Shown here: positions 1 to 64,000 of the stretch, piece after piece | How positions within the stretch are numbered: the first letter of the stretch is position 1 | How the letters are laid out: each line of letters begins with the position of its first letter | Assembly: GCF_022024015.1 (NCBI RefSeq) | Contig: NZ_CP091786.1 | Coordinates: 3,596,001 to 3,660,000 of the forward strand | Length of the DNA: 64,000 nucleotides | Source of the DNA: Prevotella sp. E9-3 | GTDB lineage: Bacteria > Bacteroidota > Bacteroidia > Bacteroidales > Bacteroidaceae | Reading direction: 5' to 3' | Notes under the pieces: model-generated | Seen by the model: the letters and a program-made list of their open reading frames with translations, nothing else | Told to the model about the DNA's origin: nothing | The model's database searches: none | Position numbers and translations under genes: made by a program

Positions 1-625
1 TCAGTCCCCAGCGGCGGTTCAGTTCCTTCAGGTCGCCATGGAACTCCTGCCTGATGTACTCGCGGAAGCCCTCGAAGTAGTCGGGGTTGTCAATCTTGCG
101 CGCCTCCACCTCGTTGTCCACCTGATAGCCGATGATGGCGGGGTGCTGGGCGTAGTGCTCCATCATTTTGCGGATGATGCGCTCCGAGTAGCGGCGGTAG
201 GTGGCGTTCAGCAGGTCCATGTTCTGTCGGATGCCGTAGTGGCTCTGTCCGCCGTCCCACGTCTGCGACAGCACCTCGGGATGCTCTGCTGCCAGCCACG
301 ACGGGATACTGTAGGTCGGCGTGCCGAAGATGACCTTGATGCCCGCCTTGTGCAGCGCGTCAATGATGCGGTCCATCCAGGCGAACTCAAACTGCCCGTC
401 CTGCGGCTCGAAGAGCGACCATGTCGATTCGCCCACGCGCACCACCGTCAGTCCTGCCTCCTTCATCAGCCGGATGTCCACGTCAAGCCGGTCCGTTGGC
501 GTGTATTCCGCATAGTATGCAGCACCGTACAGCGGCTTGTCAAACTGGTAAACCTTGTCCTCTCCCTTGGCAGAAGCCGTCATTGTGAGCAGCCATCCAG
601 CCATCATCAGTAATACTTTTTTCAT
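1..625 (-). CDS. GH42-type beta-galactosidase, N-terminal part (runs off the left edge)
   Basis: This is the first 208 codons of a secreted glycoside hydrolase; the rest lies outside the window. A signal peptide covers residues 1-19 (basic start, hydrophobic core, TASA then K). The mature part starts a TIM barrel that reads like GH42: YYAEYTP near 37, a strand with VVRVGESTWSLFEPQ near 61, GTPTYSIPSWL near 101, and GYQVDNE near 166. In GH42 the Glu of the Asn-Glu pair (here 171-172) is the acid/base residue. Family members release terminal beta-galactose from oligosaccharides, probably in the periplasm here. A well-formed promoter lies just upstream. The family call is good; the exact substrate is inferred. 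Confidence 0.82.
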   Translation of the reverse strand, partial: MKKVLLMMAGWLLTMTASAKGEDKVYQFDKPLYGAAYYAEYTPTDRLDVDIRLMKEAGLTVVRVGESTWSLFEPQDGQFEFAWMDRIIDALHKAGIKVIFGTPTYSIPSWLAAEHPEVLSQTWDGGQSHYGIRQNMDLLNATYRRYSERIIRKMMEHYAQHPAIIGYQVDNEVEARKIDNPDYFEGFREYIRQEFHGDLKELNRRWGL

Positions 626-647
626 TGTCCTAATAGATTTTATGGCG

Positions 648-680
648 CAAAGATAATACATTATCATTTTATAACCAAAG
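648..680 (-). promoter_or_regulatory. Bacteroidetes promoter of the GH42 gene
   Basis: On the minus strand TTTG (676-679) is followed after about 20 bp by TATCTTTG (648-655). This matches the Bacteroidetes -33/-7 consensus. The start codon lies about 23 bp further downstream. Confidence 0.7.
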
Positions 681-900
681 GCTTTCACGGCTTTTCGTCC
701 CGCTTGTTACAAATGAATAGCCATACGTTACAGATGAAGAGGCAGGCATGCCGGAGAATGGCTAATTTTGCAGCCAAAAGCAGATAATAATATTAAGCCA
801 TAGAATGCACGCTCCCCAATACTGGTTACGCTGTTAGGAATGTCAATACTCGTCAGGCCAGAACAGCCTCAGAATGTAAAATTTCCAATTTTGATCTGAT

Positions 901-2157
901 CTACTCCCCTAATATCTTCAAATATTTTTCGATGGCATCTTCCAGTTCACTCAGGCAGATAAACTCATCGGCGGAGTGGGAACGACTGCTCTGGCCGGGT
1001 CCCAGTTTCAGGGAGGGGAACGACATCAGGGCCTGATCGGACAGGGTGGGCGAACCGAAAGGCTGCATGCCCAACGACAGACAGCGCTGTACGATGGGAT
1101 GATCTTCAGCAATGGAAGAGGAATGCAGGCGGAAGGAACGAGCTTTCAGTTCGCAGTGTTTCATCTTACTGCACAGGAACTGATAGAGTTCTTCGTTCTG
1201 ATAGAACTCGTTGGGACGCACATCGAGAATGAAGTGGAGCGTGTCGGGCACCACATTGTGCTGGGTACCGGCTTCCACCACGGTGACGGTCATCTTGGTG
1301 GGGCCCAACAGTGGACTCACCTTCTCAAAACGATAGTCGCGCAGCCATACCAGGTCGTCGAGTGCCTCATAGATAGCGTTCACCCCTTCATTGCGCGCAG
1401 CATGTCCGCTCACACCGTGGGCATAGCCGTCTATCACCATCAGTCCTTTCTCGGCAATAGCAGGTTGCATTCCGGTGGGCTCGCCCACAATGGCCACGTC
1501 AATCTTCGGCAACAACGGAAGCACACGAACTATTCCATCCTTGCCCGACACCTCCTCCTCGCAAGAGGCGAGGAAAACGAGATTTACTAGTGGAGAGTGG
1601 AGAGTGGATAGTGTAGAGTTTGCTACCGCTGCATTATTTCCATTGAGACTATCACCGAATAATCCATTGAGGCTTTCCCGTGAACCGTCCTGCGGAGCGG
1701 TAGCAAACTCTGCACTCTCCACTCTCCACTCTCCACTACCTTCTGGAGCGGTAGCAAACTCTCCACTCTCCACTCTACACTCTACACTAGAATCTTCATT
1801 TATTAAGATTCTATAGGCCTGCAGCAGCGATACGAGTCCGCCGCCGCAGTCGTTAGAACCAAGTCCGTAGAGCTTGTCGCCTTCCCATGTAGGTTTGAAG
1901 GGATCGCGGGTCCAGGTGGCCACCGGTTTCACTGTGTCGATATGCGCATTGAGCAGGATTGTTTTGCGCTGAGGGTCGAAATCAGGGCTGATGGCCCACA
2001 CATTGTTTCCCTCACGCTTGGGGTTTAGTCCCCATTCTTCCATCTGCTTAAACAGCACATCGGCGGCAGCAGCCTCATCCCGACTCACACTCGGTGTGGC
2101 AATCAGTCGGCTCAGCAGTTCAGCACCTTCAAGAGCATATTTTCTTACGTCCATCAT
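901..2157 (-). CDS. M20-family deacylase (ArgE/DapE type) with an in-frame palindromic insert
   Basis: A cytosolic zinc peptidase-family amidohydrolase of 418 aa. The metal-site motifs are present: AHIDTVK (about 71-77), the bridging Asp in GSNDCGGG (about 100-107), the catalytic Glu pair in SCEEEVSG (about 198-205), GEPTG, and a late His in SHSADEF. HGVSGHAARNEG marks the lid domain. In Bacteroidetes the argE-position enzyme acts on acylated citrulline or ornithine, so a role in arginine synthesis is inferred; argH lies 29 kb away in the same window. Residues about 121-190, between two conserved segments, come from an inverted-repeat element (see 1587-1790), making this protein about 65 residues longer than expected. 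Two ATG codons stand at the start. The gene downstream in the same direction is far away, so it is probably monocistronic. Confidence 0.85.
   Translation of the reverse strand: MMDVRKYALEGAELLSRLIATPSVSRDEAAAADVLFKQMEEWGLNPKREGNNVWAISPDFDPQRKTILLNAHIDTVKPVATWTRDPFKPTWEGDKLYGLGSNDCGGGLVSLLQAYRILINEDSSVECRVESGEFATAPEGSGEWRVESAEFATAPQDGSRESLNGLFGDSLNGNNAAVANSTLSTLHSPLVNLVFLASCEEEVSGKDGIVRVLPLLPKIDVAIVGEPTGMQPAIAEKGLMVIDGYAHGVSGHAARNEGVNAIYEALDDLVWLRDYRFEKVSPLLGPTKMTVTVVEAGTQHNVVPDTLHFILDVRPNEFYQNEELYQFLCSKMKHCELKARSFRLHSSSIAEDHPIVQRCLSLGMQPFGSPTLSDQALMSFPSLKLGPGQSSRSHSADEFICLSELEDAIEKYLKILGE
1587..1790. repeat. In-frame inverted-repeat element with heptad arms inside the deacylase gene
   Basis: Two 44-bp arms (1587-1630 and 1747-1790) are near-perfect reverse complements. 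Each begins CTAG, runs through heptads of the GTGGAGA type and ends TTTGCTACCGCT. A third arm copy in the right-hand orientation is at 1696-1738. The core between them holds two imperfect copies of a CCATTGAG-starting segment of about 22 bp. The whole element is open in the frame of the host gene and lies between conserved enzyme blocks. Confidence 0.85.
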
Positions 2158-2189
2158 AGAAAGGAAATTATGTTTTCGCCAGATCGCTC

Positions 2190-3296
2190 CTAACCTATTA
2201 TATATTTACTTCCAGGAAGGAACGACAGCAGTTTTGTGGTCAGCGCACAACAAATAAAAGTGAGTATGGCTATCACGGGAATGGCCACCCCTACGGGAAG
2301 CATCGGCTCGGCAGCATTGCCATTGATGAGCCAGCCTGCGATGGGTGCCAGGAAGAACAGGTGCATCAGGTACATGCCAAACGAGAGTTTAGACAGTTCG
2401 GTGATGATGGCCGTGGGCCGTGAGATACAGCTGAACAGCAGGAACAGTCCAAAGGTGGCCAGTAACACGTTGATGGTACAGAACTCCCACGACCACTCCA
2501 GCATGGGGGTCTCTATCAACACACCGGGTTCTCCTTTCCACCAGAAGCTCCATGCCGTGAAGGCGGCCCCTGCCACGAAGGCGATAGAGCCTACGGTCAG
2601 TCGGCGGCTGTTGCTCCATTTCAGATGCACACGGATGTAGTGAGCCAATACCAAATAGCCTAAATAGCCTGAACAGTACCAGAAAGCGGAATACTGGTTC
2701 CAGAAACACTCACCCCACAGTTCGGGCGACACGAAGCGATGCAGCCAGGGCGTCAGCGTGGTAAAGGCGAAGATACCGATGAATACCAGTTCGTCCTTTG
2801 CCGAAGCCCGCTCCAACCATGGTGAAACCACGGGAATGATGAGATACAGCGAGATAAGGGGATACATGAACCACAGATGACCGGCCATAGAGGGAAAGTT
2901 GAAAGGCAGCATCTTCAAATCGGCTACCGACTGTTCCCAAGTCATAGCCCCCCAAGCCAGTGGCAGCAGTGAATAAAGAATCATGAAGCACACCATCGGC
3001 GGCAATATACGCATAAAACGGCGGCAATAGAACTGCGACATCGTCATTCCCTCCCTGACAGGAACCAACAGAAAGGCCGACACAATCATGAACAGGGGTA
3101 CGGCCACGCGCCCTAATGCGCCATCGTAGAAAGCCACCCAGAAACGGTTCTGCTCGTTGGCCAGCATCGACATATTACCGGCCAGGCCCGATGCATCGGC
3201 ACCATAGAAGTTCTCACTTGCATGCACCAGCATCACCAGGAAACATGCCACCACACGGATGTAGTCAAGAAAGGGTATTCGCTCTTTCATTGTCAT
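2190..3296 (-). CDS. Acyltransferase family 3 membrane protein
   Basis: A 368-aa integral membrane protein with about ten hydrophobic segments. The start reads RIPFLDYIRVVACFLVMLVHASENF; the conserved His after a first helix that begins with an Arg is the hallmark of the acyltransferase-3 (OafA/NodX) family, which moves acetyl or other acyl groups onto surface sugars. The central region has GHLWFMYPLISLYLIIP, the usual second signature (HLWF/Y). The product is inferred to modify LPS, capsule or another glycan. A second ATG two codons in (MKERIP) may be the real start. It follows the deacylase on the same strand with a 32-bp gap, but no functional link is clear. Confidence 0.83.
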   Translation of the reverse strand: MTMKERIPFLDYIRVVACFLVMLVHASENFYGADASGLAGNMSMLANEQNRFWVAFYDGALGRVAVPLFMIVSAFLLVPVREGMTMSQFYCRRFMRILPPMVCFMILYSLLPLAWGAMTWEQSVADLKMLPFNFPSMAGHLWFMYPLISLYLIIPVVSPWLERASAKDELVFIGIFAFTTLTPWLHRFVSPELWGECFWNQYSAFWYCSGYLGYLVLAHYIRVHLKWSNSRRLTVGSIAFVAGAAFTAWSFWWKGEPGVLIETPMLEWSWEFCTINVLLATFGLFLLFSCISRPTAIITELSKLSFGMYLMHLFFLAPIAGWLINGNAAEPMLPVGVAIPVIAILTFICCALTTKLLSFLPGSKYIIG

Positions 3297-3350
3297 TTTT
3301 TAGTTATTGTTGATAATAAATTGTTCAGTCTTCGGCGTTGCTGTCAGCCA

Positions 3351-4952
3351 TTACCGCCCTATCCACAGTCCGGGATTGAGCAGAGTGTTCCAGTTGCGCA
3401 GTTGGAACTGCATAGTCTGGTCGGGACCGAGAGAGCCGAGGGCCTGACGGGCCTTCACCTTCTGCCCTTTGCGAACACTCACCTGAGCCAGGTTGATATA
3501 CGCAGAGATATACTTACCATGACGGACTGTGACAATATAGCTGCCACCCTGGAAATAAACACCGCTCACCACACCGTCGAACACGCTCTGGGCCTTTGCT
3601 CCCGACTGTCCTTTCAAGTGCCAGCCGTTGCTTTTCAGTTTTACATGACTCAGTCCTTCGGGAGAATAAGTTCCGAATCCGCGTACCAGTCGATAGGCAC
3701 CCGATATGGGGAGTGGCAAACGTCCACGGTTCTGTTCAAAACTGCCACTGAGTCGGCGGTCTTCGGCAGGCTCTCTGAAAGTTTCTTCCACCTTCTTGGC
3801 CTCGGCAATCTCACGCTGACGGTTGCGGTTGTCTTCCATTGCGCGCAGCTCAGCCTCACGACGCTCATTCTCTGCCTCACGGGCTCTGCGTTCTGCCTCG
3901 GCACGTTCCTTTTGCGAGGCTGCCTGCTGAGCTTTTCTGCGAGCATTCTCTTCCTTCTTACGAGCCTCGGCAATACGGCGTTCGTTCTCTCTGCGGGCCG
4001 CCTCGGCAGCTGCTTTCTTCCGCGCCAGTTCTTCGGCACGCTTCTTGGCAGCCTCAGCCTCTGCACGCTTCTTAGCCTCTGCCTCCTGACGGGCTTTCTC
4101 ACGGGCTATCTCCTCGGCTATCAGCTTGTCGATACGTGCGTTGAGTTCAGCCTCACGCCGCTGCTGTTCAAGAATCAGGGCTTCGACGGTCTTCTGCTGT
4201 TTCTTCAGCTTGTTCACCTGATTCTGCTGCTCGTTCTGCTTTCCTTCCAGGTTTTTCTTCTCCTGTTCGCCACGAGCCAAGAGAGCACTCTTCTCATGTC
4301 GCGACTCAGCCAGTTCGCGTTTCTTATCCTCCACCTGCTGCTGTTTAGACTTCACAGCCTCGCCCTGAGCACGCTGATAGGCAGCATACTCACGCGAGAA
4401 ACGCAGTCGGCGGTACATCTGATTGAAATTATCGGCACTGAAAACAAACATGAACTGGTCTTGTGCCGAGCGGTTGCGATGCATATAGCGCATGCTCTTC
4501 ATATAGCGGTTACGGCGCTGTTCCAGTTCTTCCTCCAATACGATAAGCTGGCGGTCGAGCAAACTGATATACTCAGAAAGGCGACTGATATCGTTGCGGA
4601 TGGTATCAACGACTTTGCGCTTTTCGGCAATCTCCTGATCCAGAATCATGAGATTTTCCATTCCACGCTTTACCCCGCGCTTCAGTTCCTCCTGCTTACG
4701 CTGGTTGGCAGCACGCTGGGCCTGCAGTGCCTTGCGTTCATTCTGCAAACCTTTCACGGTAGCCGGCTGTTTAGCAGCCGGCTTTTTTGTGGTTTGCTTC
4801 TTGGTCTTCTTATTGGTGGTCTGTTTCTTAGTGGTCTGTTTCTTCCCTTTCTGCTGTGTAGCCACTGGCTTGCGAGTGTTCGTCTTGCGCTGCTGAGCTG
4901 GAACGGTAGCAGTGAGCAGAGAGAGAAGAAGCAGTATAACGAATCTTTTCAT
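3351..4952 (-). CDS. EnvC-like murein hydrolase activator with degenerate LytM domain
   Basis: A 533-aa periplasmic protein. A signal peptide (1-19) is followed by a Lys/Gln/Thr-rich stretch to about 65. A long charged coiled coil rich in Arg, Glu and Ala covers about 70-385. A C-terminal M23/LytM domain covers about 415-533 (GAYRLVRGFG...SNGWHLKGQSGAKAQ...VRHGKYISAYINLAQV...GSLG). The zinc ligands of active M23 enzymes are missing: the usual HxH near YGHL reads YINLA. Family EnvC proteins are catalytically dead in the same way and switch on amidases during cell division. It sits directly downstream of the DUF4292 and TPR genes and is probably co-transcribed with them. Confidence 0.85.
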   Translation of the reverse strand: MKRFVILLLLSLLTATVPAQQRKTNTRKPVATQQKGKKQTTKKQTTNKKTKKQTTKKPAAKQPATVKGLQNERKALQAQRAANQRKQEELKRGVKRGMENLMILDQEIAEKRKVVDTIRNDISRLSEYISLLDRQLIVLEEELEQRRNRYMKSMRYMHRNRSAQDQFMFVFSADNFNQMYRRLRFSREYAAYQRAQGEAVKSKQQQVEDKKRELAESRHEKSALLARGEQEKKNLEGKQNEQQNQVNKLKKQQKTVEALILEQQRREAELNARIDKLIAEEIAREKARQEAEAKKRAEAEAAKKRAEELARKKAAAEAARRENERRIAEARKKEENARRKAQQAASQKERAEAERRAREAENERREAELRAMEDNRNRQREIAEAKKVEETFREPAEDRRLSGSFEQNRGRLPLPISGAYRLVRGFGTYSPEGLSHVKLKSNGWHLKGQSGAKAQSVFDGVVSGVYFQGGSYIVTVRHGKYISAYINLAQVSVRKGQKVKARQALGSLGPDQTMQFQLRNWNTLLNPGLWIGR

Positions 4953-4974
4953 GTAAGGAAATTAAAATGATGGG

Positions 4975-5826
4975 TTAGAAACTACCCATGATGCGGCGCA
5001 ACAATTCATCGATTTCTACCTGGCGATACTTCTCAGACACCTCGGTACGTGTTTCCCACTCATCGTCAGTGCCCATATAGTTCAGTTTGATGTTCATCTT
5101 CACCTCCTTCTTCGGAGTAGTCAGCGTCACCTCCATGTCGCTGGGGAAAGGCTTGCCGTTAAGAGCACCCATAACACGGTAGTTCCAGTTCAGCTGGGTA
5201 TTGCCGCGGTATGAATCGCGATGCATGATATTGGCCATCTTGATGCGACCCGTTGACTGGTTGGCAAGCCAACTGTAGTTGATATTTCCGCGCGACAGGT
5301 AGATAATAGCCTCGTCGCCACCCAGGTCGGCAGAGAAATCTTCCAGTTCACCCTTGCTGAGTGATGACTTTCCGGGAATGAACAACTCGTTCCAGAACAG
5401 GGCCTGAAGGGTATTGAAATTGATTCCGCTCTGACGCAAGAAGTCAATATATTTATAGGGGGCCTTCACATACTGCTTGTTGATACGGTCAACAAAGAGC
5501 ACATAGTCCTTGGTGAACTCCATGCGAGCGGCCTCAACGAATCCGAAAGCCATCAGCTGCAGGCGAATCACATCGTCGCGCTTCATGCGCAGATTGCCCG
5601 TAAGATTCACTTTCTGCGGACCCACCTCGATAGTGAACTTCACCTTCGACGACACATACAGCAGTTTGTGGTACGATGCATTATGGACAAAGCCAATAAA
5701 CTCCGACTGCGTCATGCTATCGGTTGATACTTCAACAGGTTTCACCACTTTCTTGTGAGTGCCACATGAAGAAAGGCCAATGACTACTGCCAGGGCAACA
5801 GCCGTGATAATACGAAATGCTTTCAT
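4975..5826 (-). CDS. DUF4292-type lipoprotein
   Basis: A 283-aa lipoprotein with a signal ending in LSSCGTHKK, so Cys 21 is the likely lipidation site. The rest looks like the DUF4292 family of Bacteroidetes, which has a LolA/LolB-like fold: repeated beta strands such as VKFTIEVGPQKVNLTGNLRMKRDDVIRLQ followed by FVDRINKQYVKAPY. It overlaps the upstream TPR gene by four bases (ATGA), which points to translational coupling, and lies 22 bp before the EnvC-like gene. This gene order suggests a shared envelope-assembly role; the biochemical function is not known to me. Confidence 0.78.
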   Translation of the reverse strand: MKAFRIITAVALAVVIGLSSCGTHKKVVKPVEVSTDSMTQSEFIGFVHNASYHKLLYVSSKVKFTIEVGPQKVNLTGNLRMKRDDVIRLQLMAFGFVEAARMEFTKDYVLFVDRINKQYVKAPYKYIDFLRQSGINFNTLQALFWNELFIPGKSSLSKGELEDFSADLGGDEAIIYLSRGNINYSWLANQSTGRIKMANIMHRDSYRGNTQLNWNYRVMGALNGKPFPSDMEVTLTTPKKEVKMNIKLNYMGTDDEWETRTEVSEKYRQVEIDELLRRIMGSF

Positions 5827-7550
5827 TTTTTGAGGTATTTTTTCTTTTTAATTTTCCGGATAAGTAACTTGTTCTTGGGCTCCTGCTCCAAGGCCTGCTG
5901 CCAGTAGTTGACGGCTTTCTCAATCTCACCGCACATGGCATAGATATCACCGGCATGTTCAAGGATTACTGCGCTCTGCAGCGTATCGTTCTGAACGGCC
6001 TGGTCTATATATGGACAAGCATCGGCATATCGCTGCTGCATGAACAGGATCCATGCGTAGGTGTCGAGATAGGTACCATTGCGTGGCTCGGCCTTGATGG
6101 CCTTACGGCTCATCTGCTCGGCCTTGTCCAAGTCGATGCCCAGTTCGCTGAGGTAGTAGGCATAGTTATTCAGACAGCCCACATTGTCGGGTTGCCACAC
6201 CAGACAAGAGTCATAGGCTTCGAAGGCCTCCCGCTGACGACCCTGCAGGTGAAGCAGATCGCCCATCACAGCATAGAAATCGCTCACAATGGCGGGATTG
6301 CTCTCCTCGGTGATGACGCTGATACCGTTCTGGAAGGCTTCCAGTGCATCGCCGTGATCGTCCTGGCGGTAGAAAGCCATACCCTGATAGTAGTAGAACG
6401 CCATTTCGTCGGGATTGTACTGACGGGCCTGGCGACATAGCTCTACAACGCGTTCGTTATTCTCTTCTTCCCATGCATACTGCACCAACTGCAGGCGTGC
6501 CGACGCATTGTCGGGAGCCAGGCGGAGCACCATCTCAAGCATGGCCGAGATACTGTCGCGCGGCATCTTCTTCAGGTTCATATAGGCAGCACAGAATTCT
6601 GCTATATCAGCCTGCGGATTGGGCTGTGACAACAACTCCTGAAACAGCTGCAGCACACGGGTGCTGTCGCCGCCATTGTTCTCACTGTAGCCTATTTCCT
6701 GACGCAGCATACTGATTTTGTCTTCAAGGGCTGTAGCAGGATTCAACAGGATGCTACGGGTCAGCGAATCGGCACGGAGGGTATCGTGCTCGTTCTGATA
6801 ATAGTTGCGCAAGGTGGCCTGTGCCCTATAGTTGTCGGGTTCTTCTGCCAGTACCTCTGTGAGCACCCGATGGGCTTCATCCCTATGCGCTTTCTCGTTC
6901 TCGCCAACGGTCATCATCAATGTGTTGGCATAGAGTGTACGATAGTTCAAGTCATTAGGATAGCGCTCTGACAGTTCTTTCACCTCGGCAAGAGCATCCT
7001 TGTGATTGTTCATCTGCAGGTAGAGACTGCTTTTCGACAGCGACAGGCGTTCGCTCTTGCCGTCGATAAGTTCCATACGGTCCAGCACCTCAATGGCTTT
7101 CTCATAGTTGCGCTGTTGCAGGTGCAGACGGTAGAGCATTTCCAGCAAGTCCTGTCGGCTTTTATCCACCTCATAGAGATGTTCCACCACGCCGACAGCA
7201 TCGGCATAGCGTTCCTTCGACACATAGGCCTGGGCCAGTGTCTCCATATAGGTAGTATTGTCAGGATCGCATTGCGATGCCTTCTGAAAATATTCGAGTG
7301 CCTTGTCGGCCTGTTTCATCTCGGTATAATACTGAGCCAGGAAGAAATAAGCCTCTGAAGCAGTAGAGTCTATCTGCAAGCAACGCTCCAACAGGTTGAA
7401 TGCAGCATCGTGACTGCCTTTCTGGCGTTCCAGCATGGCCTCAATGAAATAGGCATCATACTTTCTACGCTGCTCATAGTCATCTGCCCGAGCCGACAAT
7501 CCGCAACCCAGCAATCCAATTATTCCGATATATAATAAAAAACGTCTCAC
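5823..7550 (-). CDS. Secreted tetratricopeptide-repeat protein (GTG start)
   Basis: A 575-aa protein with a signal peptide (RRFLLYIGIIGLLGCGLSARA). It has about twelve TPR-like helix pairs along its whole length, for example EAYFFLAQYYTEMKQADKALEYF and NAYYLSELGIDLDKAEQMSRKAI-like segments. TPR arrays serve as protein docking platforms; here probably on the periplasmic side. The only start that keeps the signal peptide is GTG at 7550, which lies inside a 7-bp repeat array whose GAGGTGA units resemble a ribosome-binding site. It is the first gene of the TPR-DUF4292-EnvC operon. Confidence 0.82.
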   Translation of the reverse strand: MRRFLLYIGIIGLLGCGLSARADDYEQRRKYDAYFIEAMLERQKGSHDAAFNLLERCLQIDSTASEAYFFLAQYYTEMKQADKALEYFQKASQCDPDNTTYMETLAQAYVSKERYADAVGVVEHLYEVDKSRQDLLEMLYRLHLQQRNYEKAIEVLDRMELIDGKSERLSLSKSSLYLQMNNHKDALAEVKELSERYPNDLNYRTLYANTLMMTVGENEKAHRDEAHRVLTEVLAEEPDNYRAQATLRNYYQNEHDTLRADSLTRSILLNPATALEDKISMLRQEIGYSENNGGDSTRVLQLFQELLSQPNPQADIAEFCAAYMNLKKMPRDSISAMLEMVLRLAPDNASARLQLVQYAWEEENNERVVELCRQARQYNPDEMAFYYYQGMAFYRQDDHGDALEAFQNGISVITEESNPAIVSDFYAVMGDLLHLQGRQREAFEAYDSCLVWQPDNVGCLNNYAYYLSELGIDLDKAEQMSRKAIKAEPRNGTYLDTYAWILFMQQRYADACPYIDQAVQNDTLQSAVILEHAGDIYAMCGEIEKAVNYWQQALEQEPKNKLLIRKIKKKKYLKK

Positions 7551-7596
7551 CTCTCAGTTCTCACCTCTCAGTTCTCAGTTCTCACCTCACTTCACT
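7545..7596. repeat. Heptad array between dut and the TPR gene
   Basis: Read on the minus strand, seven consecutive 7-mers alternate GAACTGA and GAGGTGA. The array carries the stop codon of dut and the GTG start of the TPR gene. The same heptads form the arms of the element inside dgt (12852-13007). Confidence 0.85.
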
Positions 7597-8027
7597 CCCG
7601 TATGTCCATATCCTCCCTCTCCGCGTTCTGTCTCGTCGAGCTCCTCGACTTCCACAAACTCGGCCTGTTCGTGACGGGCAATCACCATCTGGGCGATACG
7701 CTCGCCATCATTCACAGTAAAAGGTTCTTGGGAAAGATTGATCAGCACCACTCCTATCTCGCCACGATAGTCGGCATCGATAGTACCCGGTGAGTTGAGC
7801 ACAGTAAGTCCATGCTTCAGGGCCAGTCCGCTGCGAGGACGCACCTGCGCCTCATAACCGGCGGGCAAGGCAATATGCAGTCCTGTAGGAATCAGACGGC
7901 GTTCTAAAGGCTTCAGCACAATGGGCTCTGTAAGATTAGCCCTTAAATCCATACCTGCACTTTGCTCGGTGGCATAAGCCGGAAGCGGCTGGTGCCCCCG
8001 GTTCACAACTTTTATCTTCATGAGCAT
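7587..8027 (-). CDS. dut: dUTP diphosphatase
   Basis: This 146-aa trimeric enzyme hydrolyses dUTP to dUMP and pyrophosphate. That keeps uracil out of DNA and supplies the thymidylate pathway. All five family motifs are visible: AGMDL (1), RPRSGLA (2), [11 protein letters not shown] with the catalytic Asp (3), ERIAQMVI (4) and the C-terminal [10 protein letters not shown] (5, where G-F-G is more usual). Length fits the family. ATG codons at 8027 and 8021 are both possible; the second matches the usual KIKVVN start. It probably shares a transcript with the downstream TPR gene, from which it is separated by the heptad array. Confidence 0.95.
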
Positions 8028-8045
8028 TTATATATAAATGTTCTG

Positions 8046-8053
8046 CAAAAGTA
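8046..8053 (-). promoter_or_regulatory. -7 promoter box of dut
   Basis: TACTTTTG on the minus strand fits TAnnTTTG and lies about 20 bp before the dut start. No clear TTTG upstream element was found at the right distance. Confidence 0.55.
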
Positions 8054-8145
8054 CGGATTTATGTTGAAATTACATTATTTTTGATGCAAAAAAATGCGTT
8101 TTTTAAGATAGTTATGCCCAACAACGAGAAACGGCTCAGCCCCCC

Positions 8146-9633
8146 TTACTGATTGGCAAGAGGGGTGAGACGTATTCCGGCAATGCGCAGGATGCGATTA
8201 TAGGTATGATTAGAAATCTGACTACTTGTGACATAGGTCTGAATCTGCAACTTCATTTCCATGGAGTTGATACATAAGTCGTCAATGGTGAGCGTGGTGA
8301 CTTCTGTACCCGACACTTCCTTTACATCGGGGATAATGGTTGACTTGTCCTTGCCATTGATCTGTTCAATCGTTGTCAGTACCACTTTCGTAGGCAAGAA
8401 ATCATCGGCATTCTCAGCGGTCTGCTCCTTTGTTTCCGGGGCAAAAACAATTTCCACCTTGTAGTGAGTGCCTGGCACCACCTCTGCACTACGGAAAGTG
8501 ACAATGGGGTTGACCGTCGCTGAGACAGGTGTAAAAAGCATATAGCTATTACCCGGCACTCCCCATTTAGCATCGATACCCCTTACCATTGTGGCATCGG
8601 CAGCAGGAATGATTTCGCCCTGCGCCTTTACAGTAGATACTTCGGCCAGGCCCTTCAAGGGATCTATAGCAATCTGACGACCTTTAAGCCACTGATAGAA
8701 CTGCTGGGGAATCTTGTTCAGACGATAGCCGGTGCCGTCGTCGAAGACTATCGAAGAGATATCGGAAGAAAGGTCAACGGCCTTGCCTTCAGCGGTTTCT
8801 CTCCAAACGTTCCAAAGAGAGTCCATCTGGTTCCATGACGGTACAGTATAGCCCTGTGGGAAATACTGCTGGAAATCGGCAATGGCATCTGAGGAACCTT
8901 GGAGGGTGGGATAATAGTCGGAATCGGCCATCACATAAGGCACACGGAAACTGTGCTCCGGACCATAGAAATATTTGTCAGAGCCATCGACAATGCCTTT
9001 GAAATAGGGCCGATAATAATAGGTCTTACCATATTCCAGCGCACACTTCACCATATTGCGCACGGTGTCGCGTCTGACGAAAACCAGTTCTGTGGGCTTC
9101 AAATAGTCGGAAGCCCACGACACCGTCTTAGGATCAAGGTCAGGCGCCGCTATCGGTACTTGTAAGCTGAGCAGCTTGGAACCAATCACCATATAGTGCT
9201 CACGGCCCCAAAGATAGCGTTTACCACCGTCATAGATCGCACTTGTCTGATTATTATAATCATAGGTCACTACAGCATCACTGTTTTCTACCGACAGGTT
9301 GGGTTTCTCGCCAAAGCACAATCCGTGAACGGGATTAAGACAATATGATGCATCACTTGTCCAATATACCACTGCATTATACTGTTTGTTGGCATGAACA
9401 ACGCCGTTCACATCCCACACACTCTGATAGTTGTTGTCGTGACCGACATCGACAGAATAATGAGTGTTGTCGGGTTGGTATGACCAGAAACTCATATAGA
9501 TGTAATTCTTATCGCCGGTATAGTAAGTATGCACACTACCATCCTTCATGTGAACCTTCACAACTTCCTGAGATGTGGCCGTAAGCATGCCTGCCATCAT
9601 AGCCATCAAAAAAACAATATATCTTGTATTCAT
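8146..9633 (-). CDS. Secreted protein of unknown function, third gene of the fasciclin operon
   Basis: A 495-aa exported protein with a signal peptide (NTRYIVFLMAMMAGMLTATS). I do not recognise the body as a named family. The N-terminus (EVVKVHMKDGSVHTYYTG) resembles the short beta domain that many Prevotella surface proteins carry after the signal, also seen in the first gene of this operon. The middle, rich in Tyr and Trp, looks like an extracellular Ig/fibronectin-type region (TYYYRPYFKG), and the C-terminal 150 residues look like a beta-sandwich. It starts 18 bp after the fasciclin-like gene and is likely made from the same transcript. Confidence 0.6.
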   Translation of the reverse strand: MNTRYIVFLMAMMAGMLTATSQEVVKVHMKDGSVHTYYTGDKNYIYMSFWSYQPDNTHYSVDVGHDNNYQSVWDVNGVVHANKQYNAVVYWTSDASYCLNPVHGLCFGEKPNLSVENSDAVVTYDYNNQTSAIYDGGKRYLWGREHYMVIGSKLLSLQVPIAAPDLDPKTVSWASDYLKPTELVFVRRDTVRNMVKCALEYGKTYYYRPYFKGIVDGSDKYFYGPEHSFRVPYVMADSDYYPTLQGSSDAIADFQQYFPQGYTVPSWNQMDSLWNVWRETAEGKAVDLSSDISSIVFDDGTGYRLNKIPQQFYQWLKGRQIAIDPLKGLAEVSTVKAQGEIIPAADATMVRGIDAKWGVPGNSYMLFTPVSATVNPIVTFRSAEVVPGTHYKVEIVFAPETKEQTAENADDFLPTKVVLTTIEQINGKDKSTIIPDVKEVSGTEVTTLTIDDLCINSMEMKLQIQTYVTSSQISNHTYNRILRIAGIRLTPLANQ

Positions 9634-9651
9634 AATGCTGTTCCTCCTTAA

Positions 9652-11532
9652 TTACTCTTCAGGTATTTCTGTATTGTCAACAATTGCCTTGGGCACAAAC
9701 TCAAAGTAGTCGAACATGGACTCTAATTGATTGCGGGCACTGCCACGTGCCTTGAAACGCAGATAATTGTCGCTCTTGCCATCGCTGACTAAACGCCCCA
9801 GGACATATCTCACAAGGTTGTCGGATTGCGAGAAACTGGTGGTAGAGCTGGTATTAAAGAACTGACAAGCTTTCGGACCCCTCAGCGGTTTTGGCTGCGA
9901 GTTGATAAAATCTATCTTTGCCTGTTCACGATACTCCTTGGCTCGCTGGGTCCAGTTTACTGTTTTACCCGATTCAGGATCACGTCCCGTGAGTGTAAAG
10001 TTAGTATTCCAAAACTGATTAGATGCCGTAGCATAGGGGTTCTTCCAAACAATTATCTGTTCGCCAGTAATCAGGTCGGTCAGCAGGTACGAATTGTCCT
10101 CCAGAGAACTAAGCGTGATAAAATGCCGAAGCATATAATCGAGAACATCAAATTGAATAGGCAGTTCTGAAAACGACATTTCAGCATCAAAATATAAACG
10201 TGAGGCAACCAGAGAGTCGATTGTCTTTTCATCGTTCAGATACACATCAAATGGGGCACGCGTATTAAGAGCGCAAAAACCAATACGCACTTCCCACTCG
10301 CCGACTGGGAGCGGCGGCAGTTTGACGGTGAAATCGAAAAGACCAAATAAGTTCATTTCATCACCTTGCCACGACCAGAAATTACTGTGCGCACGACGCG
10401 CTACCAATCCTCTATTCAGTACTTCTGGATTTGCACTAATATTCTCTAAGTATTTCCAGTCATAGATAAAGTTACGACCATTGCGGGGATAATAGCTATC
10501 ATCGGGAGTATTAAAGTTATCATCATTATAATAAGAGCCACGCAACTCAACGGAATTATTCATGATATCTGATGAGAGGGTCTTGAAATCTACTCGCCAC
10601 AGCTCACCGCCCAACACATTGTCACGTACTTGCTGATCGTAAGTAAGAATGCGGTCTATATAGAAATAATAGCCATTGAAACAGGGGTGGTCGAAACTGT
10701 TCTGAGCTTCGTCAAGAGTGATTTTTGCTCCACGACTCTGATAACCATAGCGATCGGCACCATTCTTCAGTCCGCGACGGTTCAGGTAGATACCTCTGTC
10801 AGCTCCGGAAATCTCAGGATAGGAGCATTTCAACGCAGCATGAGGCATAAGCGTAGCATACCACGCCGACACGTCCATTAGGTTACGGTCAAAACTATTC
10901 TCCAGTCCTTTTCCATCATAGACAGTGAGATAGTCATAGCTGGATCCGTGACACAACACATGATAAGCCACAAAACGGTTCAGCGAGTTGCGGCGGTCGG
11001 TAGGATCGCTCACCGAAGCATCCTCGGGATAAACAACATCATACACCTGTTTGGCATAGGCTTTCAACTGGTCGATATTGGTAATGCCCTGTTGAGCAAA
11101 AACGTCATCAGTCTCGACAAAGACGGTAAACTGATGAAGGCGGCGCTCATTAAACCAGGCCACTTCATTATTAACATAGCTCTTATAGTAAAACCTATTG
11201 TCTTGAGGGAAATAGCCCTGATACTTGACTTTCTTCAGTGAATCAGCCAGACCCGTGAGCTGAAGGGCTGCACTGAAAATAGTGGTCTTTGCATCGGCAG
11301 CTAGCATGCCAGGCAACAGTTTCGAGTCGAAATCAGGATCGACCTCATAGGTAATCTTATCAATGTTATCTACTGAGAGAGCCTCAGTAGTAAGAACGCT
11401 TCCACCAATACCTTCAAATTGGTCGTTTTCAACAACAAGGTACTGCTGGGCGGAGGCAGTAACAAAACAGCCAGCCATCATCGACAGCAGGACTATTGAC
11501 TTCTTTGACAGGGTACTTATCGGAGTCTTCAT
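9652..11532 (-). CDS. Secreted fasciclin-like domain protein
   Basis: A 626-aa exported protein. After a signal peptide (to about residue 28, TASAQ) comes a fasciclin-like module: TTIFSAALQLTGLADSL, HQFTVFVETDDVFAQQG, then NRFVAYHVL, matching the usual FAS1 order of an early helix, the FAPTD-like strand and a VLxYHVL-like strand. A second region with ITLDEAQNSFDHPCFNGYYFYID repeats the last FAS1 segment. The C-terminal half reads as beta-sandwich modules. FAS1 proteins mediate adhesion. The start overlaps the upstream gene by four bases (ATGA), so the pair is translationally coupled. Domain limits are approximate. Confidence 0.68.
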   Translation of the reverse strand: MKTPISTLSKKSIVLLSMMAGCFVTASAQQYLVVENDQFEGIGGSVLTTEALSVDNIDKITYEVDPDFDSKLLPGMLAADAKTTIFSAALQLTGLADSLKKVKYQGYFPQDNRFYYKSYVNNEVAWFNERRLHQFTVFVETDDVFAQQGITNIDQLKAYAKQVYDVVYPEDASVSDPTDRRNSLNRFVAYHVLCHGSSYDYLTVYDGKGLENSFDRNLMDVSAWYATLMPHAALKCSYPEISGADRGIYLNRRGLKNGADRYGYQSRGAKITLDEAQNSFDHPCFNGYYFYIDRILTYDQQVRDNVLGGELWRVDFKTLSSDIMNNSVELRGSYYNDDNFNTPDDSYYPRNGRNFIYDWKYLENISANPEVLNRGLVARRAHSNFWSWQGDEMNLFGLFDFTVKLPPLPVGEWEVRIGFCALNTRAPFDVYLNDEKTIDSLVASRLYFDAEMSFSELPIQFDVLDYMLRHFITLSSLEDNSYLLTDLITGEQIIVWKNPYATASNQFWNTNFTLTGRDPESGKTVNWTQRAKEYREQAKIDFINSQPKPLRGPKACQFFNTSSTTSFSQSDNLVRYVLGRLVSDGKSDNYLRFKARGSARNQLESMFDYFEFVPKAIVDNTEIPEE

Positions 11533-12041
11533 TTCTTCATCAGTTTAAAGGTAAAACCTCGGTTAACACTCACCACATAGCAGCCACTGGACTGGCCACT
11601 TAAATCAACGATTGCCTCGCCATCCTGCCTGCTGACAGGCACCTGAATGGCTTTACCATCGAGCGAGACAACCTGAAGACGGTCTTTGTCCTGCAAACCG
11701 CTTACTCGAACCACAGACTTGCGAGTCAGGTCAAAACGCACAATATTGTCCTGACCTACAACTTCTTCAACACCGTCATAATCCACCACTTCAAAGTCCA
11801 GATTGACAATCTGCTCCCGGCTGTACTCCAATCTTTGCCAGTCGGTATCGTAAGCATTTTTACGAAACTCAACTATTAATAATCCATTCTCAACTATGAT
11901 ATAGGGTTTTTGTTCGGGCAGCACCAACTGCACCTTAGTCTGATTGGTTAGATGAAGGGTTAGCGCTTGACGCTCTTCGGCCATTGTTACAAATGGCAAC
12001 AAAGCAAAAAGGTAAATGAAACAAAGTAGTAATTTTCTCAT
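11529..12041 (-). CDS. Small secreted beta protein with sorting-signal-like C-terminus
   Basis: A 170-aa exported protein, first in its operon. It has a signal peptide to about residue 20 and a short beta domain (LTLHLTNQTKVQLVLPEQKPYI...LDFEVVD). Its last 70 residues (VRVSGLQDKDRLQVVSLDGK...DLSGQSSGCYVVSVNRG...KLMKK) resemble the type A C-terminal sorting domain of the type IX secretion system. Here that module is almost half the protein. Whether it is a cargo or only shares the fold cannot be told from sequence. It overlaps the fasciclin-like gene by four bases. Confidence 0.65.
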   Translation of the reverse strand: MRKLLLCFIYLFALLPFVTMAEERQALTLHLTNQTKVQLVLPEQKPYIIVENGLLIVEFRKNAYDTDWQRLEYSREQIVNLDFEVVDYDGVEEVVGQDNIVRFDLTRKSVVRVSGLQDKDRLQVVSLDGKAIQVPVSRQDGEAIVDLSGQSSGCYVVSVNRGFTFKLMKK

Positions 12042-12070
12042 ATTTTAAGTAATTAGTTAGTAGTATAATG

Positions 12071-12078
12071 CAAAAATA
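12071..12078 (-). promoter_or_regulatory. -7 promoter box of the secreted operon
   Basis: TATTTTTG on the minus strand, about 30 bp before the start of the 170-aa gene. It stands back to back with the dgt promoter. Confidence 0.5.
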
Positions 12079-12153
12079 AAACGTTTTTTCATAAACTGCA
12101 AGAAAAAAGCCTGTTTTTTGACATTCAGGCATTTCGAAATTACAATTATTTCG

Positions 12154-12161
12154 TATCTTTG
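12154..12161 (+). promoter_or_regulatory. -7 promoter box of dgt
   Basis: TATCTTTG fits the consensus exactly. Transcription would start near 12165-12168, after the most upstream open ATG at 12118, so translation must begin at 12187 or 12190. Confidence 0.65.
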
Positions 12162-12186
12162 CAATAAAAAGCAAAGCATTTGCATC

Positions 12187-13659
12187 ATGATGAACTGGAA
12201 CCAACTGATATCCAACTGCCGCTTAGGCCAGGAGCATCGCCATCTGGAGCGACACGATGTAAGAACAGAGTTCAAGCGCGACTACGACCGACTGATTTTC
12301 TCGGCCCCGTTCCGCCGTTTGCAGAACAAGACACAGGTATTCCCATTGCCTGGCAGTGTGTTTGTACACAACCGACTGACACACTCACTGGAGGTGGCCT
12401 CCGTAGGCATGTCGCTGGGCAATGATGTGTATCGGCAATTACTGAAGAAATATGGCGACGAACTGAGTCCGATGGTAGCCGAGATTGGTCAGATTGTGGC
12501 AACAGCCTGTCTGGCCCACGACATGGGCAATCCTCCCTTTGGACATAGTGGCGAAAAAGCCATTCAGACTTTCTTCACCGAGGGTAAAGGGGCCTATCTG
12601 AAAGAAAAAGTGTCGGAAGCCTTCTGGAACGATATCACCCGATTTGATGGTAATGCCAATGCTTTCCGCCTGCTCACCCATAGTTTCAAAGGTCGCCGAC
12701 AAGGCGGCTTTGCCATGACCTACAGCACACTGGCCAGCATCGTGAAATATCCCTACTCATCGGTTTTGGCAGGCAAGAAAAACAAGTTCGGCTTCTTTGC
12801 CACCGAAGCCGCCAATTTCCAATGCATAGCCAAAGAGCTTGGCATAATGCCAGTTGAGAGTTTAGAACTGAGAGGTGAGAGGTATGATTACTCTGCTAAT
12901 GAAAAGAACTCAAAAGAAAATATTGATCAACATAATGCTGCTCATGACAAGAGCTTGAATAGCAAAACTAATCATACCTCTCAGTTCTCAGTTCTCAACT
13001 CTCAGTTAAAATACTCCCGCTATCCCCTCGTTTACCTTGTAGAGGCAGCCGATGATATCTGCTATGAGATCATGGACCTGGAGGATGCCTTCAAACTGAA
13101 AATCCTCTCCTATCAGGAAACGGAACAGCTCATGCTTTCCTTCTTCAGCGAAACAAGCAAGGAGAATATCCTGAAGCGCTTCAAAGAAGAGGAACTAAGC
13201 GATACAAACGAAAAAGTACAATACCTGCGTGCCTGCGTCATCGGTCTGCTGGAAAACGAATGCGTAAACACCTTCATGCTTCACGAAGAGGAGATACTGG
13301 CCGGAACATTCAGCGGTTCGCTCATCGACCATATCAGCGAGGTGCCCCGCAAGGCCTACCAAGACTGTACCGTAGTGGCTCGTAATCGCATCTACCGCAG
13401 TCAGCCCGTTCTCGATGTGGAACTGTCCGGTTATCGCATCATGGCCACCCTGATGGAACTGATGGTAGAGGCCATAGAGCATCCCGAACGCTACTACTCC
13501 CAGCAACTCATCGGCCGTGTTAGCAGTCAGTACGACATCGCCCATCCCGACCTTGAAACACGCCTCATGGCCGTCATCGACTACATCTCTGGCATGACCG
13601 ACGTCTATGCCCTCGATGTCTATCAAAAAATCTGCGGCATCTCACTGCCTATCGTTTAG
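12187..13659 (+). CDS. dgt: dGTP triphosphohydrolase with an in-frame palindromic insert
   Basis: A 490-aa HD-domain enzyme that splits dGTP into deoxyguanosine and triphosphate. Metal-site motifs: RLTHSLEV (His), CLAHDMGNPPFGHSGE (the HD pair), and EAADDICYEIMDLEDA (late Asp). The N-terminus RTEFKRDYDRLIFSAPFRRLQNKTQV-type block is typical. Start 12187 (ATGATG) is chosen because the promoter lies between it and the earlier in-frame ATG. Residues about 222-274 are an insert with inverted-repeat DNA, placed between KELGIMP and the conserved YPLVYLVEAADD. A rod-like foldback follows the stop. It is divergent from the secreted operon. Confidence 0.92.
   Translation: MMNWNQLISNCRLGQEHRHLERHDVRTEFKRDYDRLIFSAPFRRLQNKTQVFPLPGSVFVHNRLTHSLEVASVGMSLGNDVYRQLLKKYGDELSPMVAEIGQIVATACLAHDMGNPPFGHSGEKAIQTFFTEGKGAYLKEKVSEAFWNDITRFDGNANAFRLLTHSFKGRRQGGFAMTYSTLASIVKYPYSSVLAGKKNKFGFFATEAANFQCIAKELGIMPVESLELRGERYDYSANEKNSKENIDQHNAAHDKSLNSKTNHTSQFSVLNSQLKYSRYPLVYLVEAADDICYEIMDLEDAFKLKILSYQETEQLMLSFFSETSKENILKRFKEEELSDTNEKVQYLRACVIGLLENECVNTFMLHEEEILAGTFSGSLIDHISEVPRKAYQDCTVVARNRIYRSQPVLDVELSGYRIMATLMELMVEAIEHPERYYSQQLIGRVSSQYDIAHPDLETRLMAVIDYISGMTDVYALDVYQKICGISLPIV
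12852..13007. repeat. In-frame inverted-repeat element with heptad arms inside dgt
   Basis: Arms of 39 bp at 12852-12890 and 12969-13007 are reverse complements with about five mismatches. Each runs in 7-bp steps (AGTTGAG, AACTGAG, AGGTGAG) and ends GGTATGATTA. The 78-bp core is AT-rich. The element keeps the dgt frame open and uses the same heptads as the array at 7545-7596. Confidence 0.85.
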
Positions 13660-13719
13660 GCATGTTTTTATAAATTTCATCCAGCATCTACCCATTTTTG
13701 ATACCCCAAATGATTTTTG

Positions 13720-13873
13720 AAAGATTTTCTCTTTAGATTTTTCGTTCGATTTTGAGGAGTGAAACGACGACCAATAGTTTTGGGGGCGCTCCGCTTAAAA
13801 TCTGACGAAAAATCTTGTTTCAAAATCTTTGCTGTTGCGCAGCGGTTTTTAGGACCGTAGGTCCGGGTTTTTC
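13720..13873. repeat. Foldback region and possible terminator after dgt
   Basis: Nested inverted repeats pair AAAGATTTT (13720) with AAAATCTTT (13822), and AGATTTTTCGT (13735) with ACGAAAAATCT (13805). They are followed by GGACC-GTA-GGTCC then GGGTTTTT (13852-13872), which could terminate dgt transcription. The remaining gap to 14575 contains the 22-bp array and one more inverted repeat (separate entries). I see no convincing gene in 13660-14575. Confidence 0.55.
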
Positions 13874-14227
13874 ATTTTGTGAAATAAAATGGGTTATTTT
13901 GGTTTTCTTTCAATTCACACAGGAATTTGAAGGTTTTAGTGTAATACAAAGTAAGACAAATACAGGATATGTAGGCGAACCCTCATTCTCCTCTTTTTCC
14001 ACCTCCTTTTTTCGAAAATCAAGACAAATAAAATTCGCAATCTAGAACGGGAACCCCTTGTTTCCCCCCCTCCATCTGTACTCTCACCTCCTTGCTTGGA
14101 GCTGAAAAATACCCATTTTACCCCTTTTTTCCTGCTTTTTCATAGAAAAATGAATATTTTTGCGTGTTCTTTCATGATATGATGGAATTGGTTTAACTGT
14201 TATGGTGAAATAGCACTTATTCTTCAC

Positions 14228-14359
14228 TGCAATAGAACGTCCGTTATACTGCAATAGAATGGTGGTTGCATTGCAATAGAACGGTGGTTGCATTACAATA
14301 GAATGGTGATTGCAGTATAGCTGAAGTACCATTGCAGCATAATAGAAGCGCTATTGTTG
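14228..14359. repeat. 22-bp tandem repeat array A (six units)
   Basis: Six contiguous 22-bp units of the type TGCAATAGAAYGGTGGTTGC, degenerating at the 3' end. The first unit ends GTTATAC. The same family, with the same kind of first unit, occurs at 61038-61213 upstream of xerD. Confidence 0.85.
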
Positions 14360-14434
14360 GAGCATATCAGAAGAATATTAATATGCTTACAATTGATTGA
14401 TATTCAAGCAGTTCTAAAAACAGCCAAGACTCTT

Positions 14435-14490
14435 CAAAACTCGCGTATTTCCGTCCCACTTTCCGTTTGGTGAATTTGTCGCGAGTTTTG
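14435..14490. repeat. Inverted repeat with 11-bp perfect stem
   Basis: CAAAACTCGCG (14435-14445) and CGCGAGTTTTG (14480-14490) are perfect complements around a 34-nt loop. There is no T tract in either direction, so it is not a usual terminator. It may be a dispersed palindromic unit. A second small hairpin, AATGGAC...GTCCATT (14555-14577), overlaps the stop codon of the next gene. Confidence 0.55.
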
Positions 14491-14575
14491 AGCCCAGTAA
14501 GCAAGAAAAATTTCGATAAAATGAATTCGCAGATTGTTCCTTTTTTCAGCAAATAATGGACACAACTGATGTCCA

Positions 14576-16318
14576 TTACTTACTTGTCATCAAGGAATCA
14601 TAATCAATAATGCCGTCTATCATTCTTGGTATGGTCACATCGTTCTGAGGACCAATCAGTGAGAGCCGTTCATCATAGTCGGCATGCGATATACCTGAAA
14701 GATATAGAAGCAGATGGGGCAAACGATCAGTAATCCAAGGACGACGGGCTGCCGAACGTATTTGGGCTACGATGTCAGGATGCTGGTCAATATATTTTGA
14801 AGAACACCATATCCAGAAAGGAATCTCGAATTCCTGACGTGCCTGCCGTGCTGTAGGCGTAGCGTAAATACGTCCCTTTACAGGAAGATCATCATAGACC
14901 TCTTCGCCATGGTCAGCTAAATAGATGACAACAGCATCACTGTCTTTATAGTTCCGCAAGATGCCATCTACAACGACATCATTCCAACGTGTGGCATTAT
15001 CGTAATGGGCCACGACTTGTTTTTCTTCATCATTCAGTTGGCGATTGCGGTAATCAGCAATCTTAAAGAACTGTTGCTCCTTAGGATAGTGGTTTTCATA
15101 TTCAAAATGCTGTCCGCGCAAATGAATGATATCTAATTTGTAGGCTGAACAATCTGAAATGAGCGGCAGATTCATCGTCACAAATTCCAAATCATTATGA
15201 GACTTCTTATGGTTGCATATATCAAAAAGACCGTGATAGAATGCAGAAGAATTCAAGAAGAAACCACCAGCAAGATTGAAACTTTTTGATTTTCGTTTTC
15301 TACGAAACTGATTACTGAGAAAGGCTACACGGTACCCTGCATGACGAAAAAGAATGGGAAACAGCGGATAGTCAGCCCAAACGCGTTCAGCCCCGTAGTG
15401 ATGAAGCGAGAAGAACTGATTAAAAGAATTTGTAGTGATGTTCCAGGATGACACAACATCGGTAAACACTACCAGATTTCCCTTTTCGGCCCATTCTTTC
15501 TGATGGGGAGTAGTAGGCAGTGCATAGCCATACAGCTGTGAATGGTGACGGTTATAACTCTCGCCAATCACCACAACAATATGCTTTGAACGGTGCGAAC
15601 AACTGTCTATTTGAGTACAGAAGGTGCTCTCTTTCAGTCGTTCTATCTCATCGTCAACAAGTAACAATGACTTATGAGCAAAAATCCATTTCAGAGGTGG
15701 TGCATAAGCACTCTGATAATATCCTTGGAAGATAAGTGCCTCGGTATCGGTTTGATTCTGTTGGGAGAGCAGTTCAAGGTACTGCCGGCGTATGGGCCAG
15801 GACACGACAAGGCCGAGAAATACAAGCAGGCAATAAACTGGCAATACATATCTTTTACATTTTCTAAAATGAAAAAACGGAAGCCTTATCTTCCTTATCT
15901 TCCATGACAGCAGTATATGGCCAATTATCAATAGGAGGAGCACATCAGTATGCCAGTCGGTAAAAAACTCTCCTCCATAGGTATTCAGAAAATCTACCAC
16001 CTCATGACTATCGGTATTAAACAGGAAAGCAATCATGGTGGGAGTAATTCCCTCACCAAAATGATATATACAGAACGTGTCATATAAAGCAGCAACATAG
16101 CTTACCACTTCAAAAGAGATGCGCAGGGTTGCAGACAGAAGCCTTGGAGTTTTCCATAAAAATAGCCCTATCAAGAGGATGTCTGTGAGCAGGCATATTA
16201 CATGAAGTGCAATACATGACACATACGTATTAAGACAGAACAGCCCTACAATCAGCATCATAAGGAGTCCGATAAGCGTACGTTTCTGATGGAAAGTCAT
16301 AGATATGTTGTCAGTCAT
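14576..16318 (-). CDS. Phosphoethanolamine transferase (sulfatase superfamily)
   Basis: A 580-aa inner-membrane enzyme. About five transmembrane helices fill residues 10-200, followed by a periplasmic alkaline-phosphatase-fold domain. Motifs: VVVIGESYNRHHSQLYGY (first metal site), SSWNITTNSF with the candidate Thr nucleophile, IIHLRGQHFEYENHYP, and YLADHGEEVYD (metal-binding Asp-His). These match EptA/CptA-type enzymes, which move phosphoethanolamine from phosphatidylethanolamine to lipid A or core sugars and change charge and polymyxin response. Target specificity cannot be read from the sequence. No partner gene is adjacent. Confidence 0.87.
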   Translation of the reverse strand: MTDNISMTFHQKRTLIGLLMMLIVGLFCLNTYVSCIALHVICLLTDILLIGLFLWKTPRLLSATLRISFEVVSYVAALYDTFCIYHFGEGITPTMIAFLFNTDSHEVVDFLNTYGGEFFTDWHTDVLLLLIIGHILLSWKIRKIRLPFFHFRKCKRYVLPVYCLLVFLGLVVSWPIRRQYLELLSQQNQTDTEALIFQGYYQSAYAPPLKWIFAHKSLLLVDDEIERLKESTFCTQIDSCSHRSKHIVVVIGESYNRHHSQLYGYALPTTPHQKEWAEKGNLVVFTDVVSSWNITTNSFNQFFSLHHYGAERVWADYPLFPILFRHAGYRVAFLSNQFRRKRKSKSFNLAGGFFLNSSAFYHGLFDICNHKKSHNDLEFVTMNLPLISDCSAYKLDIIHLRGQHFEYENHYPKEQQFFKIADYRNRQLNDEEKQVVAHYDNATRWNDVVVDGILRNYKDSDAVVIYLADHGEEVYDDLPVKGRIYATPTARQARQEFEIPFWIWCSSKYIDQHPDIVAQIRSAARRPWITDRLPHLLLYLSGISHADYDERLSLIGPQNDVTIPRMIDGIIDYDSLMTSK

Positions 16319-16420
16319 ATACTATTGTTCGTTGCGGCAAAAAGGCACCTGCTTTTCACAAAGCAGATGCCCGAATGTTATCTATATTATCAATAAAAAA
16401 ATTTTGATGAATCCTATTTC

Positions 16421-16888
16421 TTAATAAGTATATCTATAGGAGTAAGAATAAGAATCGTCGTCATCATCATCGTCCTCCTCCTCTTTATAAAGGGAGAGGG
16501 TCTCCGTAATGGTGTATCCATCTTCCATGTAGGTTCGATACATCTTAAGATGGCCTTTCTTTTCATTATAAGTATAAGTGTACTCCACAGCATCCTTCTT
16601 CTTTCCATCAGGATAGATGGTAATGATTTCATCGTCATAGTCATAGGTAAAATCTCCACCCATATTGCCATAGCCACTGATATAGCAATTCATCTCACCC
16701 TCACCGTCTTCACACTCAATCCAAACCGAACCACTGGCAGAATAGCCATTTGATGAAACGGTCATGGTGCCAGACCATTCTCCTTCCAGCGGATCGTCAC
16801 TATCATCATCATCTTTTGTACAAGAAGAAATGGTAACTGCTGCTACAGTCATCATGACCAAAGCAAATAAACTCCAAAATTTTTTCAT
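16421..16888 (-). CDS. Small lipoprotein with lipocalin-like body and Asp/Ser-Tyr tail
   Basis: A 155-aa lipoprotein: the signal ends TISSC followed by an acidic KDDDDSDD linker. The body (LEGEWSGTMTVSS...TYDYDDEIITIYPDG...LKMYRTY) looks like a small lipocalin or META-type beta barrel common in Bacteroidetes. The C-terminus is a run of Asp then alternating Ser/Tyr/Arg, simple sequence that may vary between strains. ATG at 16888 is chosen over the TTG two codons earlier because it gives a normal MKKFW start. Function unknown. Confidence 0.62.
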   Translation of the reverse strand: MKKFWSLFALVMMTVAAVTISSCTKDDDDSDDPLEGEWSGTMTVSSNGYSASGSVWIECEDGEGEMNCYISGYGNMGGDFTYDYDDEIITIYPDGKKKDAVEYTYTYNEKKGHLKMYRTYMEDGYTITETLSLYKEEEDDDDDDDSYSYSYRYTY

Positions 16889-16928
16889 AATCAAAGTTTT
16901 TTAATGAGTTAAACTATTGCTTATTCAA

Positions 16929-17612
16929 TTAGAAAGCGAAACCAACTGTAAGACTGGTGGTAGAGATTGTCGTTTTCTTAGCAATCTCAGACATGTCGTT
17001 GCCATAAGACAGGCCAACGAGGAAGCTACTGCCAAGACGAGCTTTCAAGCCAATCTGCCAACCTACCTGAAGACGATTCCAGGCTTTGCCATCCAGCATA
17101 CCCATATCTTCCATATCCTTCTTGTCAAACACATCATATTCCTTATCCTTCTTACCTCCTTTGTAAGTGAACTTACCTGAGATATTGCCACGCAGGGTGA
17201 GGCCGCCAAAAGGAATAATGGATATTTCACTATTGGGTAGGTTGAAAGCATACATAATATTTACAGGTATTTTTGCTGATACCATAGAGAAATCCAAATC
17301 ATCAATATCATCAAAGTCACTCTTATTGGCATACATCAAGCCCAATCCAGCCTCAACGAACAGTGGTATGCCCTGAGAAACAGGGAAGGCCTGACTATAA
17401 CCGGCAGAGAATGCAGTCATTGACACATCGTCAGCACCCTTTTCGTCAATTTTCACTGTCAGTGGATTATATTCCACATAGGCATATCCCCAACCTGAAC
17501 TATTCCCGATACTTGAAACCGATGCTGTTGATGCAGAATTGTCAGTGAACTGTGCAGAGGCAGAAAGGCTCATGGCCACTAAAGCTGCCGTCAAAAAGAA
17601 TTTTGTTTTCAT
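16929..17612 (-). CDS. Outer-membrane beta-barrel protein
   Basis: A 227-aa exported protein with signal peptide (KTKFFLTAALVAMSLSASAQ). It has alternating beta strands such as LFVEAGLGLMYANK and ISIIPFGGLTLRGNISGKF. The last residues SLTVGFAF end in Phe, the usual barrel insertion signal. It resembles the small OmpW/PorT-like porin family proteins of Bacteroidetes. It lies 35 bp from the lipoprotein gene and in the same direction, so the two may be expressed together. Ligand or role unknown. Confidence 0.72.
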   Translation of the reverse strand: MKTKFFLTAALVAMSLSASAQFTDNSASTASVSSIGNSSGWGYAYVEYNPLTVKIDEKGADDVSMTAFSAGYSQAFPVSQGIPLFVEAGLGLMYANKSDFDDIDDLDFSMVSAKIPVNIMYAFNLPNSEISIIPFGGLTLRGNISGKFTYKGGKKDKEYDVFDKKDMEDMGMLDGKAWNRLQVGWQIGLKARLGSSFLVGLSYGNDMSEIAKKTTISTTSLTVGFAF

Positions 17613-17655
17613 AAGATTTAAATTTTAGGATTGTTAAATATTAAAACTGTCATTA

Positions 17656-18630
17656 TTAATATACAAAATCTATTTTCCAAACATTAGCCACACCTGTTGC
17701 CGATCCTCGCTGGGAAATAAAATAGACCGCCTTTCCATCACGGCTCCACACCGGACTCAAATCGTCGGCAGCATGGTAGGTGAGTTGAACCAGCTGAGTA
17801 CCGTCTGTTTTACAGGCAAAGATATCGGTATTGGCATAGGGCATCGTGCCGTTCATCAACACATTGCTGCCTACGAACAATATCCACTGGCCATTAGGAG
17901 ACACACTTGGTGTACTGAAACTGCGCTTGGCATCGCTCACCACACACTCTTCAACTCCAGTATTATAATCTACCCGCCATATTTCGCCTCTTCCTTCCGC
18001 ATTGAAACGTGTACAAATAACAGCTGTATTTTTTAGAGGAAAAGGATTCAGGCCTTTTGAATAACTTGAAAGGAAGTTGCGCTCTATGCTGTAACTCCAT
18101 ACGCTGACACCATTACGTTCCTGACGGGCAAAGAAAATATCCTTCATATCATTAGAATACACAGGCGAATAGTCCTGGGCACCACTGGTAATCTGTCGAC
18201 ACACATAACCACTTGTAGCGCTGGTTTGGAAAATCTGATTCAACTTTCCGTTCGCTTCAGAAAAACAGATAAACTTACCATCAGGAGAATAACTGAAATC
18301 GAGTACTGCCTGACGATTAGTACGCTGAACGGAAGCGCCCTGCTTTGCAATATCTTTTATAAAAATATTTGTAGTATTATTTCGGCGTGACAAATAGGCC
18401 AACTGACTGCCATCTACTGATACATCGAGAATGCGATTCGTCAACCAATTGACGTTATGCCCACTGCGTTTCACTTGGGGCATACAGACATAGTCGTTGT
18501 CACTTGTAATACGAGTGAAGTTAAGCCCAGATTCTTCATTAACAGTAACTACCGAGTAATCTACTTGTGCCGAAACTGACAAAACAGTAGCAGTAAGAGC
18601 AAAAGCAATAGGGAAGTATTTTATATTCAT
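17656..18630 (-). CDS. TolB-like WD40/PD40 beta-propeller protein
   Basis: A 324-aa exported protein. After the signal peptide (to about residue 21) there are five to six PD40 blades, recognisable by repeats of the type FSYSPDGKFICFSE, SPVYSNDMKDIFFAR, PSVSPNGQWILFVG and SPVWSRDGKAVYFIS. TolB-like propellers in the periplasm act in protein contacts or bind peptidoglycan-linked partners; this one lacks other domains. It has its own promoter box at 18661. What it binds is not evident. Confidence 0.75.
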   Translation of the reverse strand: MNIKYFPIAFALTATVLSVSAQVDYSVVTVNEESGLNFTRITSDNDYVCMPQVKRSGHNVNWLTNRILDVSVDGSQLAYLSRRNNTTNIFIKDIAKQGASVQRTNRQAVLDFSYSPDGKFICFSEANGKLNQIFQTSATSGYVCRQITSGAQDYSPVYSNDMKDIFFARQERNGVSVWSYSIERNFLSSYSKGLNPFPLKNTAVICTRFNAEGRGEIWRVDYNTGVEECVVSDAKRSFSTPSVSPNGQWILFVGSNVLMNGTMPYANTDIFACKTDGTQLVQLTYHAADDLSPVWSRDGKAVYFISQRGSATGVANVWKIDFVY

Positions 18631-18660
18631 CTATTTCCTATTATTTAAAGGTTAGTTTTG

Positions 18661-18668
18661 CAAAAGTA
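18661..18668 (-). promoter_or_regulatory. -7 promoter box of the PD40 gene
   Basis: TACTTTTG on the minus strand, about 30 bp before the start codon. Confidence 0.5.
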
Positions 18669-18710
18669 AACGAATCTTAAATAAATAATAGTAAAACGTG
18701 TATCCGTTTG

Positions 18711-18724
18711 GACTACATGTAGTC
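18711..18724. promoter_or_regulatory. Perfect 14-bp palindrome, possible operator
   Basis: GACTACATGTAGTC is a perfect dyad about 45 bp upstream of the PD40 -7 box and 37 bp after the stop of the HTH gene. It has the size of a dimeric regulator site. Binding by the neighbouring HTH protein is only a guess. Confidence 0.35.
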
Positions 18725-18761
18725 ACAACAGCTACACTTTGGAATAAAATTAGGAATATAA

Positions 18762-18965
18762 TTATCCTATTTCCTCAGTATAGAGGTTAAAAAAGTCATA
18801 ATTTAGTATGCGACTGATACGTAGCAACACCCCGGTATCGATTGTACGCTTATCATAAATCTTATAAAGATTGGTACGATGACAGCCGAGTTCTTGAGCG
18901 AGCCAAACAGACGTTTTGCCCTGCTCTTCAACTTGTTTACGGATTTCTTGGCCAATGTGTATCAT
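18762..18965 (-). CDS. Small XRE-type helix-turn-helix protein
   Basis: A 67-aa protein that is almost entirely one DNA-binding domain. IGQEIRKQVEEQGKTSVWLAQ gives the first helices, ELGCHRTNLYKIYDKR is the recognition helix region, and VLLRISRILNYDFF closes the fold, as in XRE/Cro regulators. Proteins of this size usually act as dimers. Its start is 30 bp after the terminator of the RNA candidate at 18995-19145 and no separate promoter box is visible, so it could be read through that terminator. Confidence 0.75.
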   Translation of the reverse strand: MIHIGQEIRKQVEEQGKTSVWLAQELGCHRTNLYKIYDKRTIDTGVLLRISRILNYDFFNLYTEEIG

Positions 18966-18994
18966 AATTGTTTGTGAAAGGCGATTACAACAAA

Positions 18995-19145
18995 TAAAAA
19001 AAACGTGGACTTCTCACTTCGTCTACGTTCACCTGGTATCGCCAAACACCTTACAACCCTAAACGAGCAAAAGCCCACGCCATTGGCGTGAGCATCCTTG
19101 CTTTTACTCTGGGTTGTTCTTTAAATTTGGCGAATTTGGTGAACA
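18995..19145 (-). ncRNA. Candidate rod-shaped non-coding RNA with intrinsic terminator
   Basis: Five nested stems fold 19027-19144 into one long rod: GTTCACC/GGTGAAC, TCGCCAAA/TTTGGCGA, ACAACCC/GGGTTGT, GAGCAAAAGC/GCTTTTACTC and the apical CACGCCATTGGCGTG. On the minus strand it is followed by a hairpin (19004-19027) and eight T residues, a textbook terminator. A -7 box TATTTTTG (19268-19275) could start transcription near 19260. The shape recalls 6S RNA, but I cannot assign a family. It occupies the 400-bp gap between the HTH and ATPase genes; there is no protein gene in the gap. Confidence 0.6.
18996..19027 (-). terminator. Intrinsic terminator after the rod RNA
   Basis: On the minus strand the stem CGTAGAC/GTCCACG (one G-T pair) encloses a 10-nt loop and is followed by TTTTTTTT. 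Confidence 0.75.
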
Positions 19146-19267
19146 AGAATTAAGCGGACGCTTCTATCAATATGTATTTAGTCTTTAGTCTATTTCATCG
19201 GCAAAAAAATTAAGGATTAAAAAAGTGTTGATATTCTTTTAACATACTTGGGCATTTGTTGTTTCTG

Positions 19268-19275
19268 CAAAAATA
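19268..19275 (-). promoter_or_regulatory. Possible -7 box for the rod RNA
   Basis: TATTTTTG on the minus strand fits TAnnTTTG. No good upstream TTTG is seen, so the start of the RNA remains uncertain. Confidence 0.4.
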
Positions 19276-19367
19276 TAGATAATAATTGAAAAAAAGAAAT
19301 TATATTAGTTCTTTTTTTTCTAACAAGTTAATTATGTTTTACCTGCACTATTACCCGAAATCAAGTT

Positions 19368-20681
19368 TCAGTTGTACTCTTTATTTATATATGCTATAAC
19401 ACTGAATAGTGGAATATTCTCCATCCATCCCTGGTCTATGTAGGGCATCATGGAGCAACGCAAACCTTTCAAATGTTTATCGGCATTATCGACTGTCACG
19501 AACTGGCTAAGCGACTTACTTTTCAGGTTATCTTCCGCCTTCACTTCTATAGGAATTATACGTTTTTCTGTTTGTACAAGAAAATCTATTTCTTGAGTAG
19601 AATTATCCTTACTGAAATAATAAATACCCAAGTCGTCAAACGTTCTCAATTGCTCAAAAACATAATTTTCAGAAAACGCCCCTTTAAATTCCTTAAATAC
19701 ATCGTTACTGGTCAGCATCAGACTTGCTGGTGCATTTGCCATTGCTCCTAAAAGTCCAACATCAAGAGCAAAGAGTTTAAATGCATTGAAATCTTCGTAA
19801 AAACTTAATGGCATGGTAGGTTTATTAGAACGATGCACCTTAAATGCCAATTTTGCATCAATAAGCCACTGAATAGCAGATTCTAAATCACGCGCACGGC
19901 CTCCTGGCTTAACAGCCCCATATATAAATTTTTTATTTTCCTTAGACAATTGTGCAGGAATACTCTTCCAGACCAATCTTATTCGTTCTGTCTCGCTGCC
20001 AGCATGTTTTGCAAAATCACTATCATAGTTACTGAGAATACTGTTCTGAATTTTACGGACCTTTTTAATATCACCATTGGTTGTATAATGAAGAACCACT
20101 TCAGGCATTCCGCCCACATAATAATACTGCCTAAGACATTCCTGGATTTTACTGTCGAGGTCACTCATTACAGCCCAGTCGCAAGACATGATTTTTTCAG
20201 CTAATAATTCTTCACCCTTTGCCCAAAGAAACTCTTCAAAGGTCATGGGATATAGATGTAGTAGATCAACTTTACCCACAGGATAGGACTCACCAGGTCT
20301 ATGAGTTACTCCTAACAACGAGCCTGCCACAACAATATGCTGCTCACGAGCATCCTCACAAAAATATTTCAAACTATCCAGTCCTCTATGAGCCTCTTGT
20401 ATCTCATCAATGAAAATAAGGGTTTTCCCGGGAACAATCGACTGATTTGTGAACGCTTGAAGTGACTGCAAAATACGTTCAACATGCAGATCCTGCTGAA
20501 ACAGATTTTGCATCCGCTCATCATCGTGGCAATTAACATATACGAGATTTGCAAATTCATTTTTGCCGAACTCTTTTAGAAGCCATGTTTTGCCAACCTG
20601 ACGTGCTCCCTCCAACACCAATGGCTTGTGATAAGGGTCGTTCTTCCATTCGACAAGAGAGTCATAAAGTTTCCTTTTCAT
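19368..20681 (-). CDS. AAA_14 / DUF4143 ATPase
   Basis: A 437-aa predicted ATPase. Walker A is LEGARQVGKTWLL (about 22-34) and Walker B is TLIFIDEIQE (about 98-107). The C-terminal DUF4143 part ends in a PD-(D/E)XK-like motif, STQEIDFLVQTEKRIIPIEVKAE, which resembles restriction-type nuclease folds. The family is very common in Bacteroidetes and archaea, and its function has not been settled. It is monocistronic, with a near-perfect promoter and four 33-bp repeats directly upstream of the -33 box. It lies between the RNA candidate and rnhB. Confidence 0.85.
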   Translation of the reverse strand: MKRKLYDSLVEWKNDPYHKPLVLEGARQVGKTWLLKEFGKNEFANLVYVNCHDDERMQNLFQQDLHVERILQSLQAFTNQSIVPGKTLIFIDEIQEAHRGLDSLKYFCEDAREQHIVVAGSLLGVTHRPGESYPVGKVDLLHLYPMTFEEFLWAKGEELLAEKIMSCDWAVMSDLDSKIQECLRQYYYVGGMPEVVLHYTTNGDIKKVRKIQNSILSNYDSDFAKHAGSETERIRLVWKSIPAQLSKENKKFIYGAVKPGGRARDLESAIQWLIDAKLAFKVHRSNKPTMPLSFYEDFNAFKLFALDVGLLGAMANAPASLMLTSNDVFKEFKGAFSENYVFEQLRTFDDLGIYYFSKDNSTQEIDFLVQTEKRIIPIEVKAEDNLKSKSLSQFVTVDNADKHLKGLRCSMMPYIDQGWMENIPLFSVIAYINKEYN

Positions 20682-20716
20682 ATAACGTGTAGATTATCTT
20701 AGACTGACTTTTGCTG

Positions 20717-20748
20717 CAAAGATACGCTTTTAAAGGATAACCACCAAA
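20717..20748 (-). promoter_or_regulatory. Promoter of the ATPase gene
   Basis: TTTG (20745-20748) and TATCTTTG (20717-20724) on the minus strand, 20 bp apart. The 33-bp repeats begin 5 bp upstream of the TTTG box. Confidence 0.75.
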
Positions 20749-20752
20749 CAAT

Positions 20753-20872
20753 TTGCCAATTTTATGAGGGAAAGTTGTACCGTTTTTGCCAATTTTATGA
20801 GGGAAAGTCAGACTACTTTTGCCAATTTTATGAGGGAAAGTTATACCATTCTTGCCAATTTTATGAGGGAAA
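20753..20872. repeat. Four 33-bp direct repeats (iterons) upstream of the ATPase promoter
   Basis: Units start at 20753, 20786, 20819 and 20852. A 21-bp core, CCAATTTTATGAGGGAAA with TTG before it, is identical in all four; the 12 bp between cores differ. The 33-bp step is about three helical turns. On the plus strand the repeats are also open as an 11-residue peptide repeat (ANFMRES plus four variable residues) in a 44-codon frame starting at 20764. Confidence 0.92.
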
Positions 20873-20942
20873 AAGTCATCTTGCCTGACCTTAACTGAAA
20901 AAGTATATGGAAATGAAAATAATCTTATTCATGTGAGCAACA

Positions 20943-21578
20943 TTATTCCCCGAAATCGAACGAAAGCTGGCCGTCACCCAACAGGTTGTAGGAGCGGCGG
21001 TGGTAGGGAGTGATGCCAAATTCCTTGATAGCGGCACGGTGCTTCTTGGTGGGATAGCCCTTGTTGGACAGCCAGTCGTACTGGGGATATTCCTCGGCCA
21101 AGCGGTTCATATAGTCGTCACGATAGGTCTTGGCCAGGATAGAGGCGGCAGCAATGGAAAGATATTTTCCATCGCCTTTCACAATGGTGGTATGAGGGAG
21201 TGCCTCCTTCTTCCCCTCAGAAAGAGGGGGGTAGTACGGTTTGAAGCGATTGCCATCAACGATGATGGCCTGCGGACGAACGGCGAGCTGGTCTAATGCC
21301 CGGTGCATGGCCAGGATGGAGGCGTTGAGGATATTGATCTGATCAATCTCCTCGGGACTGACGATGCCTACTGCCCATGCCACTGCATCACGCTCTATCT
21401 CGGTGCGAAGCTGATAGCGGCGACGCTCGGTGAGCTGTTTGGAGTCGTTCAACAGCGCATTCTGATAGTCGGGTGGCAGGATTACTGCTGCCGCATAGAC
21501 TGCACCTGCCAGACAACCGCGTCCGGCCTCATCGCATCCGGCCTCAACAAGGCCATCATAGAAATGACTTTCTAACAT
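20943..21578 (-). CDS. rnhB: Ribonuclease HII
   Basis: A 211-aa enzyme that cuts the RNA strand of RNA-DNA hybrids and single ribonucleotides in DNA. The catalytic motif [13 protein letters not shown] is near the start (Asp-Glu pair), followed by [18 protein letters not shown] and SILAKTYRD. Start 21578 (MLESHFYDG) is chosen because a promoter box, TACTTTTG at 21617-21624, lies inside the longer open frame that begins with GTG further upstream. Length then fits the family. Confidence 0.93.
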
Positions 21579-21616
21579 ATCTGACTGAAAATTTCCGGTG
21601 TTTCCTTCTTCTGGTG

Positions 21617-21624
21617 CAAAAGTA
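21617..21624 (-). promoter_or_regulatory. -7 promoter box of rnhB
   Basis: TACTTTTG on the minus strand, about 38 bp before the chosen start at 21578. Confidence 0.5.
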
Positions 21625-21703
21625 TAGAAGAAAACTGAAAACACAAAACTTTCAGTCAGACAATATTCTATTTAAAGACATCCAAAAGCGCTCTTCTGGA
21701 GTC

Positions 21704-22330
21704 TTATTTTTCAAAATGCTGCCAGTCTTTTACTGAACGCCAGGAACCTCCCCATGTAAAACCACGCTCGGTGAGGAGACGCCACAGGAGATCGCCTCTC
21801 TCTATTTTATAATTAAATGTACGCGCACGTAAAGCATAACGGCGTCCCTTCTCGGGCTGTACCCGTTTACCGCGCACGCATGGATTGTAAAGTGGGTTGA
21901 TGTCAATGGCCATTCCCAGTGCATGCTTCGACAGTTTCTTTGACCCATTCACCACACGATAACAGAAGCAAGAGGTATTGTTGGCCGCCATCGACTGTTC
22001 ATCGTTGGCCCCATAGTTGTCAATAAGTTGCATGCGCTCAATGGGATAGTGCGCCTCATAGAGTTTCTTGAAAATATACAAAAGGTCGTCGGCAATCAGT
22101 TTGTTGCACACCAGTTCGCCTTTGTGTATCCGCCCTTTTGCATCATAGTGCATCACAACAAGATAGCGCAGGTCGCTTCTTTCAATGGTGCATCCTTCAG
22201 GATAGCTTTTTCCTCGCATGGTTGCAAACACGCTATCGCTGAGCATACTGACAGAGAAAGGCTCCTGTGCCTTCGCGAAACCGAATACAGAAAACAGCAT
22301 CGACATTAGAAAGACGAATCTACGCACCAT
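21704..22330 (-). CDS. M15-family peptidase, D-Ala-D-Ala carboxypeptidase-like
   Basis: A 208-aa exported zinc peptidase. A signal peptide (VRRFVFLMSMLFSVFGFAKAQ) precedes the catalytic domain. Zinc-site motifs are SKHALGMAIDINP (His and Asp) and the C-terminal WQHFE (His), the M15C/VanY-type pattern. These enzymes cut the peptide stems of peptidoglycan. The ATG at 22330 gives a normal signal peptide; the open frame extends 12 codons upstream to a GTG but that adds a charged, unlikely leader. It is separated from secDF by the terminator at 22415-22447. Confidence 0.83.
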   Translation of the reverse strand: MVRRFVFLMSMLFSVFGFAKAQEPFSVSMLSDSVFATMRGKSYPEGCTIERSDLRYLVVMHYDAKGRIHKGELVCNKLIADDLLYIFKKLYEAHYPIERMQLIDNYGANDEQSMAANNTSCFCYRVVNGSKKLSKHALGMAIDINPLYNPCVRGKRVQPEKGRRYALRARTFNYKIERGDLLWRLLTERGFTWGGSWRSVKDWQHFEK

Positions 22331-22414
22331 ATAAATATCTTTTGTTCTGCACATATTCTTTTGCACAATGAATGAAGTTACTTATCTGTTTTGCTTAATT
22401 TCCTCTATTGAAGA

Positions 22415-22447
22415 AAATAGGTGACGCCGAGAAGGCATCACCTATTT
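22415..22447 (-). terminator. Intrinsic terminator of secDF
   Basis: The stem AAATAGGTGATGCC/GGCGTCACCTATTT (one mismatch to G-T) with a 5-nt loop lies 27 bp after the secDF stop. It is followed by a T-rich stretch on the minus strand. Confidence 0.75.
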
Positions 22448-22473
22448 ATTTATCAGATAGACTGTATCGGCTA

Positions 22474-25400
22474 TTATGCCTTCACTTCCTCTTCCTTGAT
22501 GGTCTTACCCATGGTGAGGTAAGCAACAGGAGCAGCGATGAAAATTGAAGACAGGGTACCGAATACAACACCCAGAATCATTGCGAATGAGAACGAACGG
22601 ATGCTGTCGCCACCGAACACGAAGATGATGGCCAGCACAAGGAACGTGGTCACAGAGGTGTTGATGGTACGAGCCAGTGTCTGGTTCAGAGAATCGTTGA
22701 AAATCATCTGAGGGTCACGCTTTCCGTAGAGGTTAATGTTCTCACGGATACGGTCGAATACCACCACCTTATCGTTGATAGAGTAACCAATCACGGTCAG
22801 GATAGCACCGATGAACACCTGGTCAATCTCGAGTGACATGGGCAACCAACCCCAGCATACGCTGTAGAAGCCCAATACTACGAGTGCATCAAGAGCCAGA
22901 GCAACGATAGCACCTACGGAGAACGACAGGTTGCGGAAGCGTACGAAGATATAGATGAAGATAGCAATCAGGGCGATGATCACCGAGATGATAGCACCGT
23001 AGGTGATGGTCTTAGCCACTGAAGGACCTACCTTAGCCGAAGAGATGATTGAACCACCCTCGCGAACGTCGGGGTTCTTGAAGTCGGCAATATTTGACTG
23101 ACTTACGAAGCCTGCCTTGGTGAGAGTCTCGAACAGGATGTTCTCAGCCTGGTCGTCAACCTCAGGATTGTTTGACTCGATATCCCAGTTGGTAGAGATA
23201 CGCATGGTCTTGCCATCGGTACCCAGAGCGATCACGCTGGTGTTGGCGGGCTGACCGGCCTTATCGCCGATGGTGTTAACGAAAGCACCGTCGAGAGCAG
23301 CGCGCACATCCTCAACATGGCTCTCCTTGTCGAGAGTTACCACGTAGTTGCGACCACCGGTGAAGTCGATACTGCGGCTCAGACCGCGAGTTGACAGGAA
23401 GCCGATGAATACTACGGCAGCGACACCCCATACAAGGAAGCTGGCCTTGAACTTAGCCATGAAGTTCACCTTGGTGTTCACGAACATCTTGTTCACGAAG
23501 AAACCGGTGGTGAAGGTCAGGTTCTGCCACTTGTCTTTCTTCATACGGTTCTCATAAACCAGACGGGTCATGAACACAGCGGTGAAGAACGAAACGGCAA
23601 TACCGATAATCCAGGTGGTAGCGAAGCCCTTCACAGGACCTGTACCGAAGTAGAGCAGGATGATACCGGTGATGAGTGAGGTGAAGTTAGAGTCGAAGAT
23701 AGCCGAGAAAGCGTTAGAGTAACCCTTTGTGATGGCTTCTTTTACATTCAGTCCGCGACGAAGTTCTTCCTTGGTGCGCTCGTAGATCAGCACGTTGGCG
23801 TCCACAGCAGTACCCAGTGTCAGCACGATACCGGCAATACCTGGCATGGTCAGTGCAGCCTGGAACGAGGTAAGGATACCCAGAGTGAAGAACAGGTTGA
23901 AGAGCAGTGCGATATCAGAGATGATACCGGGGATGAATCCGTAGAGCAGGATCATGTAGATCATCAGCAGCAGGAAAGCTACGCCGAATGAGATGATACC
24001 CTGCTGGATAGACTGTGCACCGAGTGAAGGACCTACAACCTCTTCCTGTACGATACGGGTAGGAGCAGGCATCTTACCAGAGTTCAGCGTGTTGGCCAAG
24101 TCCTTGGTATCCTCAATGGTGAAGTTACCGGTGATCTGTGAACGACCGCCATCAATCTGGTTCTGAATACGGGGAGCAGAGTAAACGGCATCGTCGAGCA
24201 CAATAGCTACGGCCTTGCCAATGTTCATCTTGGTAATCTGGCTCCAACGACGGGCACCATCGCTGTTCATTTCCATTGATACTGAAGGATGACCCATCTG
24301 ATCGAAGTCGTCCTTAGCGCTGGTGATTACGTCACCTTCCAGTGGAGCACGACCATTGGGCTCGGTGATCTTCAGTGCATAGAGAGCGAACACGTCACCA
24401 TGAGAACCGGTACCGAAATCCTCGGCCTTAGCACCCCAGCGCAGCTTCAGCTCAGCAGGAAGAATCTCAGCAGCCACCTTTGAATAGATCACTTTGTTTA
24501 CATCGGCAGTATCGCGTGCCAAAGCATAACCTACGATAGCCAGGCCCTGACCCTGTACGGGCTGGAACACAGCAAAGAGGGGGTTCTGCTTCAGGGCTTC
24601 AGCCTTGTCGGCAGCCTTATCAGCTTTGTTCAGTTTGGCAGTGAAAGCGCTTGCAGCAGCAGAAGCGGTGTCAGCAGCGGTGGTATCGGCCACCTCAGCT
24701 ACTTCGGCAGCAACTGAATCGTTGCTCTCAGCAGCCTGTGCGTTGCTCTGTACGGCAGCAAAGCGGTTGTTCAACTGAGCCAGCAGGGGAACAATCTCCT
24801 GTGAGTTGTAGGTCTCCCAGAACTCCAGATTGGCAGAACCCTGCAACAGCTTACGAACACGCTCAGGCTCTTTCACACCAGGCATTTCTACCATGATGCG
24901 TGACTGACCCTCCAGACGCTGAATGTTGGGCTGAACCACGCCAAACTTATCAACACGCTGACGAACCACGTTCTCAGCATTGTCAATAGCCGACTGTACC
25001 TCGGCGCGAATAGCGCTCTCAACCTCTGCATCGCTCGACTGGGTGCTTACCTTGCCCTTCATCTGCTGAGTAGCGAAGATAGCAGCCAAGGGACGACCCT
25101 GACCGTTCTGCTTCCAGCGGTTGATGAACAGTGAAATAAAATCGTCCTGACTGGTCTCTTCGTCTTTCTTTGCCTCAGCAAGTGACTGCTGGTAGGCAGG
25201 ATCCTGCTTGTGGTCAGCGAGAACGTCAACAACATCGGGTACTGACACCTCCATGATTACGTTCATACCACCCTTCAGGTCCAGACCGAGGCCGATTTCC
25301 ATTTCCTGGCACTGCTTCAGTGAGTAGATGCCGAGATAAACTTTCTCGTTCTTCAGCGAATCGAGATACTCCACACCTGCTTCGCCCATGGCCTCGGCCT

Positions 25401-25500
25401 TACTTGCGTAATGTCGGGTCACGAAACCGAAGGACAGGTAGAAGCAGCAGATGAGCACAAGTGCCACTGCAATCGTCTTAACTAATCCTTTGTTTTGCAT
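22474..25500 (-). CDS. secDF: Fused protein translocase subunit SecDF
   Basis: A 1008-aa inner-membrane protein that fuses SecD and SecF, the normal form in Bacteroidetes. It uses proton flow to pull exported proteins through SecYEG. The SecD half has a first helix (9-29), the GLGLDLKGG motif, a periplasmic P1 domain with RVDKFGVVQPNIQRLEG, and a helix bundle starting near 520. The SecF half starts near 690 with RSIDFTGGRNYVV and a second bundle. A low-complexity Ala/Glu/Asp segment (about 255-300) interrupts P1. It has a promoter (25543) and terminator (22415) of its own. Confidence 0.96.
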   Translation of the reverse strand: MQNKGLVKTIAVALVLICCFYLSFGFVTRHYASKAEAMGEAGVEYLDSLKNEKVYLGIYSLKQCQEMEIGLGLDLKGGMNVIMEVSVPDVVDVLADHKQDPAYQQSLAEAKKDEETSQDDFISLFINRWKQNGQGRPLAAIFATQQMKGKVSTQSSDAEVESAIRAEVQSAIDNAENVVRQRVDKFGVVQPNIQRLEGQSRIMVEMPGVKEPERVRKLLQGSANLEFWETYNSQEIVPLLAQLNNRFAAVQSNAQAAESNDSVAAEVAEVADTTAADTASAAASAFTAKLNKADKAADKAEALKQNPLFAVFQPVQGQGLAIVGYALARDTADVNKVIYSKVAAEILPAELKLRWGAKAEDFGTGSHGDVFALYALKITEPNGRAPLEGDVITSAKDDFDQMGHPSVSMEMNSDGARRWSQITKMNIGKAVAIVLDDAVYSAPRIQNQIDGGRSQITGNFTIEDTKDLANTLNSGKMPAPTRIVQEEVVGPSLGAQSIQQGIISFGVAFLLLMIYMILLYGFIPGIISDIALLFNLFFTLGILTSFQAALTMPGIAGIVLTLGTAVDANVLIYERTKEELRRGLNVKEAITKGYSNAFSAIFDSNFTSLITGIILLYFGTGPVKGFATTWIIGIAVSFFTAVFMTRLVYENRMKKDKWQNLTFTTGFFVNKMFVNTKVNFMAKFKASFLVWGVAAVVFIGFLSTRGLSRSIDFTGGRNYVVTLDKESHVEDVRAALDGAFVNTIGDKAGQPANTSVIALGTDGKTMRISTNWDIESNNPEVDDQAENILFETLTKAGFVSQSNIADFKNPDVREGGSIISSAKVGPSVAKTITYGAIISVIIALIAIFIYIFVRFRNLSFSVGAIVALALDALVVLGFYSVCWGWLPMSLEIDQVFIGAILTVIGYSINDKVVVFDRIRENINLYGKRDPQMIFNDSLNQTLARTINTSVTTFLVLAIIFVFGGDSIRSFSFAMILGVVFGTLSSIFIAAPVAYLTMGKTIKEEEVKA

Positions 25501-25542
25501 TGTTTTTTATGTTATTTTACTGATTTATTACAAATTAGCCTG

Positions 25543-25550
25543 CAAATATA
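25543..25550 (-). promoter_or_regulatory. -7 promoter box of secDF
   Basis: TATATTTG on the minus strand, about 42 bp before the secDF start. Confidence 0.5.
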
Positions 25551-25599
25551 GTTATTTTTCTCCTTTTCGGAAAATTTATCACCTATTATTGTACATTTT

Positions 25600-26685
25600 T
25601 TAAGGATTTTCCCGTATTTCGAGCCAACAAAGCAGCGGATAATGGTCGCTGGCGTCCATTTTGCTGTCAATTTCGCACGCGTGCGGTTTAAAATGTGAGG
25701 AACACATCAGATTGTCTATCCTGAAGTTGAATCCTCGCCTGTTGTAAGACAGTCCCGGTCCCCTCCCCGACTCCACATAGCAGTCGGTCAGTCCTTCGGC
25801 CATCTTCCTTCGCACATACGAGATGGGGGTGTCGTTGAAGTCACCGCACACGATGATGGGGTATTGTTTGTGACGCTCCACATAGCTGTGCACACTGTCG
25901 GCCTGCACCGCCCTTATAGCCATTGCTTCGCTCAGTTTTCCCGCTATCATCACCGTCTCGGTGGTTGCCGTGTCGCGCCCCATGCCGCCCTTTATCATTT
26001 TCTCGTAGCGGTTGCGGTCTTTACTATTCAGATGACTACTCTCTAAGTGATTGTTTATCACGATGATAGTATCACCGTTCACATTCAGATAGTAAGCCAC
26101 CGACCCGTTGGTGCGCGAGTCGTATTCTATCTTTTCTTTTTTCAAAATAGGGAAGCGCGTGTGTATGCCCACGTAATTATACCCTATCGTTGGGGCATAG
26201 GCTACCTGAGTGGTATCATTATAGGGGAAATAGCGCTCGTAGTCGGAGAAAGGTACGTGCCGGTCTTCCTGAATACACACAATATCGGCCTGTTGCGCTT
26301 TCAGATAGGTAAAGATGGTGTCAAAGGCATGCTCATACTTATAGTTTCCACCGTATATGCACACATTATAGGACACTATTCTCAGCGAGCCTTCTGGCGG
26401 AGCATCCTGTCCGTGCAACGGCATATAAACGCGAATAGCGGGATAGGCCAGGAGGAAACCCAAAACAGGAATAAGCAAGCGTTTCCAACTGAACAGTACC
26501 CAAAAAGGAACAAACATCAGATTGGCCATCAGAAAGAACGGTATCAGCATACCCGCACAGGCCATCAAGGGATATTCCACAGGATTCAGATGGTCGCTAT
26601 AGGCCACTGCCAACAGCAACAGCACAGTGGCCACATTGGCCCCTGCCAACAGGTTCAGTAGGAAAGACTTCAGGTGCTTGATCAT
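25600..26685 (-). CDS. Endonuclease/exonuclease/phosphatase-family membrane hydrolase
   Basis: A 361-aa protein. Residues 1-90 hold three membrane helices. The rest is an EEP (DNase I-like) metal hydrolase: RIVSYNVCIYG, VCIQEDRH (metal-binding Glu), NNHLESSHL, VCGDFNDTP and the C-terminal ASDHYPL with the catalytic Asp-His. Members cut phosphodiesters in nucleic acids, lipids or inositol phosphates; the membrane anchor suggests an exported domain and a lipid or extracellular nucleic-acid substrate. It overlaps the rhomboid gene by four bases and is translationally coupled to it. Confidence 0.84.
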   Translation of the reverse strand: MIKHLKSFLLNLLAGANVATVLLLLAVAYSDHLNPVEYPLMACAGMLIPFFLMANLMFVPFWVLFSWKRLLIPVLGFLLAYPAIRVYMPLHGQDAPPEGSLRIVSYNVCIYGGNYKYEHAFDTIFTYLKAQQADIVCIQEDRHVPFSDYERYFPYNDTTQVAYAPTIGYNYVGIHTRFPILKKEKIEYDSRTNGSVAYYLNVNGDTIIVINNHLESSHLNSKDRNRYEKMIKGGMGRDTATTETVMIAGKLSEAMAIRAVQADSVHSYVERHKQYPIIVCGDFNDTPISYVRRKMAEGLTDCYVESGRGPGLSYNRRGFNFRIDNLMCSSHFKPHACEIDSKMDASDHYPLLCWLEIRENP

Positions 26686-27539
26686 TGTTCACGACTGGCT
26701 TCAAACAGCCGTTGCTTCTCGGCTTTGGTCAGACTGTCATAGCCGCTCTTTCTGATTTTGTCAAGAATGGCATCTATCTCGGCCTGGCGCTGCTGCTTGC
26801 GCGCATTGTATTCCATATCCATCTGCTGAGGATTCTCACGGGGCGGTGTCGTGGTATTCTCATTCTGCTTGCGACGGGCCGTGCGCTGGTCGAAGTTCCA
26901 TTTCATATTCTCAAAGAACTGTCGTCCGCTACCCAGGTTATAGTCGATACTGGGATGTCTGCGCCAATAGCGTATCATCATAAAACCAAAGAACATACCG
27001 CCCAGATGAGCCATGTGGGCCACACCGTCACCAGCAGAGTTTACTGCCGAGAACAGCTCAATGGCGGCATAAATCATTACAAACCATTTTGCCTTAATGG
27101 GCACAGGCAGCGGGAAGATAAAAATACGCTCCTCCGGGAAAGTCATACCGAAAGCCAGCAGAATGGCATAGACGGCTCCCGATGCACCGATGGTCAGACT
27201 GTAGCTGCCCATCAGGAACTGAACAACCTCCTGACACAGTCCGGCACCAATACCGCACACCAGATAATAGATCAAGAATTTCTTCGGTCCCCACACCCGT
27301 TCAATCACACAGCCGAACATCCATAGCGCAAACATATTAAAGAACAGATGCGTGAACGAGCCATGCAAAAACTGATAGGTGATAAATTGGAACAAATGGA
27401 AATAGGGCGACAAGAAAAAATGCAGTCCGCCCCAAATATTAAGATTGATGCCCCTCATCTCAAAAACCGTCGTTGCCAGATAGGCTAAAACATTAATGAT
27501 GAGCAGATTTTTAGTAATAGTAGGTATCTTCTGAAACAC
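26682..27539 (-). CDS. Rhomboid intramembrane serine protease (GTG start)
   Basis: A 285-aa membrane protease that cuts single-pass substrates inside the membrane. About six transmembrane helices cover residues 10-205. Motifs: FTHLFFNMFALWMFG (helix 2 with the conserved His/Asn), GASGAVYAI (Ser nucleophile near 139) and VAHMAHLGGMFFG (catalytic His). The C-terminus (about 210-285) is a cytosolic charged tail. The start is GTG at 27539; no ATG is available nearby. It precedes the EEP hydrolase gene with a four-base overlap. A -7 box lies at 27589. Confidence 0.9.
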   Translation of the reverse strand: MFQKIPTITKNLLIINVLAYLATTVFEMRGINLNIWGGLHFFLSPYFHLFQFITYQFLHGSFTHLFFNMFALWMFGCVIERVWGPKKFLIYYLVCGIGAGLCQEVVQFLMGSYSLTIGASGAVYAILLAFGMTFPEERIFIFPLPVPIKAKWFVMIYAAIELFSAVNSAGDGVAHMAHLGGMFFGFMMIRYWRRHPSIDYNLGSGRQFFENMKWNFDQRTARRKQNENTTTPPRENPQQMDMEYNARKQQRQAEIDAILDKIRKSGYDSLTKAEKQRLFEASREQ

Positions 27540-27588
27540 GATATTTTTCCTTTCTTTTGTTAATTAACGTCTTATAGCGTTTGGGGGG

Positions 27589-27596
27589 CAAAATTA
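27589..27596 (-). promoter_or_regulatory. -7 promoter box of the rhomboid operon
   Basis: TAATTTTG on the minus strand, 50 bp before the GTG start. Confidence 0.5.
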
Positions 27597-27678
27597 CTAA
27601 AAATATCTCTCTTTATGCACTATTTTTGGGCTTTTCAAAGTTTTTTTTATGAAAAAATGCATTTTTTCGTGTTTTTTG

Positions 27679-27709
27679 TTTGTTTAATGAATTCTTTATC
27701 TTATATTTG
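27679..27709 (+). promoter_or_regulatory. Promoter of the HU gene
   Basis: TTTG (27679-27682), 19 bp, TATATTTG (27702-27709). Predicted start near 27714, giving a leader of about 50 nt before the HU start. Confidence 0.7.
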
Positions 27710-27766
27710 CGACAGAATTTAAGCAAACAACTTTATTTTCACACTTTTAAAACATTAAAAAGCATT

Positions 27767-28039
27767 ATGAACAAGACTGAATTGGTTGAGAAGATTGCAG
27801 CTGGTGCTGGTCTCTCTAAGGTTGACGCAAAGAAGGCTCTTGACGCTACTGTAGCAGCTATTAAGGAAGCCCTCATCGCAGGTGACAAGGTTGCTCTCGT
27901 TGGTTTCGGCACATTCGCTGTTAACGAGCGTCCCGCTCGTGAGGGTATCAACCCCGCCACAAAGGCTAAGATCAAGATTGCCGCTAAGAAGGTAGCTAAG
28001 TTCAAGGCTGGTGCTGAGCTGGCTGACGCCCTGAACTAA
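27767..28039 (+). CDS. HU-family DNA-binding protein
   Basis: A 90-aa histone-like protein that bends and compacts DNA as a dimer. The N-terminus ([17 protein letters not shown]) and helical dimer core are followed by the beta-arm with [20 protein letters not shown], where family HU has the Arg-Pro-Ala-Arg-x-Gly-Asn-Pro arm tip. The ATG at 27767 gives the family length; the longer open frame starts before the promoter. Codon use looks like that of a highly expressed gene (GAC, AAG, GCT). A strong intrinsic terminator follows 20 bp after the stop. Confidence 0.95.
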
Positions 28040-28061
28040 TCTTAACCAACCTATTCAAAGT

Positions 28062-28094
28062 AAAACGCTCCCTCGAAAGAGGGAGCGTTTTTTG
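28062..28094 (+). terminator. Intrinsic terminator of the HU gene
   Basis: Stem AACGCTCCCTC/GAGGGAGCGTT with a GAAA loop and a run of six T. Confidence 0.92.
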
Positions 28095-28108
28095 TGCCGC
28101 GAGCGGGA
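28092..28108. repeat. 17-bp copy of the tRNA-Leu 3' end
   Basis: TTGTGCCGCGAGCGGGA at 28092-28108 repeats exactly at 28148-28164, where it covers the 3' end of tRNA-Leu. The copy lies directly at the end of the HU terminator. Duplicated tRNA 3' ends are typical traces of site-specific integration, but no integrase lies here. Confidence 0.7.
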
Positions 28109-28149
28109 ACTTTCGTCCCTATGCGTCATTTCTTGCCTTGCAAGTCTTG

Positions 28150-28234
28150 TGCCGCGAGCGGGACTCGAACCCGCACAACCATTTCTGGTCAAGGGATTTT
28201 AAGTCCCTCGTGTCTACCATTCCACCATCGCGGC
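28150..28234 (-). tRNA. tRNA-Leu (anticodon UAA)
   Basis: An 85-nt cloverleaf on the minus strand. Acceptor stem GCCGCGA/TCGCGGC with discriminator A, T-loop GGTTCGAGTC, a long variable arm of class II type, and anticodon loop CTTAAAA with anticodon TAA. The CCA end is not encoded. The TTTG/TACCTTTG promoter lies just upstream (28254-28285). Confidence 0.95.
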
Positions 28235-28253
28235 CCAGTGCGTAAGACGGTTG

Positions 28254-28285
28254 CAAAGGTACAGTCTTTTCTCGGAACAGCCAAA
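28254..28285 (-). promoter_or_regulatory. Promoter of tRNA-Leu
   Basis: TTTG (28282-28285) and TACCTTTG (28254-28261) on the minus strand, 20 bp apart, 19 bp before the tRNA. Confidence 0.72.
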
Positions 28286-28489
28286 CCTTTTCCCATTTTT
28301 TTCATCAGACAGTGTTTTTCCAATCATCAATCAGAAACCGTTTGGTAGGGAAATTAATGCTAATCCTAAACGATTGACGTGAGTTCACTTCTTGGAGACA
28401 TAGCACTTATCTGGTTTTCTATTCCACGCAAAAGATGTTCCCGATTTTCGTCACTACTCTTTTTTTCTTTTCCATAATAGTTCTGTATA

Positions 28490-29149
28490 TTATGCGTGAT
28501 AGTACACTTCATGGAAATATATGCCTCTTAATCCAAACTTTTTCATCAGCGTAGCTGTTTTCTTACCAACAACAAACTCGTAACCTTTTCGCCAGTCAGG
28601 CCCAAACATACCTGAAGGCCTTTTTAAAAAGTTATCATCATCACTCAGGTCGTTTTTACTATAAATCATTCGCAAACCATGCCATTCATGAGTTCCACAA
28701 ACTGGACATAGTTCACCATCATAAGGCATATCAGAATACTCTTCATTAACTTCGAGAATATCGTCTGTCTCAAGTATATAAAAACCGCCAGGACTCCGAA
28801 GCGGAATAAAACGGACATTATTAAAATGCTGGACTTTACAGAACATTCTGAACTTCTCACTTACTATTACAAAACCATCATAGGTCTCTTGAAAATGATT
28901 CGTTCTTGGGACATAATAATCCAAGTCTGGTAGTTTCTCTACTGTATTATGACAAGCAGGACACAGTCCTGGCGTCTCTTCTCGCGAACCATACATATAC
29001 TCGGCGTCAACTCCTGATAAAAGCCAAGCAACCACTTTACTATCTGGCAAAACGGGCTTAAAGGGAGGAAGATATGGTTCTTCTATATTGTTGCGTAAAC
29101 CCAAAACGGACAAAAAAGCGTTTAGCTTGTCTAAAATAAATCTCTTCAT
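28490..29149 (-). CDS. Double-CxxC protein, possible toxin-immunity protein
   Basis: A 219-aa soluble protein without signal peptide. Two zinc-knuckle pairs, GLCPACHN (about 61) and ELCPVCGTHEW (about 146), flank a central alpha/beta part (YDGFVIVSEKFRMFCKVQHF...FIPLRSPGGFYIL). This layout recalls the double-CxxCG and Imm11-like immunity families that neutralise polymorphic toxins, but the match is from memory and not sure. It lies downstream of a decayed gene segment that may be a toxin tail (29213-29347). No other gene is close on its 3' side. Confidence 0.5.
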   Translation of the reverse strand: MKRFILDKLNAFLSVLGLRNNIEEPYLPPFKPVLPDSKVVAWLLSGVDAEYMYGSREETPGLCPACHNTVEKLPDLDYYVPRTNHFQETYDGFVIVSEKFRMFCKVQHFNNVRFIPLRSPGGFYILETDDILEVNEEYSDMPYDGELCPVCGTHEWHGLRMIYSKNDLSDDDNFLKRPSGMFGPDWRKGYEFVVGKKTATLMKKFGLRGIYFHEVYYHA

Positions 29150-29212
29150 TTCTTATCGCTTTATATTTTATATGCAAAATTAATAAATAATATGCTAGAA
29201 GCATAATTCATT

Positions 29213-29347
29213 TCACCAAAGCCACCAATTAAGATGGTTATTTCTATAGAAATCCAATCGAGCATCCCAATATTTATAGGGATATGAATCATAAAACTCT
29301 TTTGTTTGTTTAAAAAGTGTAGGAACAGTAAACTTATCCTGAATCAT
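29213..29347 (-). CDS. 44-aa open frame, possible C-terminal fragment of a lost gene
   Basis: The frame starts at ATG 29347, overlapping the end of the lipoprotein remnant in another frame. It encodes an aromatic-rich peptide (DSYPYKYWDARLDFYRNNH then LNWWLW). It reads like the tail of a globular protein rather than a free peptide. Its position just before the double-CxxC gene is where the toxin part of a toxin-immunity pair would be. It may also be chance. Confidence 0.3.
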   Translation of the reverse strand: MIQDKFTVPTLFKQTKEFYDSYPYKYWDARLDFYRNNHLNWWLW

Positions 29348-29567
29348 CATTCACAGCAGCTTGCAGATAATGTGCTTTCATACGCTCATTGCAACTACCA
29401 CGATTATCCATCCACGACACGACAAACGGCATAATGCTATCATCAGCCAATGACTCATAATGCTGATAGAGACTATCTACCTGTGTCATTTGCATAAGCA
29501 CACGTTCCCTATCTGAACATGACAACAATAAAGAATATAATAATAGAACAAAAAATAGTTTTTGCAT
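29334..29567 (-). pseudogene. Truncated TPR-type lipoprotein (N-terminal remnant)
   Basis: A 77-codon frame with a lipoprotein signal (LLLSCSDRE) and the start of a family typical of Prevotella: long TPR lipoproteins that begin CSDRERVL...QVDSLYQHYE and continue with an MKAHYLQA helix. Here the frame stops after VNDDSG where a full protein would run for several hundred residues. The sequence then passes into an unrelated frame. I read it as a gene cut by recombination. Confidence 0.6.
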
Positions 29568-29631
29568 ATACAGTTATCCAACCTTATTTAGAAGTCCAGT
29601 TGCCCACCACAAGAGCATTCTCAATAATATT

Positions 29632-30657
29632 TTAAAAAATCAAAGATGTCAGCATGCGCCCCATCTCATTCAAGGCCACGAACTTGTAACGCTTCGAGGT
29701 CAACGGAACTGGGGTATAATTGAAGTGCTTCATCTCGGCTTTACGCCGCAAAGCCTCCTCGGTAGCCTTCATTACATCTGGATTTTCAAATGCGCTCTTT
29801 TCTGGCTCCAGCAGTAGCAGGCGGCCTTTTGAACACGCCTCGAAATACACGCCGTCTGGCTTATAGAAACGCTCTTGAGGTGAGCCTGCAGCCGGAAAGC
29901 CATCGTTCAAAAGGACCACCAAAGGGAAACCATGCTCGCGGACAACCCTGGCAATTCTCTTTTCGCCATTACTGATGGCTGCCGTATAGGTTACGGCCCC
30001 ATTATGCGCTGCTGCCAGCACCGATTGCAGCCGTTCCTCCATCAGATTCTCACTGGCACTTCTGCTCATCTCCACCAGTTGTCTGTCGGGCCAGTTCAAC
30101 AAGAAATGATTGCCCATAGACGTGAAATATAAGCCTTGCACCTCCGTTTTGCGATGCATACTGAAGAGATTGGGGTTCTGTTTAAGCTGCCAGGCGCGTT
30201 CAGGATTCGCTTTCACATATTCAATCATGACATGCAACTGCCCTTTATGGGTAAGCACCCGATAGAAGGGCGGCCCGTCATACAGGTTCTCAACGAATCC
30301 GAGTCGGCGTGCCTCCTCCTTACAGCCCTGCATATAGCCGCGCACCACCTGTTTGATGCTTCGGGGCATTGTCCGCTGCACATGCAGCACCATGTGGTGA
30401 TGGTTCGGCATCACTTTGTCGGCAAGAATCCGAATCTCGGGGCAAAGCTCCAGCATTTTTCGCTGCTGATTGATAAGTGCCCAGCCAATAGGCGTCTTTT
30501 CTATGACGGCCGCAGTGCCATCATGCGCAAGCTTGCCGAACAAGGGCTGCCGTGAATTGGCAACCATCGTGACATGAACAATGCAGGGCTTGCGCCAGGT
30601 GCCAGGCTCAAGCCAGGTGAAGGTTTCGGTGGTTTTTGAGATATTGTTGGGTAGCAT
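29632..30657 (-). CDS. RAYT / IS200-like HUH transposase fused to a DprA-like domain
   Basis: A 341-aa protein. The N-terminal Y1 domain has the HUH motif in KVMPNHHHMVLHV (about 81-93) and the Tyr helix in IEYVKANPERAW (about 145-156). This is the layout of REP-associated tyrosine transposases. From about 190 a second domain follows with AVTYTAAISNGEKRIARVV, FPLVVLLNDGFP and YFEACSKGRLLLLEPE, which resembles the DprA/Smf Rossmann fold. A DnaB-type or other partner is absent. ATG 30657 is used; the TTG one codon earlier is unlikely. No IS ends are visible, so it is a single-copy domesticated type rather than an active IS. Confidence 0.75.
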   Translation of the reverse strand: MLPNNISKTTETFTWLEPGTWRKPCIVHVTMVANSRQPLFGKLAHDGTAAVIEKTPIGWALINQQRKMLELCPEIRILADKVMPNHHHMVLHVQRTMPRSIKQVVRGYMQGCKEEARRLGFVENLYDGPPFYRVLTHKGQLHVMIEYVKANPERAWQLKQNPNLFSMHRKTEVQGLYFTSMGNHFLLNWPDRQLVEMSRSASENLMEERLQSVLAAAHNGAVTYTAAISNGEKRIARVVREHGFPLVVLLNDGFPAAGSPQERFYKPDGVYFEACSKGRLLLLEPEKSAFENPDVMKATEEALRRKAEMKHFNYTPVPLTSKRYKFVALNEMGRMLTSLIF

Positions 30658-30810
30658 CAATGGAATTTATGGTTAAGGAACGGGACATTGCTCCCCTTTT
30701 TAAGTTTCGTATAGTTGTTGCGGATTGTATCCGCAGATATACGCAATTTTCGCTCTCCGCACAGGCTGCCGTAGATGCCGCTCAGACAGCTGCAGATATA
30801 CGAACAGGCA

Positions 30811-31395
30811 TCAGTTGCCCACCACGAGGGCGTTCTCGTCGAACATGGCGTTGTAGCGAAGGAGGGCGTCGCCATCGTCGCCACTCACGATATTTCCGGT
30901 TTCAAGGTCGTAGGTGCGGTGACATTTGCTGCATAGCACCTGCTGGCGGTTGCCTGTCCATACAAGGGGCAGCAATGCCGGACAGTTGGGGCAGATGCGG
31001 TCGTAGGCAGTAAGCCCGTTGAAATTGGTGTGGCCAACAATGAGTCCTATCTCGTTGCTGGCTCCAAGCATGTAGGCCTGGTAGTTGTTTTCCTTGTCGG
31101 TGGTGATGAGGTTGTCTTCCTCGCCTGGCTTACCGCTGTTGCTCTGTGCCAGCACATGGCGAAGGCCGTGGTTGTCAACCCGCGTATAAATATAGACATA
31201 GGTTCCTGCAGAGCGACAGGCAGAGAAAATGATACTTGTTTCATGGCCCTGCACATTAAAACGAAAACGGCAGGGGAACCGATGACTAATTGGATCGTCT
31301 TCTTTGCAAGATAAAAGAAGAACTATTGAAAAGCTGAAAAAAATAATGGCCAAAATTGTTTGAATTTTGGCCATTATTTTGAAAATTTTGGCCAT
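30811..31395 (-). CDS. Lipoprotein with Rieske-like C-terminal CxxC pairs
   Basis: A protein of 187-194 aa. Two ATG codons (31395, 31374) start near-identical AKI peptides; the second gives a clean lipoprotein signal (QTILAIIFFSFSIVLLLSC). The C-terminal part has CPNCPALLPLVW and LCSKCHRTYDLETGNIV, the spacing of a Rieske cluster loop with Cys in place of His, or a zinc site. It begins 3 bp after the argH stop and the argH terminator hairpin lies inside its signal-peptide codons (31342-31378). Function unknown. Confidence 0.68.
   Translation of the reverse strand: MAKIFKIMAKIQTILAIIFFSFSIVLLLSCKEDDPISHRFPCRFRFNVQGHETSIIFSACRSAGTYVYIYTRVDNHGLRHVLAQSNSGKPGEEDNLITTDKENNYQAYMLGASNEIGLIVGHTNFNGLTAYDRICPNCPALLPLVWTGNRQQVLCSKCHRTYDLETGNIVSGDDGDALLRYNAMFDENALVVGN
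31337..31379 (-). terminator. Perfect 16-bp terminator hairpin inside the lipoprotein start
   Basis: On the minus strand AATAATGGCCAAAATT, a 5-nt loop, AATTTTGGCCATTATT and then seven T in total (31337-31343). It lies 20 bp after the argH stop, but within codons 7-20 of the next gene. A half copy (31382-31395) supplies the first ATG. Confidence 0.8.
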
Positions 31396-31398
31396 AAT

Positions 31399-32742
31399 TT
31401 ATTTTTCACCTTTTGAAAGGAGTGACTGTTCTGCGTTATCTACGCGCTCAAAAGCGAAACTTTTGAGCACTGATTGCATATAGGCTTCGATACGGTCGTT
31501 GCAGAGGTTGCCGATGGAGCCTTCGTGAGTGTGGTGAATCTCCTTGCAGGGAGTGAACTGTCCGGCCTCGATATCGAGTCCCACTTTCTTGTAGGCATCG
31601 CGGAAAGGCATACCATTGGCAGCCAGGCGATTCACTTCTTCTACAGAGAACATCGGGTCGTAGCGCGGGTCGTCGAGTATATGCTCGTTCACCTCGATGC
31701 GGTTGATGATATAGGCCGTCATGCGCAGGCAGTCGCGCAACTCGTCGAAAGCTGGCAGGAACACCTCCTTGATAATCTGCAGGTCGCGGAAATAACCCAC
31801 GGGCAGGTTGTTCATCATCATCGTAATCTGATAAGGCAGCGACTGCAGTTTGTTCGACTTCGAGCGAATGAGTTCGAACACGTCGGGGTTTTTCTTATGT
31901 GGCATGATGCTCGAACCGGTGGTGCACTCCTTCGGGAGTTTCACGAAACCGAAGTTCTGCGAATTGAACAGACAGGCATCGAAAGCCAGTTTTGCCATGG
32001 TTCCGGCGATGGAAGCCAGTGCAAAGGCCACGTTGCGCTCGGTTTTGCCGCGCCCCATCTGGGCATAGACCACGTTATAGTCCATGGTTTCGAAGCCCAA
32101 CAGGTCGGTAGTCATCTGGCGGTTCAGTGGGAACGATGATCCATAGCCGGCAGCCGAACCCAGCGGATTGCGGTTGGTCATCTTATAGGCAGCCTGGAGG
32201 AAAAGCATATCATCGGCTAGACTCTCGGCATAGGCGCCGAACCAAAGACCGAAGCTCGACGGCATGGCCACCTGCAGATGGGTATAGCCGGGCATGAGCA
32301 CATCCTTAAACTGATTACTCTTAGCAATGAGCTGGTCGAAGAGGTCCTTCACATCGTCGGCCACCAGTCGCAACTGATGACGAGTGAAGAGTTTCAGGTC
32401 AACGAGCACCTGATCGTTGCGTGAACGGCCGGAGTGTATTTTCTTACCCATATCGCCCAGTTTGCGGGTGAGCATCAGCTCCACCTGCGAATGGACGTCC
32501 TCGATACCGTCTTCAATAACGAACTCGCCTCGCTGTGCCTGGTCGTAGATGTTCTTCAGTTCCTGCAGAAGCACAGGCAGTTCGTCCTTACCTATCAGAC
32601 CGATGCTTTCCAGCATGGTGATATGAGCCATAGAGCCCAACACATCGTAAGGAGCCAGATAGAGGTCCATTTCGCGGTCACGACCCACGGTGAAGCGGTC
32701 AATCTCGGCATTCACCTCATAATTCTTTTCCCAGAGTTTCAT
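31399..32742 (-). CDS. argH: Argininosuccinate lyase
   Basis: A 447-aa cytosolic enzyme for the last step of arginine synthesis: argininosuccinate to arginine and fumarate. The fumarase-family signature GSSIMPHKKNPDVFEL holds the catalytic Ser. The N-terminus KLWEKNYEVNAEIDRFTVGRD and the block HSQVELMLTRKLGDMGKKIH are characteristic. The ATG at 32742 gives the family start; the frame stays open 21 codons further up without support. A heptad/palindrome array lies upstream, and a hairpin terminator follows inside the next gene. Confidence 0.95.
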   Translation of the reverse strand: MKLWEKNYEVNAEIDRFTVGRDREMDLYLAPYDVLGSMAHITMLESIGLIGKDELPVLLQELKNIYDQAQRGEFVIEDGIEDVHSQVELMLTRKLGDMGKKIHSGRSRNDQVLVDLKLFTRHQLRLVADDVKDLFDQLIAKSNQFKDVLMPGYTHLQVAMPSSFGLWFGAYAESLADDMLFLQAAYKMTNRNPLGSAAGYGSSFPLNRQMTTDLLGFETMDYNVVYAQMGRGKTERNVAFALASIAGTMAKLAFDACLFNSQNFGFVKLPKECTTGSSIMPHKKNPDVFELIRSKSNKLQSLPYQITMMMNNLPVGYFRDLQIIKEVFLPAFDELRDCLRMTAYIINRIEVNEHILDDPRYDPMFSVEEVNRLAANGMPFRDAYKKVGLDIEAGQFTPCKEIHHTHEGSIGNLCNDRIEAYMQSVLKSFAFERVDNAEQSLLSKGEK

Positions 32743-32782
32743 ATTTCGTTTTTTGGCTTTAGGTTTCTGAGTATAGCCTAAT

Positions 32783-32834
32783 ATAGACTTTAGACTACAG
32801 ACCATAGTCCGAAGTCTAAAGTCTGTAGTCTAAA
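32783..32834. repeat. Heptad array forming a hairpin between argH and the SRPBCC gene
   Basis: Seven 7-mers (TAGACTT, TAGACTA, CAGACCA, TAGTCCG, AAGTCTA, AAGTCTG, TAGTCTA) make a symmetric array. Its ends TTTAGACTACAGAC and GTCTGTAGTCTAAA are perfect reverse complements. Confidence 0.82.
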
Positions 32835-32838
32835 AAAA

Positions 32839-33252
32839 TTATCTGTAGTCAATAAGAGCCAGTGCATCTGCAATCTTCTCTACCCCATCCTGCAGTGGTC
32901 CTGAAACCATTCCTTTGAGCATGAAGGGGATGTCGGCTTTGACTGTGACCTTCATTTTTGAGGTCTCTGCCGTTACGGGGAGTATCTGAATCCAGAGGTT
33001 GAAGGGCAGTGGCGATTCCACCGTCTCGAACTTCACGCATTTCGGTTCCTCCCGGTCACAGATACGAAGAGTGATTTTGCCTACAGGAGCCACGCTGATG
33101 GACACAGAATCGTTGTCGAAGGTGAAGTCCTGCAATTTATCGTTAGGCACACGGTCGCGCACACTTTCCAGATTGCTCAGATTGCTCAGCTTGGCATAGA
33201 CGGCCTGCTGGGCGAAAGGCACTTGCTTAATACTACTTTCGAATGTTGCCAT
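32839..33252 (-). CDS. SRPBCC-fold (START-like) protein
   Basis: A 137-aa single-domain protein. The start FESSIKQVPFAQQAVYAKLSNL, the middle strands SISVAPVGKITLRICDREEPKCVKFET and the long C-terminal helix match the SRPBCC lipid-binding fold. Homologues commonly sit beside pyrE in Bacteroidetes. The ligand is unknown. It is on the same strand as pyrE and argH and separated from pyrE by the foldback element at 33261-33451. Confidence 0.75.
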   Translation of the reverse strand: MATFESSIKQVPFAQQAVYAKLSNLSNLESVRDRVPNDKLQDFTFDNDSVSISVAPVGKITLRICDREEPKCVKFETVESPLPFNLWIQILPVTAETSKMKVTVKADIPFMLKGMVSGPLQDGVEKIADALALIDYR

Positions 33253-33260
33253 AGTCAGTG

Positions 33261-33451
33261 CCCCCTAAGTTAGGGGGCTGGGGGTCTGAACAAGCGAGTC
33301 AAGACTCCTTTTTGGGTTAATAATGTATTTGGCCTGCGCTTGTTCAGGCCTCAGCCTCAATCTATCTGAGGGCGAATGATGACGTCTGTTCAGACCCCCA
33401 CCCCCCTCGCTCGGCTCAGCCGCTTTGCGCAGCTAAGAACTTAGGGGGCTG
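33261..33451. repeat. CCCCTAA foldback element, copy 1
   Basis: Nested inverted repeats. CCCCCTAAGTTAGGGGG at 33261 is itself a palindrome, and AGCCCCCTAAGTT pairs with AACTTAGGGGGCT (33439-33451). CTGGGGGTCTGAACA (33278) pairs with TGTTCAGACCCCCA (33387), and TGAACAAGCG pairs with CGCTTGTTCA. The right end supplies the last codons and stop of pyrE. Copy 2 is at 42474-42590. Confidence 0.8.
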
Positions 33452-34077
33452 TTCCATTCGGCAGGATTCTTACGCCACTCAGCCAGTACGGCCTTGTCTT
33501 CATCCTTGATATAACCGGTCTCGGCAGCCTGTTCGATAACGGCATTGTAGTCGCTAAGTGTCACCAGACGAACGCCTGCTTCCTTAAAAGCCTCTTCGGC
33601 CACAGGGAAGCCATAGGTGAACGAAGCCACCATACCGATTACCTCAACGCCATACTCGCGCAGAGCAGCAACAGCCTTCAGCGATGAGCCGCCGGTAGAA
33701 ATCAGATCCTCAACCACGATAACCTTTGCACCCTTGGGCAGCATGCCTTCCACCTGATTGCCCATACCGTGATCTTTGGGTTTTGGACGCACATAGGCAT
33801 AGGGAAGTTGCAACTCTTCAGCCACCAAAGCACCCTGTGCAATGGCACCAGTAGCTACGCCAGCTACGGCCTCAGCCTCGGGGAAACAAGCCTGTATGAG
33901 ATGGCACAGTTCCAATTTTACGAACGAACGAAGTTTGGGGAAAGAGAGAGTTTTGCGGTTGTCGGTATAAATAGGAGATTTCCAACCACTAGCCCATGTA
34001 AAAGGTTCTTTGGGCTGTAACTTGATGGCTTCGATGTCCATCAGCTTCTGAGCAAATTGCTTTTTGATAGCGTCCAT
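33433..34077 (-). CDS. pyrE: Orotate phosphoribosyltransferase
   Basis: A 214-aa enzyme that joins orotate and PRPP to form OMP in pyrimidine synthesis. The PRPP loop VIVVEDLISTGGSSLKA (about 121-137) and VAGVATGAIAQGALVAEEL are diagnostic, and the flexible loop carries KPKDHG. The last codons (NSPLSS) and the stop come from the foldback element, so the C-terminus has been altered slightly. A promoter box (34108) precedes it. Confidence 0.95.
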   Translation of the reverse strand: MDAIKKQFAQKLMDIEAIKLQPKEPFTWASGWKSPIYTDNRKTLSFPKLRSFVKLELCHLIQACFPEAEAVAGVATGAIAQGALVAEELQLPYAYVRPKPKDHGMGNQVEGMLPKGAKVIVVEDLISTGGSSLKAVAALREYGVEVIGMVASFTYGFPVAEEAFKEAGVRLVTLSDYNAVIEQAAETGYIKDEDKAVLAEWRKNPAEWNSPLSS

Positions 34078-34107
34078 TATTATTCTTATTTAATAAAAAA
34101 CTGAGTG

Positions 34108-34115
34108 CAAAGGTA
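34108..34115 (-). promoter_or_regulatory. -7 promoter box of pyrE
   Basis: TACCTTTG on the minus strand, 31 bp before the pyrE start. Confidence 0.5.
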
Positions 34116-34179
34116 CGATTAAGCGAGTGAAAATGCAAATTTATTTGCGATTTTCCGAGCGTGAGTACCTTAGAGCGCC

Positions 34180-34872
34180 TTAATTTTTGGCATAGCCCAA
34201 CGCCACGACACTGATTCTCACCCCGGGTATTCGTGCCAGTTCGCTGGCGCAGTTAATAATGGTGCTGCCAGTGGTTATCACATCATCGACCAACAGCAGA
34301 TGGGCCCCTTTGAGCGAGCTGTCATCCATCAGTTGGAAAGCGCCCTCCACATTCTTCCGGCGTTCAAAGGCGTTCAGACGAGTCTGACTACCGATATAGT
34401 TCACTCGTTTCATCACATCCGTTCTGACGGGAATATCTGTTGCCATACTGATGCCACGGGCTATCATCTCGGCCTGGTTGTAGCCACGCTCACGCCGGCG
34501 TTCAGCCGTCAGCGGAACAGGAATGATGGCATCGATCTGTTCAAAGAAGCCATCACTCTTCATATATTCCACCAACAACTGCCCCACCTGCTCGGCAATA
34601 TCGCTGCGGCCAAAGTATTTAAGATGATGAACCAATTGGGCCGACAACGTTTGAGGCTCATAAAAGAAAAAGGCACTGGCCCGTTCAATGGGAAAGATTC
34701 CCCAGAACAGGCGTGCCAATGGATTGTCTAATGAATGACGAGAATAGTTGGTCAACGGCAAGTGCATCATGCACGAAGAGCAGAGAACATGCTCATGCTC
34801 TACGAGCCGCTGTCCACAGCCAACACAACGGCGAGGCGACAGCAGGTCGAGCAGTGATGTCCAGAAATTCAT
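34180..34872 (-). CDS. ComF-family phosphoribosyltransferase-like protein
   Basis: A 230-aa protein. The N-terminal zinc-ribbon CVGCGQRLVEHEHVLCSSCM is followed by a PRTase fold with HHLKYFG, AIIPVPLTAERRRERGYNQAE and the PRPP-type loop LLLVDDVITTGSTI. ComF proteins take part in DNA uptake and recombination in several bacteria, but their chemistry is unproven. It starts 21 bp after the AraC gene on the same strand and may be co-transcribed with it. Confidence 0.88.
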   Translation of the reverse strand: MNFWTSLLDLLSPRRCVGCGQRLVEHEHVLCSSCMMHLPLTNYSRHSLDNPLARLFWGIFPIERASAFFFYEPQTLSAQLVHHLKYFGRSDIAEQVGQLLVEYMKSDGFFEQIDAIIPVPLTAERRRERGYNQAEMIARGISMATDIPVRTDVMKRVNYIGSQTRLNAFERRKNVEGAFQLMDDSSLKGAHLLLVDDVITTGSTIINCASELARIPGVRISVVALGYAKN

Positions 34873-34893
34873 TGCCGAAACCTAAGGATAGGG

Positions 34894-35769
34894 CTAACCA
34901 CGACGATACTGGCTGGGACTCATGCCCACATGTTCCTTGAAATACTTGCCCAGGAACGACTGATTGGGGAAGTTCAGCGCTTTGGTGATGTCCTTGATCG
35001 ACATAGAAGAATTACGCAACATCACGCGTATTTCAATCGTCACATATCTGTCTATCCATTCGTTAGGGGTGCGCATGCTCACCTGTTTCACCATCTCGGC
35101 CAGGTATTTCGGGGTGATGTTCAGCTGCTCGGCGTACCAGGTGACGCGGCGCTCCTGACGACAGTTATCTTCTACCATACGAATAAACTGGTTGAAAATA
35201 ACATCGGCACGTGTCTGATGAATGTCGCGCTTGCTGGAAGACTGATACACCACATTGCTCAGGTCGTAGAGCATGGCAAGCAACAGTGCTGCCACCAGAT
35301 TGCGACGGAAATGGTTGCCCGTATCGCCAACCTTCTTGCGAATGATATAGAAATAATCCTTGAATGTTTTCTGAGATTGCGCTGTCAACGGGAAAATAGG
35401 ATGATTGTGTGAAAACAGGAACAGCGCCGATGCATCGCCCACATTGCGTACAATCTCATTATAGATCGGCATGCTCATCATCATGCACAGACCGTCAAAA
35501 TCAGGGGATGCATTATATTTGTCAAGCACATGACGTTCCGACACCACCAGCAAGTCGCCAGGAGTAAGTCGTTGTTCAACAGTATCAAGTGTATAGGTCA
35601 CCTCGCCTTTTGTACACAGGCAGATGAGAATAAAGTTCAGACGGCGTGTTGACTTGGGAAAAGGAGCTTCAGTCAGGCGGTCGATGAGTAAGATATCATC
35701 TTCCATCGCTAAGCAGTTAGTCCATTGCTTAACCTTAGAGAAGTTTGTTTCAATAATCCTCTTATTCAT
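34894..35769 (-). CDS. AraC-family transcriptional regulator
   Basis: A 291-aa regulator. The N-terminal cupin-like sensing domain (about 1-170) holds LNFILICLCTKGEVTYTLD and LTPGDLLVVSERHVLD. The C-terminal AraC double HTH (about 190-291) ends with SIKDITKALNFPNQSFLGKYFKEHVGMSPSQYRR, the typical second helix-turn-helix. ATG 35769 is chosen; the upstream TTG lies six codons before. A -7 box (35856) is divergent to the prmC promoter, which leaves prmC and the ComF gene as possible targets. The ligand is unknown. Confidence 0.9.
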   Translation of the reverse strand: MNKRIIETNFSKVKQWTNCLAMEDDILLIDRLTEAPFPKSTRRLNFILICLCTKGEVTYTLDTVEQRLTPGDLLVVSERHVLDKYNASPDFDGLCMMMSMPIYNEIVRNVGDASALFLFSHNHPIFPLTAQSQKTFKDYFYIIRKKVGDTGNHFRRNLVAALLLAMLYDLSNVVYQSSSKRDIHQTRADVIFNQFIRMVEDNCRQERRVTWYAEQLNITPKYLAEMVKQVSMRTPNEWIDRYVTIEIRVMLRNSSMSIKDITKALNFPNQSFLGKYFKEHVGMSPSQYRRG

Positions 35770-35855
35770 AAATGTGCTTTCTATCAAATAATTGATTAAA
35801 TAAATAATGTATTATCCTTATGTGATAGCAGACGGTATCAAGTGATTGTCGGCTG

Positions 35856-35863
35856 CAAAGATA
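35856..35863 (-). promoter_or_regulatory. -7 promoter box of the AraC gene
   Basis: TATCTTTG on the minus strand. Confidence 0.5.
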
Positions 35864-35959
35864 AGACAAAAATCATGAGAAAAAGAACCATAGGCAGTCA
35901 AAATTGTCAAATAAAATTAAAATTCAGTTTACGTTCCCTTTTTTAGTTAGAAAAAGAAA

Positions 35960-35967
35960 TATATTTG
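35960..35967 (+). promoter_or_regulatory. -7 promoter box of prmC
   Basis: TATATTTG, 32 bp before the prmC start. Confidence 0.5.
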
Positions 35968-35999
35968 CAATATAGTAATTCTTATTTGTAGTATTTTTC

Positions 36000-36857
36000 A
36001 TGACATATAACGAACTTTGCCGCTTGCTCACATCATACTATGACGAAGGCGAGGCCAAGGCTGTGGCCCGTTACGTACTGGAAGTGGCTTTTGGACTGAC
36101 GATGACTGATGTGGTGTGCGGTGGCGTAGAAAAGTTATCGGCAGCGGATACTGAGCGGCTGAACGGATATATAGACAGACTGCTGAAAGGCGAACCCGTA
36201 CAGTATGTGTTGGGCGTGGCCGACTTCGGTCCCCGACAGTTTGGTGTAGGTCCAGGTGTTCTCATTCCCCGTCCCGAAACTTACGAACTGTGCCAATGGG
36301 CCGTTGAGTGTGTCAAAAAAAAAGACTATCCATCAGAAACAGGAGTAAACATCCTCGATATCGGTACAGGCAGTGGATGTATTGCCTGCACACTGGCGGC
36401 CGAACTGCCTAAAGCCCATGTTACGGCTTGGGACATCTCTCCCATCGCTCTCGGTATAGCCCGCGAAAATGCCAAACGCAATAGTGTGAAGGTGGATTTT
36501 CAGGCGCGAGACGTACTGAAGGTGCGCTATGGCAGCGATGCCGGCAAATGGAACGTCATTGTGAGCAATCCTCCCTATGTCCTCGACAGCGAAGCCGACG
36601 ACATGGCCGACCATGTGCTTGATTACGAACCGGAGATAGCACTCTTCGTGCCCGATGACGACCCGCTGCTGTTTTATCTCCACATCAGCAACTACGCTCA
36701 GTCGGCACTGGCCGAGGGCGGTCTGCTGCTTTTTGAAATCAACCCTCTTTTCGATGAGCATATCGAAGACATCCTGCTCGGACTGGGATTCGATGACATC
36801 ACCATTCGGCAAGACCAGTTCGGCCGTAACCGTTTCGTCAAGGCTCAATGGCACTGA
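36000..36857 (+). CDS. prmC: Release factor glutamine methyltransferase
   Basis: A 285-aa methyltransferase that methylates the Gln of the GGQ motif in release factors RF1 and RF2, which speeds peptide release. The N-terminal helical domain is followed by FGPRQFGVGPGVLIPRPETYEL, the SAM site ILDIGTGSGCIACTLA, and the catalytic VSNPPYV. RF2 (prfB) lies in the same window at 42.6 kb. The stop codon begins the purine heptad array that leads into recX. Confidence 0.94.
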   Translation: MTYNELCRLLTSYYDEGEAKAVARYVLEVAFGLTMTDVVCGGVEKLSAADTERLNGYIDRLLKGEPVQYVLGVADFGPRQFGVGPGVLIPRPETYELCQWAVECVKKKDYPSETGVNILDIGTGSGCIACTLAAELPKAHVTAWDISPIALGIARENAKRNSVKVDFQARDVLKVRYGSDAGKWNVIVSNPPYVLDSEADDMADHVLDYEPEIALFVPDDDPLLFYLHISNYAQSALAEGGLLLFEINPLFDEHIEDILLGLGFDDITIRQDQFGRNRFVKAQWH

Positions 36858-36940
36858 GAGGGAAGAGGGAAGATGGAAGAGGTAAGATGTAAGAAGGAAG
36901 AGTAAAAAGTAAAAAGGGAAAAATGAATAGGGAAATGAAC
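36856..36940. repeat. Purine heptad array between prmC and recX
   Basis: Twelve 7-mers in register, from GAGAGGG, AAGAGGG, AAGATGG to AAAAATG, AATAGGG and AAATGAA. The array fills the gap and runs into recX, where its ATG-containing units supply the possible starts at 36923 and 36935. Purine-rich units could act as ribosome-binding sites. Confidence 0.8.
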
Positions 36941-37390
36941 GAACAGCAGGTATTCCAGAAACTGGCTACGCTCTGTGCGCGTGCCGAGCACTGCCAGTGG
37001 GAAATGCTGGAAAAAATGCGGCAGTGGGGCATTGACGATGAGGTGCAGGCACGTATCATGGCCCGCCTTGTGGGCGAACGCTATGTCGATGACAACCGCT
37101 ATGCCGAGGCTTTCGTACGCGACAAGGTGCGCTACAACCAATGGGGGCGCCGCAAGGTGGAACAGGCACTATGGATGAAACATATAGACAGCGACATTGC
37201 CCGTGAGGCCCTCGACAGCATTGACGACGAGGAATATATCAGCATGCTGAAGCCAATGCTTAAGCAAAAAAGCCGCTCCATCAAAGCCAGCAACGACTAC
37301 GAGCGTAACATGAAACTCATGAAATGGGCTCTTGGCCGCGGTTTTACCATGGATATCATCCGACAGTGCATAAAGGTAGAGGATGACTAA
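36923..37390 (+). CDS. recX: RecX regulatory protein
   Basis: A 155-aa helical protein that modulates RecA filaments. Characteristic blocks are ARAEHCQWEMLEKMRQWG, RLVGERYVDDNRYAEAFVRDKV and GRRKVEQALWMKHID, the tandem three-helix repeats of RecX. Starts at 36923 (NREMNEQQ) or 36935 are both possible and both lie in the heptad array. The 3' end overlaps the convergent HhH gene by four bases. Length is normal for the family. Confidence 0.9.
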   Translation: MNREMNEQQVFQKLATLCARAEHCQWEMLEKMRQWGIDDEVQARIMARLVGERYVDDNRYAEAFVRDKVRYNQWGRRKVEQALWMKHIDSDIAREALDSIDDEEYISMLKPMLKQKSRSIKASNDYERNMKLMKWALGRGFTMDIIRQCIKVEDD

Positions 37391-38304
37391 AACTCTACGT
37401 AGGGTTTCAATCGGAGAAGTTGTTCAGGAGAGAAATCGGGCAAGAGGCGCAAATCGTCAAGACTCTTAATAGGCCCATGCTTACGACGGTAGTCGGTGAT
37501 GGCCCGTGCCTGATAATAGTTCAGGTAGGGATGCTGTTTAAGGGCATTGACAGAGAGCTCGTTAAGATTCATACGCTTTGGCTCTGCTGCGACAATCACA
37601 AAATATTGTTTGGCAGAGGTAGGGAAATGCTCAAGTTCGTCCAACTGGTCAATATTGACAAACCCTCCCAGACGACGACCATAATCCACAATACGACGGG
37701 CATAATAGGAACCGATGCCCGGCACTCGTTTCAACTGAGCGGTATCGGTGAGGTTCAGATCGATGGTTTCACCTTCTTTTAATTTCTTTGGAAACAGGAG
37801 CGAGTCTTTGGAAACGGACTTTTCCCTGACCAATAGTGCCGCAGGTTGATAATCAGCCGATATACTGATATAGGGTTCCAGCTCGCGATACTCTTTCTGA
37901 GTAAGACCATATAGACGGGCAAAATCTTCTTTAGTGCGATAGATACCGCCTGCAACACGGAACTTATAGATGTTGCGCACCTGCCATGGTTGAAGACCAA
38001 GACGCAACAGGGCTGTAGAATCGGCCGTATTGGGATCGAAAACAAAACGTTCGACTTGACGCTTTGGAACATTATAGGAGGATTTTGGACTATCATAGGT
38101 GCCATTTCTCGTTCCATTCATGGTACGAAGAGGACGGGAAAGGGAATCAGACTGTTGGAGAAGGTGCTCGTCGGACTGTATGCCGCCTATCTCCACCGTA
38201 GCAAAAAAGACATTGCCCGTTATGACAAGCCCCACAAGAACAGCCACAAAAACCAGTATTCTACGATCGGATTTCGGCAGGTAGAAGAATTCTTTCAAGA
38301 ACAT
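37387..38304 (-). CDS. Helix-hairpin-helix (ComEA-like) membrane-anchored protein
   Basis: A 305-aa protein with one N-terminal transmembrane helix (about 16-37), then a linker and three ComEA-type HhH units: FDPNTADSTALLRLGLQPWQVRNI, LNLTDTAQLKRVPGIGSYYARRIVDYG and NLNELSVNALKQHPYLNYYQARAI. HhH units bind DNA backbone. ComEA-like proteins are DNA receptors during uptake, and ComF is 3 kb away, but no other com genes are near. Its end overlaps recX convergently. Confidence 0.82.
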   Translation of the reverse strand: MFLKEFFYLPKSDRRILVFVAVLVGLVITGNVFFATVEIGGIQSDEHLLQQSDSLSRPLRTMNGTRNGTYDSPKSSYNVPKRQVERFVFDPNTADSTALLRLGLQPWQVRNIYKFRVAGGIYRTKEDFARLYGLTQKEYRELEPYISISADYQPAALLVREKSVSKDSLLFPKKLKEGETIDLNLTDTAQLKRVPGIGSYYARRIVDYGRRLGGFVNIDQLDELEHFPTSAKQYFVIVAAEPKRMNLNELSVNALKQHPYLNYYQARAITDYRRKHGPIKSLDDLRLLPDFSPEQLLRLKPYVEF

Positions 38305-38353
38305 TTATGCAATAAAGATTTCAAATAGCAGGTTAGGTTGACAAGGTAAGTAT

Positions 38354-39712
38354 TTACAGCACCCCAAACTGATGTAGGAAGATGAGCAGGATGCACAATG
38401 GCACGATATAGCGAACCGAGAACTGATAGGCCCGGAAAAGTCCTTCGGCCACAGTGCCTTGATTGGTCAGTTCGTCATGTACCAATCGCTGATCGACCAC
38501 CCAACCGATGAACAGACTGGTGAGGAAGGCTCCTAAAGGCAACATAATCTGAGCAGTGAGCATGTCACAGAAATCCATAAGTGACTGTCCGAAAAGTGTC
38601 AAACTATCGACAGCGCCCACACTGAGCGAACAGCCTATCGCCAACAGGATGCACACAAGGGTCTCAATCCACGCTGCCTTCTTGCGCTGGAGATTCAGCT
38701 CTTCAGCAAAAAAAGCAGTACTTATCTCATGCATGGAGATTGTTGACGTAAGGGCAGCAAACACCAACAGGGCATAAAACAGAATGCCAATGACATAGCC
38801 CAAGAGGGGTAAATGGCCAAAGGCCTGTTGGAACACGTTGGGAAGGGTGATGAAGATGAGCGAAGGACCGGCATCGGGCTCAACACCTACCGAGAAAGCG
38901 GCAGGGAATATCATGAGTCCGGAAAGAATAGCAATGAACGTGTCAAGAAAGGCTATCTGACCGGCACTCTTCAACAGGTTGGTATCGCGACTGAAATAAC
39001 TGGCATAGGTGCACAGGCAGGCGGTGCCCAACGACAATGAGAAGAAGGCCTGGCCCAACGCTTCGAGCAGCACACCGCCACTGACTTTTGAGAAATCGGG
39101 CTTCAACAGGAACTCCACACCCGCCATAGCTCCTGGCAGTGAGCAAGAGGCTATGACAATCAGCACTAAAAGTACCAACAGCAAGGGCATCAGCAGTTTG
39201 GAGGCCCGCTCGATGCCGTTCTGAACGCCCCGCACGATGACCAAATGGGTGATAAGAATAAAGGCAACGGCCCATAACACTGGTTTCCAGGGATGGGAAG
39301 AGAAAGACTGGAAATAATGCAGCACATAGTCGGCATCGCCACTTAGATGTCCCATCAATGAGGCAAAGAGATACTGAAGGCACCAGCCTGCCACTACTGC
39401 ATAAAAACCTAAAATGATAGTAGAAGTGAGAATACCAAGATAGCCCACCAGCCGCCAACGACGTTGACCGCCAGAAATCTCGTAATAGGCGCGTGCAGCA
39501 TTAGACTGTGAATGACGGCCAATGATAAACTCGCTGACCATTCCGGGAATTCCTAAGAGAAGAATACACCCGAAATAGAGTACGATAAAAGCTGCTCCAC
39601 CATTATGTCCCGCCATAAAGGGGAAACGCCACACATTTCCTAACCCTACAGCCGAACCTGCCGTAGCCAGGATTATACCCAATTTAGATGCAAAATTACC
39701 TCTCGCCTTCAT
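38354..39712 (-). CDS. Sodium-dependent transporter of the NSS/SNF family, copy 1
   Basis: A 452-aa integral membrane symporter with about 11-12 helices. The NSS start GSAVGLGNVWRFPFMAGHNGGAAF holds the unwound TM1 of the substrate and sodium sites. Members import amino acids or related compounds with Na+. ATG 39712 follows the heptad array; the frame stays open six codons further up from a TTG. It is a paralogue of the gene directly upstream (39790-41151). The substrate is not predictable. Confidence 0.93.
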   Translation of the reverse strand: MKARGNFASKLGIILATAGSAVGLGNVWRFPFMAGHNGGAAFIVLYFGCILLLGIPGMVSEFIIGRHSQSNAARAYYEISGGQRRWRLVGYLGILTSTIILGFYAVVAGWCLQYLFASLMGHLSGDADYVLHYFQSFSSHPWKPVLWAVAFILITHLVIVRGVQNGIERASKLLMPLLLVLLVLIVIASCSLPGAMAGVEFLLKPDFSKVSGGVLLEALGQAFFSLSLGTACLCTYASYFSRDTNLLKSAGQIAFLDTFIAILSGLMIFPAAFSVGVEPDAGPSLIFITLPNVFQQAFGHLPLLGYVIGILFYALLVFAALTSTISMHEISTAFFAEELNLQRKKAAWIETLVCILLAIGCSLSVGAVDSLTLFGQSLMDFCDMLTAQIMLPLGAFLTSLFIGWVVDQRLVHDELTNQGTVAEGLFRAYQFSVRYIVPLCILLIFLHQFGVL

Positions 39713-39783
39713 ACAATTGTCAATTATCAATTCTCAATTGTCAATTCTCAATTGTCAATTGTCAATTGTCAATTATCAATTAA
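39713..39783. repeat. CAATTNT heptad array between the two transporters
   Basis: Ten consecutive 7-mers CAATTGT, CAATTAT or CAATTCT fill the whole gap from the start codon of copy 1 to just before the stop of copy 2. Confidence 0.9.
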
Positions 39784-39789
39784 ATACTC

Positions 39790-41151
39790 TCACACCCATC
39801 CAAACTGGTGGAGGAAGATAAACAGAATACCTAATGGACACACATATTTCACCAGGAAAAGATACAGGTGGAAGAAACGTCCACGCAGGGTTCCCCAGTT
39901 GGTGAACTCGTCACGAACAATTCTATGAGGAACAAACCATCCGATAAACACACAGGTGAGGAAGCCTACCACTGGAAGGAATATCTGACCGGTCACAAAG
40001 TCGAAAATATCGAATAGCGACATACCCAACAACTGAAGTCCGTCGTATCCGCCCAACGACAACGAGCAGAACACTCCTATAATAGAAGCAAGCACTACCA
40101 CAAGGAAAGTGGCTGACTTGCGCGAAATATGCATCTCCTCCTGACAGAAAGCTGTGCTCACCTCAACCAACGACATCAGCGAGGTAAGGGCTGCCAGTGA
40201 CAGCAGGCTATAGAACATCAGTGATACTACATAACCCACGATGGGCATACTGCTGAAAGCCTGTTGAAACACATTCGGAAGGGTAATAAAAATCAACGAA
40301 GGACCACTGTCAGGACTCACTCCCACAGAAAAGGCTGCTGGGAAAATCATCAGTCCGGCAAGGATAGCCACGATAGAATCGATGACGCCTATTTGGATGG
40401 CTGAATTGGCCAAATTGGTCTGACGGGAGAAATAGCTGGCATAAGTACAGATACAGCCCATGGCAATAGACAGGGAATAGAACGACTGTCCGAGTGCTGA
40501 AAGGAACACACTACTGTTCAGCGCCGTCCAATCGGGCTTTAACAGGAAAGCAATACCTTTGTCAGCACCGGGCAACAGACAGGATGCTATAACAATAATC
40601 AGCAACAGCACAAACAAGGTAGGCATCAGAATCTTGGATGCTCGCTCTATACCTTTCTGAATACCGTGCTCAACAATCAGATAGGTCAGCAGCATAATGA
40701 CAACCAACCAGAACACCGGTTTGCCGGGATGGGTAGAAAAGTCGGAAAAGAACTGCTGGAAATAGCTGGGCTCTCCATTGAGATGACCTATTCCTGCCGA
40801 CCAGATATAGTGAAGGCACCAGCCCGACACCACAGCATAATAGCCTGTAATAAGAAAACCGGTAAGCACGCCCATATAGCCTATCAGCGACCATGCCGTG
40901 CCATTCGACATCTTACAAAAGGCACGTGCCGTATTCGATTGAGCATGACGACCAATAATGAACTCACTGATCATGCAGGGAATACCCAGTAATAACACAC
41001 AAAGAAAATAGATGAGAATGAATACTGCTCCACCATTCTCGCCTGCCATATAAGGGAAACGCCAAACATTACCCAGTCCCACAGCCGAACCTGCCGTAGC
41101 CAGGATAATGCCTAACTTAGACGCAAAATTTCCTCTTTCCGATTGTGACAT
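39790..41151 (-). CDS. Sodium-dependent transporter of the NSS/SNF family, copy 2
   Basis: A 453-aa paralogue of the neighbouring transporter. It has the same TM1 motif, GSAVGLGNVWRFPYMAGENGGAVF, with the same GIEKGIERASK-like loop (HGIQKGIERASKILMP). The two differ most in the terminal helices. It is likely first in a two-gene operon, with a promoter box at 41179. The tandem pair probably arose by duplication and may serve different substrates. Confidence 0.93.
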   Translation of the reverse strand: MSQSERGNFASKLGIILATAGSAVGLGNVWRFPYMAGENGGAVFILIYFLCVLLLGIPCMISEFIIGRHAQSNTARAFCKMSNGTAWSLIGYMGVLTGFLITGYYAVVSGWCLHYIWSAGIGHLNGEPSYFQQFFSDFSTHPGKPVFWLVVIMLLTYLIVEHGIQKGIERASKILMPTLFVLLLIIVIASCLLPGADKGIAFLLKPDWTALNSSVFLSALGQSFYSLSIAMGCICTYASYFSRQTNLANSAIQIGVIDSIVAILAGLMIFPAAFSVGVSPDSGPSLIFITLPNVFQQAFSSMPIVGYVVSLMFYSLLSLAALTSLMSLVEVSTAFCQEEMHISRKSATFLVVVLASIIGVFCSLSLGGYDGLQLLGMSLFDIFDFVTGQIFLPVVGFLTCVFIGWFVPHRIVRDEFTNWGTLRGRFFHLYLFLVKYVCPLGILFIFLHQFGWV

Positions 41152-41178
41152 TTATATACACTTTTTGAAAAAACGCTG

Positions 41179-41186
41179 CAAAATTA
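41179..41186 (-). promoter_or_regulatory. -7 promoter box of the transporter pair
   Basis: TAATTTTG on the minus strand, about 28 bp before the start. Confidence 0.5.
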
Positions 41187-41240
41187 TAAAAAGAATCTCA
41201 CTTTTCTTGTAAATTTATAAGTAAAAGCAGAAAAAAGTGG

Positions 41241-41248
41241 TAATTTTG
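41241..41248 (+). promoter_or_regulatory. -7 promoter box of the VanZ-like gene
   Basis: TAATTTTG, divergent from the transporter promoter. The start of transcription would be near 41253-41256. Confidence 0.5.
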
Positions 41249-41293
41249 CAAGAAAAATGAATAATGTGGAAGAAAAGAACACAAAAAAACAAA

Positions 41294-41716
41294 ATGAATA
41301 ATATAATCCACTTCATACGACGCTATCCTCTGTCATTGCTCTGTATTGCAAGTATCTGGTATCTCTGCATCTGGTTCCTTCCTCCTGAATTGCCAGAATT
41401 GGATAATGTAGCCTTTCTGGACAAATGGACTCACTTTGTGATGTACGGTGGTACCTGTACCATTATCTGGTGGGAATATCTGTACAATCATGAGCGCATG
41501 TCATGGTTCAACATACTACAACAAGGATGGAAGCGCCTGCTTTTGTTTGCTTGGCTGGCTCCCATCCTTATGAGTGGATGCATAGAAATTGTTCAGGAAT
41601 ACTGCACGGAGAATCGTGCCGGCGAATGGCTCGATCTTGCAGCAAATGCCACAGGATGTACATTGGGAGCCATCATCGGTCTTATCATGACCTTTCATAG
41701 AGGAAAGGTGCGTTGA
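41294..41716 (+). CDS. VanZ-like membrane protein
   Basis: A 140-aa protein with four hydrophobic helices. VanZ-type motifs are NVAFLDKWTHFVMYGGTCTII (the conserved DKxxHF) and the final CTENRAGEWLDLAANATGCTLGAIIG (DxxaNxxG). VanZ gives low-level teicoplanin resistance in enterococci, but the wider family is of unknown function. ATG 41294 is preferred; the frame is open from 41264, which would add a Lys-rich leader. The end of the gene merges with a 24-bp repeat array. Confidence 0.82.
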   Translation: MNNIIHFIRRYPLSLLCIASIWYLCIWFLPPELPELDNVAFLDKWTHFVMYGGTCTIIWWEYLYNHERMSWFNILQQGWKRLLLFAWLAPILMSGCIEIVQEYCTENRAGEWLDLAANATGCTLGAIIGLIMTFHRGKVR

Positions 41717-41785
41717 CCTTTTCTAAGAAAAGTGTGTTGACACTTCACTAAGAAAAGTGTGTTGGCCATTCTTAAGAAAGACGCA
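41707..41785. repeat. 24-25-bp tandem repeats after the VanZ-like gene
   Basis: Three and a half units of the type GTGTGTTGRC-N6-CTAAGAAAA. The first unit overlaps the last codons and stop (TGCGTTGA) of the VanZ-like gene, and the array ends before the convergent CYTH gene. Confidence 0.75.
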
Positions 41786-41795
41786 TTGGCTATAC

Positions 41796-42296
41796 CTATT
41801 TTAATAAATGGGCAATATCGTCTTTCCAGAGTTTATAGGGATTCTGGCGCATGTGTGAATTATAGAAACGGCGGTCGCCAGTTACCTCACAACCAATAAA
41901 GTCGGGTTTAATAAAAGTTTCGTCGGGGTTGGAGAGTTCTACTTCAGCCATCACCAGTCCTTCGTTCTCGCCATAGAACTCGTCAACTTCAAACACATGT
42001 TTTCCGGAAGGTACCAAAAAGCGTGTTTTATCAATAATACCGGGTTCGCATAATTGGAACAGGTGTTCGGCCTCATCGAGGGTTATCTCTTTCTCAAACT
42101 CATAGCGTGAGAGACCATTATCAAGAGAAGGTCCTTTGATGGTGAGAAAAGCCTGCTGATCGCGGCGGCGCACCCTTACGGTGCAGCCGTGACCACTGCA
42201 GATATAACCTTGTTGGATTCGGCTCTTACTGGTAGCCTGACGTTTGTAATCGTCGCCTTTTACGAGAAACTTGCGTTCTATCTCAAGTCCGCTCAT
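41796..42296 (-). CDS. CYTH-domain protein (triphosphate tunnel family)
   Basis: A 166-aa soluble enzyme. The ExExK signature GLEIERKFLV opens the protein, and alternating charged strands (VRVRRRDQQAFLTIKG, RYEFEKEI, FEVDEFYG, MAEVELS) build the tunnel that binds triphosphate with Mg2+. Bacterial members act as inorganic tripolyphosphatases or class IV adenylate cyclases. The 54-aa membrane protein gene ends five bases upstream, so the two are coupled. Confidence 0.9.
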   Translation of the reverse strand: MSGLEIERKFLVKGDDYKRQATSKSRIQQGYICSGHGCTVRVRRRDQQAFLTIKGPSLDNGLSRYEFEKEITLDEAEHLFQLCEPGIIDKTRFLVPSGKHVFEVDEFYGENEGLVMAEVELSNPDETFIKPDFIGCEVTGDRRFYNSHMRQNPYKLWKDDIAHLLK

Positions 42297-42300
42297 TGGC

Positions 42301-42465
42301 TTAGATTCCCATCATAAAAAACGCCCAAATAATATAGAAAAAGGCCAGCAGTATCAGCACGCCGATAATCCACTTCACGATTCTGTCACCTTGTTTAGCC
42401 TGCTTTTCCTCGTAGGCTCTCTGCTTAGCATTCAGATGCTTTTCTTCTTGATTCTTCTTAGACAT
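42301..42465 (-). CDS. 54-aa single-pass membrane protein
   Basis: A short gene below the usual length cut-off. The product starts SKKNQEEKHLNAKQRAYEEK, with a charged N-terminal half, and ends with one transmembrane helix (WIIGVLILLAFFYIIWAFF). Its stop lies four bases before the CYTH start. Small membrane proteins of this layout are common in Bacteroidales; function unknown. Support comes from the tight spacing and clean topology. Confidence 0.6.
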   Translation of the reverse strand: MSKKNQEEKHLNAKQRAYEEKQAKQGDRIVKWIIGVLILLAFFYIIWAFFMMGI

Positions 42466-42473
42466 AATATTAG

Positions 42474-42590
42474 TCCCCTAAATTAGGGGGTGGGGGTCTG
42501 AACAAGCGTAACTCAGACTTATTAAAGGTTAATATAATTTTATTGGGAGTCTGCGCTTGTTCAGGCTCCCGCCTCCTATTCAGAGGTTTT
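42474..42590. repeat. CCCCTAA foldback element, copy 2
   Basis: Shares with copy 1 (33261-33451) the start CCCCTAAATTAGGGGG, then TGGGGGTCTGAACAAGCG, a GGTTAATA middle and CTGCGCTTGTTCAGGC. It fills the gap between the 54-aa gene and prfB and reaches the prfB stop codon. Confidence 0.82.
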
Positions 42591-43710
42591 ATGCTTCGTC
42601 ATTTACCGGGAACTCCATCAAGTAGGCCTTGATAAAGCCATCGAGTTTGCCGTTCATCACACCATCTACATCCGAAGTCTGATAGTTGGTACGATGGTCT
42701 TTCACTCGTTTATCATCGAACACATAGGAACGAATCTGTGAGCCCCACTCAATTTTCTTCTTGCCGGCTTCAATTTTGGCCTGTGCCTCCAGACGTTTCT
42801 TCATGGCACGGTCGTAGAGTTGTGAACGCAGCAAAGCCATTGCACGCTCCTTGTTCTTCGGCTGGTCGCGAGTCTCGGTATTCTCAATAAGGATTTCTTC
42901 CGATTCGCCTGTATCGGGATCGGTGTACCAATAGCGCAAGCGGACACCCGACTCCACCTTGTTCACGTTCTGACCACCGGCACCGCTTGAACGGAAAGTA
43001 TCCCATGAAAGTTTGGCAGGATCAACATATACTTCGATAGTATCATCTACCAGTGGAGAAACGAATACTGAGGCGAAAGAGGTCATACGCTTACCCTGTG
43101 CGTTGTAAGGAGAAACACGCACCAAACGATGCACGCCATTCTCAGATTTCAGGAAACCATAGGCATACTCTCCACCCTCTATCTGCATGGTCACACTCTT
43201 GATTCCGGCATCTTCGCCATCAAGCAGTGAACTGATAGTCACCTTATAGCCATGAGCCTCAGCCCAGCGCATATACATACGCATCAGCATCTGTGCCCAG
43301 TCTTGTGCCTCAGTACCACCTGCACCGCTATTGATTTTCAGTACACAGTCCATCGGGTCTTCCTTCTGGCGCAACATGTTCATCAACTCCAGTTCCTCAA
43401 TAGCAGCAATAGCCTGTTCATAGTCGTGGTCAACCTCTTCTTCGGTGACCATCTCTTCTTTATAGAAATCAAAAGCCAGTTGCAACTCATCTGCCTTGGC
43501 GCGACAGTCGTGATAGCCGTCTATCCATTTCTTGATAGACTTAACTTTCTTCATTTGTTCCTCGGCACGCTTAGGATCCTCCCAAAAGTCGGGAGCCTGC
43601 GTACGGAGGTCTTCTTCCTCAAACTCTATCTTCTTCTCGTCGATACGAAGATAGTGGTTCAGCTTATCTACTCTTTCGAGTACTTCTTTCAGTTGATCTT
43701 GTGTAATCAT
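42589..43710 (-). CDS. prfB: Peptide chain release factor 2
   Basis: A 373-aa release factor for UGA and UAA stops. The GGQ motif is in FRSSGAGGQNVNKVESG. The codon-reading tripeptide region reads RVSPYNAQGKRMTSF, with SPY where Escherichia coli RF2 has SPF. The frame is continuous: at the place of the +1 programmed frameshift (TATCTT-TGA-C in E. coli) the sequence is TATCTTCGTATCGAC. So there is no frameshift control here. It is followed by the copy-2 foldback and preceded by fadD with a 6-bp gap. Confidence 0.96.
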   Translation of the reverse strand: MITQDQLKEVLERVDKLNHYLRIDEKKIEFEEEDLRTQAPDFWEDPKRAEEQMKKVKSIKKWIDGYHDCRAKADELQLAFDFYKEEMVTEEEVDHDYEQAIAAIEELELMNMLRQKEDPMDCVLKINSGAGGTEAQDWAQMLMRMYMRWAEAHGYKVTISSLLDGEDAGIKSVTMQIEGGEYAYGFLKSENGVHRLVRVSPYNAQGKRMTSFASVFVSPLVDDTIEVYVDPAKLSWDTFRSSGAGGQNVNKVESGVRLRYWYTDPDTGESEEILIENTETRDQPKNKERAMALLRSQLYDRAMKKRLEAQAKIEAGKKKIEWGSQIRSYVFDDKRVKDHRTNYQTSDVDGVMNGKLDGFIKAYLMEFPVNDEA

Positions 43711-43716
43711 AGAATC

Positions 43717-45525
43717 TTATTCGTACATGCGCTCAATTTCCTTTTTATAGTTCTCGTTAAGCACACGGCGCTTGATTTTCAGCGTGTTTGTAAGTTCGCC
43801 GCGCTCCAGAGAGAAGGGATGAGGCAGGAGTGTAAAGCGTTTCACCTGCTCGTAGTGGGCCAGTTGCTGCTGAAGGGTGTCGATACGTTCCATCAGCATC
43901 TGGTGAATCTTTTCGTTTTCACAGAGGTCTTCACGGCTATTGAAAGGAATATCATGCTCACGGGCATATTCCTCCAAAAGGGGATAGACCGGGATGATGA
44001 GTGCCGAAACGAACTTGCGCTGGTCGGCAATGATAGCAATCTGGTCAATATACTTATCGACCAGCAGCTTTGACTCAATCATCTGTGGAGCAATATATTT
44101 ACCGTTAGAGGTCTTGAAAAGGTCCTTGATACGCTCTTTGAGGAACAACTCACCATTCTGGATAAAGCCAGAGTCACCTGTCTTGAAATATCCATCGGCA
44201 GTGAAGGCCTCACGAGTCAGTTCTTCACGATTATAATAGCCACGGGTGATGGTAGGGCCTTTCAGCAATATCTCGCCTTCCTCACTGATTTTCACATCGA
44301 GTCCATCAATAGGATAACCCACTGAGCCTACTGTGAAAGGTTTTCCGATATGATTACAGCTCACGGTGGCCAAACTTTCGGTAAGTCCGTAGCCTACATC
44401 CATGGTTATACCAATAGAATGCACAAACTCCTCAACATGACGGTTTACAGTAGCACCAGCAGTGGGAAAAAAATGAGCATTCTCAAGCCCCAACTCCTTG
44501 CGAACCAGCGAGAATACAGTCTTGTTCAGCATCTCATATTCCAGATGCAAAGCCATTGGCGGGCGTTTTCCACAAGCCAGATATTCGATATTGTGCTTAC
44601 GGCCTACGTTCAATGCATGCTTGAACAGTTTGCGCTGGAACACACCGCTGGTCTCAATTTTCTCTTGTACGCCCTGATATACCTTCTCCCAAAAACGGGG
44701 AACTGACGACATACAGGTGGGATGAGTTTCGCGCATTGACTGCTGGACCTCCATCGGACGGGTGTTCACAATCAGTCGGGCACCTACTGTGATACAAAGA
44801 ATCTTCCAGGCCTTCTCGAAAATATGAGTGAAGGGCAGGAAGTTCATCACACGATCATTTTCAGTAACAGGTACACACTTATGGTTGGCCTCGAAAGCAG
44901 CATGATACTGACTGTGACTGAGAATCACACCTTTCGAATCGCCTGTAGTACCACTGGTATAAAGGATATTTGCTATTTCGTCGAATGATGCTTTTTGCTG
45001 AAGTGCATCCACTTCCGTCTGTCTGGGCAAACCTTCGCCCAACTTCAGGAAATCGTCGAAATGCATGGCAGTCTGGTCGTTTTCGTCAATATGAACGGCA
45101 GGATCGAAAACTATAATTTTTTCCAACGACTTGCACATAGCAAACACACGGCGCGCCTTGTCGTACTGTTCCTGTTCGCCAACAAAGAGGAAACGCACCT
45201 TGGCATCACTAATCATAAACTGTATTTGCTGTTCGGAACTGGTGGCATAAAAAGGAATTGTGACAGCACGGATGCCCCAAGCTCCAAAGTCGGTAAACAG
45301 ATACTGGACGGTGTTCTGCGAGAACACACCTACATTTTCCTGCACCTTTATTCCCAGATTCAGCATGGCGTTGGAGGTCTTCTTGACAATTGCCGAGAAC
45401 TCATTCCAAGAATACGATTTCCATTGCGTACCGCCAAATTCTTTATAAATCAGGGCTTCACGATCTCCTAACTGAGCTGCTACATCATGAACGAGACGTG
45501 ATAGGTGCGAATTGATTTGTTGCAT
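43717..45525 (-). CDS. Long-chain acyl-CoA synthetase (AMP-binding)
   Basis: A 602-aa enzyme that activates fatty acids to acyl-CoA with ATP. The P-loop-like motif NILYTSGTTGDSKGVILSH (about 187-205), GYGLTESLATVSCN and the hinge region YFKTGDSGFIQNGELFLKERIKDLFKTSNGKYIAP are typical of FadD15-type long-chain synthetases. It lies 6 bp upstream of prfB on the same strand, so the two may share a transcript. It has its own -7 box (45557). Confidence 0.93.
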   Translation of the reverse strand: MQQINSHLSRLVHDVAAQLGDREALIYKEFGGTQWKSYSWNEFSAIVKKTSNAMLNLGIKVQENVGVFSQNTVQYLFTDFGAWGIRAVTIPFYATSSEQQIQFMISDAKVRFLFVGEQEQYDKARRVFAMCKSLEKIIVFDPAVHIDENDQTAMHFDDFLKLGEGLPRQTEVDALQQKASFDEIANILYTSGTTGDSKGVILSHSQYHAAFEANHKCVPVTENDRVMNFLPFTHIFEKAWKILCITVGARLIVNTRPMEVQQSMRETHPTCMSSVPRFWEKVYQGVQEKIETSGVFQRKLFKHALNVGRKHNIEYLACGKRPPMALHLEYEMLNKTVFSLVRKELGLENAHFFPTAGATVNRHVEEFVHSIGITMDVGYGLTESLATVSCNHIGKPFTVGSVGYPIDGLDVKISEEGEILLKGPTITRGYYNREELTREAFTADGYFKTGDSGFIQNGELFLKERIKDLFKTSNGKYIAPQMIESKLLVDKYIDQIAIIADQRKFVSALIIPVYPLLEEYAREHDIPFNSREDLCENEKIHQMLMERIDTLQQQLAHYEQVKRFTLLPHPFSLERGELTNTLKIKRRVLNENYKKEIERMYE

Positions 45526-45556
45526 ATTATTGAAACTTTTAATAATATATTAAGTG

Positions 45557-45564
45557 CAAAATTA
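45557..45564 (-). promoter_or_regulatory. -7 promoter box of the acyl-CoA synthetase
   Basis: TAATTTTG on the minus strand, 32 bp before the start. Confidence 0.5.
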
Positions 45565-45638
45565 CTGCAATTTATGCAGAAATCCAAATTTAGCATTAAA
45601 TTGTTTTGAAAATTTATGGCTTTTTGATTGCTTCATTG

Positions 45639-45646
45639 TATCTTTG
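45639..45646 (+). promoter_or_regulatory. -7 promoter box of the hybrid sensor gene
   Basis: TATCTTTG ends 5 bp before the GTG start at 45652, so the message would be leaderless or nearly so if this box is used. Confidence 0.45.
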
Positions 45647-45651
45647 CAAAC

Positions 45652-48600
45652 GTGAAACGACTTATCTTTACTTATCTACTATTAACCTTTTTTGTTTTTG
45701 CTCAGGCACAAACAAATATTCACCAACGTCAATTAACAATGGATGATGGCCTGTTGGCCAATTCCGTCACACAGATAGTTCAGGACAACCGCGGTTTTCT
45801 CTGGATAGGCACCGCCAACGGTCTGTCGAGATACGATGGCGTGAGCATCGAGAACTACCGACTCTCCGAACTTGATGCCACCCACGGCGTAAATGCACTG
45901 TTAGCGCTTAATGACGGTGACCTGCTGATAGGTACCCGACAGACGGTCTATCAATTCAGTTTCGACACTGAGGAGTTCACTGCTCTTCCTTTTGAGGATA
46001 CGCTCAACGTTTCGTCTCTGGCCACTGATTTCGACGGCAACCTGTGGATTGCCACCCACAACCAAGGAGTTGTGCGATATAACAAGAAGGAAGAACTGGT
46101 TCAGGAATATCATCTGTATGAGGTTTCCGATGATGTCGATATGATCTATGCAGACAACGACAATCAGATTTGGGCATTGAGTAAGGATGGTGTGGTTCCA
46201 CTATGGCGCCTCGACAAGTTGACTGACACTTTCTCACCTGCCAACCTATTGTCGGCCTCACCCAACAGCATCACAATGCTGCAAACCAGTGACAAGCGTT
46301 TATGGCTGGGTACTTGGGAACATGGTATCATGCTCATTCACGACGATGGCTCGTTGGAGCCCATGCCTATTCCTACCGGCGGTCATTGTCAGCATATACG
46401 CACTTTATTTGAACTATCGCCCACCCAACTGCTATTAGGCTGCGACGACGGACTATGGGTCTTCGACACCCAACTGCACACCTACAATCTCTACACTCCA
46501 CAGCGCTTTATACAAGCTATCACCCGTGACCACGAAGGCGGTTTGTGGATAGGAACAATGCACAATGGCGTAACCTATCTCTCCCCCATTGCCCATCGTT
46601 TCAGTCACTCGCCCGTTGGCCTTACTGCCCATTTCTGTGAAGACCGGTATGGCAATCTATGGGTGACCCGCGAACACGGCGGACTGGACTGTTATCGCAA
46701 TCATCATCTCGTAGAGACATTCAACACATCCAGACTCGACGGTCTTAGCATCCACTCACTCTGTGCCGATGGCAGCAACCTTTGGATTGGCACTTATAGC
46801 GATGGTGTCTATCAGTTCTCGCCCACAACGGGAAGACTGCGTCATTATGAGACGACCAACGACGAACAGAGTCTTTACGATCCGAACTCCTGCACACTAC
46901 TACGCGACAGGAAAGGCCGCATCTGGGTGGCCACCATGCAGGGACTGTGCGTCTATAACCCCAACACCGACCGTTTTGAGCGTAAAGCCGCAGTGGCATC
47001 AGTGCCCATAGATATTGACGAGGACAGCAAGGGACGCCTTTGGATCTCGACACAAGGCAACGGTATCTGGCGCTACGATAAGAATAATGGCAGTATCAAG
47101 CATTTCCGTCGTGATGGCAGAAATGAGGCTACACTCAGCGACAACATCGTCAACAGCACCATTATCGACAGCAATGGAACTCTTTGGGCTGGCACCCAGA
47201 ACGGTCTTTGCCATTTCGACGAAAAGAATGACTGTTTCAGACGCGTCAAGCTCGGTGTGCCACGACAAGTGGTGTCGGCCATTATTGAAGATCAAGGTGC
47301 GTTGTGGCTCTCAGGTGATTTCGGTATTCTGCGCTATCAAGAGGGTAAGAACTTACAACGTTTCACCCGACAGGACGGACTCGGAAGTGAAAAGTTCCAG
47401 CCAAACTCAGCCTGGAAAGCCAACGACGGATGCATCTATTTCGGCAACATCAGTGGCATTGACTCTTTCTATCCCTACCAAATCAAAGTGAATCAGCATG
47501 CACCAGCTGTATTCATCACCGGACTTGAAATCAACAACCAGCGTGTCGATATCGGCGGCTGGCATCTACCCATCGTCTTTGAGAAGCTGAAACAACTTGA
47601 TATTTGGTACAATGACCGCATGTTCAGTCTTTCGTTTGCCTCACTGAGCTATTGCTCGCCTGAAAAAAACATGTATGCTTACAAACTGGAAGGCTTTGAC
47701 AAAGACTGGAACTTTGTTGGCAACACTCAAAAAGTCACCTACACCAATCTTCCTGCCGGAAAATACACATTCTTAGTCCGTGGTACGAACAATGACGGTA
47801 TCTGGTCGGAGAATATCACTTCTTTACCCATAGAAGTGCACCCGCCCTACTGGTTGTCCACTTATGCAAAGATATTCTATGTCATCCTGTTCATCGTACT
47901 CGTCACTGGTTTCATCCGTTTCCGTCTGTTCCTGACTGAACGCCGCCACCGTAAGGAGATTGCCCTGCTGAATGAAGCCAAGAAGGAAGAGATGCGTGTA
48001 GCACGCATAGAGTTCTTCACCATGATAGCCCATGAGATCCGGACACCTGTTTCACTCATCATCGGTCCGTTGGAAACGCTGAAAGAGAAACTGAAAACCT
48101 ATCTCTACAATCATTCTGTGAACACTGAGGAACTGGACTTCCAGGAACTGAAAGGTACCCTACAGGTTATCGACCGCAACGCCAACCGACTGTTGGAGCT
48201 GATCAACCAGCTCTTGGATTTCCGTAAGGTAGAACAGCACCGTATGGAGATGAATTTCAGCCCACAGAATATCCGACAACTCCTACAGTCGGTAGCCGAC
48301 AACTTCAGCACGGCCCTCAAAACACAAGGTCTGAAGTTCAGCGTTAGTCTGCCCGACAGTCAGTTTACAGCCTCGGTGGACCGCGAAGCCATTGTCAAGG
48401 TGGTCACCAACCTGCTGTCGAATGCCCAGAAATACACACATAGCTCTATTGAGTTGTGCAGTAAACCACTCCCCGACGGCAAACATTTCAGTATCGCCGT
48501 TTACGACGATGGTGAAGGCATTGCCAAGGAAGACCTGAAGAATATTTTCGATCCTTTCTTCCAAGGCCGGAACAACAAGCCGGGAACAGGTATTGGTCTG

Positions 48601-49227
48601 AACATCGTCAAGCATGTCGTGGAACAACATCACGGAACAATCGACATCCAATCCGAACCTGGCAAAGGTACCCGTTTCACGATTATCCTACCCATCGCCC
48701 AAGACTTCAACAGCGACAGCAAGGCAGTAGATTCTCCATCAGAGAAAAACGATGTTTCTCCTGCTATAGTCGAACAGAAAAAAGACGAGAAACCCACCAT
48801 GCTTATTGTTGATGACAACGAAGATATGCTTACCTTCCTCGTTACAACTTTCATGGACAATTTCGAGACCATCGCTGCCCACGACGGCAATGAGGCACTA
48901 CAGATTCTGAAAGAGAGTCTGGTGGTAAAAGACGGTCAGACCCCCACTTCGACCGTTGACATCATTATCAGCGACTGGATGATGCCTGATACCGACGGCA
49001 TCGAACTGTGCAGTAGCATACGTCAGAACACTGCCACCAAGCACATTCCTTTCATCCTGCTCACCGCCAAGACAGATAGTGATTCGAAAGTTCGTGCCAT
49101 GGAGGCCGGTGTCGATGCCTATATTGAGAAACCTTTCGCCGTCAAATATTTAGAGGCCTGCATCCATAATTTACTAAATCGCAAGCCTCAAACAGACGGA
49201 CTTTTAAGTAAAAACAACTTAAAATAG
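45652..49227 (+). CDS. Propeller-type hybrid histidine kinase / response regulator without HTH output
   Basis: A 1191-aa inner-membrane sensor. A signal peptide (KRLIFTYLLLTFFVFAQAQ) precedes two periplasmic seven-bladed propellers (repeats like GFLWIGTANGLSRYDG) and a Y_Y_Y domain (about 630-740). One membrane helix lies near 745-765. The cytosolic part has HisKA (FFTMIAHEIRTPVSLIIGPLE), HATPase (NLLSNAQKYT, GTGIGLNIVKHVVE) and a receiver (MLIVDDNEDM, IISDWMMPDTDG). Hybrid two-component systems of Bacteroidetes usually add an AraC HTH; this protein stops right after the receiver. GTG 45652 gives the signal peptide; no ATG fits. It is not next to a polysaccharide locus. Confidence 0.9.
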   Translation: MKRLIFTYLLLTFFVFAQAQTNIHQRQLTMDDGLLANSVTQIVQDNRGFLWIGTANGLSRYDGVSIENYRLSELDATHGVNALLALNDGDLLIGTRQTVYQFSFDTEEFTALPFEDTLNVSSLATDFDGNLWIATHNQGVVRYNKKEELVQEYHLYEVSDDVDMIYADNDNQIWALSKDGVVPLWRLDKLTDTFSPANLLSASPNSITMLQTSDKRLWLGTWEHGIMLIHDDGSLEPMPIPTGGHCQHIRTLFELSPTQLLLGCDDGLWVFDTQLHTYNLYTPQRFIQAITRDHEGGLWIGTMHNGVTYLSPIAHRFSHSPVGLTAHFCEDRYGNLWVTREHGGLDCYRNHHLVETFNTSRLDGLSIHSLCADGSNLWIGTYSDGVYQFSPTTGRLRHYETTNDEQSLYDPNSCTLLRDRKGRIWVATMQGLCVYNPNTDRFERKAAVASVPIDIDEDSKGRLWISTQGNGIWRYDKNNGSIKHFRRDGRNEATLSDNIVNSTIIDSNGTLWAGTQNGLCHFDEKNDCFRRVKLGVPRQVVSAIIEDQGALWLSGDFGILRYQEGKNLQRFTRQDGLGSEKFQPNSAWKANDGCIYFGNISGIDSFYPYQIKVNQHAPAVFITGLEINNQRVDIGGWHLPIVFEKLKQLDIWYNDRMFSLSFASLSYCSPEKNMYAYKLEGFDKDWNFVGNTQKVTYTNLPAGKYTFLVRGTNNDGIWSENITSLPIEVHPPYWLSTYAKIFYVILFIVLVTGFIRFRLFLTERRHRKEIALLNEAKKEEMRVARIEFFTMIAHEIRTPVSLIIGPLETLKEKLKTYLYNHSVNTEELDFQELKGTLQVIDRNANRLLELINQLLDFRKVEQHRMEMNFSPQNIRQLLQSVADNFSTALKTQGLKFSVSLPDSQFTASVDREAIVKVVTNLLSNAQKYTHSSIELCSKPLPDGKHFSIAVYDDGEGIAKEDLKNIFDPFFQGRNNKPGTGIGLNIVKHVVEQHHGTIDIQSEPGKGTRFTIILPIAQDFNSDSKAVDSPSEKNDVSPAIVEQKKDEKPTMLIVDDNEDMLTFLVTTFMDNFETIAAHDGNEALQILKESLVVKDGQTPTSTVDIIISDWMMPDTDGIELCSSIRQNTATKHIPFILLTAKTDSDSKVRAMEAGVDAYIEKPFAVKYLEACIHNLLNRKPQTDGLLSKNNLK

Positions 49228-49292
49228 AAGCCATTATGATATTTTTTATTTAATAAAATGGTGAAAAAGGCCACTTTTTGCAGATTTGTGCG

Positions 49293-49300
49293 TAAATTTG
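49293..49300 (+). promoter_or_regulatory. -7 promoter box of the DUF6242-like gene
   Basis: TAAATTTG, with the predicted start near 49305, places translation at 49328 rather than at the earlier open codons. Confidence 0.45.
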
Positions 49301-49327
49301 CAGCCGAATTATAATTCAACTGATCAG

Positions 49328-50656
49328 ATGAAAAAATATCACTATGTGTTCGGCATGCTGTTGTCGATGTCTATCACCCTCTCTTCTTGCCTGGGCGAAG
49401 GTAGTTCTGAGGTCTCTCTCTACGACGATGCCGTCATCACCAGTTTTACACTTGGCACACTAACCCAATACAAACCCGGTACAGATGAGGTTGTTACTAC
49501 CTTTTCCGGTTCAACATACCCCATGTCTATTGACCAGCTCAATGGTCGTATTTTCAACCGCACTCCCCTGCCTGTGGGCACTCGTATCAACGATGTGCTC
49601 TGCACTATTGGCACTTTGAACAATGGCGCCGTGGCTCTTCAGAATCTTACCGATGAATATTTCAACTGGCACAATTCTTCAGTGGGCGTAGATTTCTCAA
49701 AAGATTCTACACGCACCTTCAGAATTTTTGCCTCCGATGCTTCATGCTACCGCGACTATAAAGTAAAGATTACCGTTTCCAGCAGCGAAGGCACTAATTT
49801 CAGCTGGGGGGATCCCGTTGCCGACACCACCCTTTTGAAAGGATTCAGCGACATGCGCCTTGTGGCTATCAGCGGAAAACGTATGCTGGCACTTTGTGGC
49901 GATGGCAGTCAGACGGTAGTACGCACCTCTGCCGACAATGGCACTACTTGGAACGATCCTTCCACTGCTCCCGCCCTTGCCGACAGTGCCTGGGCCAGCG
50001 CTGTCGTAAAGGACAGCACCCTGTATTTGCTGAGCAACGGCCTGATTTATTCTACCAAGAACGGTGAGGAATGGAACAGCATCACTGCAGCCCCAGAACT
50101 GAAACAACTGGTGGCCATGAGCACGGGCGAACTGTTTGCCCTGTGCAAGGACAACACCCTTCAGGCCTCGGCCGACAATGGATTGAGCTGGACCCCACAG
50201 ATTTTTGAAGAGGGGCTTTCTGCCGACTCGGCGAAGACACTGCTCAACATAAAAGATATTGCCAGCACCACCTTCAACTACCCGGCCAGCTATCATGCCG
50301 ACTACGTGCTGATGGTGGGCAACAATGGCAACAACACTGTGGTATGGCGCAAGATAGCCCACTACGATCCCATTAAAGCCACTGACACATGGTCGAACAT
50401 TCCACAAGAGGAAATCAATAAGTTCCGCTTGCCAGTTCGTCATCACCTCTCACTGGTACACTTCGATGATACAGTTTTAGCTTTTGCCGATGGCACAAGT
50501 GCATTCCAGACTACCGATCAGGGTATTACCTGGAAAGACAACAGCACTTATGCCCTGCCTCTTGGCGAGCCTATTCGCTGTGTGGCTGTCGATGGCGACG
50601 GTCGTCTGATGGCTATCAGCCAAGGTGGAAAAGTTTATAGAGGCATCAAATACTAA
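49328..50656 (+). CDS. DUF6242-like lipoprotein with sialidase-type repeats
   Basis: A 442-aa lipoprotein; the signal ends ITLSSCLGEG. The N-terminal part (DDAVITSFTLGTL...YPMSIDQLNGRIFN...DPVADTT) looks like a Bacteroides-type surface lipoprotein family that I know as DUF6242. The C-terminal 250 residues have BNR-like turns (RTSADNGTTWNDPS, STKNGEEWNS, FQTTDQGITWKDNS), as in sialidase or sortilin-type propellers. It probably sits on the outer membrane. It starts 100 bp after the hybrid sensor gene with its own promoter. Substrate unknown. Confidence 0.7.
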   Translation: MKKYHYVFGMLLSMSITLSSCLGEGSSEVSLYDDAVITSFTLGTLTQYKPGTDEVVTTFSGSTYPMSIDQLNGRIFNRTPLPVGTRINDVLCTIGTLNNGAVALQNLTDEYFNWHNSSVGVDFSKDSTRTFRIFASDASCYRDYKVKITVSSSEGTNFSWGDPVADTTLLKGFSDMRLVAISGKRMLALCGDGSQTVVRTSADNGTTWNDPSTAPALADSAWASAVVKDSTLYLLSNGLIYSTKNGEEWNSITAAPELKQLVAMSTGELFALCKDNTLQASADNGLSWTPQIFEEGLSADSAKTLLNIKDIASTTFNYPASYHADYVLMVGNNGNNTVVWRKIAHYDPIKATDTWSNIPQEEINKFRLPVRHHLSLVHFDDTVLAFADGTSAFQTTDQGITWKDNSTYALPLGEPIRCVAVDGDGRLMAISQGGKVYRGIKY

Positions 50657-50698
50657 AAAGCTGTTGCCTCGCGTGCACGCATATAAATAAGGTTGAGA

Positions 50699-51409
50699 AT
50701 GGTCAGAAAGTTCATCGTATCCACCGTCGCTTTTTTGATGGCAATAGCCGTTTCAGCACAGGATGAGCCCGAATATCGGCTCGAACTTGGAGCCGGAGCT
50801 GGTCTTGCAGCCTATGAGGGCGATTTCAACGGAAACATTCTCAAAGGGATGAAGCCCATGGGTACAGCGGTGGCAAAATACAAGATGAACCCCCGCATGG
50901 CCTGGGCAGCACTGATAGGCTACGGCAAACTGAAAGGTTCTTCGACCAACGCCGACACCTGGCTTCCCGAACTGAACAAGCATCCTGTCGGTTTCAACAC
51001 CTCGGTGGTCGATGTCACCTTGCGCTATGAGTATAACTTCTGGCCGTTCGGCACAGGGCGCGAATATTATGGTGCCACCCGCATCACACCGTTCATCACC
51101 CTGGGTGTGGGCATGTCTTTCGGCAGTGCCGAAGCTACTAAGGACGGTAACACCGAGAAAGTGTCGTCAGCAGGATTCCAGTTTCCTATCGGACTGGGCA
51201 TGAAATACAAACTGGCCGACCGCTGGAACCTGGCCGTGGAGTGGACCATGCATTTCACCGGCACCGACAAACTCGACGGAAAGGCCGACCCCTACGGCAT
51301 CAAGAGCAGCGGACTGTTCAAGAACACCGACTGCTACAGCATATTAGGCGCCACACTTACCTACGACTTGTGGGCCAAATGTAAAACCTGTCATAACGAC
51401 AGAGAATGA
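50699..51409 (+). CDS. DUF6089-like outer-membrane beta-barrel protein
   Basis: A 236-aa exported protein with signal peptide (VRKFIVSTVAFLMAIAVSAQ). Strands such as YRLELGAGAGLAAYEGDFNG, MAWAALIGYGKLKG and FPIGLGMKYKLADRWNLAVEWTMHF make a small barrel. Its place directly before uppS and bamA is the usual one for this family in Bacteroidales, which hints at a role in outer-membrane assembly. ATG 50699 is used; the earlier TTG adds two residues. The uppS start is 15 bp downstream. Confidence 0.8.
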   Translation: MVRKFIVSTVAFLMAIAVSAQDEPEYRLELGAGAGLAAYEGDFNGNILKGMKPMGTAVAKYKMNPRMAWAALIGYGKLKGSSTNADTWLPELNKHPVGFNTSVVDVTLRYEYNFWPFGTGREYYGATRITPFITLGVGMSFGSAEATKDGNTEKVSSAGFQFPIGLGMKYKLADRWNLAVEWTMHFTGTDKLDGKADPYGIKSSGLFKNTDCYSILGATLTYDLWAKCKTCHNDRE

Positions 51410-51423
51410 CCTAATTAGAGAAT

Positions 51424-52155
51424 ATGAATAACGAACTTGACATGAACCGCATACCCCAGCATGTTGCCATCATCATGGATGGTAACGGCCGATGGGCTAC
51501 CGAACGCGGAAAGGAACGCAGTTATGGTCATCAGGCTGGTGTAGAGGCAGTACGCCGCATCACATCGGAATGTACAAGACTGGGCGTAAAATACCTGACG
51601 CTCTATACCTTCTCTACCGAGAACTGGAACCGTCCTGCCGATGAGATTTCAGCCCTGATGGGACTGGTGCTCACTTCGCTCGAAGATGAAATCTTCATGA
51701 AGAACAACGTGCGTTTCCGCGTGATTGGCGATATAAAGCGACTGCCTGCCGAGGTTCAGCAGAAACTGCATGAAACGGAAGAGCATACAGCCAAGAACGA
51801 TGCCATGACCATGGTGGTAGCCCTAAGCTATTCAAGCCGTTGGGAGATTACCAATGCCGTTCGTGAGATTATCAGTGAGAATCCTCAGGAAATCACTGAG
51901 GAGACCATCACCAAGCATCTCACCACCTCGTTCATGCCCGATCCCGACTTACTCATCCGCACTGGTGGAGAATTACGTATATCCAACTACCTGCTGTGGC
52001 AGATAGCCTATTCCGAACTCTATTTCTGTGACACCTACTGGCCCGACTTCAACGAGCAGGAACTGCACAAGGCAATCCGCAGTTTCCAGAGCCGTCAGCG
52101 TCGTTTCGGCAAGACCGAGGCACAGGTGGAAGAAGAAGTGAAGGATGAGAAATGA
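51424..52155 (+). CDS. uppS: Isoprenyl (undecaprenyl diphosphate) synthase
   Basis: A 243-aa cytosolic enzyme that extends farnesyl diphosphate with isopentenyl units to the C55 lipid carrier for cell-wall and O-antigen synthesis. The signature [17 protein letters not shown] holds the catalytic Asp, followed by [22 protein letters not shown] and the C-terminal [26 protein letters not shown]. Start and length fit the family. It begins the uppS-bamA-skp block. Confidence 0.95.
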
Positions 52156-52182
52156 TTCGATATTAGTGAATAATATAAGAAG

Positions 52183-54858
52183 ATGTTCTATAATAAACAA
52201 ATTAATGAGATAAGAAGTGCATGGATAGTAAAAGTGCTGTTCACACTGTTTACTATTCACTGCTCACTATTCACTGCTCATGCTCAGGATTTCGTACTGA
52301 ACCCCGACATCAACTATGCCGGAACACCACGCCAGTGTGAGATTGGCGGACTGGCCGTTGAAGGCGTTGAGGGCTATGAAGACTATGTCATCACCGGACT
52401 TTCAGGATTGTCTGTCGGACAGTCTATCAGTGTGCCGGGTACTGAGATTACCGAAGCTGTAAAGCGTTACTGGAAGCACGGACTGTTCTCGAAAGTGCGC
52501 ATCACTGCCGACAGTATCGTCAATTCGAAGGTGTTCCTCACCATCCATCTGGCTCTTCGTCCAAAGATTACCGATATCACCTATACCGGTGTGAAGAAGA
52601 GCGAGCGTGAAGACCTGGAAGCCAAACTGGGTATGGCTAAGGGAATGAGTCTGACCAAGAACCTCATTGACCGTGCCAAAATCCTGGCTAAGAAATATTT
52701 CGATGATAAGGGCTACAAGAATGCCGATATCATCATTCAGCAGCGCGACGATGTCACTGGCAAAAACCAGGTGGTGCTCGATGTCATCATCGACAAGAAA
52801 GACAAGATGAAGGTGCGCAAGATTATCTTCGACGGCAACGAGAAGCTCTCCGACAGAAAGATCAAGGGCCACCTGTTCAGCAAAGGCCATTTCGGTAAAA
52901 TCCATGAGGCGGGCAAACTGTACAGTTTCCTGAAATCAAAGAAATTCACACCCGAACGTTATACCGAGGCCAAACAGAAGTTGATTGAGCGTTACAACGA
53001 ACTGGGCTTCCGCGATGCTACTATCCTCGAAGACTCTGTTTATACGGTCGATGAGAAGCACCTGAACGTGTACCTTAAGATTGACGAAGGCGAGAAATAC
53101 TATCTGCGCAACATCAACTGGGTGGGCAACACGGTGGTGACCACCGACTATCTGAATGCCGTTCTGGGCATGAAGAAAGGCGATGTGTACAACCAGAAAC
53201 AGATGAACAAGCGTCTGCGTGATGATGATGACGCCGTGGGCAACTACTATTACAACAACGGTTACGTGTTCTCGAACATCGAACCCACCGAAATCAACAT
53301 TGTCGGCGACTCCATCGATCTGGAGATGCGCATCTTTGAGGGTCCTCAGGCCCATCTGAACAATGTACGCATCTTCGGTAACGACCGCTTGTATGAAGAG
53401 GTGGTACGCCGCGAACTGCGCACCAAGCCCGGTGACCTGTTCTCGAAAGAGGCACTGATGCGTTCGGCTCGTGAAATTGCCTCTATGGGCTATTTCGATG
53501 CTGAGAAAGTATCCCCGGATGTGAAACCGAACTACGAAGACGGTACCGTAGATATCAACTGGAACCTTGAGCAGAAATCCAACGACCAGCTCGAACTCTC
53601 ATTAGGTTGGGGACAGACAGGTATCATCGGTCGTGTGGGTGTGAAGTTCACCAACTTCTCTATGCGCAACCTCTTGGGCAAGAACAAGCTGCATCGCGGC
53701 ATCCTGCCCTCTGGCGATGGCGAACAGATTGGCCTCAGTTTCCAGACCAACGGACGCTACTATAGCTCGGTATCTACCAACTACTCTACCGGATGGTTTG
53801 GCGGCAAACGCCCCAATGCGCTCAATGTCGGAATGTACTACTCTAAGCAGAGCGACGTGTCAAGCAGTTACTACAACAACTCCTGGATGAACACACTCTA
53901 TAGCTACGGCTCTTATAACACTGGTTATTACAACAACTATGAAAGTTTCCTTGACGATGATAAGTATGTGAAACTCTTTGGCGTTTCCGTTGGTTGGGGT
54001 AAGCGTCTGCGCTGGCCCGATGACTACTTCCAGTTGTCGGCTACAGTGGCCTACCAGCGTTATATGCTGAAAGACTGGCGCTACTTCCTCATCTCCAATG
54101 GTAACTGTAACAACCTGAACTTCGGTCTGGCACTGTCACGTACCTCAACCGACAATCCTCTCTTCCCCCGTCACGGATCAGAGTTCTCCATTTCACTGAC
54201 CCTTACTCCACCCTGGTCGCTCTTCGACGGTAAGGACTATGCCAACCTGGCTACTGCCGAAACCTATCAGAACGACCGTGAGCGCTATGACGCCGAACAG
54301 CAGGATAAATACCGTTGGATTGAATATCATAAATGGAAGTTCAAGACCCGAACCTATACCGCACTCACCGGCGGACAGAAATGTTTCGTGCTGATGACAC
54401 GTATAGAAATGGGCTTGCTCGGTGCCTACAACCACAACAAGAAATCTCCCTTCGAGTATTTCTACATGGGTGGCGACGGCATGAGCGGCTATAGCACCAG
54501 CTATGCTGAGGAGACCATCGGTCTGCGTGGTTACGAGAACGGTTCGCTGACGCCCTACGGACAGGAAGGCTATGCCTACGACCGTTTCTCACTCGAACTG
54601 CGCTATCCCTTCATGCTGGGCAACACCACCATCTATGGTCTGACCTTTGCCGAAGCAGGTAATGCATGGCACAGCACACGCGACTTCAACCCCTTCTCAA
54701 TGAAGCGTTCTGCCGGTTTGGGCGTGCGTATCTATCTGCCTATGGTGGGTCTGATGGGTATCGACTGGGCCTACGGTTTCGACAAGGTTTACCAGGGAAC
54801 AACTCAGGAAAGCCGTGGTGGCAGCAACTTCCACTTCGTACTCGGACAAGAATTCTAA
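52183..54858 (+). CDS. bamA: BamA outer-membrane protein assembly factor
   Basis: An 891-aa outer-membrane protein that inserts beta-barrel proteins. Five POTRA domains cover about 45-480 (for example VKRYWKHGLFSKVRITAD and KKYFDDKGYKNADIIIQQRDD); the 16-strand Omp85 barrel follows and ends in VLGQEF with terminal Phe. The barrel keeps the loop 6 region with YGQEGYAYDRFS. The hydrophobic core of the signal peptide (VKVLFTLFTIHCSLFTAHAQ) is encoded by a heptad array (52237-52287). It is 27 bp from uppS and upstream of three skp-like genes. Confidence 0.95.
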   Translation: MFYNKQINEIRSAWIVKVLFTLFTIHCSLFTAHAQDFVLNPDINYAGTPRQCEIGGLAVEGVEGYEDYVITGLSGLSVGQSISVPGTEITEAVKRYWKHGLFSKVRITADSIVNSKVFLTIHLALRPKITDITYTGVKKSEREDLEAKLGMAKGMSLTKNLIDRAKILAKKYFDDKGYKNADIIIQQRDDVTGKNQVVLDVIIDKKDKMKVRKIIFDGNEKLSDRKIKGHLFSKGHFGKIHEAGKLYSFLKSKKFTPERYTEAKQKLIERYNELGFRDATILEDSVYTVDEKHLNVYLKIDEGEKYYLRNINWVGNTVVTTDYLNAVLGMKKGDVYNQKQMNKRLRDDDDAVGNYYYNNGYVFSNIEPTEINIVGDSIDLEMRIFEGPQAHLNNVRIFGNDRLYEEVVRRELRTKPGDLFSKEALMRSAREIASMGYFDAEKVSPDVKPNYEDGTVDINWNLEQKSNDQLELSLGWGQTGIIGRVGVKFTNFSMRNLLGKNKLHRGILPSGDGEQIGLSFQTNGRYYSSVSTNYSTGWFGGKRPNALNVGMYYSKQSDVSSSYYNNSWMNTLYSYGSYNTGYYNNYESFLDDDKYVKLFGVSVGWGKRLRWPDDYFQLSATVAYQRYMLKDWRYFLISNGNCNNLNFGLALSRTSTDNPLFPRHGSEFSISLTLTPPWSLFDGKDYANLATAETYQNDRERYDAEQQDKYRWIEYHKWKFKTRTYTALTGGQKCFVLMTRIEMGLLGAYNHNKKSPFEYFYMGGDGMSGYSTSYAEETIGLRGYENGSLTPYGQEGYAYDRFSLELRYPFMLGNTTIYGLTFAEAGNAWHSTRDFNPFSMKRSAGLGVRIYLPMVGLMGIDWAYGFDKVYQGTTQESRGGSNFHFVLGQEF
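52237..52287. repeat. Heptad array coding for the BamA signal-peptide core
   Basis: 7-mers GTTCACA, CTGTTTA, CTATTCA, CTGCTCA, CTATTCA, CTGCTCA in register. They encode the Leu/Phe/Thr/His/Cys run before the AHAQ cleavage site. Confidence 0.8.
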
Positions 54859-54859
54859 C

Positions 54860-54893
54860 ATAGTTTACAGTTAATAGTTAAAAGTTTACAGTT
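54860..54893. repeat. AGTT-type heptad array before the first skp gene
   Basis: 7-mers CATAGTT, TACAGTT, AATAGTT, AAAAGTT, TACAGTT fill the whole gap between the bamA stop and the next start codon. Confidence 0.82.
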
Positions 54894-55412
54894 ATGATTA
54901 GAAAAATTATTCTTTGCGCTATCTGCATCATCTGCAGTTTCAGCTCGGCTTCTGCCCAGAAGTTCGCCTTGATCGACATGGACTATATATTCAAGAATAT
55001 ACCCGCCTATGAACGTGCCAACGAGCAGTTGGCCCAGGTGTCACGCAAGTGGCAGGCTGAGGTCGATGCCCTGAACACAGAGGCCCAGACCATGTACAAG
55101 AACTATCAGAACGAAGTGGTATTCCTTTCTGCTGAGCAGAAGAAGAGCCGTCAGGATGCTATCATGGAGAAAGAGAAGGAGGCAGCCGAACTGAAACGTA
55201 AGTACTTCGGACCAGAGGGCGAACTGTTCAAGAAACGCTCGTCGCTGATGTCGCCCATTCAGGAAGAGGTATATAATGCCGTTAAGGATATCGCCGACCT
55301 GCGCGGCTATCAGCTGGTGCTCGACCGTGCCAGTGATACCGGCATCATCTTCGGTTCGCCAAAGATAGACATATCCAATGAGGTGCTCCAGAAACTGGGC
55401 TATGCCAATTAA
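54894..55412 (+). CDS. OmpH/Skp-family periplasmic chaperone 1
   Basis: A 172-aa exported protein. After the signal peptide (IRKIILCAICIICSFSSASAQ) the OmpH fold starts with KFALIDMDYIFKNIPAYERANEQL and forms a long helical coiled-coil arm (about 60-125). Skp trimers hold unfolded barrel proteins on their way to BamA, and the location right after bamA supports that role. It is 33 bp after bamA with only heptads between. Confidence 0.88.
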   Translation: MIRKIILCAICIICSFSSASAQKFALIDMDYIFKNIPAYERANEQLAQVSRKWQAEVDALNTEAQTMYKNYQNEVVFLSAEQKKSRQDAIMEKEKEAAELKRKYFGPEGELFKKRSSLMSPIQEEVYNAVKDIADLRGYQLVLDRASDTGIIFGSPKIDISNEVLQKLGYAN

Positions 55413-55518
55413 ACGAAACTGGCAGTAGCTCGTCATATCGATAAACAATCTTTACAATAAAATGAATCAATAAACAGTTTTTATTATTAAGGAAATAACA
55501 AAAATCAATAACACAACA

Positions 55519-56022
55519 ATGAAAAAACTTATTCTTTGCGCTATCTGCGCTATCTGCGGTCTCACCGCTCAGGCTCAGGCCAAGTTCGGCCACGTGAACA
55601 CTCAGGAGATCATTCAGGCTATGCCCGAATTCACCACTGCCCGCACTGAGATTGAAAACCTCACCAAGCAGTATGAAGCTGACTTGAAGTCTATGCAGGA
55701 CGAACTGCAGAAGAAGGGCGAGGCTTTCGACAAGGAGCAGGCCACTCTTCCCGATAATATCAAACAGCGCCGTCAGCAGGAACTGCAGGATATGTACCAG
55801 AAAATCCAGCAGAGCTTCCAGGACAACCAGCAGGCTCTTCAGCGTGCTCAGCAGGAGAAGATGGCTGCCATCCAGACCAAGGTGATCGATGCTATCAAGG
55901 CAGTAGGCCAGGCTGGCAACTATGTTTACATTATGGAGATGGGTGCCGGTATCCCCTACATCAGCACTACCCTTTCTGAAGATGTTACTGCTCAAGTGAA
56001 AACCAAGCTTGGACTGAAGTAA
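55519..56022 (+). CDS. OmpH/Skp-family periplasmic chaperone 2
   Basis: A 167-aa paralogue of the previous gene. Its signal peptide starts with nearly the same DNA (LILCAICAICGLTAQAQ), then KFGHVNTQEIIQAMPEFTTARTEIENL and a coiled arm with Gln-rich KIQQSFQDNQQALQRAQQEK. It is expected to act like Skp. The nearly identical signal-peptide DNA of genes 1 and 2 suggests a tandem duplication. Confidence 0.9.
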   Translation: MKKLILCAICAICGLTAQAQAKFGHVNTQEIIQAMPEFTTARTEIENLTKQYEADLKSMQDELQKKGEAFDKEQATLPDNIKQRRQQELQDMYQKIQQSFQDNQQALQRAQQEKMAAIQTKVIDAIKAVGQAGNYVYIMEMGAGIPYISTTLSEDVTAQVKTKLGLK

Positions 56023-56040
56023 TCAATTAAAATATCGTAT

Positions 56041-56601
56041 ATGAAGCGAATTATTCTTACATTCTTCGCTTTCCTGCCATTGGCTCTTCTGGCTCAGTCA
56101 GAACAGCCAATGGCAGGTGAGGTTTCAGAAGAAACAACCGAAACAGCCCCTCAGCAGACCCTCCTTTTTGGCTATCTCAGCTATGATGCCGTGATGAAGA
56201 CCATGCCGGAATATGCAGCTGCTCAAGATACGCTCAGAGTGGAGCGTGAAGCCTTTGAAAAGGAGATGAAGCGCATTGAGGACGAGTTCAACCAGAAATA
56301 TGAATCGTTTCTGGAAGGACAACGTGAATTTCCCCGCACCATTCTTCTCAAACGCCAGAATGAGTTGCAGGAACTGATGCAGCGCAATGTAGAATTCAAG
56401 GCTCAGGCTCGTGAGGAACTGCGTCAGCGCGAGGAACAGCTCATGATGCCTGTACGTATCCGCCTGAACGAAGGCATTGCCGCCATTGCCCGCAAAAACG
56501 GTCTGGCCCTGGTGGTGAACACCGATACCAATGCCTGTCCCTTTATCGAACCTTCCATGGGCCTCTCTATCCAGAACGAGACCATAGAATTTTTGAAATA
56601 G
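56041..56601 (+). CDS. OmpH/Skp-family periplasmic chaperone 3 (divergent)
   Basis: A 186-aa exported protein. It has a signal peptide (to about residue 20), then a Glu/Thr/Pro-rich linker (MAGEVSEETTETAPQQ), and then the OmpH-like start LFGYLSYDAVMKTMPEYAAAQDTL with a coiled arm (about 65-125). It is more divergent than copies 1 and 2 and has an extra linker. The stop codon TAG is part of the first 9-bp array. Bacteroidetes usually carry two such genes after bamA, so the third is an addition. Confidence 0.8.
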   Translation: MKRIILTFFAFLPLALLAQSEQPMAGEVSEETTETAPQQTLLFGYLSYDAVMKTMPEYAAAQDTLRVEREAFEKEMKRIEDEFNQKYESFLEGQREFPRTILLKRQNELQELMQRNVEFKAQAREELRQREEQLMMPVRIRLNEGIAAIARKNGLALVVNTDTNACPFIEPSMGLSIQNETIEFLK

Positions 56602-56692
56602 GAACTATAAATACTATAGGCACTATAGGTACTATAGGCACTATAGGTACTATAGATACTATAGCCACTATAGAAACTATCCCCACTATCCC
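56602..56692. repeat. 9-bp ACTATAGGN array 1
   Basis: About ten 9-mers (ACTATAGGC, ACTATAGGT, ACTATAGAT and similar) run from the stop of the third skp gene to before murI. The 5' edge GGAACTATAAATACTATAGG recurs in arrays 2 and 4. Confidence 0.88.
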
Positions 56693-56719
56693 ACTCCCCC
56701 TCTCTAAAAAAAACAACCC

Positions 56720-57553
56720 ATGTTCTCCAAATCTCCCGGCCCCATCGGCATCTTCGACAGCGGTTACGGCGGACTGACCATCCTTCATGGTATTCGCCAG
56801 CAACTACCCGAGTACGACTATCTGTATCTGGGCGATAATGCACGTGCACCTTACGGTCCACGGTCGTTCGATGTGGTCTATGAGTTCACCCGTCAGGCAG
56901 TACGATTCCTTTTCGAGCGAGGCTGTCAGCTGGTCATCCTGGGGTGTAATACTGCCTCGGCAAAAGCCTTGCGCAGCATACAGCAGAAGGATCTGCCCCA
57001 GTGGGATGCCGACCGCCGTGTGCTAGGCATCATCCGTCCTACTGCCGAAATCATCGGTTCACTGACCAAGAGCCGTCATGTGGGAATACTGGCCACTGAG
57101 GGTACTATCAAGAGTGAGAGTTACAACCTGGAGATAAAGAAGTTGCATCCAGACATTGAGGTGACTGGTGTGGCCTGCCCGTTCTGGGTGCCACTGGTAG
57201 AATACAATGAGGCCGACTCGCCCGGAGCCGACTATTTTGTGAAGAAGAACCTCGACCAACTGATGCGTATCGACCCGCAAATCGATGCCATCATTCTTGG
57301 GTGTACCCATTATCCCCTACTCATGCCGAAGATTCTGAAGTATATCCATCCGGGCATACGTGTCATCCCGCAGGGAGAGTATGTGGCCAGCGCCTTGACC
57401 GACTACCTGCACCGTCACACGGATCTTGAGGCACGCTGTTCAAAGGGAGGCACCGCCCATTATCTGACCACCGAGAATGCCGACACCTTCCGTCAGCAAG
57501 CCCAGCTGTTCCTTCACGAACCGGTAGAGGCCGAGAAAATAATATTAGGATAA
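56720..57553 (+). CDS. murI: Glutamate racemase
   Basis: A 277-aa enzyme that makes D-glutamate for peptidoglycan. The two catalytic Cys regions are ILGCNTASAKAL and ILGCTHYPLLMPKI, and the N-terminal GIFDSGYGGLTILHGI is diagnostic. It has 9-bp arrays on both sides, so its transcription with neighbours is unclear. Length is normal. Confidence 0.95.
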   Translation: MFSKSPGPIGIFDSGYGGLTILHGIRQQLPEYDYLYLGDNARAPYGPRSFDVVYEFTRQAVRFLFERGCQLVILGCNTASAKALRSIQQKDLPQWDADRRVLGIIRPTAEIIGSLTKSRHVGILATEGTIKSESYNLEIKKLHPDIEVTGVACPFWVPLVEYNEADSPGADYFVKKNLDQLMRIDPQIDAIILGCTHYPLLMPKILKYIHPGIRVIPQGEYVASALTDYLHRHTDLEARCSKGGTAHYLTTENADTFRQQAQLFLHEPVEAEKIILG

Positions 57554-57626
57554 AACTATAGGAACTATAAATACTATAGGAACTATAGCCACTATAGGAA
57601 CTATAGGCACTATACCCACTATAAAA
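57554..57626. repeat. 9-bp ACTATAGGN array 2
   Basis: About eight 9-mers in the murI-rbfA gap, in the same orientation as array 1, ending CACTATAAAA. Confidence 0.88.
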
Positions 57627-57637
57627 CAAAAAAAACT

Positions 57638-57973
57638 ATGCAAGAAACCCGCCAAAATAAAATTGCTCGCCTGCTACAGAAAGAGCTGAGCGTTATTTTC
57701 CAGGAACAAACCCGCTCCATGCACGGAGTGATGGTATCAGTGACCCGCACCAAGGTGTCGCCCGATTTGGGCATCTGCACTGCCTACCTGAGCATTTTTC
57801 CCTCAGAACGTGGTGAGGAACTGCTGAAAAACATTGAGAAGAGCAACCAGCAGATTCGCTTCGCTTTGGGCCAGCGTGTACGCCACCAGTTGCGCATCAT
57901 CCCCGAGCTGCGCTTCTTCATCGACGATTCACTCGATTATATCGAACGTATTGACGAACTGCTGAAAAAATAA
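57638..57973 (+). CDS. rbfA: Ribosome-binding factor A
   Basis: A 111-aa KH-like protein that helps mature 16S rRNA and 30S subunits in the cold. Typical blocks are QNKIARLLQKELSVIFQ, VMVSVTRTKVSPDLGICTAYLSIFP and VRHQLRIIPELRFFIDDSLDYIERID. The gene is the normal length. The next gene starts 38 bp after its stop through a short ATAATGC heptad array. Confidence 0.93.
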   Translation: MQETRQNKIARLLQKELSVIFQEQTRSMHGVMVSVTRTKVSPDLGICTAYLSIFPSERGEELLKNIEKSNQQIRFALGQRVRHQLRIIPELRFFIDDSLDYIERIDELLKK

Positions 57974-58000
57974 TGCATAATTCATAATGCATTATGAATT
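57971..58000. repeat. Short heptad array between rbfA and the permease
   Basis: 7-mers ATAATGC, ATAATTC, ATAATGC, ATTATGA in register; palindromic in part. Confidence 0.7.
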
Positions 58001-58010
58001 TCAAAAAGCT

Positions 58011-59240
58011 ATGCGTTTCCCTTTCTTCATCGCCCGCAGATACCTGTTTTCAAAGAAGTCAACGAATGCTATTAATGTGATTAGTGGCATCTCGGTGGTT
58101 GGTGTTGCCGTGGCCACCATGGCCTTGGTGGTGACACTCAGCGTGTTCAACGGTTTCAGCGATCTGGTAGCAACCCTCTTCACCGCTTTCGACCCTCAGT
58201 TGGAGATAACGCCCACTGAAGGCAAGACAGCACCAGCCGATGATCCTATACTCACCGAGATACGCCAGTTGCCACAGATTGCCGTGGCCACAGAGTGTGT
58301 AGAGGATTTGGCACTGGTCACCTATCACGACCGTCAGGCCATGGTGACCATCAAAGGCGTAGAGGACAATTTCGACCAACTCACGCATATCCGGGAAATT
58401 CTTTATGGCGACGGTACGTTTGAACTGCATGCCGCCGACCTCCAATACGGTATAGTAGGCATCCGTCTGGCCGAACAGCTGGGCATGGGCTACCGCTTTG
58501 AAGACCCACTTCAGGTGTATGTGCCCCGCCGTGAAGGACAAGTGGATATCACCGACCCGGAGGATGGTTTCGAACACGACGAGCTCTTCTCGCCCGGCGT
58601 ACTGTTCTCGGTGATGCAAGCCAAATACGACAAGAACTATATCCTCACCTCGGTAGGCTTTGCCCGCCGCATCTTCGACCAGCAGGGCATGATCTCGTCA
58701 TTAGCTTTGCGACTGAAGCCCGGCAGCGATTTTGAAGGGGTGAAGAGCGAGATAAAGCGTATTGCCGGCGACCGCTATCAGGTGCGCGACCGCTATGAAC
58801 AGCAGGACGACACGTTCCGCATCATGAAAATCGAGAAATTCATTGCATACATATTCCTGACCTTTATTCTGGTGGTGGCCTGTTTCAACATTATCGGATC
58901 CCTGTCTATGCTTATCATCGACAAGCGCGATGATGTAGTGACCCTTCGCAATCTGGGTGCTTCCGACCATCAGATTACTCAGATTTTCCTTTTTGAAGGC
59001 CGTATGATTTCGGCCATGGGTGCCGTTATTGGCATCCTCATCGGCCTGTTGCTTTGCTGGATTCAGCAAACATTCGGGGTGATTGCCTTGGGTTCGAGTG
59101 CCGGTTCGTTTATTGTAGATGCCTATCCCGTGAGTGTACATTTCACGGATGTCCTTCTGGTGTTCGTCACCGTGCTGGTGGTAGGCTTCCTCTCGGTATG
59201 GTACCCAGTAAGGTATTTTTCAAAAAGATTAATAGAATAA
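58011..59240 (+). CDS. LolC/LolE-type ABC transporter permease
   Basis: A 409-aa inner-membrane permease of the FtsX/MacB fold. The first helix (NVISGISVVGVAVATMALVVTL) is followed by a large periplasmic domain (about 55-265) and three C-terminal helices. The family start MRFPFFIARRYLFSKKSTNAIN is typical of LolCE proteins, which release lipoproteins from the inner membrane. ATG 58011 is preferred; the in-frame ATG at 57987 is inside the heptad array. No ATPase gene (lolD) is visible next to it. Confidence 0.86.
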   Translation: MRFPFFIARRYLFSKKSTNAINVISGISVVGVAVATMALVVTLSVFNGFSDLVATLFTAFDPQLEITPTEGKTAPADDPILTEIRQLPQIAVATECVEDLALVTYHDRQAMVTIKGVEDNFDQLTHIREILYGDGTFELHAADLQYGIVGIRLAEQLGMGYRFEDPLQVYVPRREGQVDITDPEDGFEHDELFSPGVLFSVMQAKYDKNYILTSVGFARRIFDQQGMISSLALRLKPGSDFEGVKSEIKRIAGDRYQVRDRYEQQDDTFRIMKIEKFIAYIFLTFILVVACFNIIGSLSMLIIDKRDDVVTLRNLGASDHQITQIFLFEGRMISAMGAVIGILIGLLLCWIQQTFGVIALGSSAGSFIVDAYPVSVHFTDVLLVFVTVLVVGFLSVWYPVRYFSKRLIE

Positions 59241-59328
59241 AACTATAGGAACTATAGGTACTATAGATACTATAGGAACTATAGAAACTATAGATACTAT
59301 AGGAACTATAGGCACTATAGGCACTATA
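59241..59328. repeat. 9-bp ACTATAGGN array 3
   Basis: About nine to ten 9-mers from the permease stop to before the four-helix gene, ending CACTATAAAA. Confidence 0.9.
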
Positions 59329-59363
59329 AAAAACAAAAAATAAAACAAAAAAAAACAACAACA

Positions 59364-60035
59364 ATGCCAAACCCTAACCCCGAAAAACCATATCAAGTCC
59401 TCAAGCGACAGAAACCTTGGCGCGATGCTTACTACTACCAGAAATCAGAAGTGATATACCAGATGACATACGTGTTTTGCCAGCGATTTCTACCCCCTCA
59501 CGGCGACCGAACTGTAGATCAGATGGTACAAGCCGCACGTTCGGGAAAACAAAATATTATTGAAGGAATTGAAGATGGCGAGACCTCTACTGAGATGCAT
59601 ATCAAACTGCTGAATGTTGCGCGCAGCTCATTACAAGAACTTCGTGAAGACTACCGTGACTATCTGCTTTCACGCAACCTGACAATCTGGACAAGCGGTT
59701 TTGAGAGATATGAGAAGATGCAGACCTTTTGCCGACAGCACAACAAGTTTGAGGATTATCAGCCCTTTCTCCCAAAATGGGATGAAGAGGAAATGGCAAA
59801 TATTGCGTTGACCCTTTGTTGCATGACAGATACGATGCTGAATCATCAGTTACAGAAGTTAGAGAAGGAATTTGTTGAGATGGGTGGAATTAAAGAACGA
59901 ATGCATGCCGCCCGCACCGGATACCGCCAGGCCCAAGACCAAGAACTGGCCGCCCTCCGACAGGAAGTACCAATGCTTCGAAAAGAAGTAGAACGCCTAA
60001 AAGCCCTATTAAGAATAAACAATATAGAGTTTTAG
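59364..60035 (+). CDS. Four-helix-bundle (S23/IVP, Avd-like) protein
   Basis: A 223-aa soluble protein. Residues about 25-150 look like the four-helix-bundle family known from 23S rRNA intervening sequences and from the Avd proteins of diversity-generating retroelements (SEVIYQMTYVFCQRF, QMVQAARSGKQNIIEG, EMHIKLLNVARSSLQELREDYRDYL). The C-terminal 75 residues add a Glu/Leu coiled coil (ELAALRQEVPMLRKEVERLKALL). Known relatives bind nucleic acids. No reverse transcriptase is near. It is bracketed by 9-bp arrays 3 and 4 in direct orientation. Role unknown. Confidence 0.78.
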   Translation: MPNPNPEKPYQVLKRQKPWRDAYYYQKSEVIYQMTYVFCQRFLPPHGDRTVDQMVQAARSGKQNIIEGIEDGETSTEMHIKLLNVARSSLQELREDYRDYLLSRNLTIWTSGFERYEKMQTFCRQHNKFEDYQPFLPKWDEEEMANIALTLCCMTDTMLNHQLQKLEKEFVEMGGIKERMHAARTGYRQAQDQELAALRQEVPMLRKEVERLKALLRINNIEF

Positions 60036-60113
60036 CCCTATAGGAACTATAAATACTATAGGTACTATAGGAACTATAGGTACTATAGAAACTATAACCA
60101 CTATCGCCACTAT
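60036..60113. repeat. 9-bp ACTATAGGN array 4
   Basis: About eight 9-mers between the four-helix gene and xerD; its end (CACTATAAAG) contains the stop codon of xerD, which comes from the other strand. Confidence 0.9.
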
Positions 60114-61027
60114 AAAGACTCTCTATCCTTTATATTCCTTGGATGATGCTCCAGCACGGCTTGGCGCAATGACTGGTTAGACAGGTGCAGATAGATTTCG
60201 GTGGTACCTATCGACTCATGCCCCAGCATGGCCTGAATAACACGCAGGTCGGCACCGCCCTCCAACAAAGCCGTAGCGAAGGAATGGCGCAGCGTATGGG
60301 GCGAGATGGTTTTCTGGATGCCTGCCTCTTCGGCCTGCTGCTTCAGCATTATCAATACCATGGTGCGTGTAAGGTGACTACCCCGACGGTTCAGAAATAG
60401 ATAGTCCTCTTCTCCCGGTTTGATTTTCAAGCTGTTGCGCCAAGGCAGATAATTATCTATTTCGTGCAGGGCCAAATCAGAAATAGGCACCAGTCGCTCC
60501 TTCGAACCCTTTCCCAAGATACGCAGAAAACGCTCTTCGCGAAAGAGTTGCGACCACTTCAGGTTCACCAGTTCCGACACACGCAGTCCACAAGAAAAAA
60601 GCACTTCGATGATGGCTCGGTTGCGGTGACCTTCAGGTTTTGACAAGTCTATCGAGTCCTTCAAACGGTCCACTTCCTCGGGTGTGAGATACTCCGGAAG
60701 ATGCTGTCCAATGACCGGATTTTCCAACAATTCCGACGGATCTTGTTCAAAATATCCGTCAATTACCATAAATTTGAAGAATGCTCGCACCCCACTCAGG
60801 ATGCGACACTGCGAACGTGGTCCGATGCCAATATCGTGCAACTGTGCTGCAAATGTCTGAAGATCTTCGAGTTGCGTTTCCACGACGGGGCGCCCTTCCT
60901 GTTCCAGAAAGTTCAATAGTTTGTCAACATCGTGCTCGTAAGCATCGATGGTGTTCGCATTTGCGCCGCGTTGCAGCTTCAAATATCGCAAGAAATCGCT
61001 TCTTAGTTTCAGATTCTCAGTTGTCAT
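60110..61027 (-). CDS. xerD: Tyrosine recombinase XerD/XerC type
   Basis: A 305-aa site-specific recombinase that resolves chromosome dimers at dif. The N-terminal SAM-like domain is followed by the catalytic set: SCGLRVSELVNLKW (Arg I), GKGSKERLVPI (Lys), HTLRHSFATALLEGGADLRVIQAMLGH (His-x-x-Arg, His) and TEIYLHL (Tyr). Length and motifs fit a housekeeping XerD rather than an element integrase. ATG 61027 is used; the TTG at 61042 lies inside a 22-bp repeat unit. Confidence 0.9.
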   Translation of the reverse strand: MTTENLKLRSDFLRYLKLQRGANANTIDAYEHDVDKLLNFLEQEGRPVVETQLEDLQTFAAQLHDIGIGPRSQCRILSGVRAFFKFMVIDGYFEQDPSELLENPVIGQHLPEYLTPEEVDRLKDSIDLSKPEGHRNRAIIEVLFSCGLRVSELVNLKWSQLFREERFLRILGKGSKERLVPISDLALHEIDNYLPWRNSLKIKPGEEDYLFLNRRGSHLTRTMVLIMLKQQAEEAGIQKTISPHTLRHSFATALLEGGADLRVIQAMLGHESIGTTEIYLHLSNQSLRQAVLEHHPRNIKDRESL

Positions 61028-61037
61028 TCTGTTGGTC

Positions 61038-61213
61038 GGCAATTGACGTTCAGTTATACTGCAATTGAATAGTAATTATTTTGCAATTGAATGGTAGTTA
61101 TTCTGCAATTGAATGGTGGTTATTCTGCAATTGAACGGTGGTTACTATTCAATTGAACGGTGATTGTTCTGCAATAGAATGGCTGTTGCGTTGCAGTAGA
61201 GCTTTCATTTTTA
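61038..61213. repeat. 22-bp tandem repeat array B upstream of xerD (about eight units)
   Basis: Eight contiguous 22-bp units of the type TGCAATTGAAYGGTGGTTAT, the first ending GTTATAC as in array A (14228-14359). It reaches to within 11 bp of the xerD start, so it must include or displace its promoter. No TAnnTTTG box was recognised there. Confidence 0.85.
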
Positions 61214-61217
61214 ATTG

Positions 61218-61252
61218 AAAAAGAGCTCCCCACAATGGTGTGGAGAGCCCCA
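61218..61252 (-). terminator. Intrinsic terminator of the lipocalin-like lipoprotein gene
   Basis: On the minus strand GGGGCTCTCCAC, a small loop, GTGGGGAGCTC and TTTTT, 30 bp after the stop. Confidence 0.75.
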
Positions 61253-61279
61253 TACTTTTAAACTTAACTTATATAGTGA

Positions 61280-62047
61280 TTAAAACAAATCGAATGAACG
61301 AGCTCCGTTGGTGTAACGGATATAGGTATATTCATCGCCACCTTCCTCAACAACCATCTGGTTGTCGTTCTTGCTCTTGATAGTCCAACTTTCACCACCG
61401 CCCTGGTAAGAAATACTTACGGTATTACCAGAAATACTGTAGGTGAAAGGTACGGTCTGCTGTACCTGACCTTGTGCATCCAGAACATAGATGTTACCTG
61501 AATTTGCTTTTTCGAATGAATAAATGGCAAAACCATCATTTATCTGAACGCCCCACATCTCGCCCTGAAGAGAAACACTACCCTTTTGGCCTTGTCCGTT
61601 CACCTCTTCAACCGATGCGAGTGAGCTTGGATCCAATGCTAAGAACTCATAGTCAGTTCCACTAATATTCATGGTGAGCGACTGTCCTGCCTTAAAAGCT
61701 GAAACGGTGTAGGTCTGACTGCCAATGGTCAGCGTATTCTGTTCCTGATTATACGACCACTGAACATACTGAGCACTGGTGTATTGTTTATTTTCAACTT
61801 CATACATGCGTCCCTGATTGCCGCTGTCGAAAGCCAGCACGAGAGTATAACCGCCGTTTTCCAAATCGCCAGTGTACCATGCTGTTCCTTCAAGTTGCTT
61901 CACACCGCCATTGCCCCAGATAGCCTCATAGAGGGCCAAGCCTGTGTTTATCGTATCAACCACATCGTCTGAATCACAACTGGTGCTTGAGAACGACATT
62001 GACATCATCATAAAAAATGACAGCGCATAAGTAAAGAATTTCTTCAT
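61280..62047 (-). CDS. Secreted lipoprotein with lipocalin-like beta barrels
   Basis: A 255-aa lipoprotein; the signal ends SFSSTSCDSDD. After a short helix, two similar beta-rich halves follow (GTAWYTGDLENGGYTLVLAFDSGNQGRMY, EMWGVQINDGFAIYSFEKANSGNIYV), which suggests an internal duplication of a small lipocalin-like barrel. The Gly-rich C-terminus ends SFDLF. I know no function for this layout. It has a strong terminator and is divergent from aroQ. Confidence 0.65.
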   Translation of the reverse strand: MKKFFTYALSFFMMMSMSFSSTSCDSDDVVDTINTGLALYEAIWGNGGVKQLEGTAWYTGDLENGGYTLVLAFDSGNQGRMYEVENKQYTSAQYVQWSYNQEQNTLTIGSQTYTVSAFKAGQSLTMNISGTDYEFLALDPSSLASVEEVNGQGQKGSVSLQGEMWGVQINDGFAIYSFEKANSGNIYVLDAQGQVQQTVPFTYSISGNTVSISYQGGGESWTIKSKNDNQMVVEEGGDEYTYIRYTNGARSFDLF

Positions 62048-62213
62048 AATCGAAAAGATTTAAAATTATTTTTGGAGTAGTGATTTTAATTTTCGTTGGC
62101 AAAAGTAAAATATAATTTGCAATTCTCCAAAAATATTTGCGTCAATTTCACAAAAACAGGCGGCATTCCAAACATTTTCAACAACGAACTCTTTCACTTA
62201 CAATATTTTTTCG

Positions 62214-62221
62214 TATTTTTG
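62214..62221 (+). promoter_or_regulatory. -7 promoter box of aroQ
   Basis: TATTTTTG, 41 bp before the aroQ start; earlier in-frame codons lie upstream of it and are unlikely starts. Confidence 0.5.
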
Positions 62222-62262
62222 TCGGCAAGAATATCAACCAATTTTTCCACGAGAAGAAAACG

Positions 62263-62688
62263 ATGAAAATTCTGATTGTAAACGGTCCAAACTTGAATCT
62301 GCTGGGTCAGCGCGAACCTGGCATTTATGGAAGTGAGTCGTTCGAGAACTACCTTGAGCAGTTGCGCAAGCGTTATCCCGAAATAACGATAGACTACTAT
62401 CAGAGCAATGTGGAGGGCGAACTGATCAACAAGTTGCAGGAGGGCGGTTTTCTGGCCGCTCCGGTATATGACGGTATTGTGCTGAATGCCGGTGCCTACA
62501 CCCATACCAGCATTGCCCTGCACGACTGCATCCGCTCGCTGAAGTCGCCCGTCATCGAGGTACACATTTCCAATGTACACACCCGTGAGGAATTCCGCCA
62601 CCACAGCTACCTCTCACCCGTATGCAAGGGCGTGATCTGCGGTTTCGGACTGGACAGTTACAGGTTGGCAATAGAAGCGTTGAAGTAA
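62263..62688 (+). CDS. aroQ: Type II 3-dehydroquinate dehydratase
   Basis: A 141-aa dodecameric enzyme of the shikimate pathway that turns 3-dehydroquinate into 3-dehydroshikimate. Diagnostic motifs: NGPNLNLLGQREPGIYG with the lid Arg/Tyr, VLNAGAYTHTSIALHDC and EVHISNVHTREEFRHHSY with the catalytic His. The start at 62263 (KILIV) is supported by the family length and the promoter position. The downstream palindromic element begins right after its stop. Confidence 0.96.
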   Translation: MKILIVNGPNLNLLGQREPGIYGSESFENYLEQLRKRYPEITIDYYQSNVEGELINKLQEGGFLAAPVYDGIVLNAGAYTHTSIALHDCIRSLKSPVIEVHISNVHTREEFRHHSYLSPVCKGVICGFGLDSYRLAIEALK

Positions 62689-62738
62689 CGGACTCTCCCC
62701 CGACCAGAAAGACTCTCCCCCGGCCCCTCCTAGAGAAG

Positions 62739-63006
62739 ACTCTCCCCCGACCCCTCCCTGTGAGGGAGGGGAGTATATAGACCGACTATAAATATTCATG
62801 GCGAAGATTAAAAAACTCTTGAAGAGAAAGACTCCACGAATAAGAAAAAGACTCCACGAATAAGAGAAAGACTCCACGAATAAGAGATTGACTATAAATT
62901 TTCATGGCGAAGATTGATAATAGCATAAAAAAAACTCTTGAAGAAAAGGGTTCCGCAAATAAAACTATATACTCCCCTCCCTCACAGGGAGGGGTCGGGG
63001 GAGAGT
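62739..63006. repeat. Inverted-repeat element overlapping the O-methyltransferase start
   Basis: Arms of 41 bp (62739-62779 and 62966-63006) are perfect reverse complements, with CTCCCCCGACCCCTCCCTG and TGAGGGAGGGGAGTATATA parts. The 186-bp interior holds three 21-bp repeats (AAGACTCCACGAATAAG) and two copies of an ATGGCGAAGATT start segment, one at 62798 (a short dead frame) and one at 62904 (the gene start). Half arms lie at 62691 and 62711. Confidence 0.88.
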
Positions 63007-63641
63007 CCGTTTCTACGGGAGAGTCCTCTTACATAACTTCCCACATCTCCCCGGAGCCCGACTATCTCTACCGACTGTGGAGGGCCACGAATATCCACCT
63101 GCTGCACGGGCGAATGGCCAGCGGACATCTGCAAGGCCGACTGCTGAAAATGCTGGTTCAGATGGTGCGCCCGAAGAACATCCTTGAGGTGGGCACCTTC
63201 AGTGGCTATTCGGCCATCAGTATGGCAGAGGGACTGGAAGAGGGCGGAATGGTATATACCTTCGAGATCAACGACGAACAGGAGGATTTCACCCGCCCGT
63301 GGATAGAAGGCTCGGCCGTGGCCGACAAGATACGCTTCATCATCGGCGACGCCATCACCGAGGCCCCACGGTTAGGTATCACCTTCGACATGGCCTTCGT
63401 TGACGGCAACAAGCGCACCTATGTAGAAACCTACGAGATGGTACTCAGTGTGCTGCGCCCCGGCGGATTCATCCTGGCCGATAACACCCTGTGGGACGGG
63501 CACGTCATCGACCCAGCCTACGATCACGACCAACAGACCGTGGGCATCAGAGCCTTCAACGACATGGTGGCCAACGACCCGCGTGTAGAGAATGTGATAC
63601 TGCCCTTGCGCGACGGACTGACCATTATCAGAAAGAAATAG
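62904..63641 (+). CDS. Class I SAM-dependent O-methyltransferase (COMT type)
   Basis: A 245-aa enzyme. The core Rossmann fold starts near residue 50 with EPDYLYRLWRATNIHLLHGRM, then the SAM site ILEVGTFSGYSAISMAEGL, MAFVDGNKRTYVETYEMVL and GGFILADNTLWDGHV (metal-binding Asp and Asn). Homologues methylate catechol-type or other small hydroxy compounds with Mg2+. Residues about 1-45 come from a repeat element (KTIYSPPSQGGVGGES), so the native start has probably been replaced. The substrate is unknown. Confidence 0.88.
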   Translation: MAKIDNSIKKTLEEKGSANKTIYSPPSQGGVGGESVSTGESSYITSHISPEPDYLYRLWRATNIHLLHGRMASGHLQGRLLKMLVQMVRPKNILEVGTFSGYSAISMAEGLEEGGMVYTFEINDEQEDFTRPWIEGSAVADKIRFIIGDAITEAPRLGITFDMAFVDGNKRTYVETYEMVLSVLRPGGFILADNTLWDGHVIDPAYDHDQQTVGIRAFNDMVANDPRVENVILPLRDGLTIIRKK

Positions 63642-63682
63642 ACGCCGATTGCATTATCCGGCAAAATGGCAATATAAAAACC

Positions 63683-64000
63683 ATGAAACGAGTACTGACC
63701 CTATCTTTACTTGCAGTTATGGCCTGTTCAAACCCCAGCACAGACCCAGTACTGCCGAAGGACTTCTATGAATGTGAGGAAGCCCTGCACAAAGGCGATA
63801 CCCGCATAGCACGCGAAATCATCGAGAACGGAAAGGCCCATGCCAAGGACAGCGACAACTACTACGACTATGTGGTGCTCGACGCAAAGTATTATTTCTA
63901 CACCATGCAGGCCGACTCGTTTCTGCTCACCCATCAGAAAATCCAACAGTATGTGGACCGCCATTCCGCTCATCACAGACCGAAACTGAAGATGCTACAG
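63683..64000 (+). CDS. Lipoprotein with helical repeats, N-terminal part (runs off the right edge)
   Basis: The first 106 codons of a protein with a lipoprotein signal (LSLLAVMACSNPS) and an alpha-helical body (YECEEALHKGDTRIAREIIENGK, VVLDAKYYFYTMQADSFLL). It resembles the TPR-containing lipoproteins of Prevotella that often end in a kinase or HTH domain, the same group as the remnant at 29334-29567. The rest is outside the window. Confidence 0.6.
   Translation, partial: MKRVLTLSLLAVMACSNPSTDPVLPKDFYECEEALHKGDTRIAREIIENGKAHAKDSDNYYDYVVLDAKYYFYTMQADSFLLTHQKIQQYVDRHSAHHRPKLKMLQ

Follow-up and report, generated by a model that had tools for sequence, protein, structure and literature searches.

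An in-frame hairpin insert in a Prevotella dgt gene and its probable kinship with mobile elements that carry an IVP/S23 gene

The dgt gene and its insert

The window, meaning the whole stretch of 64,000 nucleotides of the Prevotella sp. E9-3 genome that was analysed, contains a dgt gene whose product matches the TIGR01353 dGTP triphosphohydrolase model at 1.8e-105 and is also matched by PF01966 and PF13286 (NCBIfam and Pfam profiles). Within this gene lies an inverted repeat of 156 bp (window 12852-13007), built of heptad arms around a 78-bp core and open in frame (Table 1). The inverted repeat pairs 12855-12890 with 12969-13004, 36 nt that are 92% complementary with 78 nt between the arms, and the arms can be widened to 39 nt each (12852-12890 and 12969-13007) with mismatches at 5 of the 39 positions. 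At one of these mismatches the codon containing position 12863 is TTA in dgt, where the sequence of the partner arm would give an in-frame TGA. The frame of the 489-aa ORF stays open across the whole insert, whose 156 bp span 53 residues of Dgt, 221-273.

An earlier sequence-only reading had described 39-bp arms in 7-bp steps and a 78-bp core, inserted in frame in dgt at about residues 222-274; the inverted-repeat and frame readings bear out this architecture, and the position found here is close. The sister insert with another arm flavour that it had placed in a deacylase gene was likewise recovered (Table 1).

Table 1. Features of dgt and of related repeats in the window
Feature	Position in window	Strand	Evidence
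dgt, dGTP triphosphohydrolase, 489 aa, with insert	12190..13659	+	ORF; TIGR01353, PF01966, PF13286; relatives
dgt 5' arm, purine-rich: heptads and inner end GAGGTATGATTA, type A	12852..12890	+	
Arm mismatch, T in place of the G expected from the partner arm	12863..12863	+	
dgt insert core, 78 bp, open in the dgt frame	12891..12968	+	
dgt 3' arm, pyrimidine-rich, complementary to the 5' arm at 34/39 positions	12969..13007	+	
ArgE/DapE-like deacylase ORF, 434 aa stop to stop, host of the sister insert	904..2205 (L161:825-2126)	-	TIGR01910 6.3e-31, below cut-off
Type B element in frame in the deacylase, inner end GAGTTTGCTACCGCT; 43-bp arms, 65-bp core	1588..1738	-	
Further type B arm, adjoining the element in the same deacylase ORF (compound insert)	1755..1795	-	
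Solo pyrimidine-rich type A heptad tract	7552..7590	.	

As RNA, the dgt insert is predicted to fold at -62.5 kcal/mol (z -7.56), a value equalled by none of 200 shuffles, with a stem of 35 pairs between the arms; the inverted repeat exceeds chance expectation. An intein reading of the insert was rejected, because neither NCBIfam nor Pfam profiles matched a protein-splicing (intein) domain in this Dgt and the insert spans 53 residues.

The loop in relatives of Dgt

The relatives of this Dgt are rumen Prevotella and their kin. The presence or absence of the insert, a comparison proposed in the sequence-only reading, was scored over 110 dgt loci including our own, with species partly repeated (some species occur in both L031-L060 and L061-L140, as in L033 and L061); 109 were readable by pattern and one, L140, was not. 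The loop has 29 residues at 86 loci, 25 at 13 and 26 at 2, so that 101 of 109 fall at 25-29; longer loops have 30 (1 locus), 31 (2), 34 (2) and 41 (1) residues, and the longest have 65 in genome G066 and 73 in our own. Rather than all relatives sharing a conserved insert, most are without it. A search of 398 genomes at a strict cut-off matched 34 genomes and supplied 17 further loci, among them that of G155 with a loop of 74 residues. Type B elements occupy this same loop in G066 and G155, and heptad tracts or remnants lie at it in G023, G121 and G129.

In a Dgt tree built without the loop (56 rows, several weak forks), the six carriers need 4 changes, and our own Dgt groups, with support, among 25 rows that include none of the other carriers. 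Given this placement apart, the type A insert in dgt is most simply an independent hit on a loop that has also been struck in other species. Alignment to solved Dgt structures breaks at the insert, query residues 221 and 272 meeting chain residues 231 and 237 of 3bg2, which fits a tolerant loop.

The empty-site search that had also been proposed gave a divided answer. Insert-less relatives were found: in 5 of 7 comparable loci 18 bp stand in place of the 150-bp repeat, so that the net gain at dgt is +132 bp, or 44 codons, and in the other two there are 33 and 54 bp. A clean target duplication was not visible in these 7 loci, where the flanks are about 69-81% identical, and no near-identical empty site was found for the insert, the nearest Dgt relatives being about 74-83% identical.

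A dispersed heptad family in the genome

Arm sequences of both flavours recur through the genome, with 81 matches to type A and 54 to type B, both strands counted. Among tracts of periods 4 to 24 in 464 kb of the genome, period 7 is the commonest with 22, followed by 22 (10 tracts), 9 (7) and 21 (7), and periods 4, 5, 6 and 8 have none. The 464 kb comprise the window and 400 kb sampled in 20 stretches, of which 19 were evenly spaced and the twentieth (L160), which holds 4 of the 22 period-7 tracts, was placed where arm matches lay. Used as a DNA query, an in-gene copy of type A matched 30 of 200 genomes of the genus, our own included.

The fetched loci of the genome contain 23 heptad inverted repeats: 1 carries a gene of the kind discussed below (IVP), 12 lie outside ORFs of at least 120 aa or only partly within them, and 10 lie in frame in 8 ORFs, a distribution over several unrelated ORFs that is shared with Rickettsia palindromic elements. 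Seven of the 23 are half inside an ORF, the IVP copy among them. The in-frame hosts are carA, the carA/carB junction, a FAD-dependent-dehydrogenase-like protein, fmt (between PF00551 and PF02911), a GH2 beta-galactosidase, a CCA tRNA nucleotidyltransferase with two elements, ispG/gcpE, the deacylase and dgt. All ten in-frame elements are stop-free and 1 of the 12 other IVP-less elements has any open frame, a comparison in which being inside an ORF partly means being open by definition. The encoded peptides are alike across genes, type A reading ...ELRGM.SS.NEKL..ESNHTSQFS.L.SQL, from which dgt departs in its longer core, and type B reading ...EFATAPQ...AAVANSTLSTLHSTL.

At the carA-carB joint (genome 83753-84701, L165), a type B element lies in a single ORF, cut by the end of the locus, in which TIGR01368 matches at 22-453 and TIGR01369 at 492-959. 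The two genes are also in a single frame in G116 and G155, with other linkers, and are apart in G066 and G045. The CCA orthologues viewed, from 5 of 10 species with a match (own, G066, G117, G105 and G016), either lack an insert at these two loops or have different ones there.

Several further repeats occur in the window. The solo type A tract of Table 1 has no partner arm by inverted-repeat scan, and neither have the heptad tracts at 36856-36896 (GGAAGAG type) and 39713-39788 (longer, CAATTGT/CAATTAT). A second kind of palindrome, a 43-bp C/G-rich inverted repeat (CTCCCCCGACCCCTCCCT...), is found at 62738-63007, with a similar one in L160 at 1260-1473; PQPLPVREG-like linkers at the CCA and carAB loops of relatives may derive from such a C/G-rich palindrome.

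That the inserts belong to a real class of element, as the sequence-only reading had argued from two genes, is upheld by the dispersed copies, the 10 in-frame elements in 8 ORFs, the absence of the insert from most Dgt relatives and an apparently independent insertion in the same loop elsewhere. The class extends beyond what that reading could see, as it includes copies that carry an IVP/S23 gene.

Association with IVP/S23 genes

The PF05635 family is that of the four-helix '23S rRNA intervening-sequence protein' (IVP/S23). Our own genome has an IVP element at genome 3538740-3539241, with type A 39-bp arms (arm sequence GAGGTATGGTTAG); its core, of 424 bp, codes for a PF05635/TIGR02436 protein (PF05635 1.9e-24). 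The genome has 6 PF05635 matches. Four exceed the cut-off, one of them by a narrow margin and within a longer frame, and the other 3 are strong; among these three genes, one has type A arms and none has type B. The second strong IVP has AATTATC-type heptads on both sides, running in the same direction, and the third lies inside an inverted GTTTAAGA(T) array. The window has a weak PF05635 match at 59433-59648 (5.2e-6, below cut-off), inside a 264-aa frame and with 9-bp ACTATAGGA-type repeats just upstream.

Arms and gene also occur together in other genomes. Type B arms flank the IVP of G066 (L271), and these arms match the inserts found in dgt of G066 and G155. A DNA search led in G110 to two type A arms that enclose an IVP (E 4.6e-26), in a genome already credited with 4 PF05635 matches before the arm-based search. 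Among the 110 dgt loci, 25 short-period inverted repeats were found, and one of these (L096), found without reference to IVP, encloses an IVP; the IVP check covered L061-L160, and two long-core inverted repeats from the same scan (L075 and L137) gave no IVP match. The arms of the dgt insert match those of IVP-carrying copies, as type A, and the same holds for type B; it is because its arms match that the dgt insert is counted in this family. Since its core has only 78 bp, without an IVP gene, it can be no more than a non-autonomous copy of such an element.

Repeats of the same period on both sides of the IVP gene were found at 59 of 78 Bacteroidota loci (39/48 in the genus, 20/30 elsewhere in the phylum). 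Among controls, all of them Prevotella loci, the same was seen at 4 of 300 random positions and around 14 of 626 gene-like ORFs, a set in which the 133 ORFs of similar size account for 3. With the threshold one point lower the counts are 67/78 and 69/626, and at an inverted-repeat score of at least 14 they are 37/78 and 8/626. The IVP loci were the best-scoring or were chosen by hand among the matches listed, and so are not a random draw; L201, L203, L205 and L219 (cut by contig ends) and L279 (two IVPs) were excluded from the counts and the tree. The arms run the same way, rather than inverted, in L189, L333 and L341. Full copies (arm, IVP, arm) sit in intergenic gaps, and IVP-less, stop-free copies sit in frame in housekeeping genes, at loops or linkers.

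The repeat period is 7 at 30 loci, 8 at 21, 9 at 3, 10 at 4 and 12 at 1; the 19 loci below threshold carry no period label. On the IVP tree (59 rows, with few columns and many unresolved forks) the period needs 11 changes, compared with a mean of 23.9 and a minimum of 19 among shuffles (0/500), and on a genus-only tree 10 changes, compared with a mean of 17.4 and a minimum of 12 (0/500). Mere co-inheritance of arm and gene would yield the same agreement of period and tree as recognition would.

In G117, two IVP elements with identical IVP (L284 and L285) lie inside transposase-like gene remnants, which we take, by motif, to resemble a REP-type transposase gene, and were copied together. These near-identical copies are uninformative on junctions, the copied unit being longer and including the pieces of the transposase-like gene. 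A tblastn search of a phage collection with one IVP query gave no match at 1e-5.

Plasmid loci and empty sites

IVP was found by tblastn on 27 plasmid records, mostly cyanobacterial, of which 13 were examined (12 from cyanobacteria and 1 from Gemmatirosa). In an uncontrolled count, twelve of the 13 loci pass the Bacteroidota threshold on both sides, with scores of 13 and 16 at L340; the period is 7 in 11 loci and 8 in 2, and inspection by eye shows inverted arms in 11 and arms of one direction in L333 and L341. Some of the elements lie inside CRISPR-cas gene runs of cyanobacterial plasmids, at cas6/cas4 and cas10/cmr3 (L331, L333 and L336).

A near-identical empty site is provided by plasmid C of T. 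variabilis compared with N. linckia, where the flanks are 98.8 and 98.5% identical and 420 bp are inserted, from repeat arm to repeat arm, and the two sides overlap by 8 bp on the empty site (copy on the right GTAATTAA, on the left GTAATAAA). In this one good case, on a cyanobacterial plasmid, arms and IVP gene insert as one unit. Further empty sites on plasmids, with flanks about 82-97% identical, have mixed junctions: L342 shows 5 bp against L350 and a loss of 7 bp against L349 and L351, L355 shows 3 bp against L351 and a loss of 7 or 13 against others, and 36-42 bp are lost at L339 and 11 bp at L337. Since the junctions vary between sites and comparators, no insertion chemistry can be named. 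L356 has a truncated IVP and a left arm only, and the site that is occupied by an IVP element in L339 holds heptad arms but no IVP in L348.

Origin of the dgt insert

We consider the dgt insert, with a probability of about 0.78, to be a non-autonomous, translated member of a mobile hairpin-element family whose full form carries IVP. The hairpin would be an element of the IVS/IVP type with in-frame copies like those of the Rickettsia palindromic elements; the class itself is real. The full element would consist of a short-period repeat arm, a gene for the IVP/S23 four-helix bundle and a second, usually complementary repeat arm. IVP may recognise the arms, whether in DNA or in hairpin form in RNA, and aid the spread of the element, and it may act in trans on IVP-less copies, thereby spreading them too; the copies that survive inside genes would be those in frame and stop-free. 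The ribosome would read across the hairpin in dgt to give a Dgt whose loop is extended by about 44 residues, a reading supported by the open frame and by the single mismatch between the arms through which a stop in frame is avoided. Dgt is probably made with the loop, and it would tolerate the loop and stay active.

An unlikely, if serious, alternative is a family resembling MITEs or Rickettsia palindromic elements that is moved by an ordinary transposase in trans, with IVP as a passenger of some copies. Terminal inverted repeats, dispersed short copies and in-frame copies in ORFs would all be expected of it, and two of the overlaps, of 8 bp at one empty site and of 5 bp in one comparison elsewhere, resemble target duplications. 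The overlap lengths, however, are not constant, and both on cyanobacterial plasmids and throughout a phylum each IVP gene comes with its own arms, whose period tracks the IVP tree, as would not be expected of a chance passenger.

Slippage of the polymerase is reported in PMC4679880 and PMC4692102 as a proposed origin of heptad repeats. A reading by slippage without any mobile element, with heptads growing at tolerant loops and template switching yielding the second arm, would accommodate the varying repeat unit and number and the dgt loops of G121 and G129, which have heptads and no full hairpin, but it is quite improbable here, as inner ends and peptides are common to copies at unrelated loci and the 420-bp insertion at the empty site ends in arms. 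A shade less probable again is an RNA-level intervening sequence, in which RNase III would cut the hairpin from the dgt mRNA and the insert would be absent from the protein. The 35 predicted pairs between the arms and the z of -7.56 would suit such a substrate, and RNase III does excise IVSs (PMC4990558), but excision leaves the fragments unligated according to the same source and would thus split an ORF, and the ten of ten open copies in ORFs and the mismatch that avoids TGA point to translation. It is barely credible that the insert is an old functional Dgt loop or an assembly artefact: large inserts do occupy this loop in three species (own, G066 and G155), but the loop has 25-29 residues in 101 of the 109 Dgt loci read, a set with some repetition of species, the type of arm is not the same from species to species, 4 changes are required on the tree, the assembly is a single contig of 3.73 Mb and such inserts occur in other genomes. 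On the shared inner ends, the empty site, the loops of relatives and the other genomes, all three readings (slippage by itself, an old loop, an assembly artefact) were accordingly rejected.

Returning to the IVP-element reading, a wider version of it, to which we give even odds, is that IVP/S23 genes and paired arrays of 7-10-bp repeats form one unrecognised mobile class in Bacteroidota, cyanobacteria and beyond. IVP would read or build the repeats, and IVP-less copies would spread in trans, some of them stop-free inside essential proteins and one even joining carA to carB; many heptad repeats (STRRs, the GGGAATC repeats of Xanthomonas, TAACTGA) would be arms or remains of such elements. Selfish DNA would thereby add peptide loops to housekeeping enzymes and join carA and carB in one ORF. 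The proposal ties together three loose ends, namely the role of S23/IVP outside rRNA, the spread of intervening-sequence elements and the origin of dispersed heptad repeats.

Comparison with known systems

The intervening sequences (IVSs) of 23S rRNA are bounded by complementary sequences and some carry an S23/IVP gene, in Coxiella, Leptospira and others; they are sporadic in distribution and have been called selfish or parasitic elements in rRNA, and the S23p of X. campestris is a pentamer of four-helix bundles (PMC4990558). That structure is presumably PDB 2gsc. The present elements share with IVSs the complementary bounding sequences, a PF05635-type gene in some copies, the sporadic distribution and a putatively selfish character. 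Unlike IVSs, they lie outside rRNA, between genes and in ORFs, and their arms are arrays of 7-10-bp repeats. All 4 of our own 23S genes are full-length (model 1-2925, 2901 bp each), so none houses such an element.

Rickettsia palindromic elements are short palindromic repeats found in frame in many unrelated ORFs. By this general description the elements in Prevotella are alike in being short palindromes in frame in unrelated ORFs, and differ in their tandem heptad arms, their IVP-carrying relatives and their phylum. With MITEs they share small size, non-autonomy and terminal inverted repeats, which the dgt insert has, whereas parent-like copies carry IVP and no constant target duplication was seen: none is visible at dgt (flanks 69-81%), and the cyanobacterial sites give 8 bp, 5 or -7, 3 (or -7, -13), and 11 to 42 lost. 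No transposase-bearing parent with the same ends was found among the 23 elements of our own genome, whose arms are at most about 600 bp apart.

A likeness to the Avd protein of DGRs is seen in the IVP of L213, which matches NF033474 (Avd) at 6.4e-8 and 32.8 bits, below the cut-off of 80, whereas our own IVP (L190) has no Avd match. A reverse transcriptase acting in trans, considered because of the Avd-like IVP, is not proposed, as our own genome has just one weak RVT_1 match. This match (1e-8) lies at genome 2601883-2602449 (L357) in a long open frame.

Dispersed heptad repeats make up the last of the systems compared. TAACTGA repeats have been described from Beggiatoaceae, cyanobacteria and five Bacteroidetes (PMC4679880), and GGGAATC/GGGGA(C/T)T repeats from Xanthomonas and Nostoc, two Xanthomonas genomes having 70 and 75 pairs of convergent heptads; the latter repeats are 'generally' unassociated with mobile elements (PMC4692102), and the 7-bp STRRs of Nostoc may form hairpins (PMC2670836, PMC2408588). 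In the portions of these four sources that were available their origin is left open, and neither S23 nor four helix is named in the available main text of PMC4692102. Among titles and abstracts, with full texts in part, no report was found that links IVP/S23 with heptad repeats. That known heptad repeats are arms of IVP elements is a proposal of the present analysis, examined at the 13 plasmid IVP loci. The two groups are alike in their heptad arrays, in Xanthomonas as convergent pairs, and IVP genes are known from both cyanobacteria and Xanthomonas (PDB 2gsc); the arms that flank IVP genes suggest a source for some of the unexplained 7-base repeats of bacteria.
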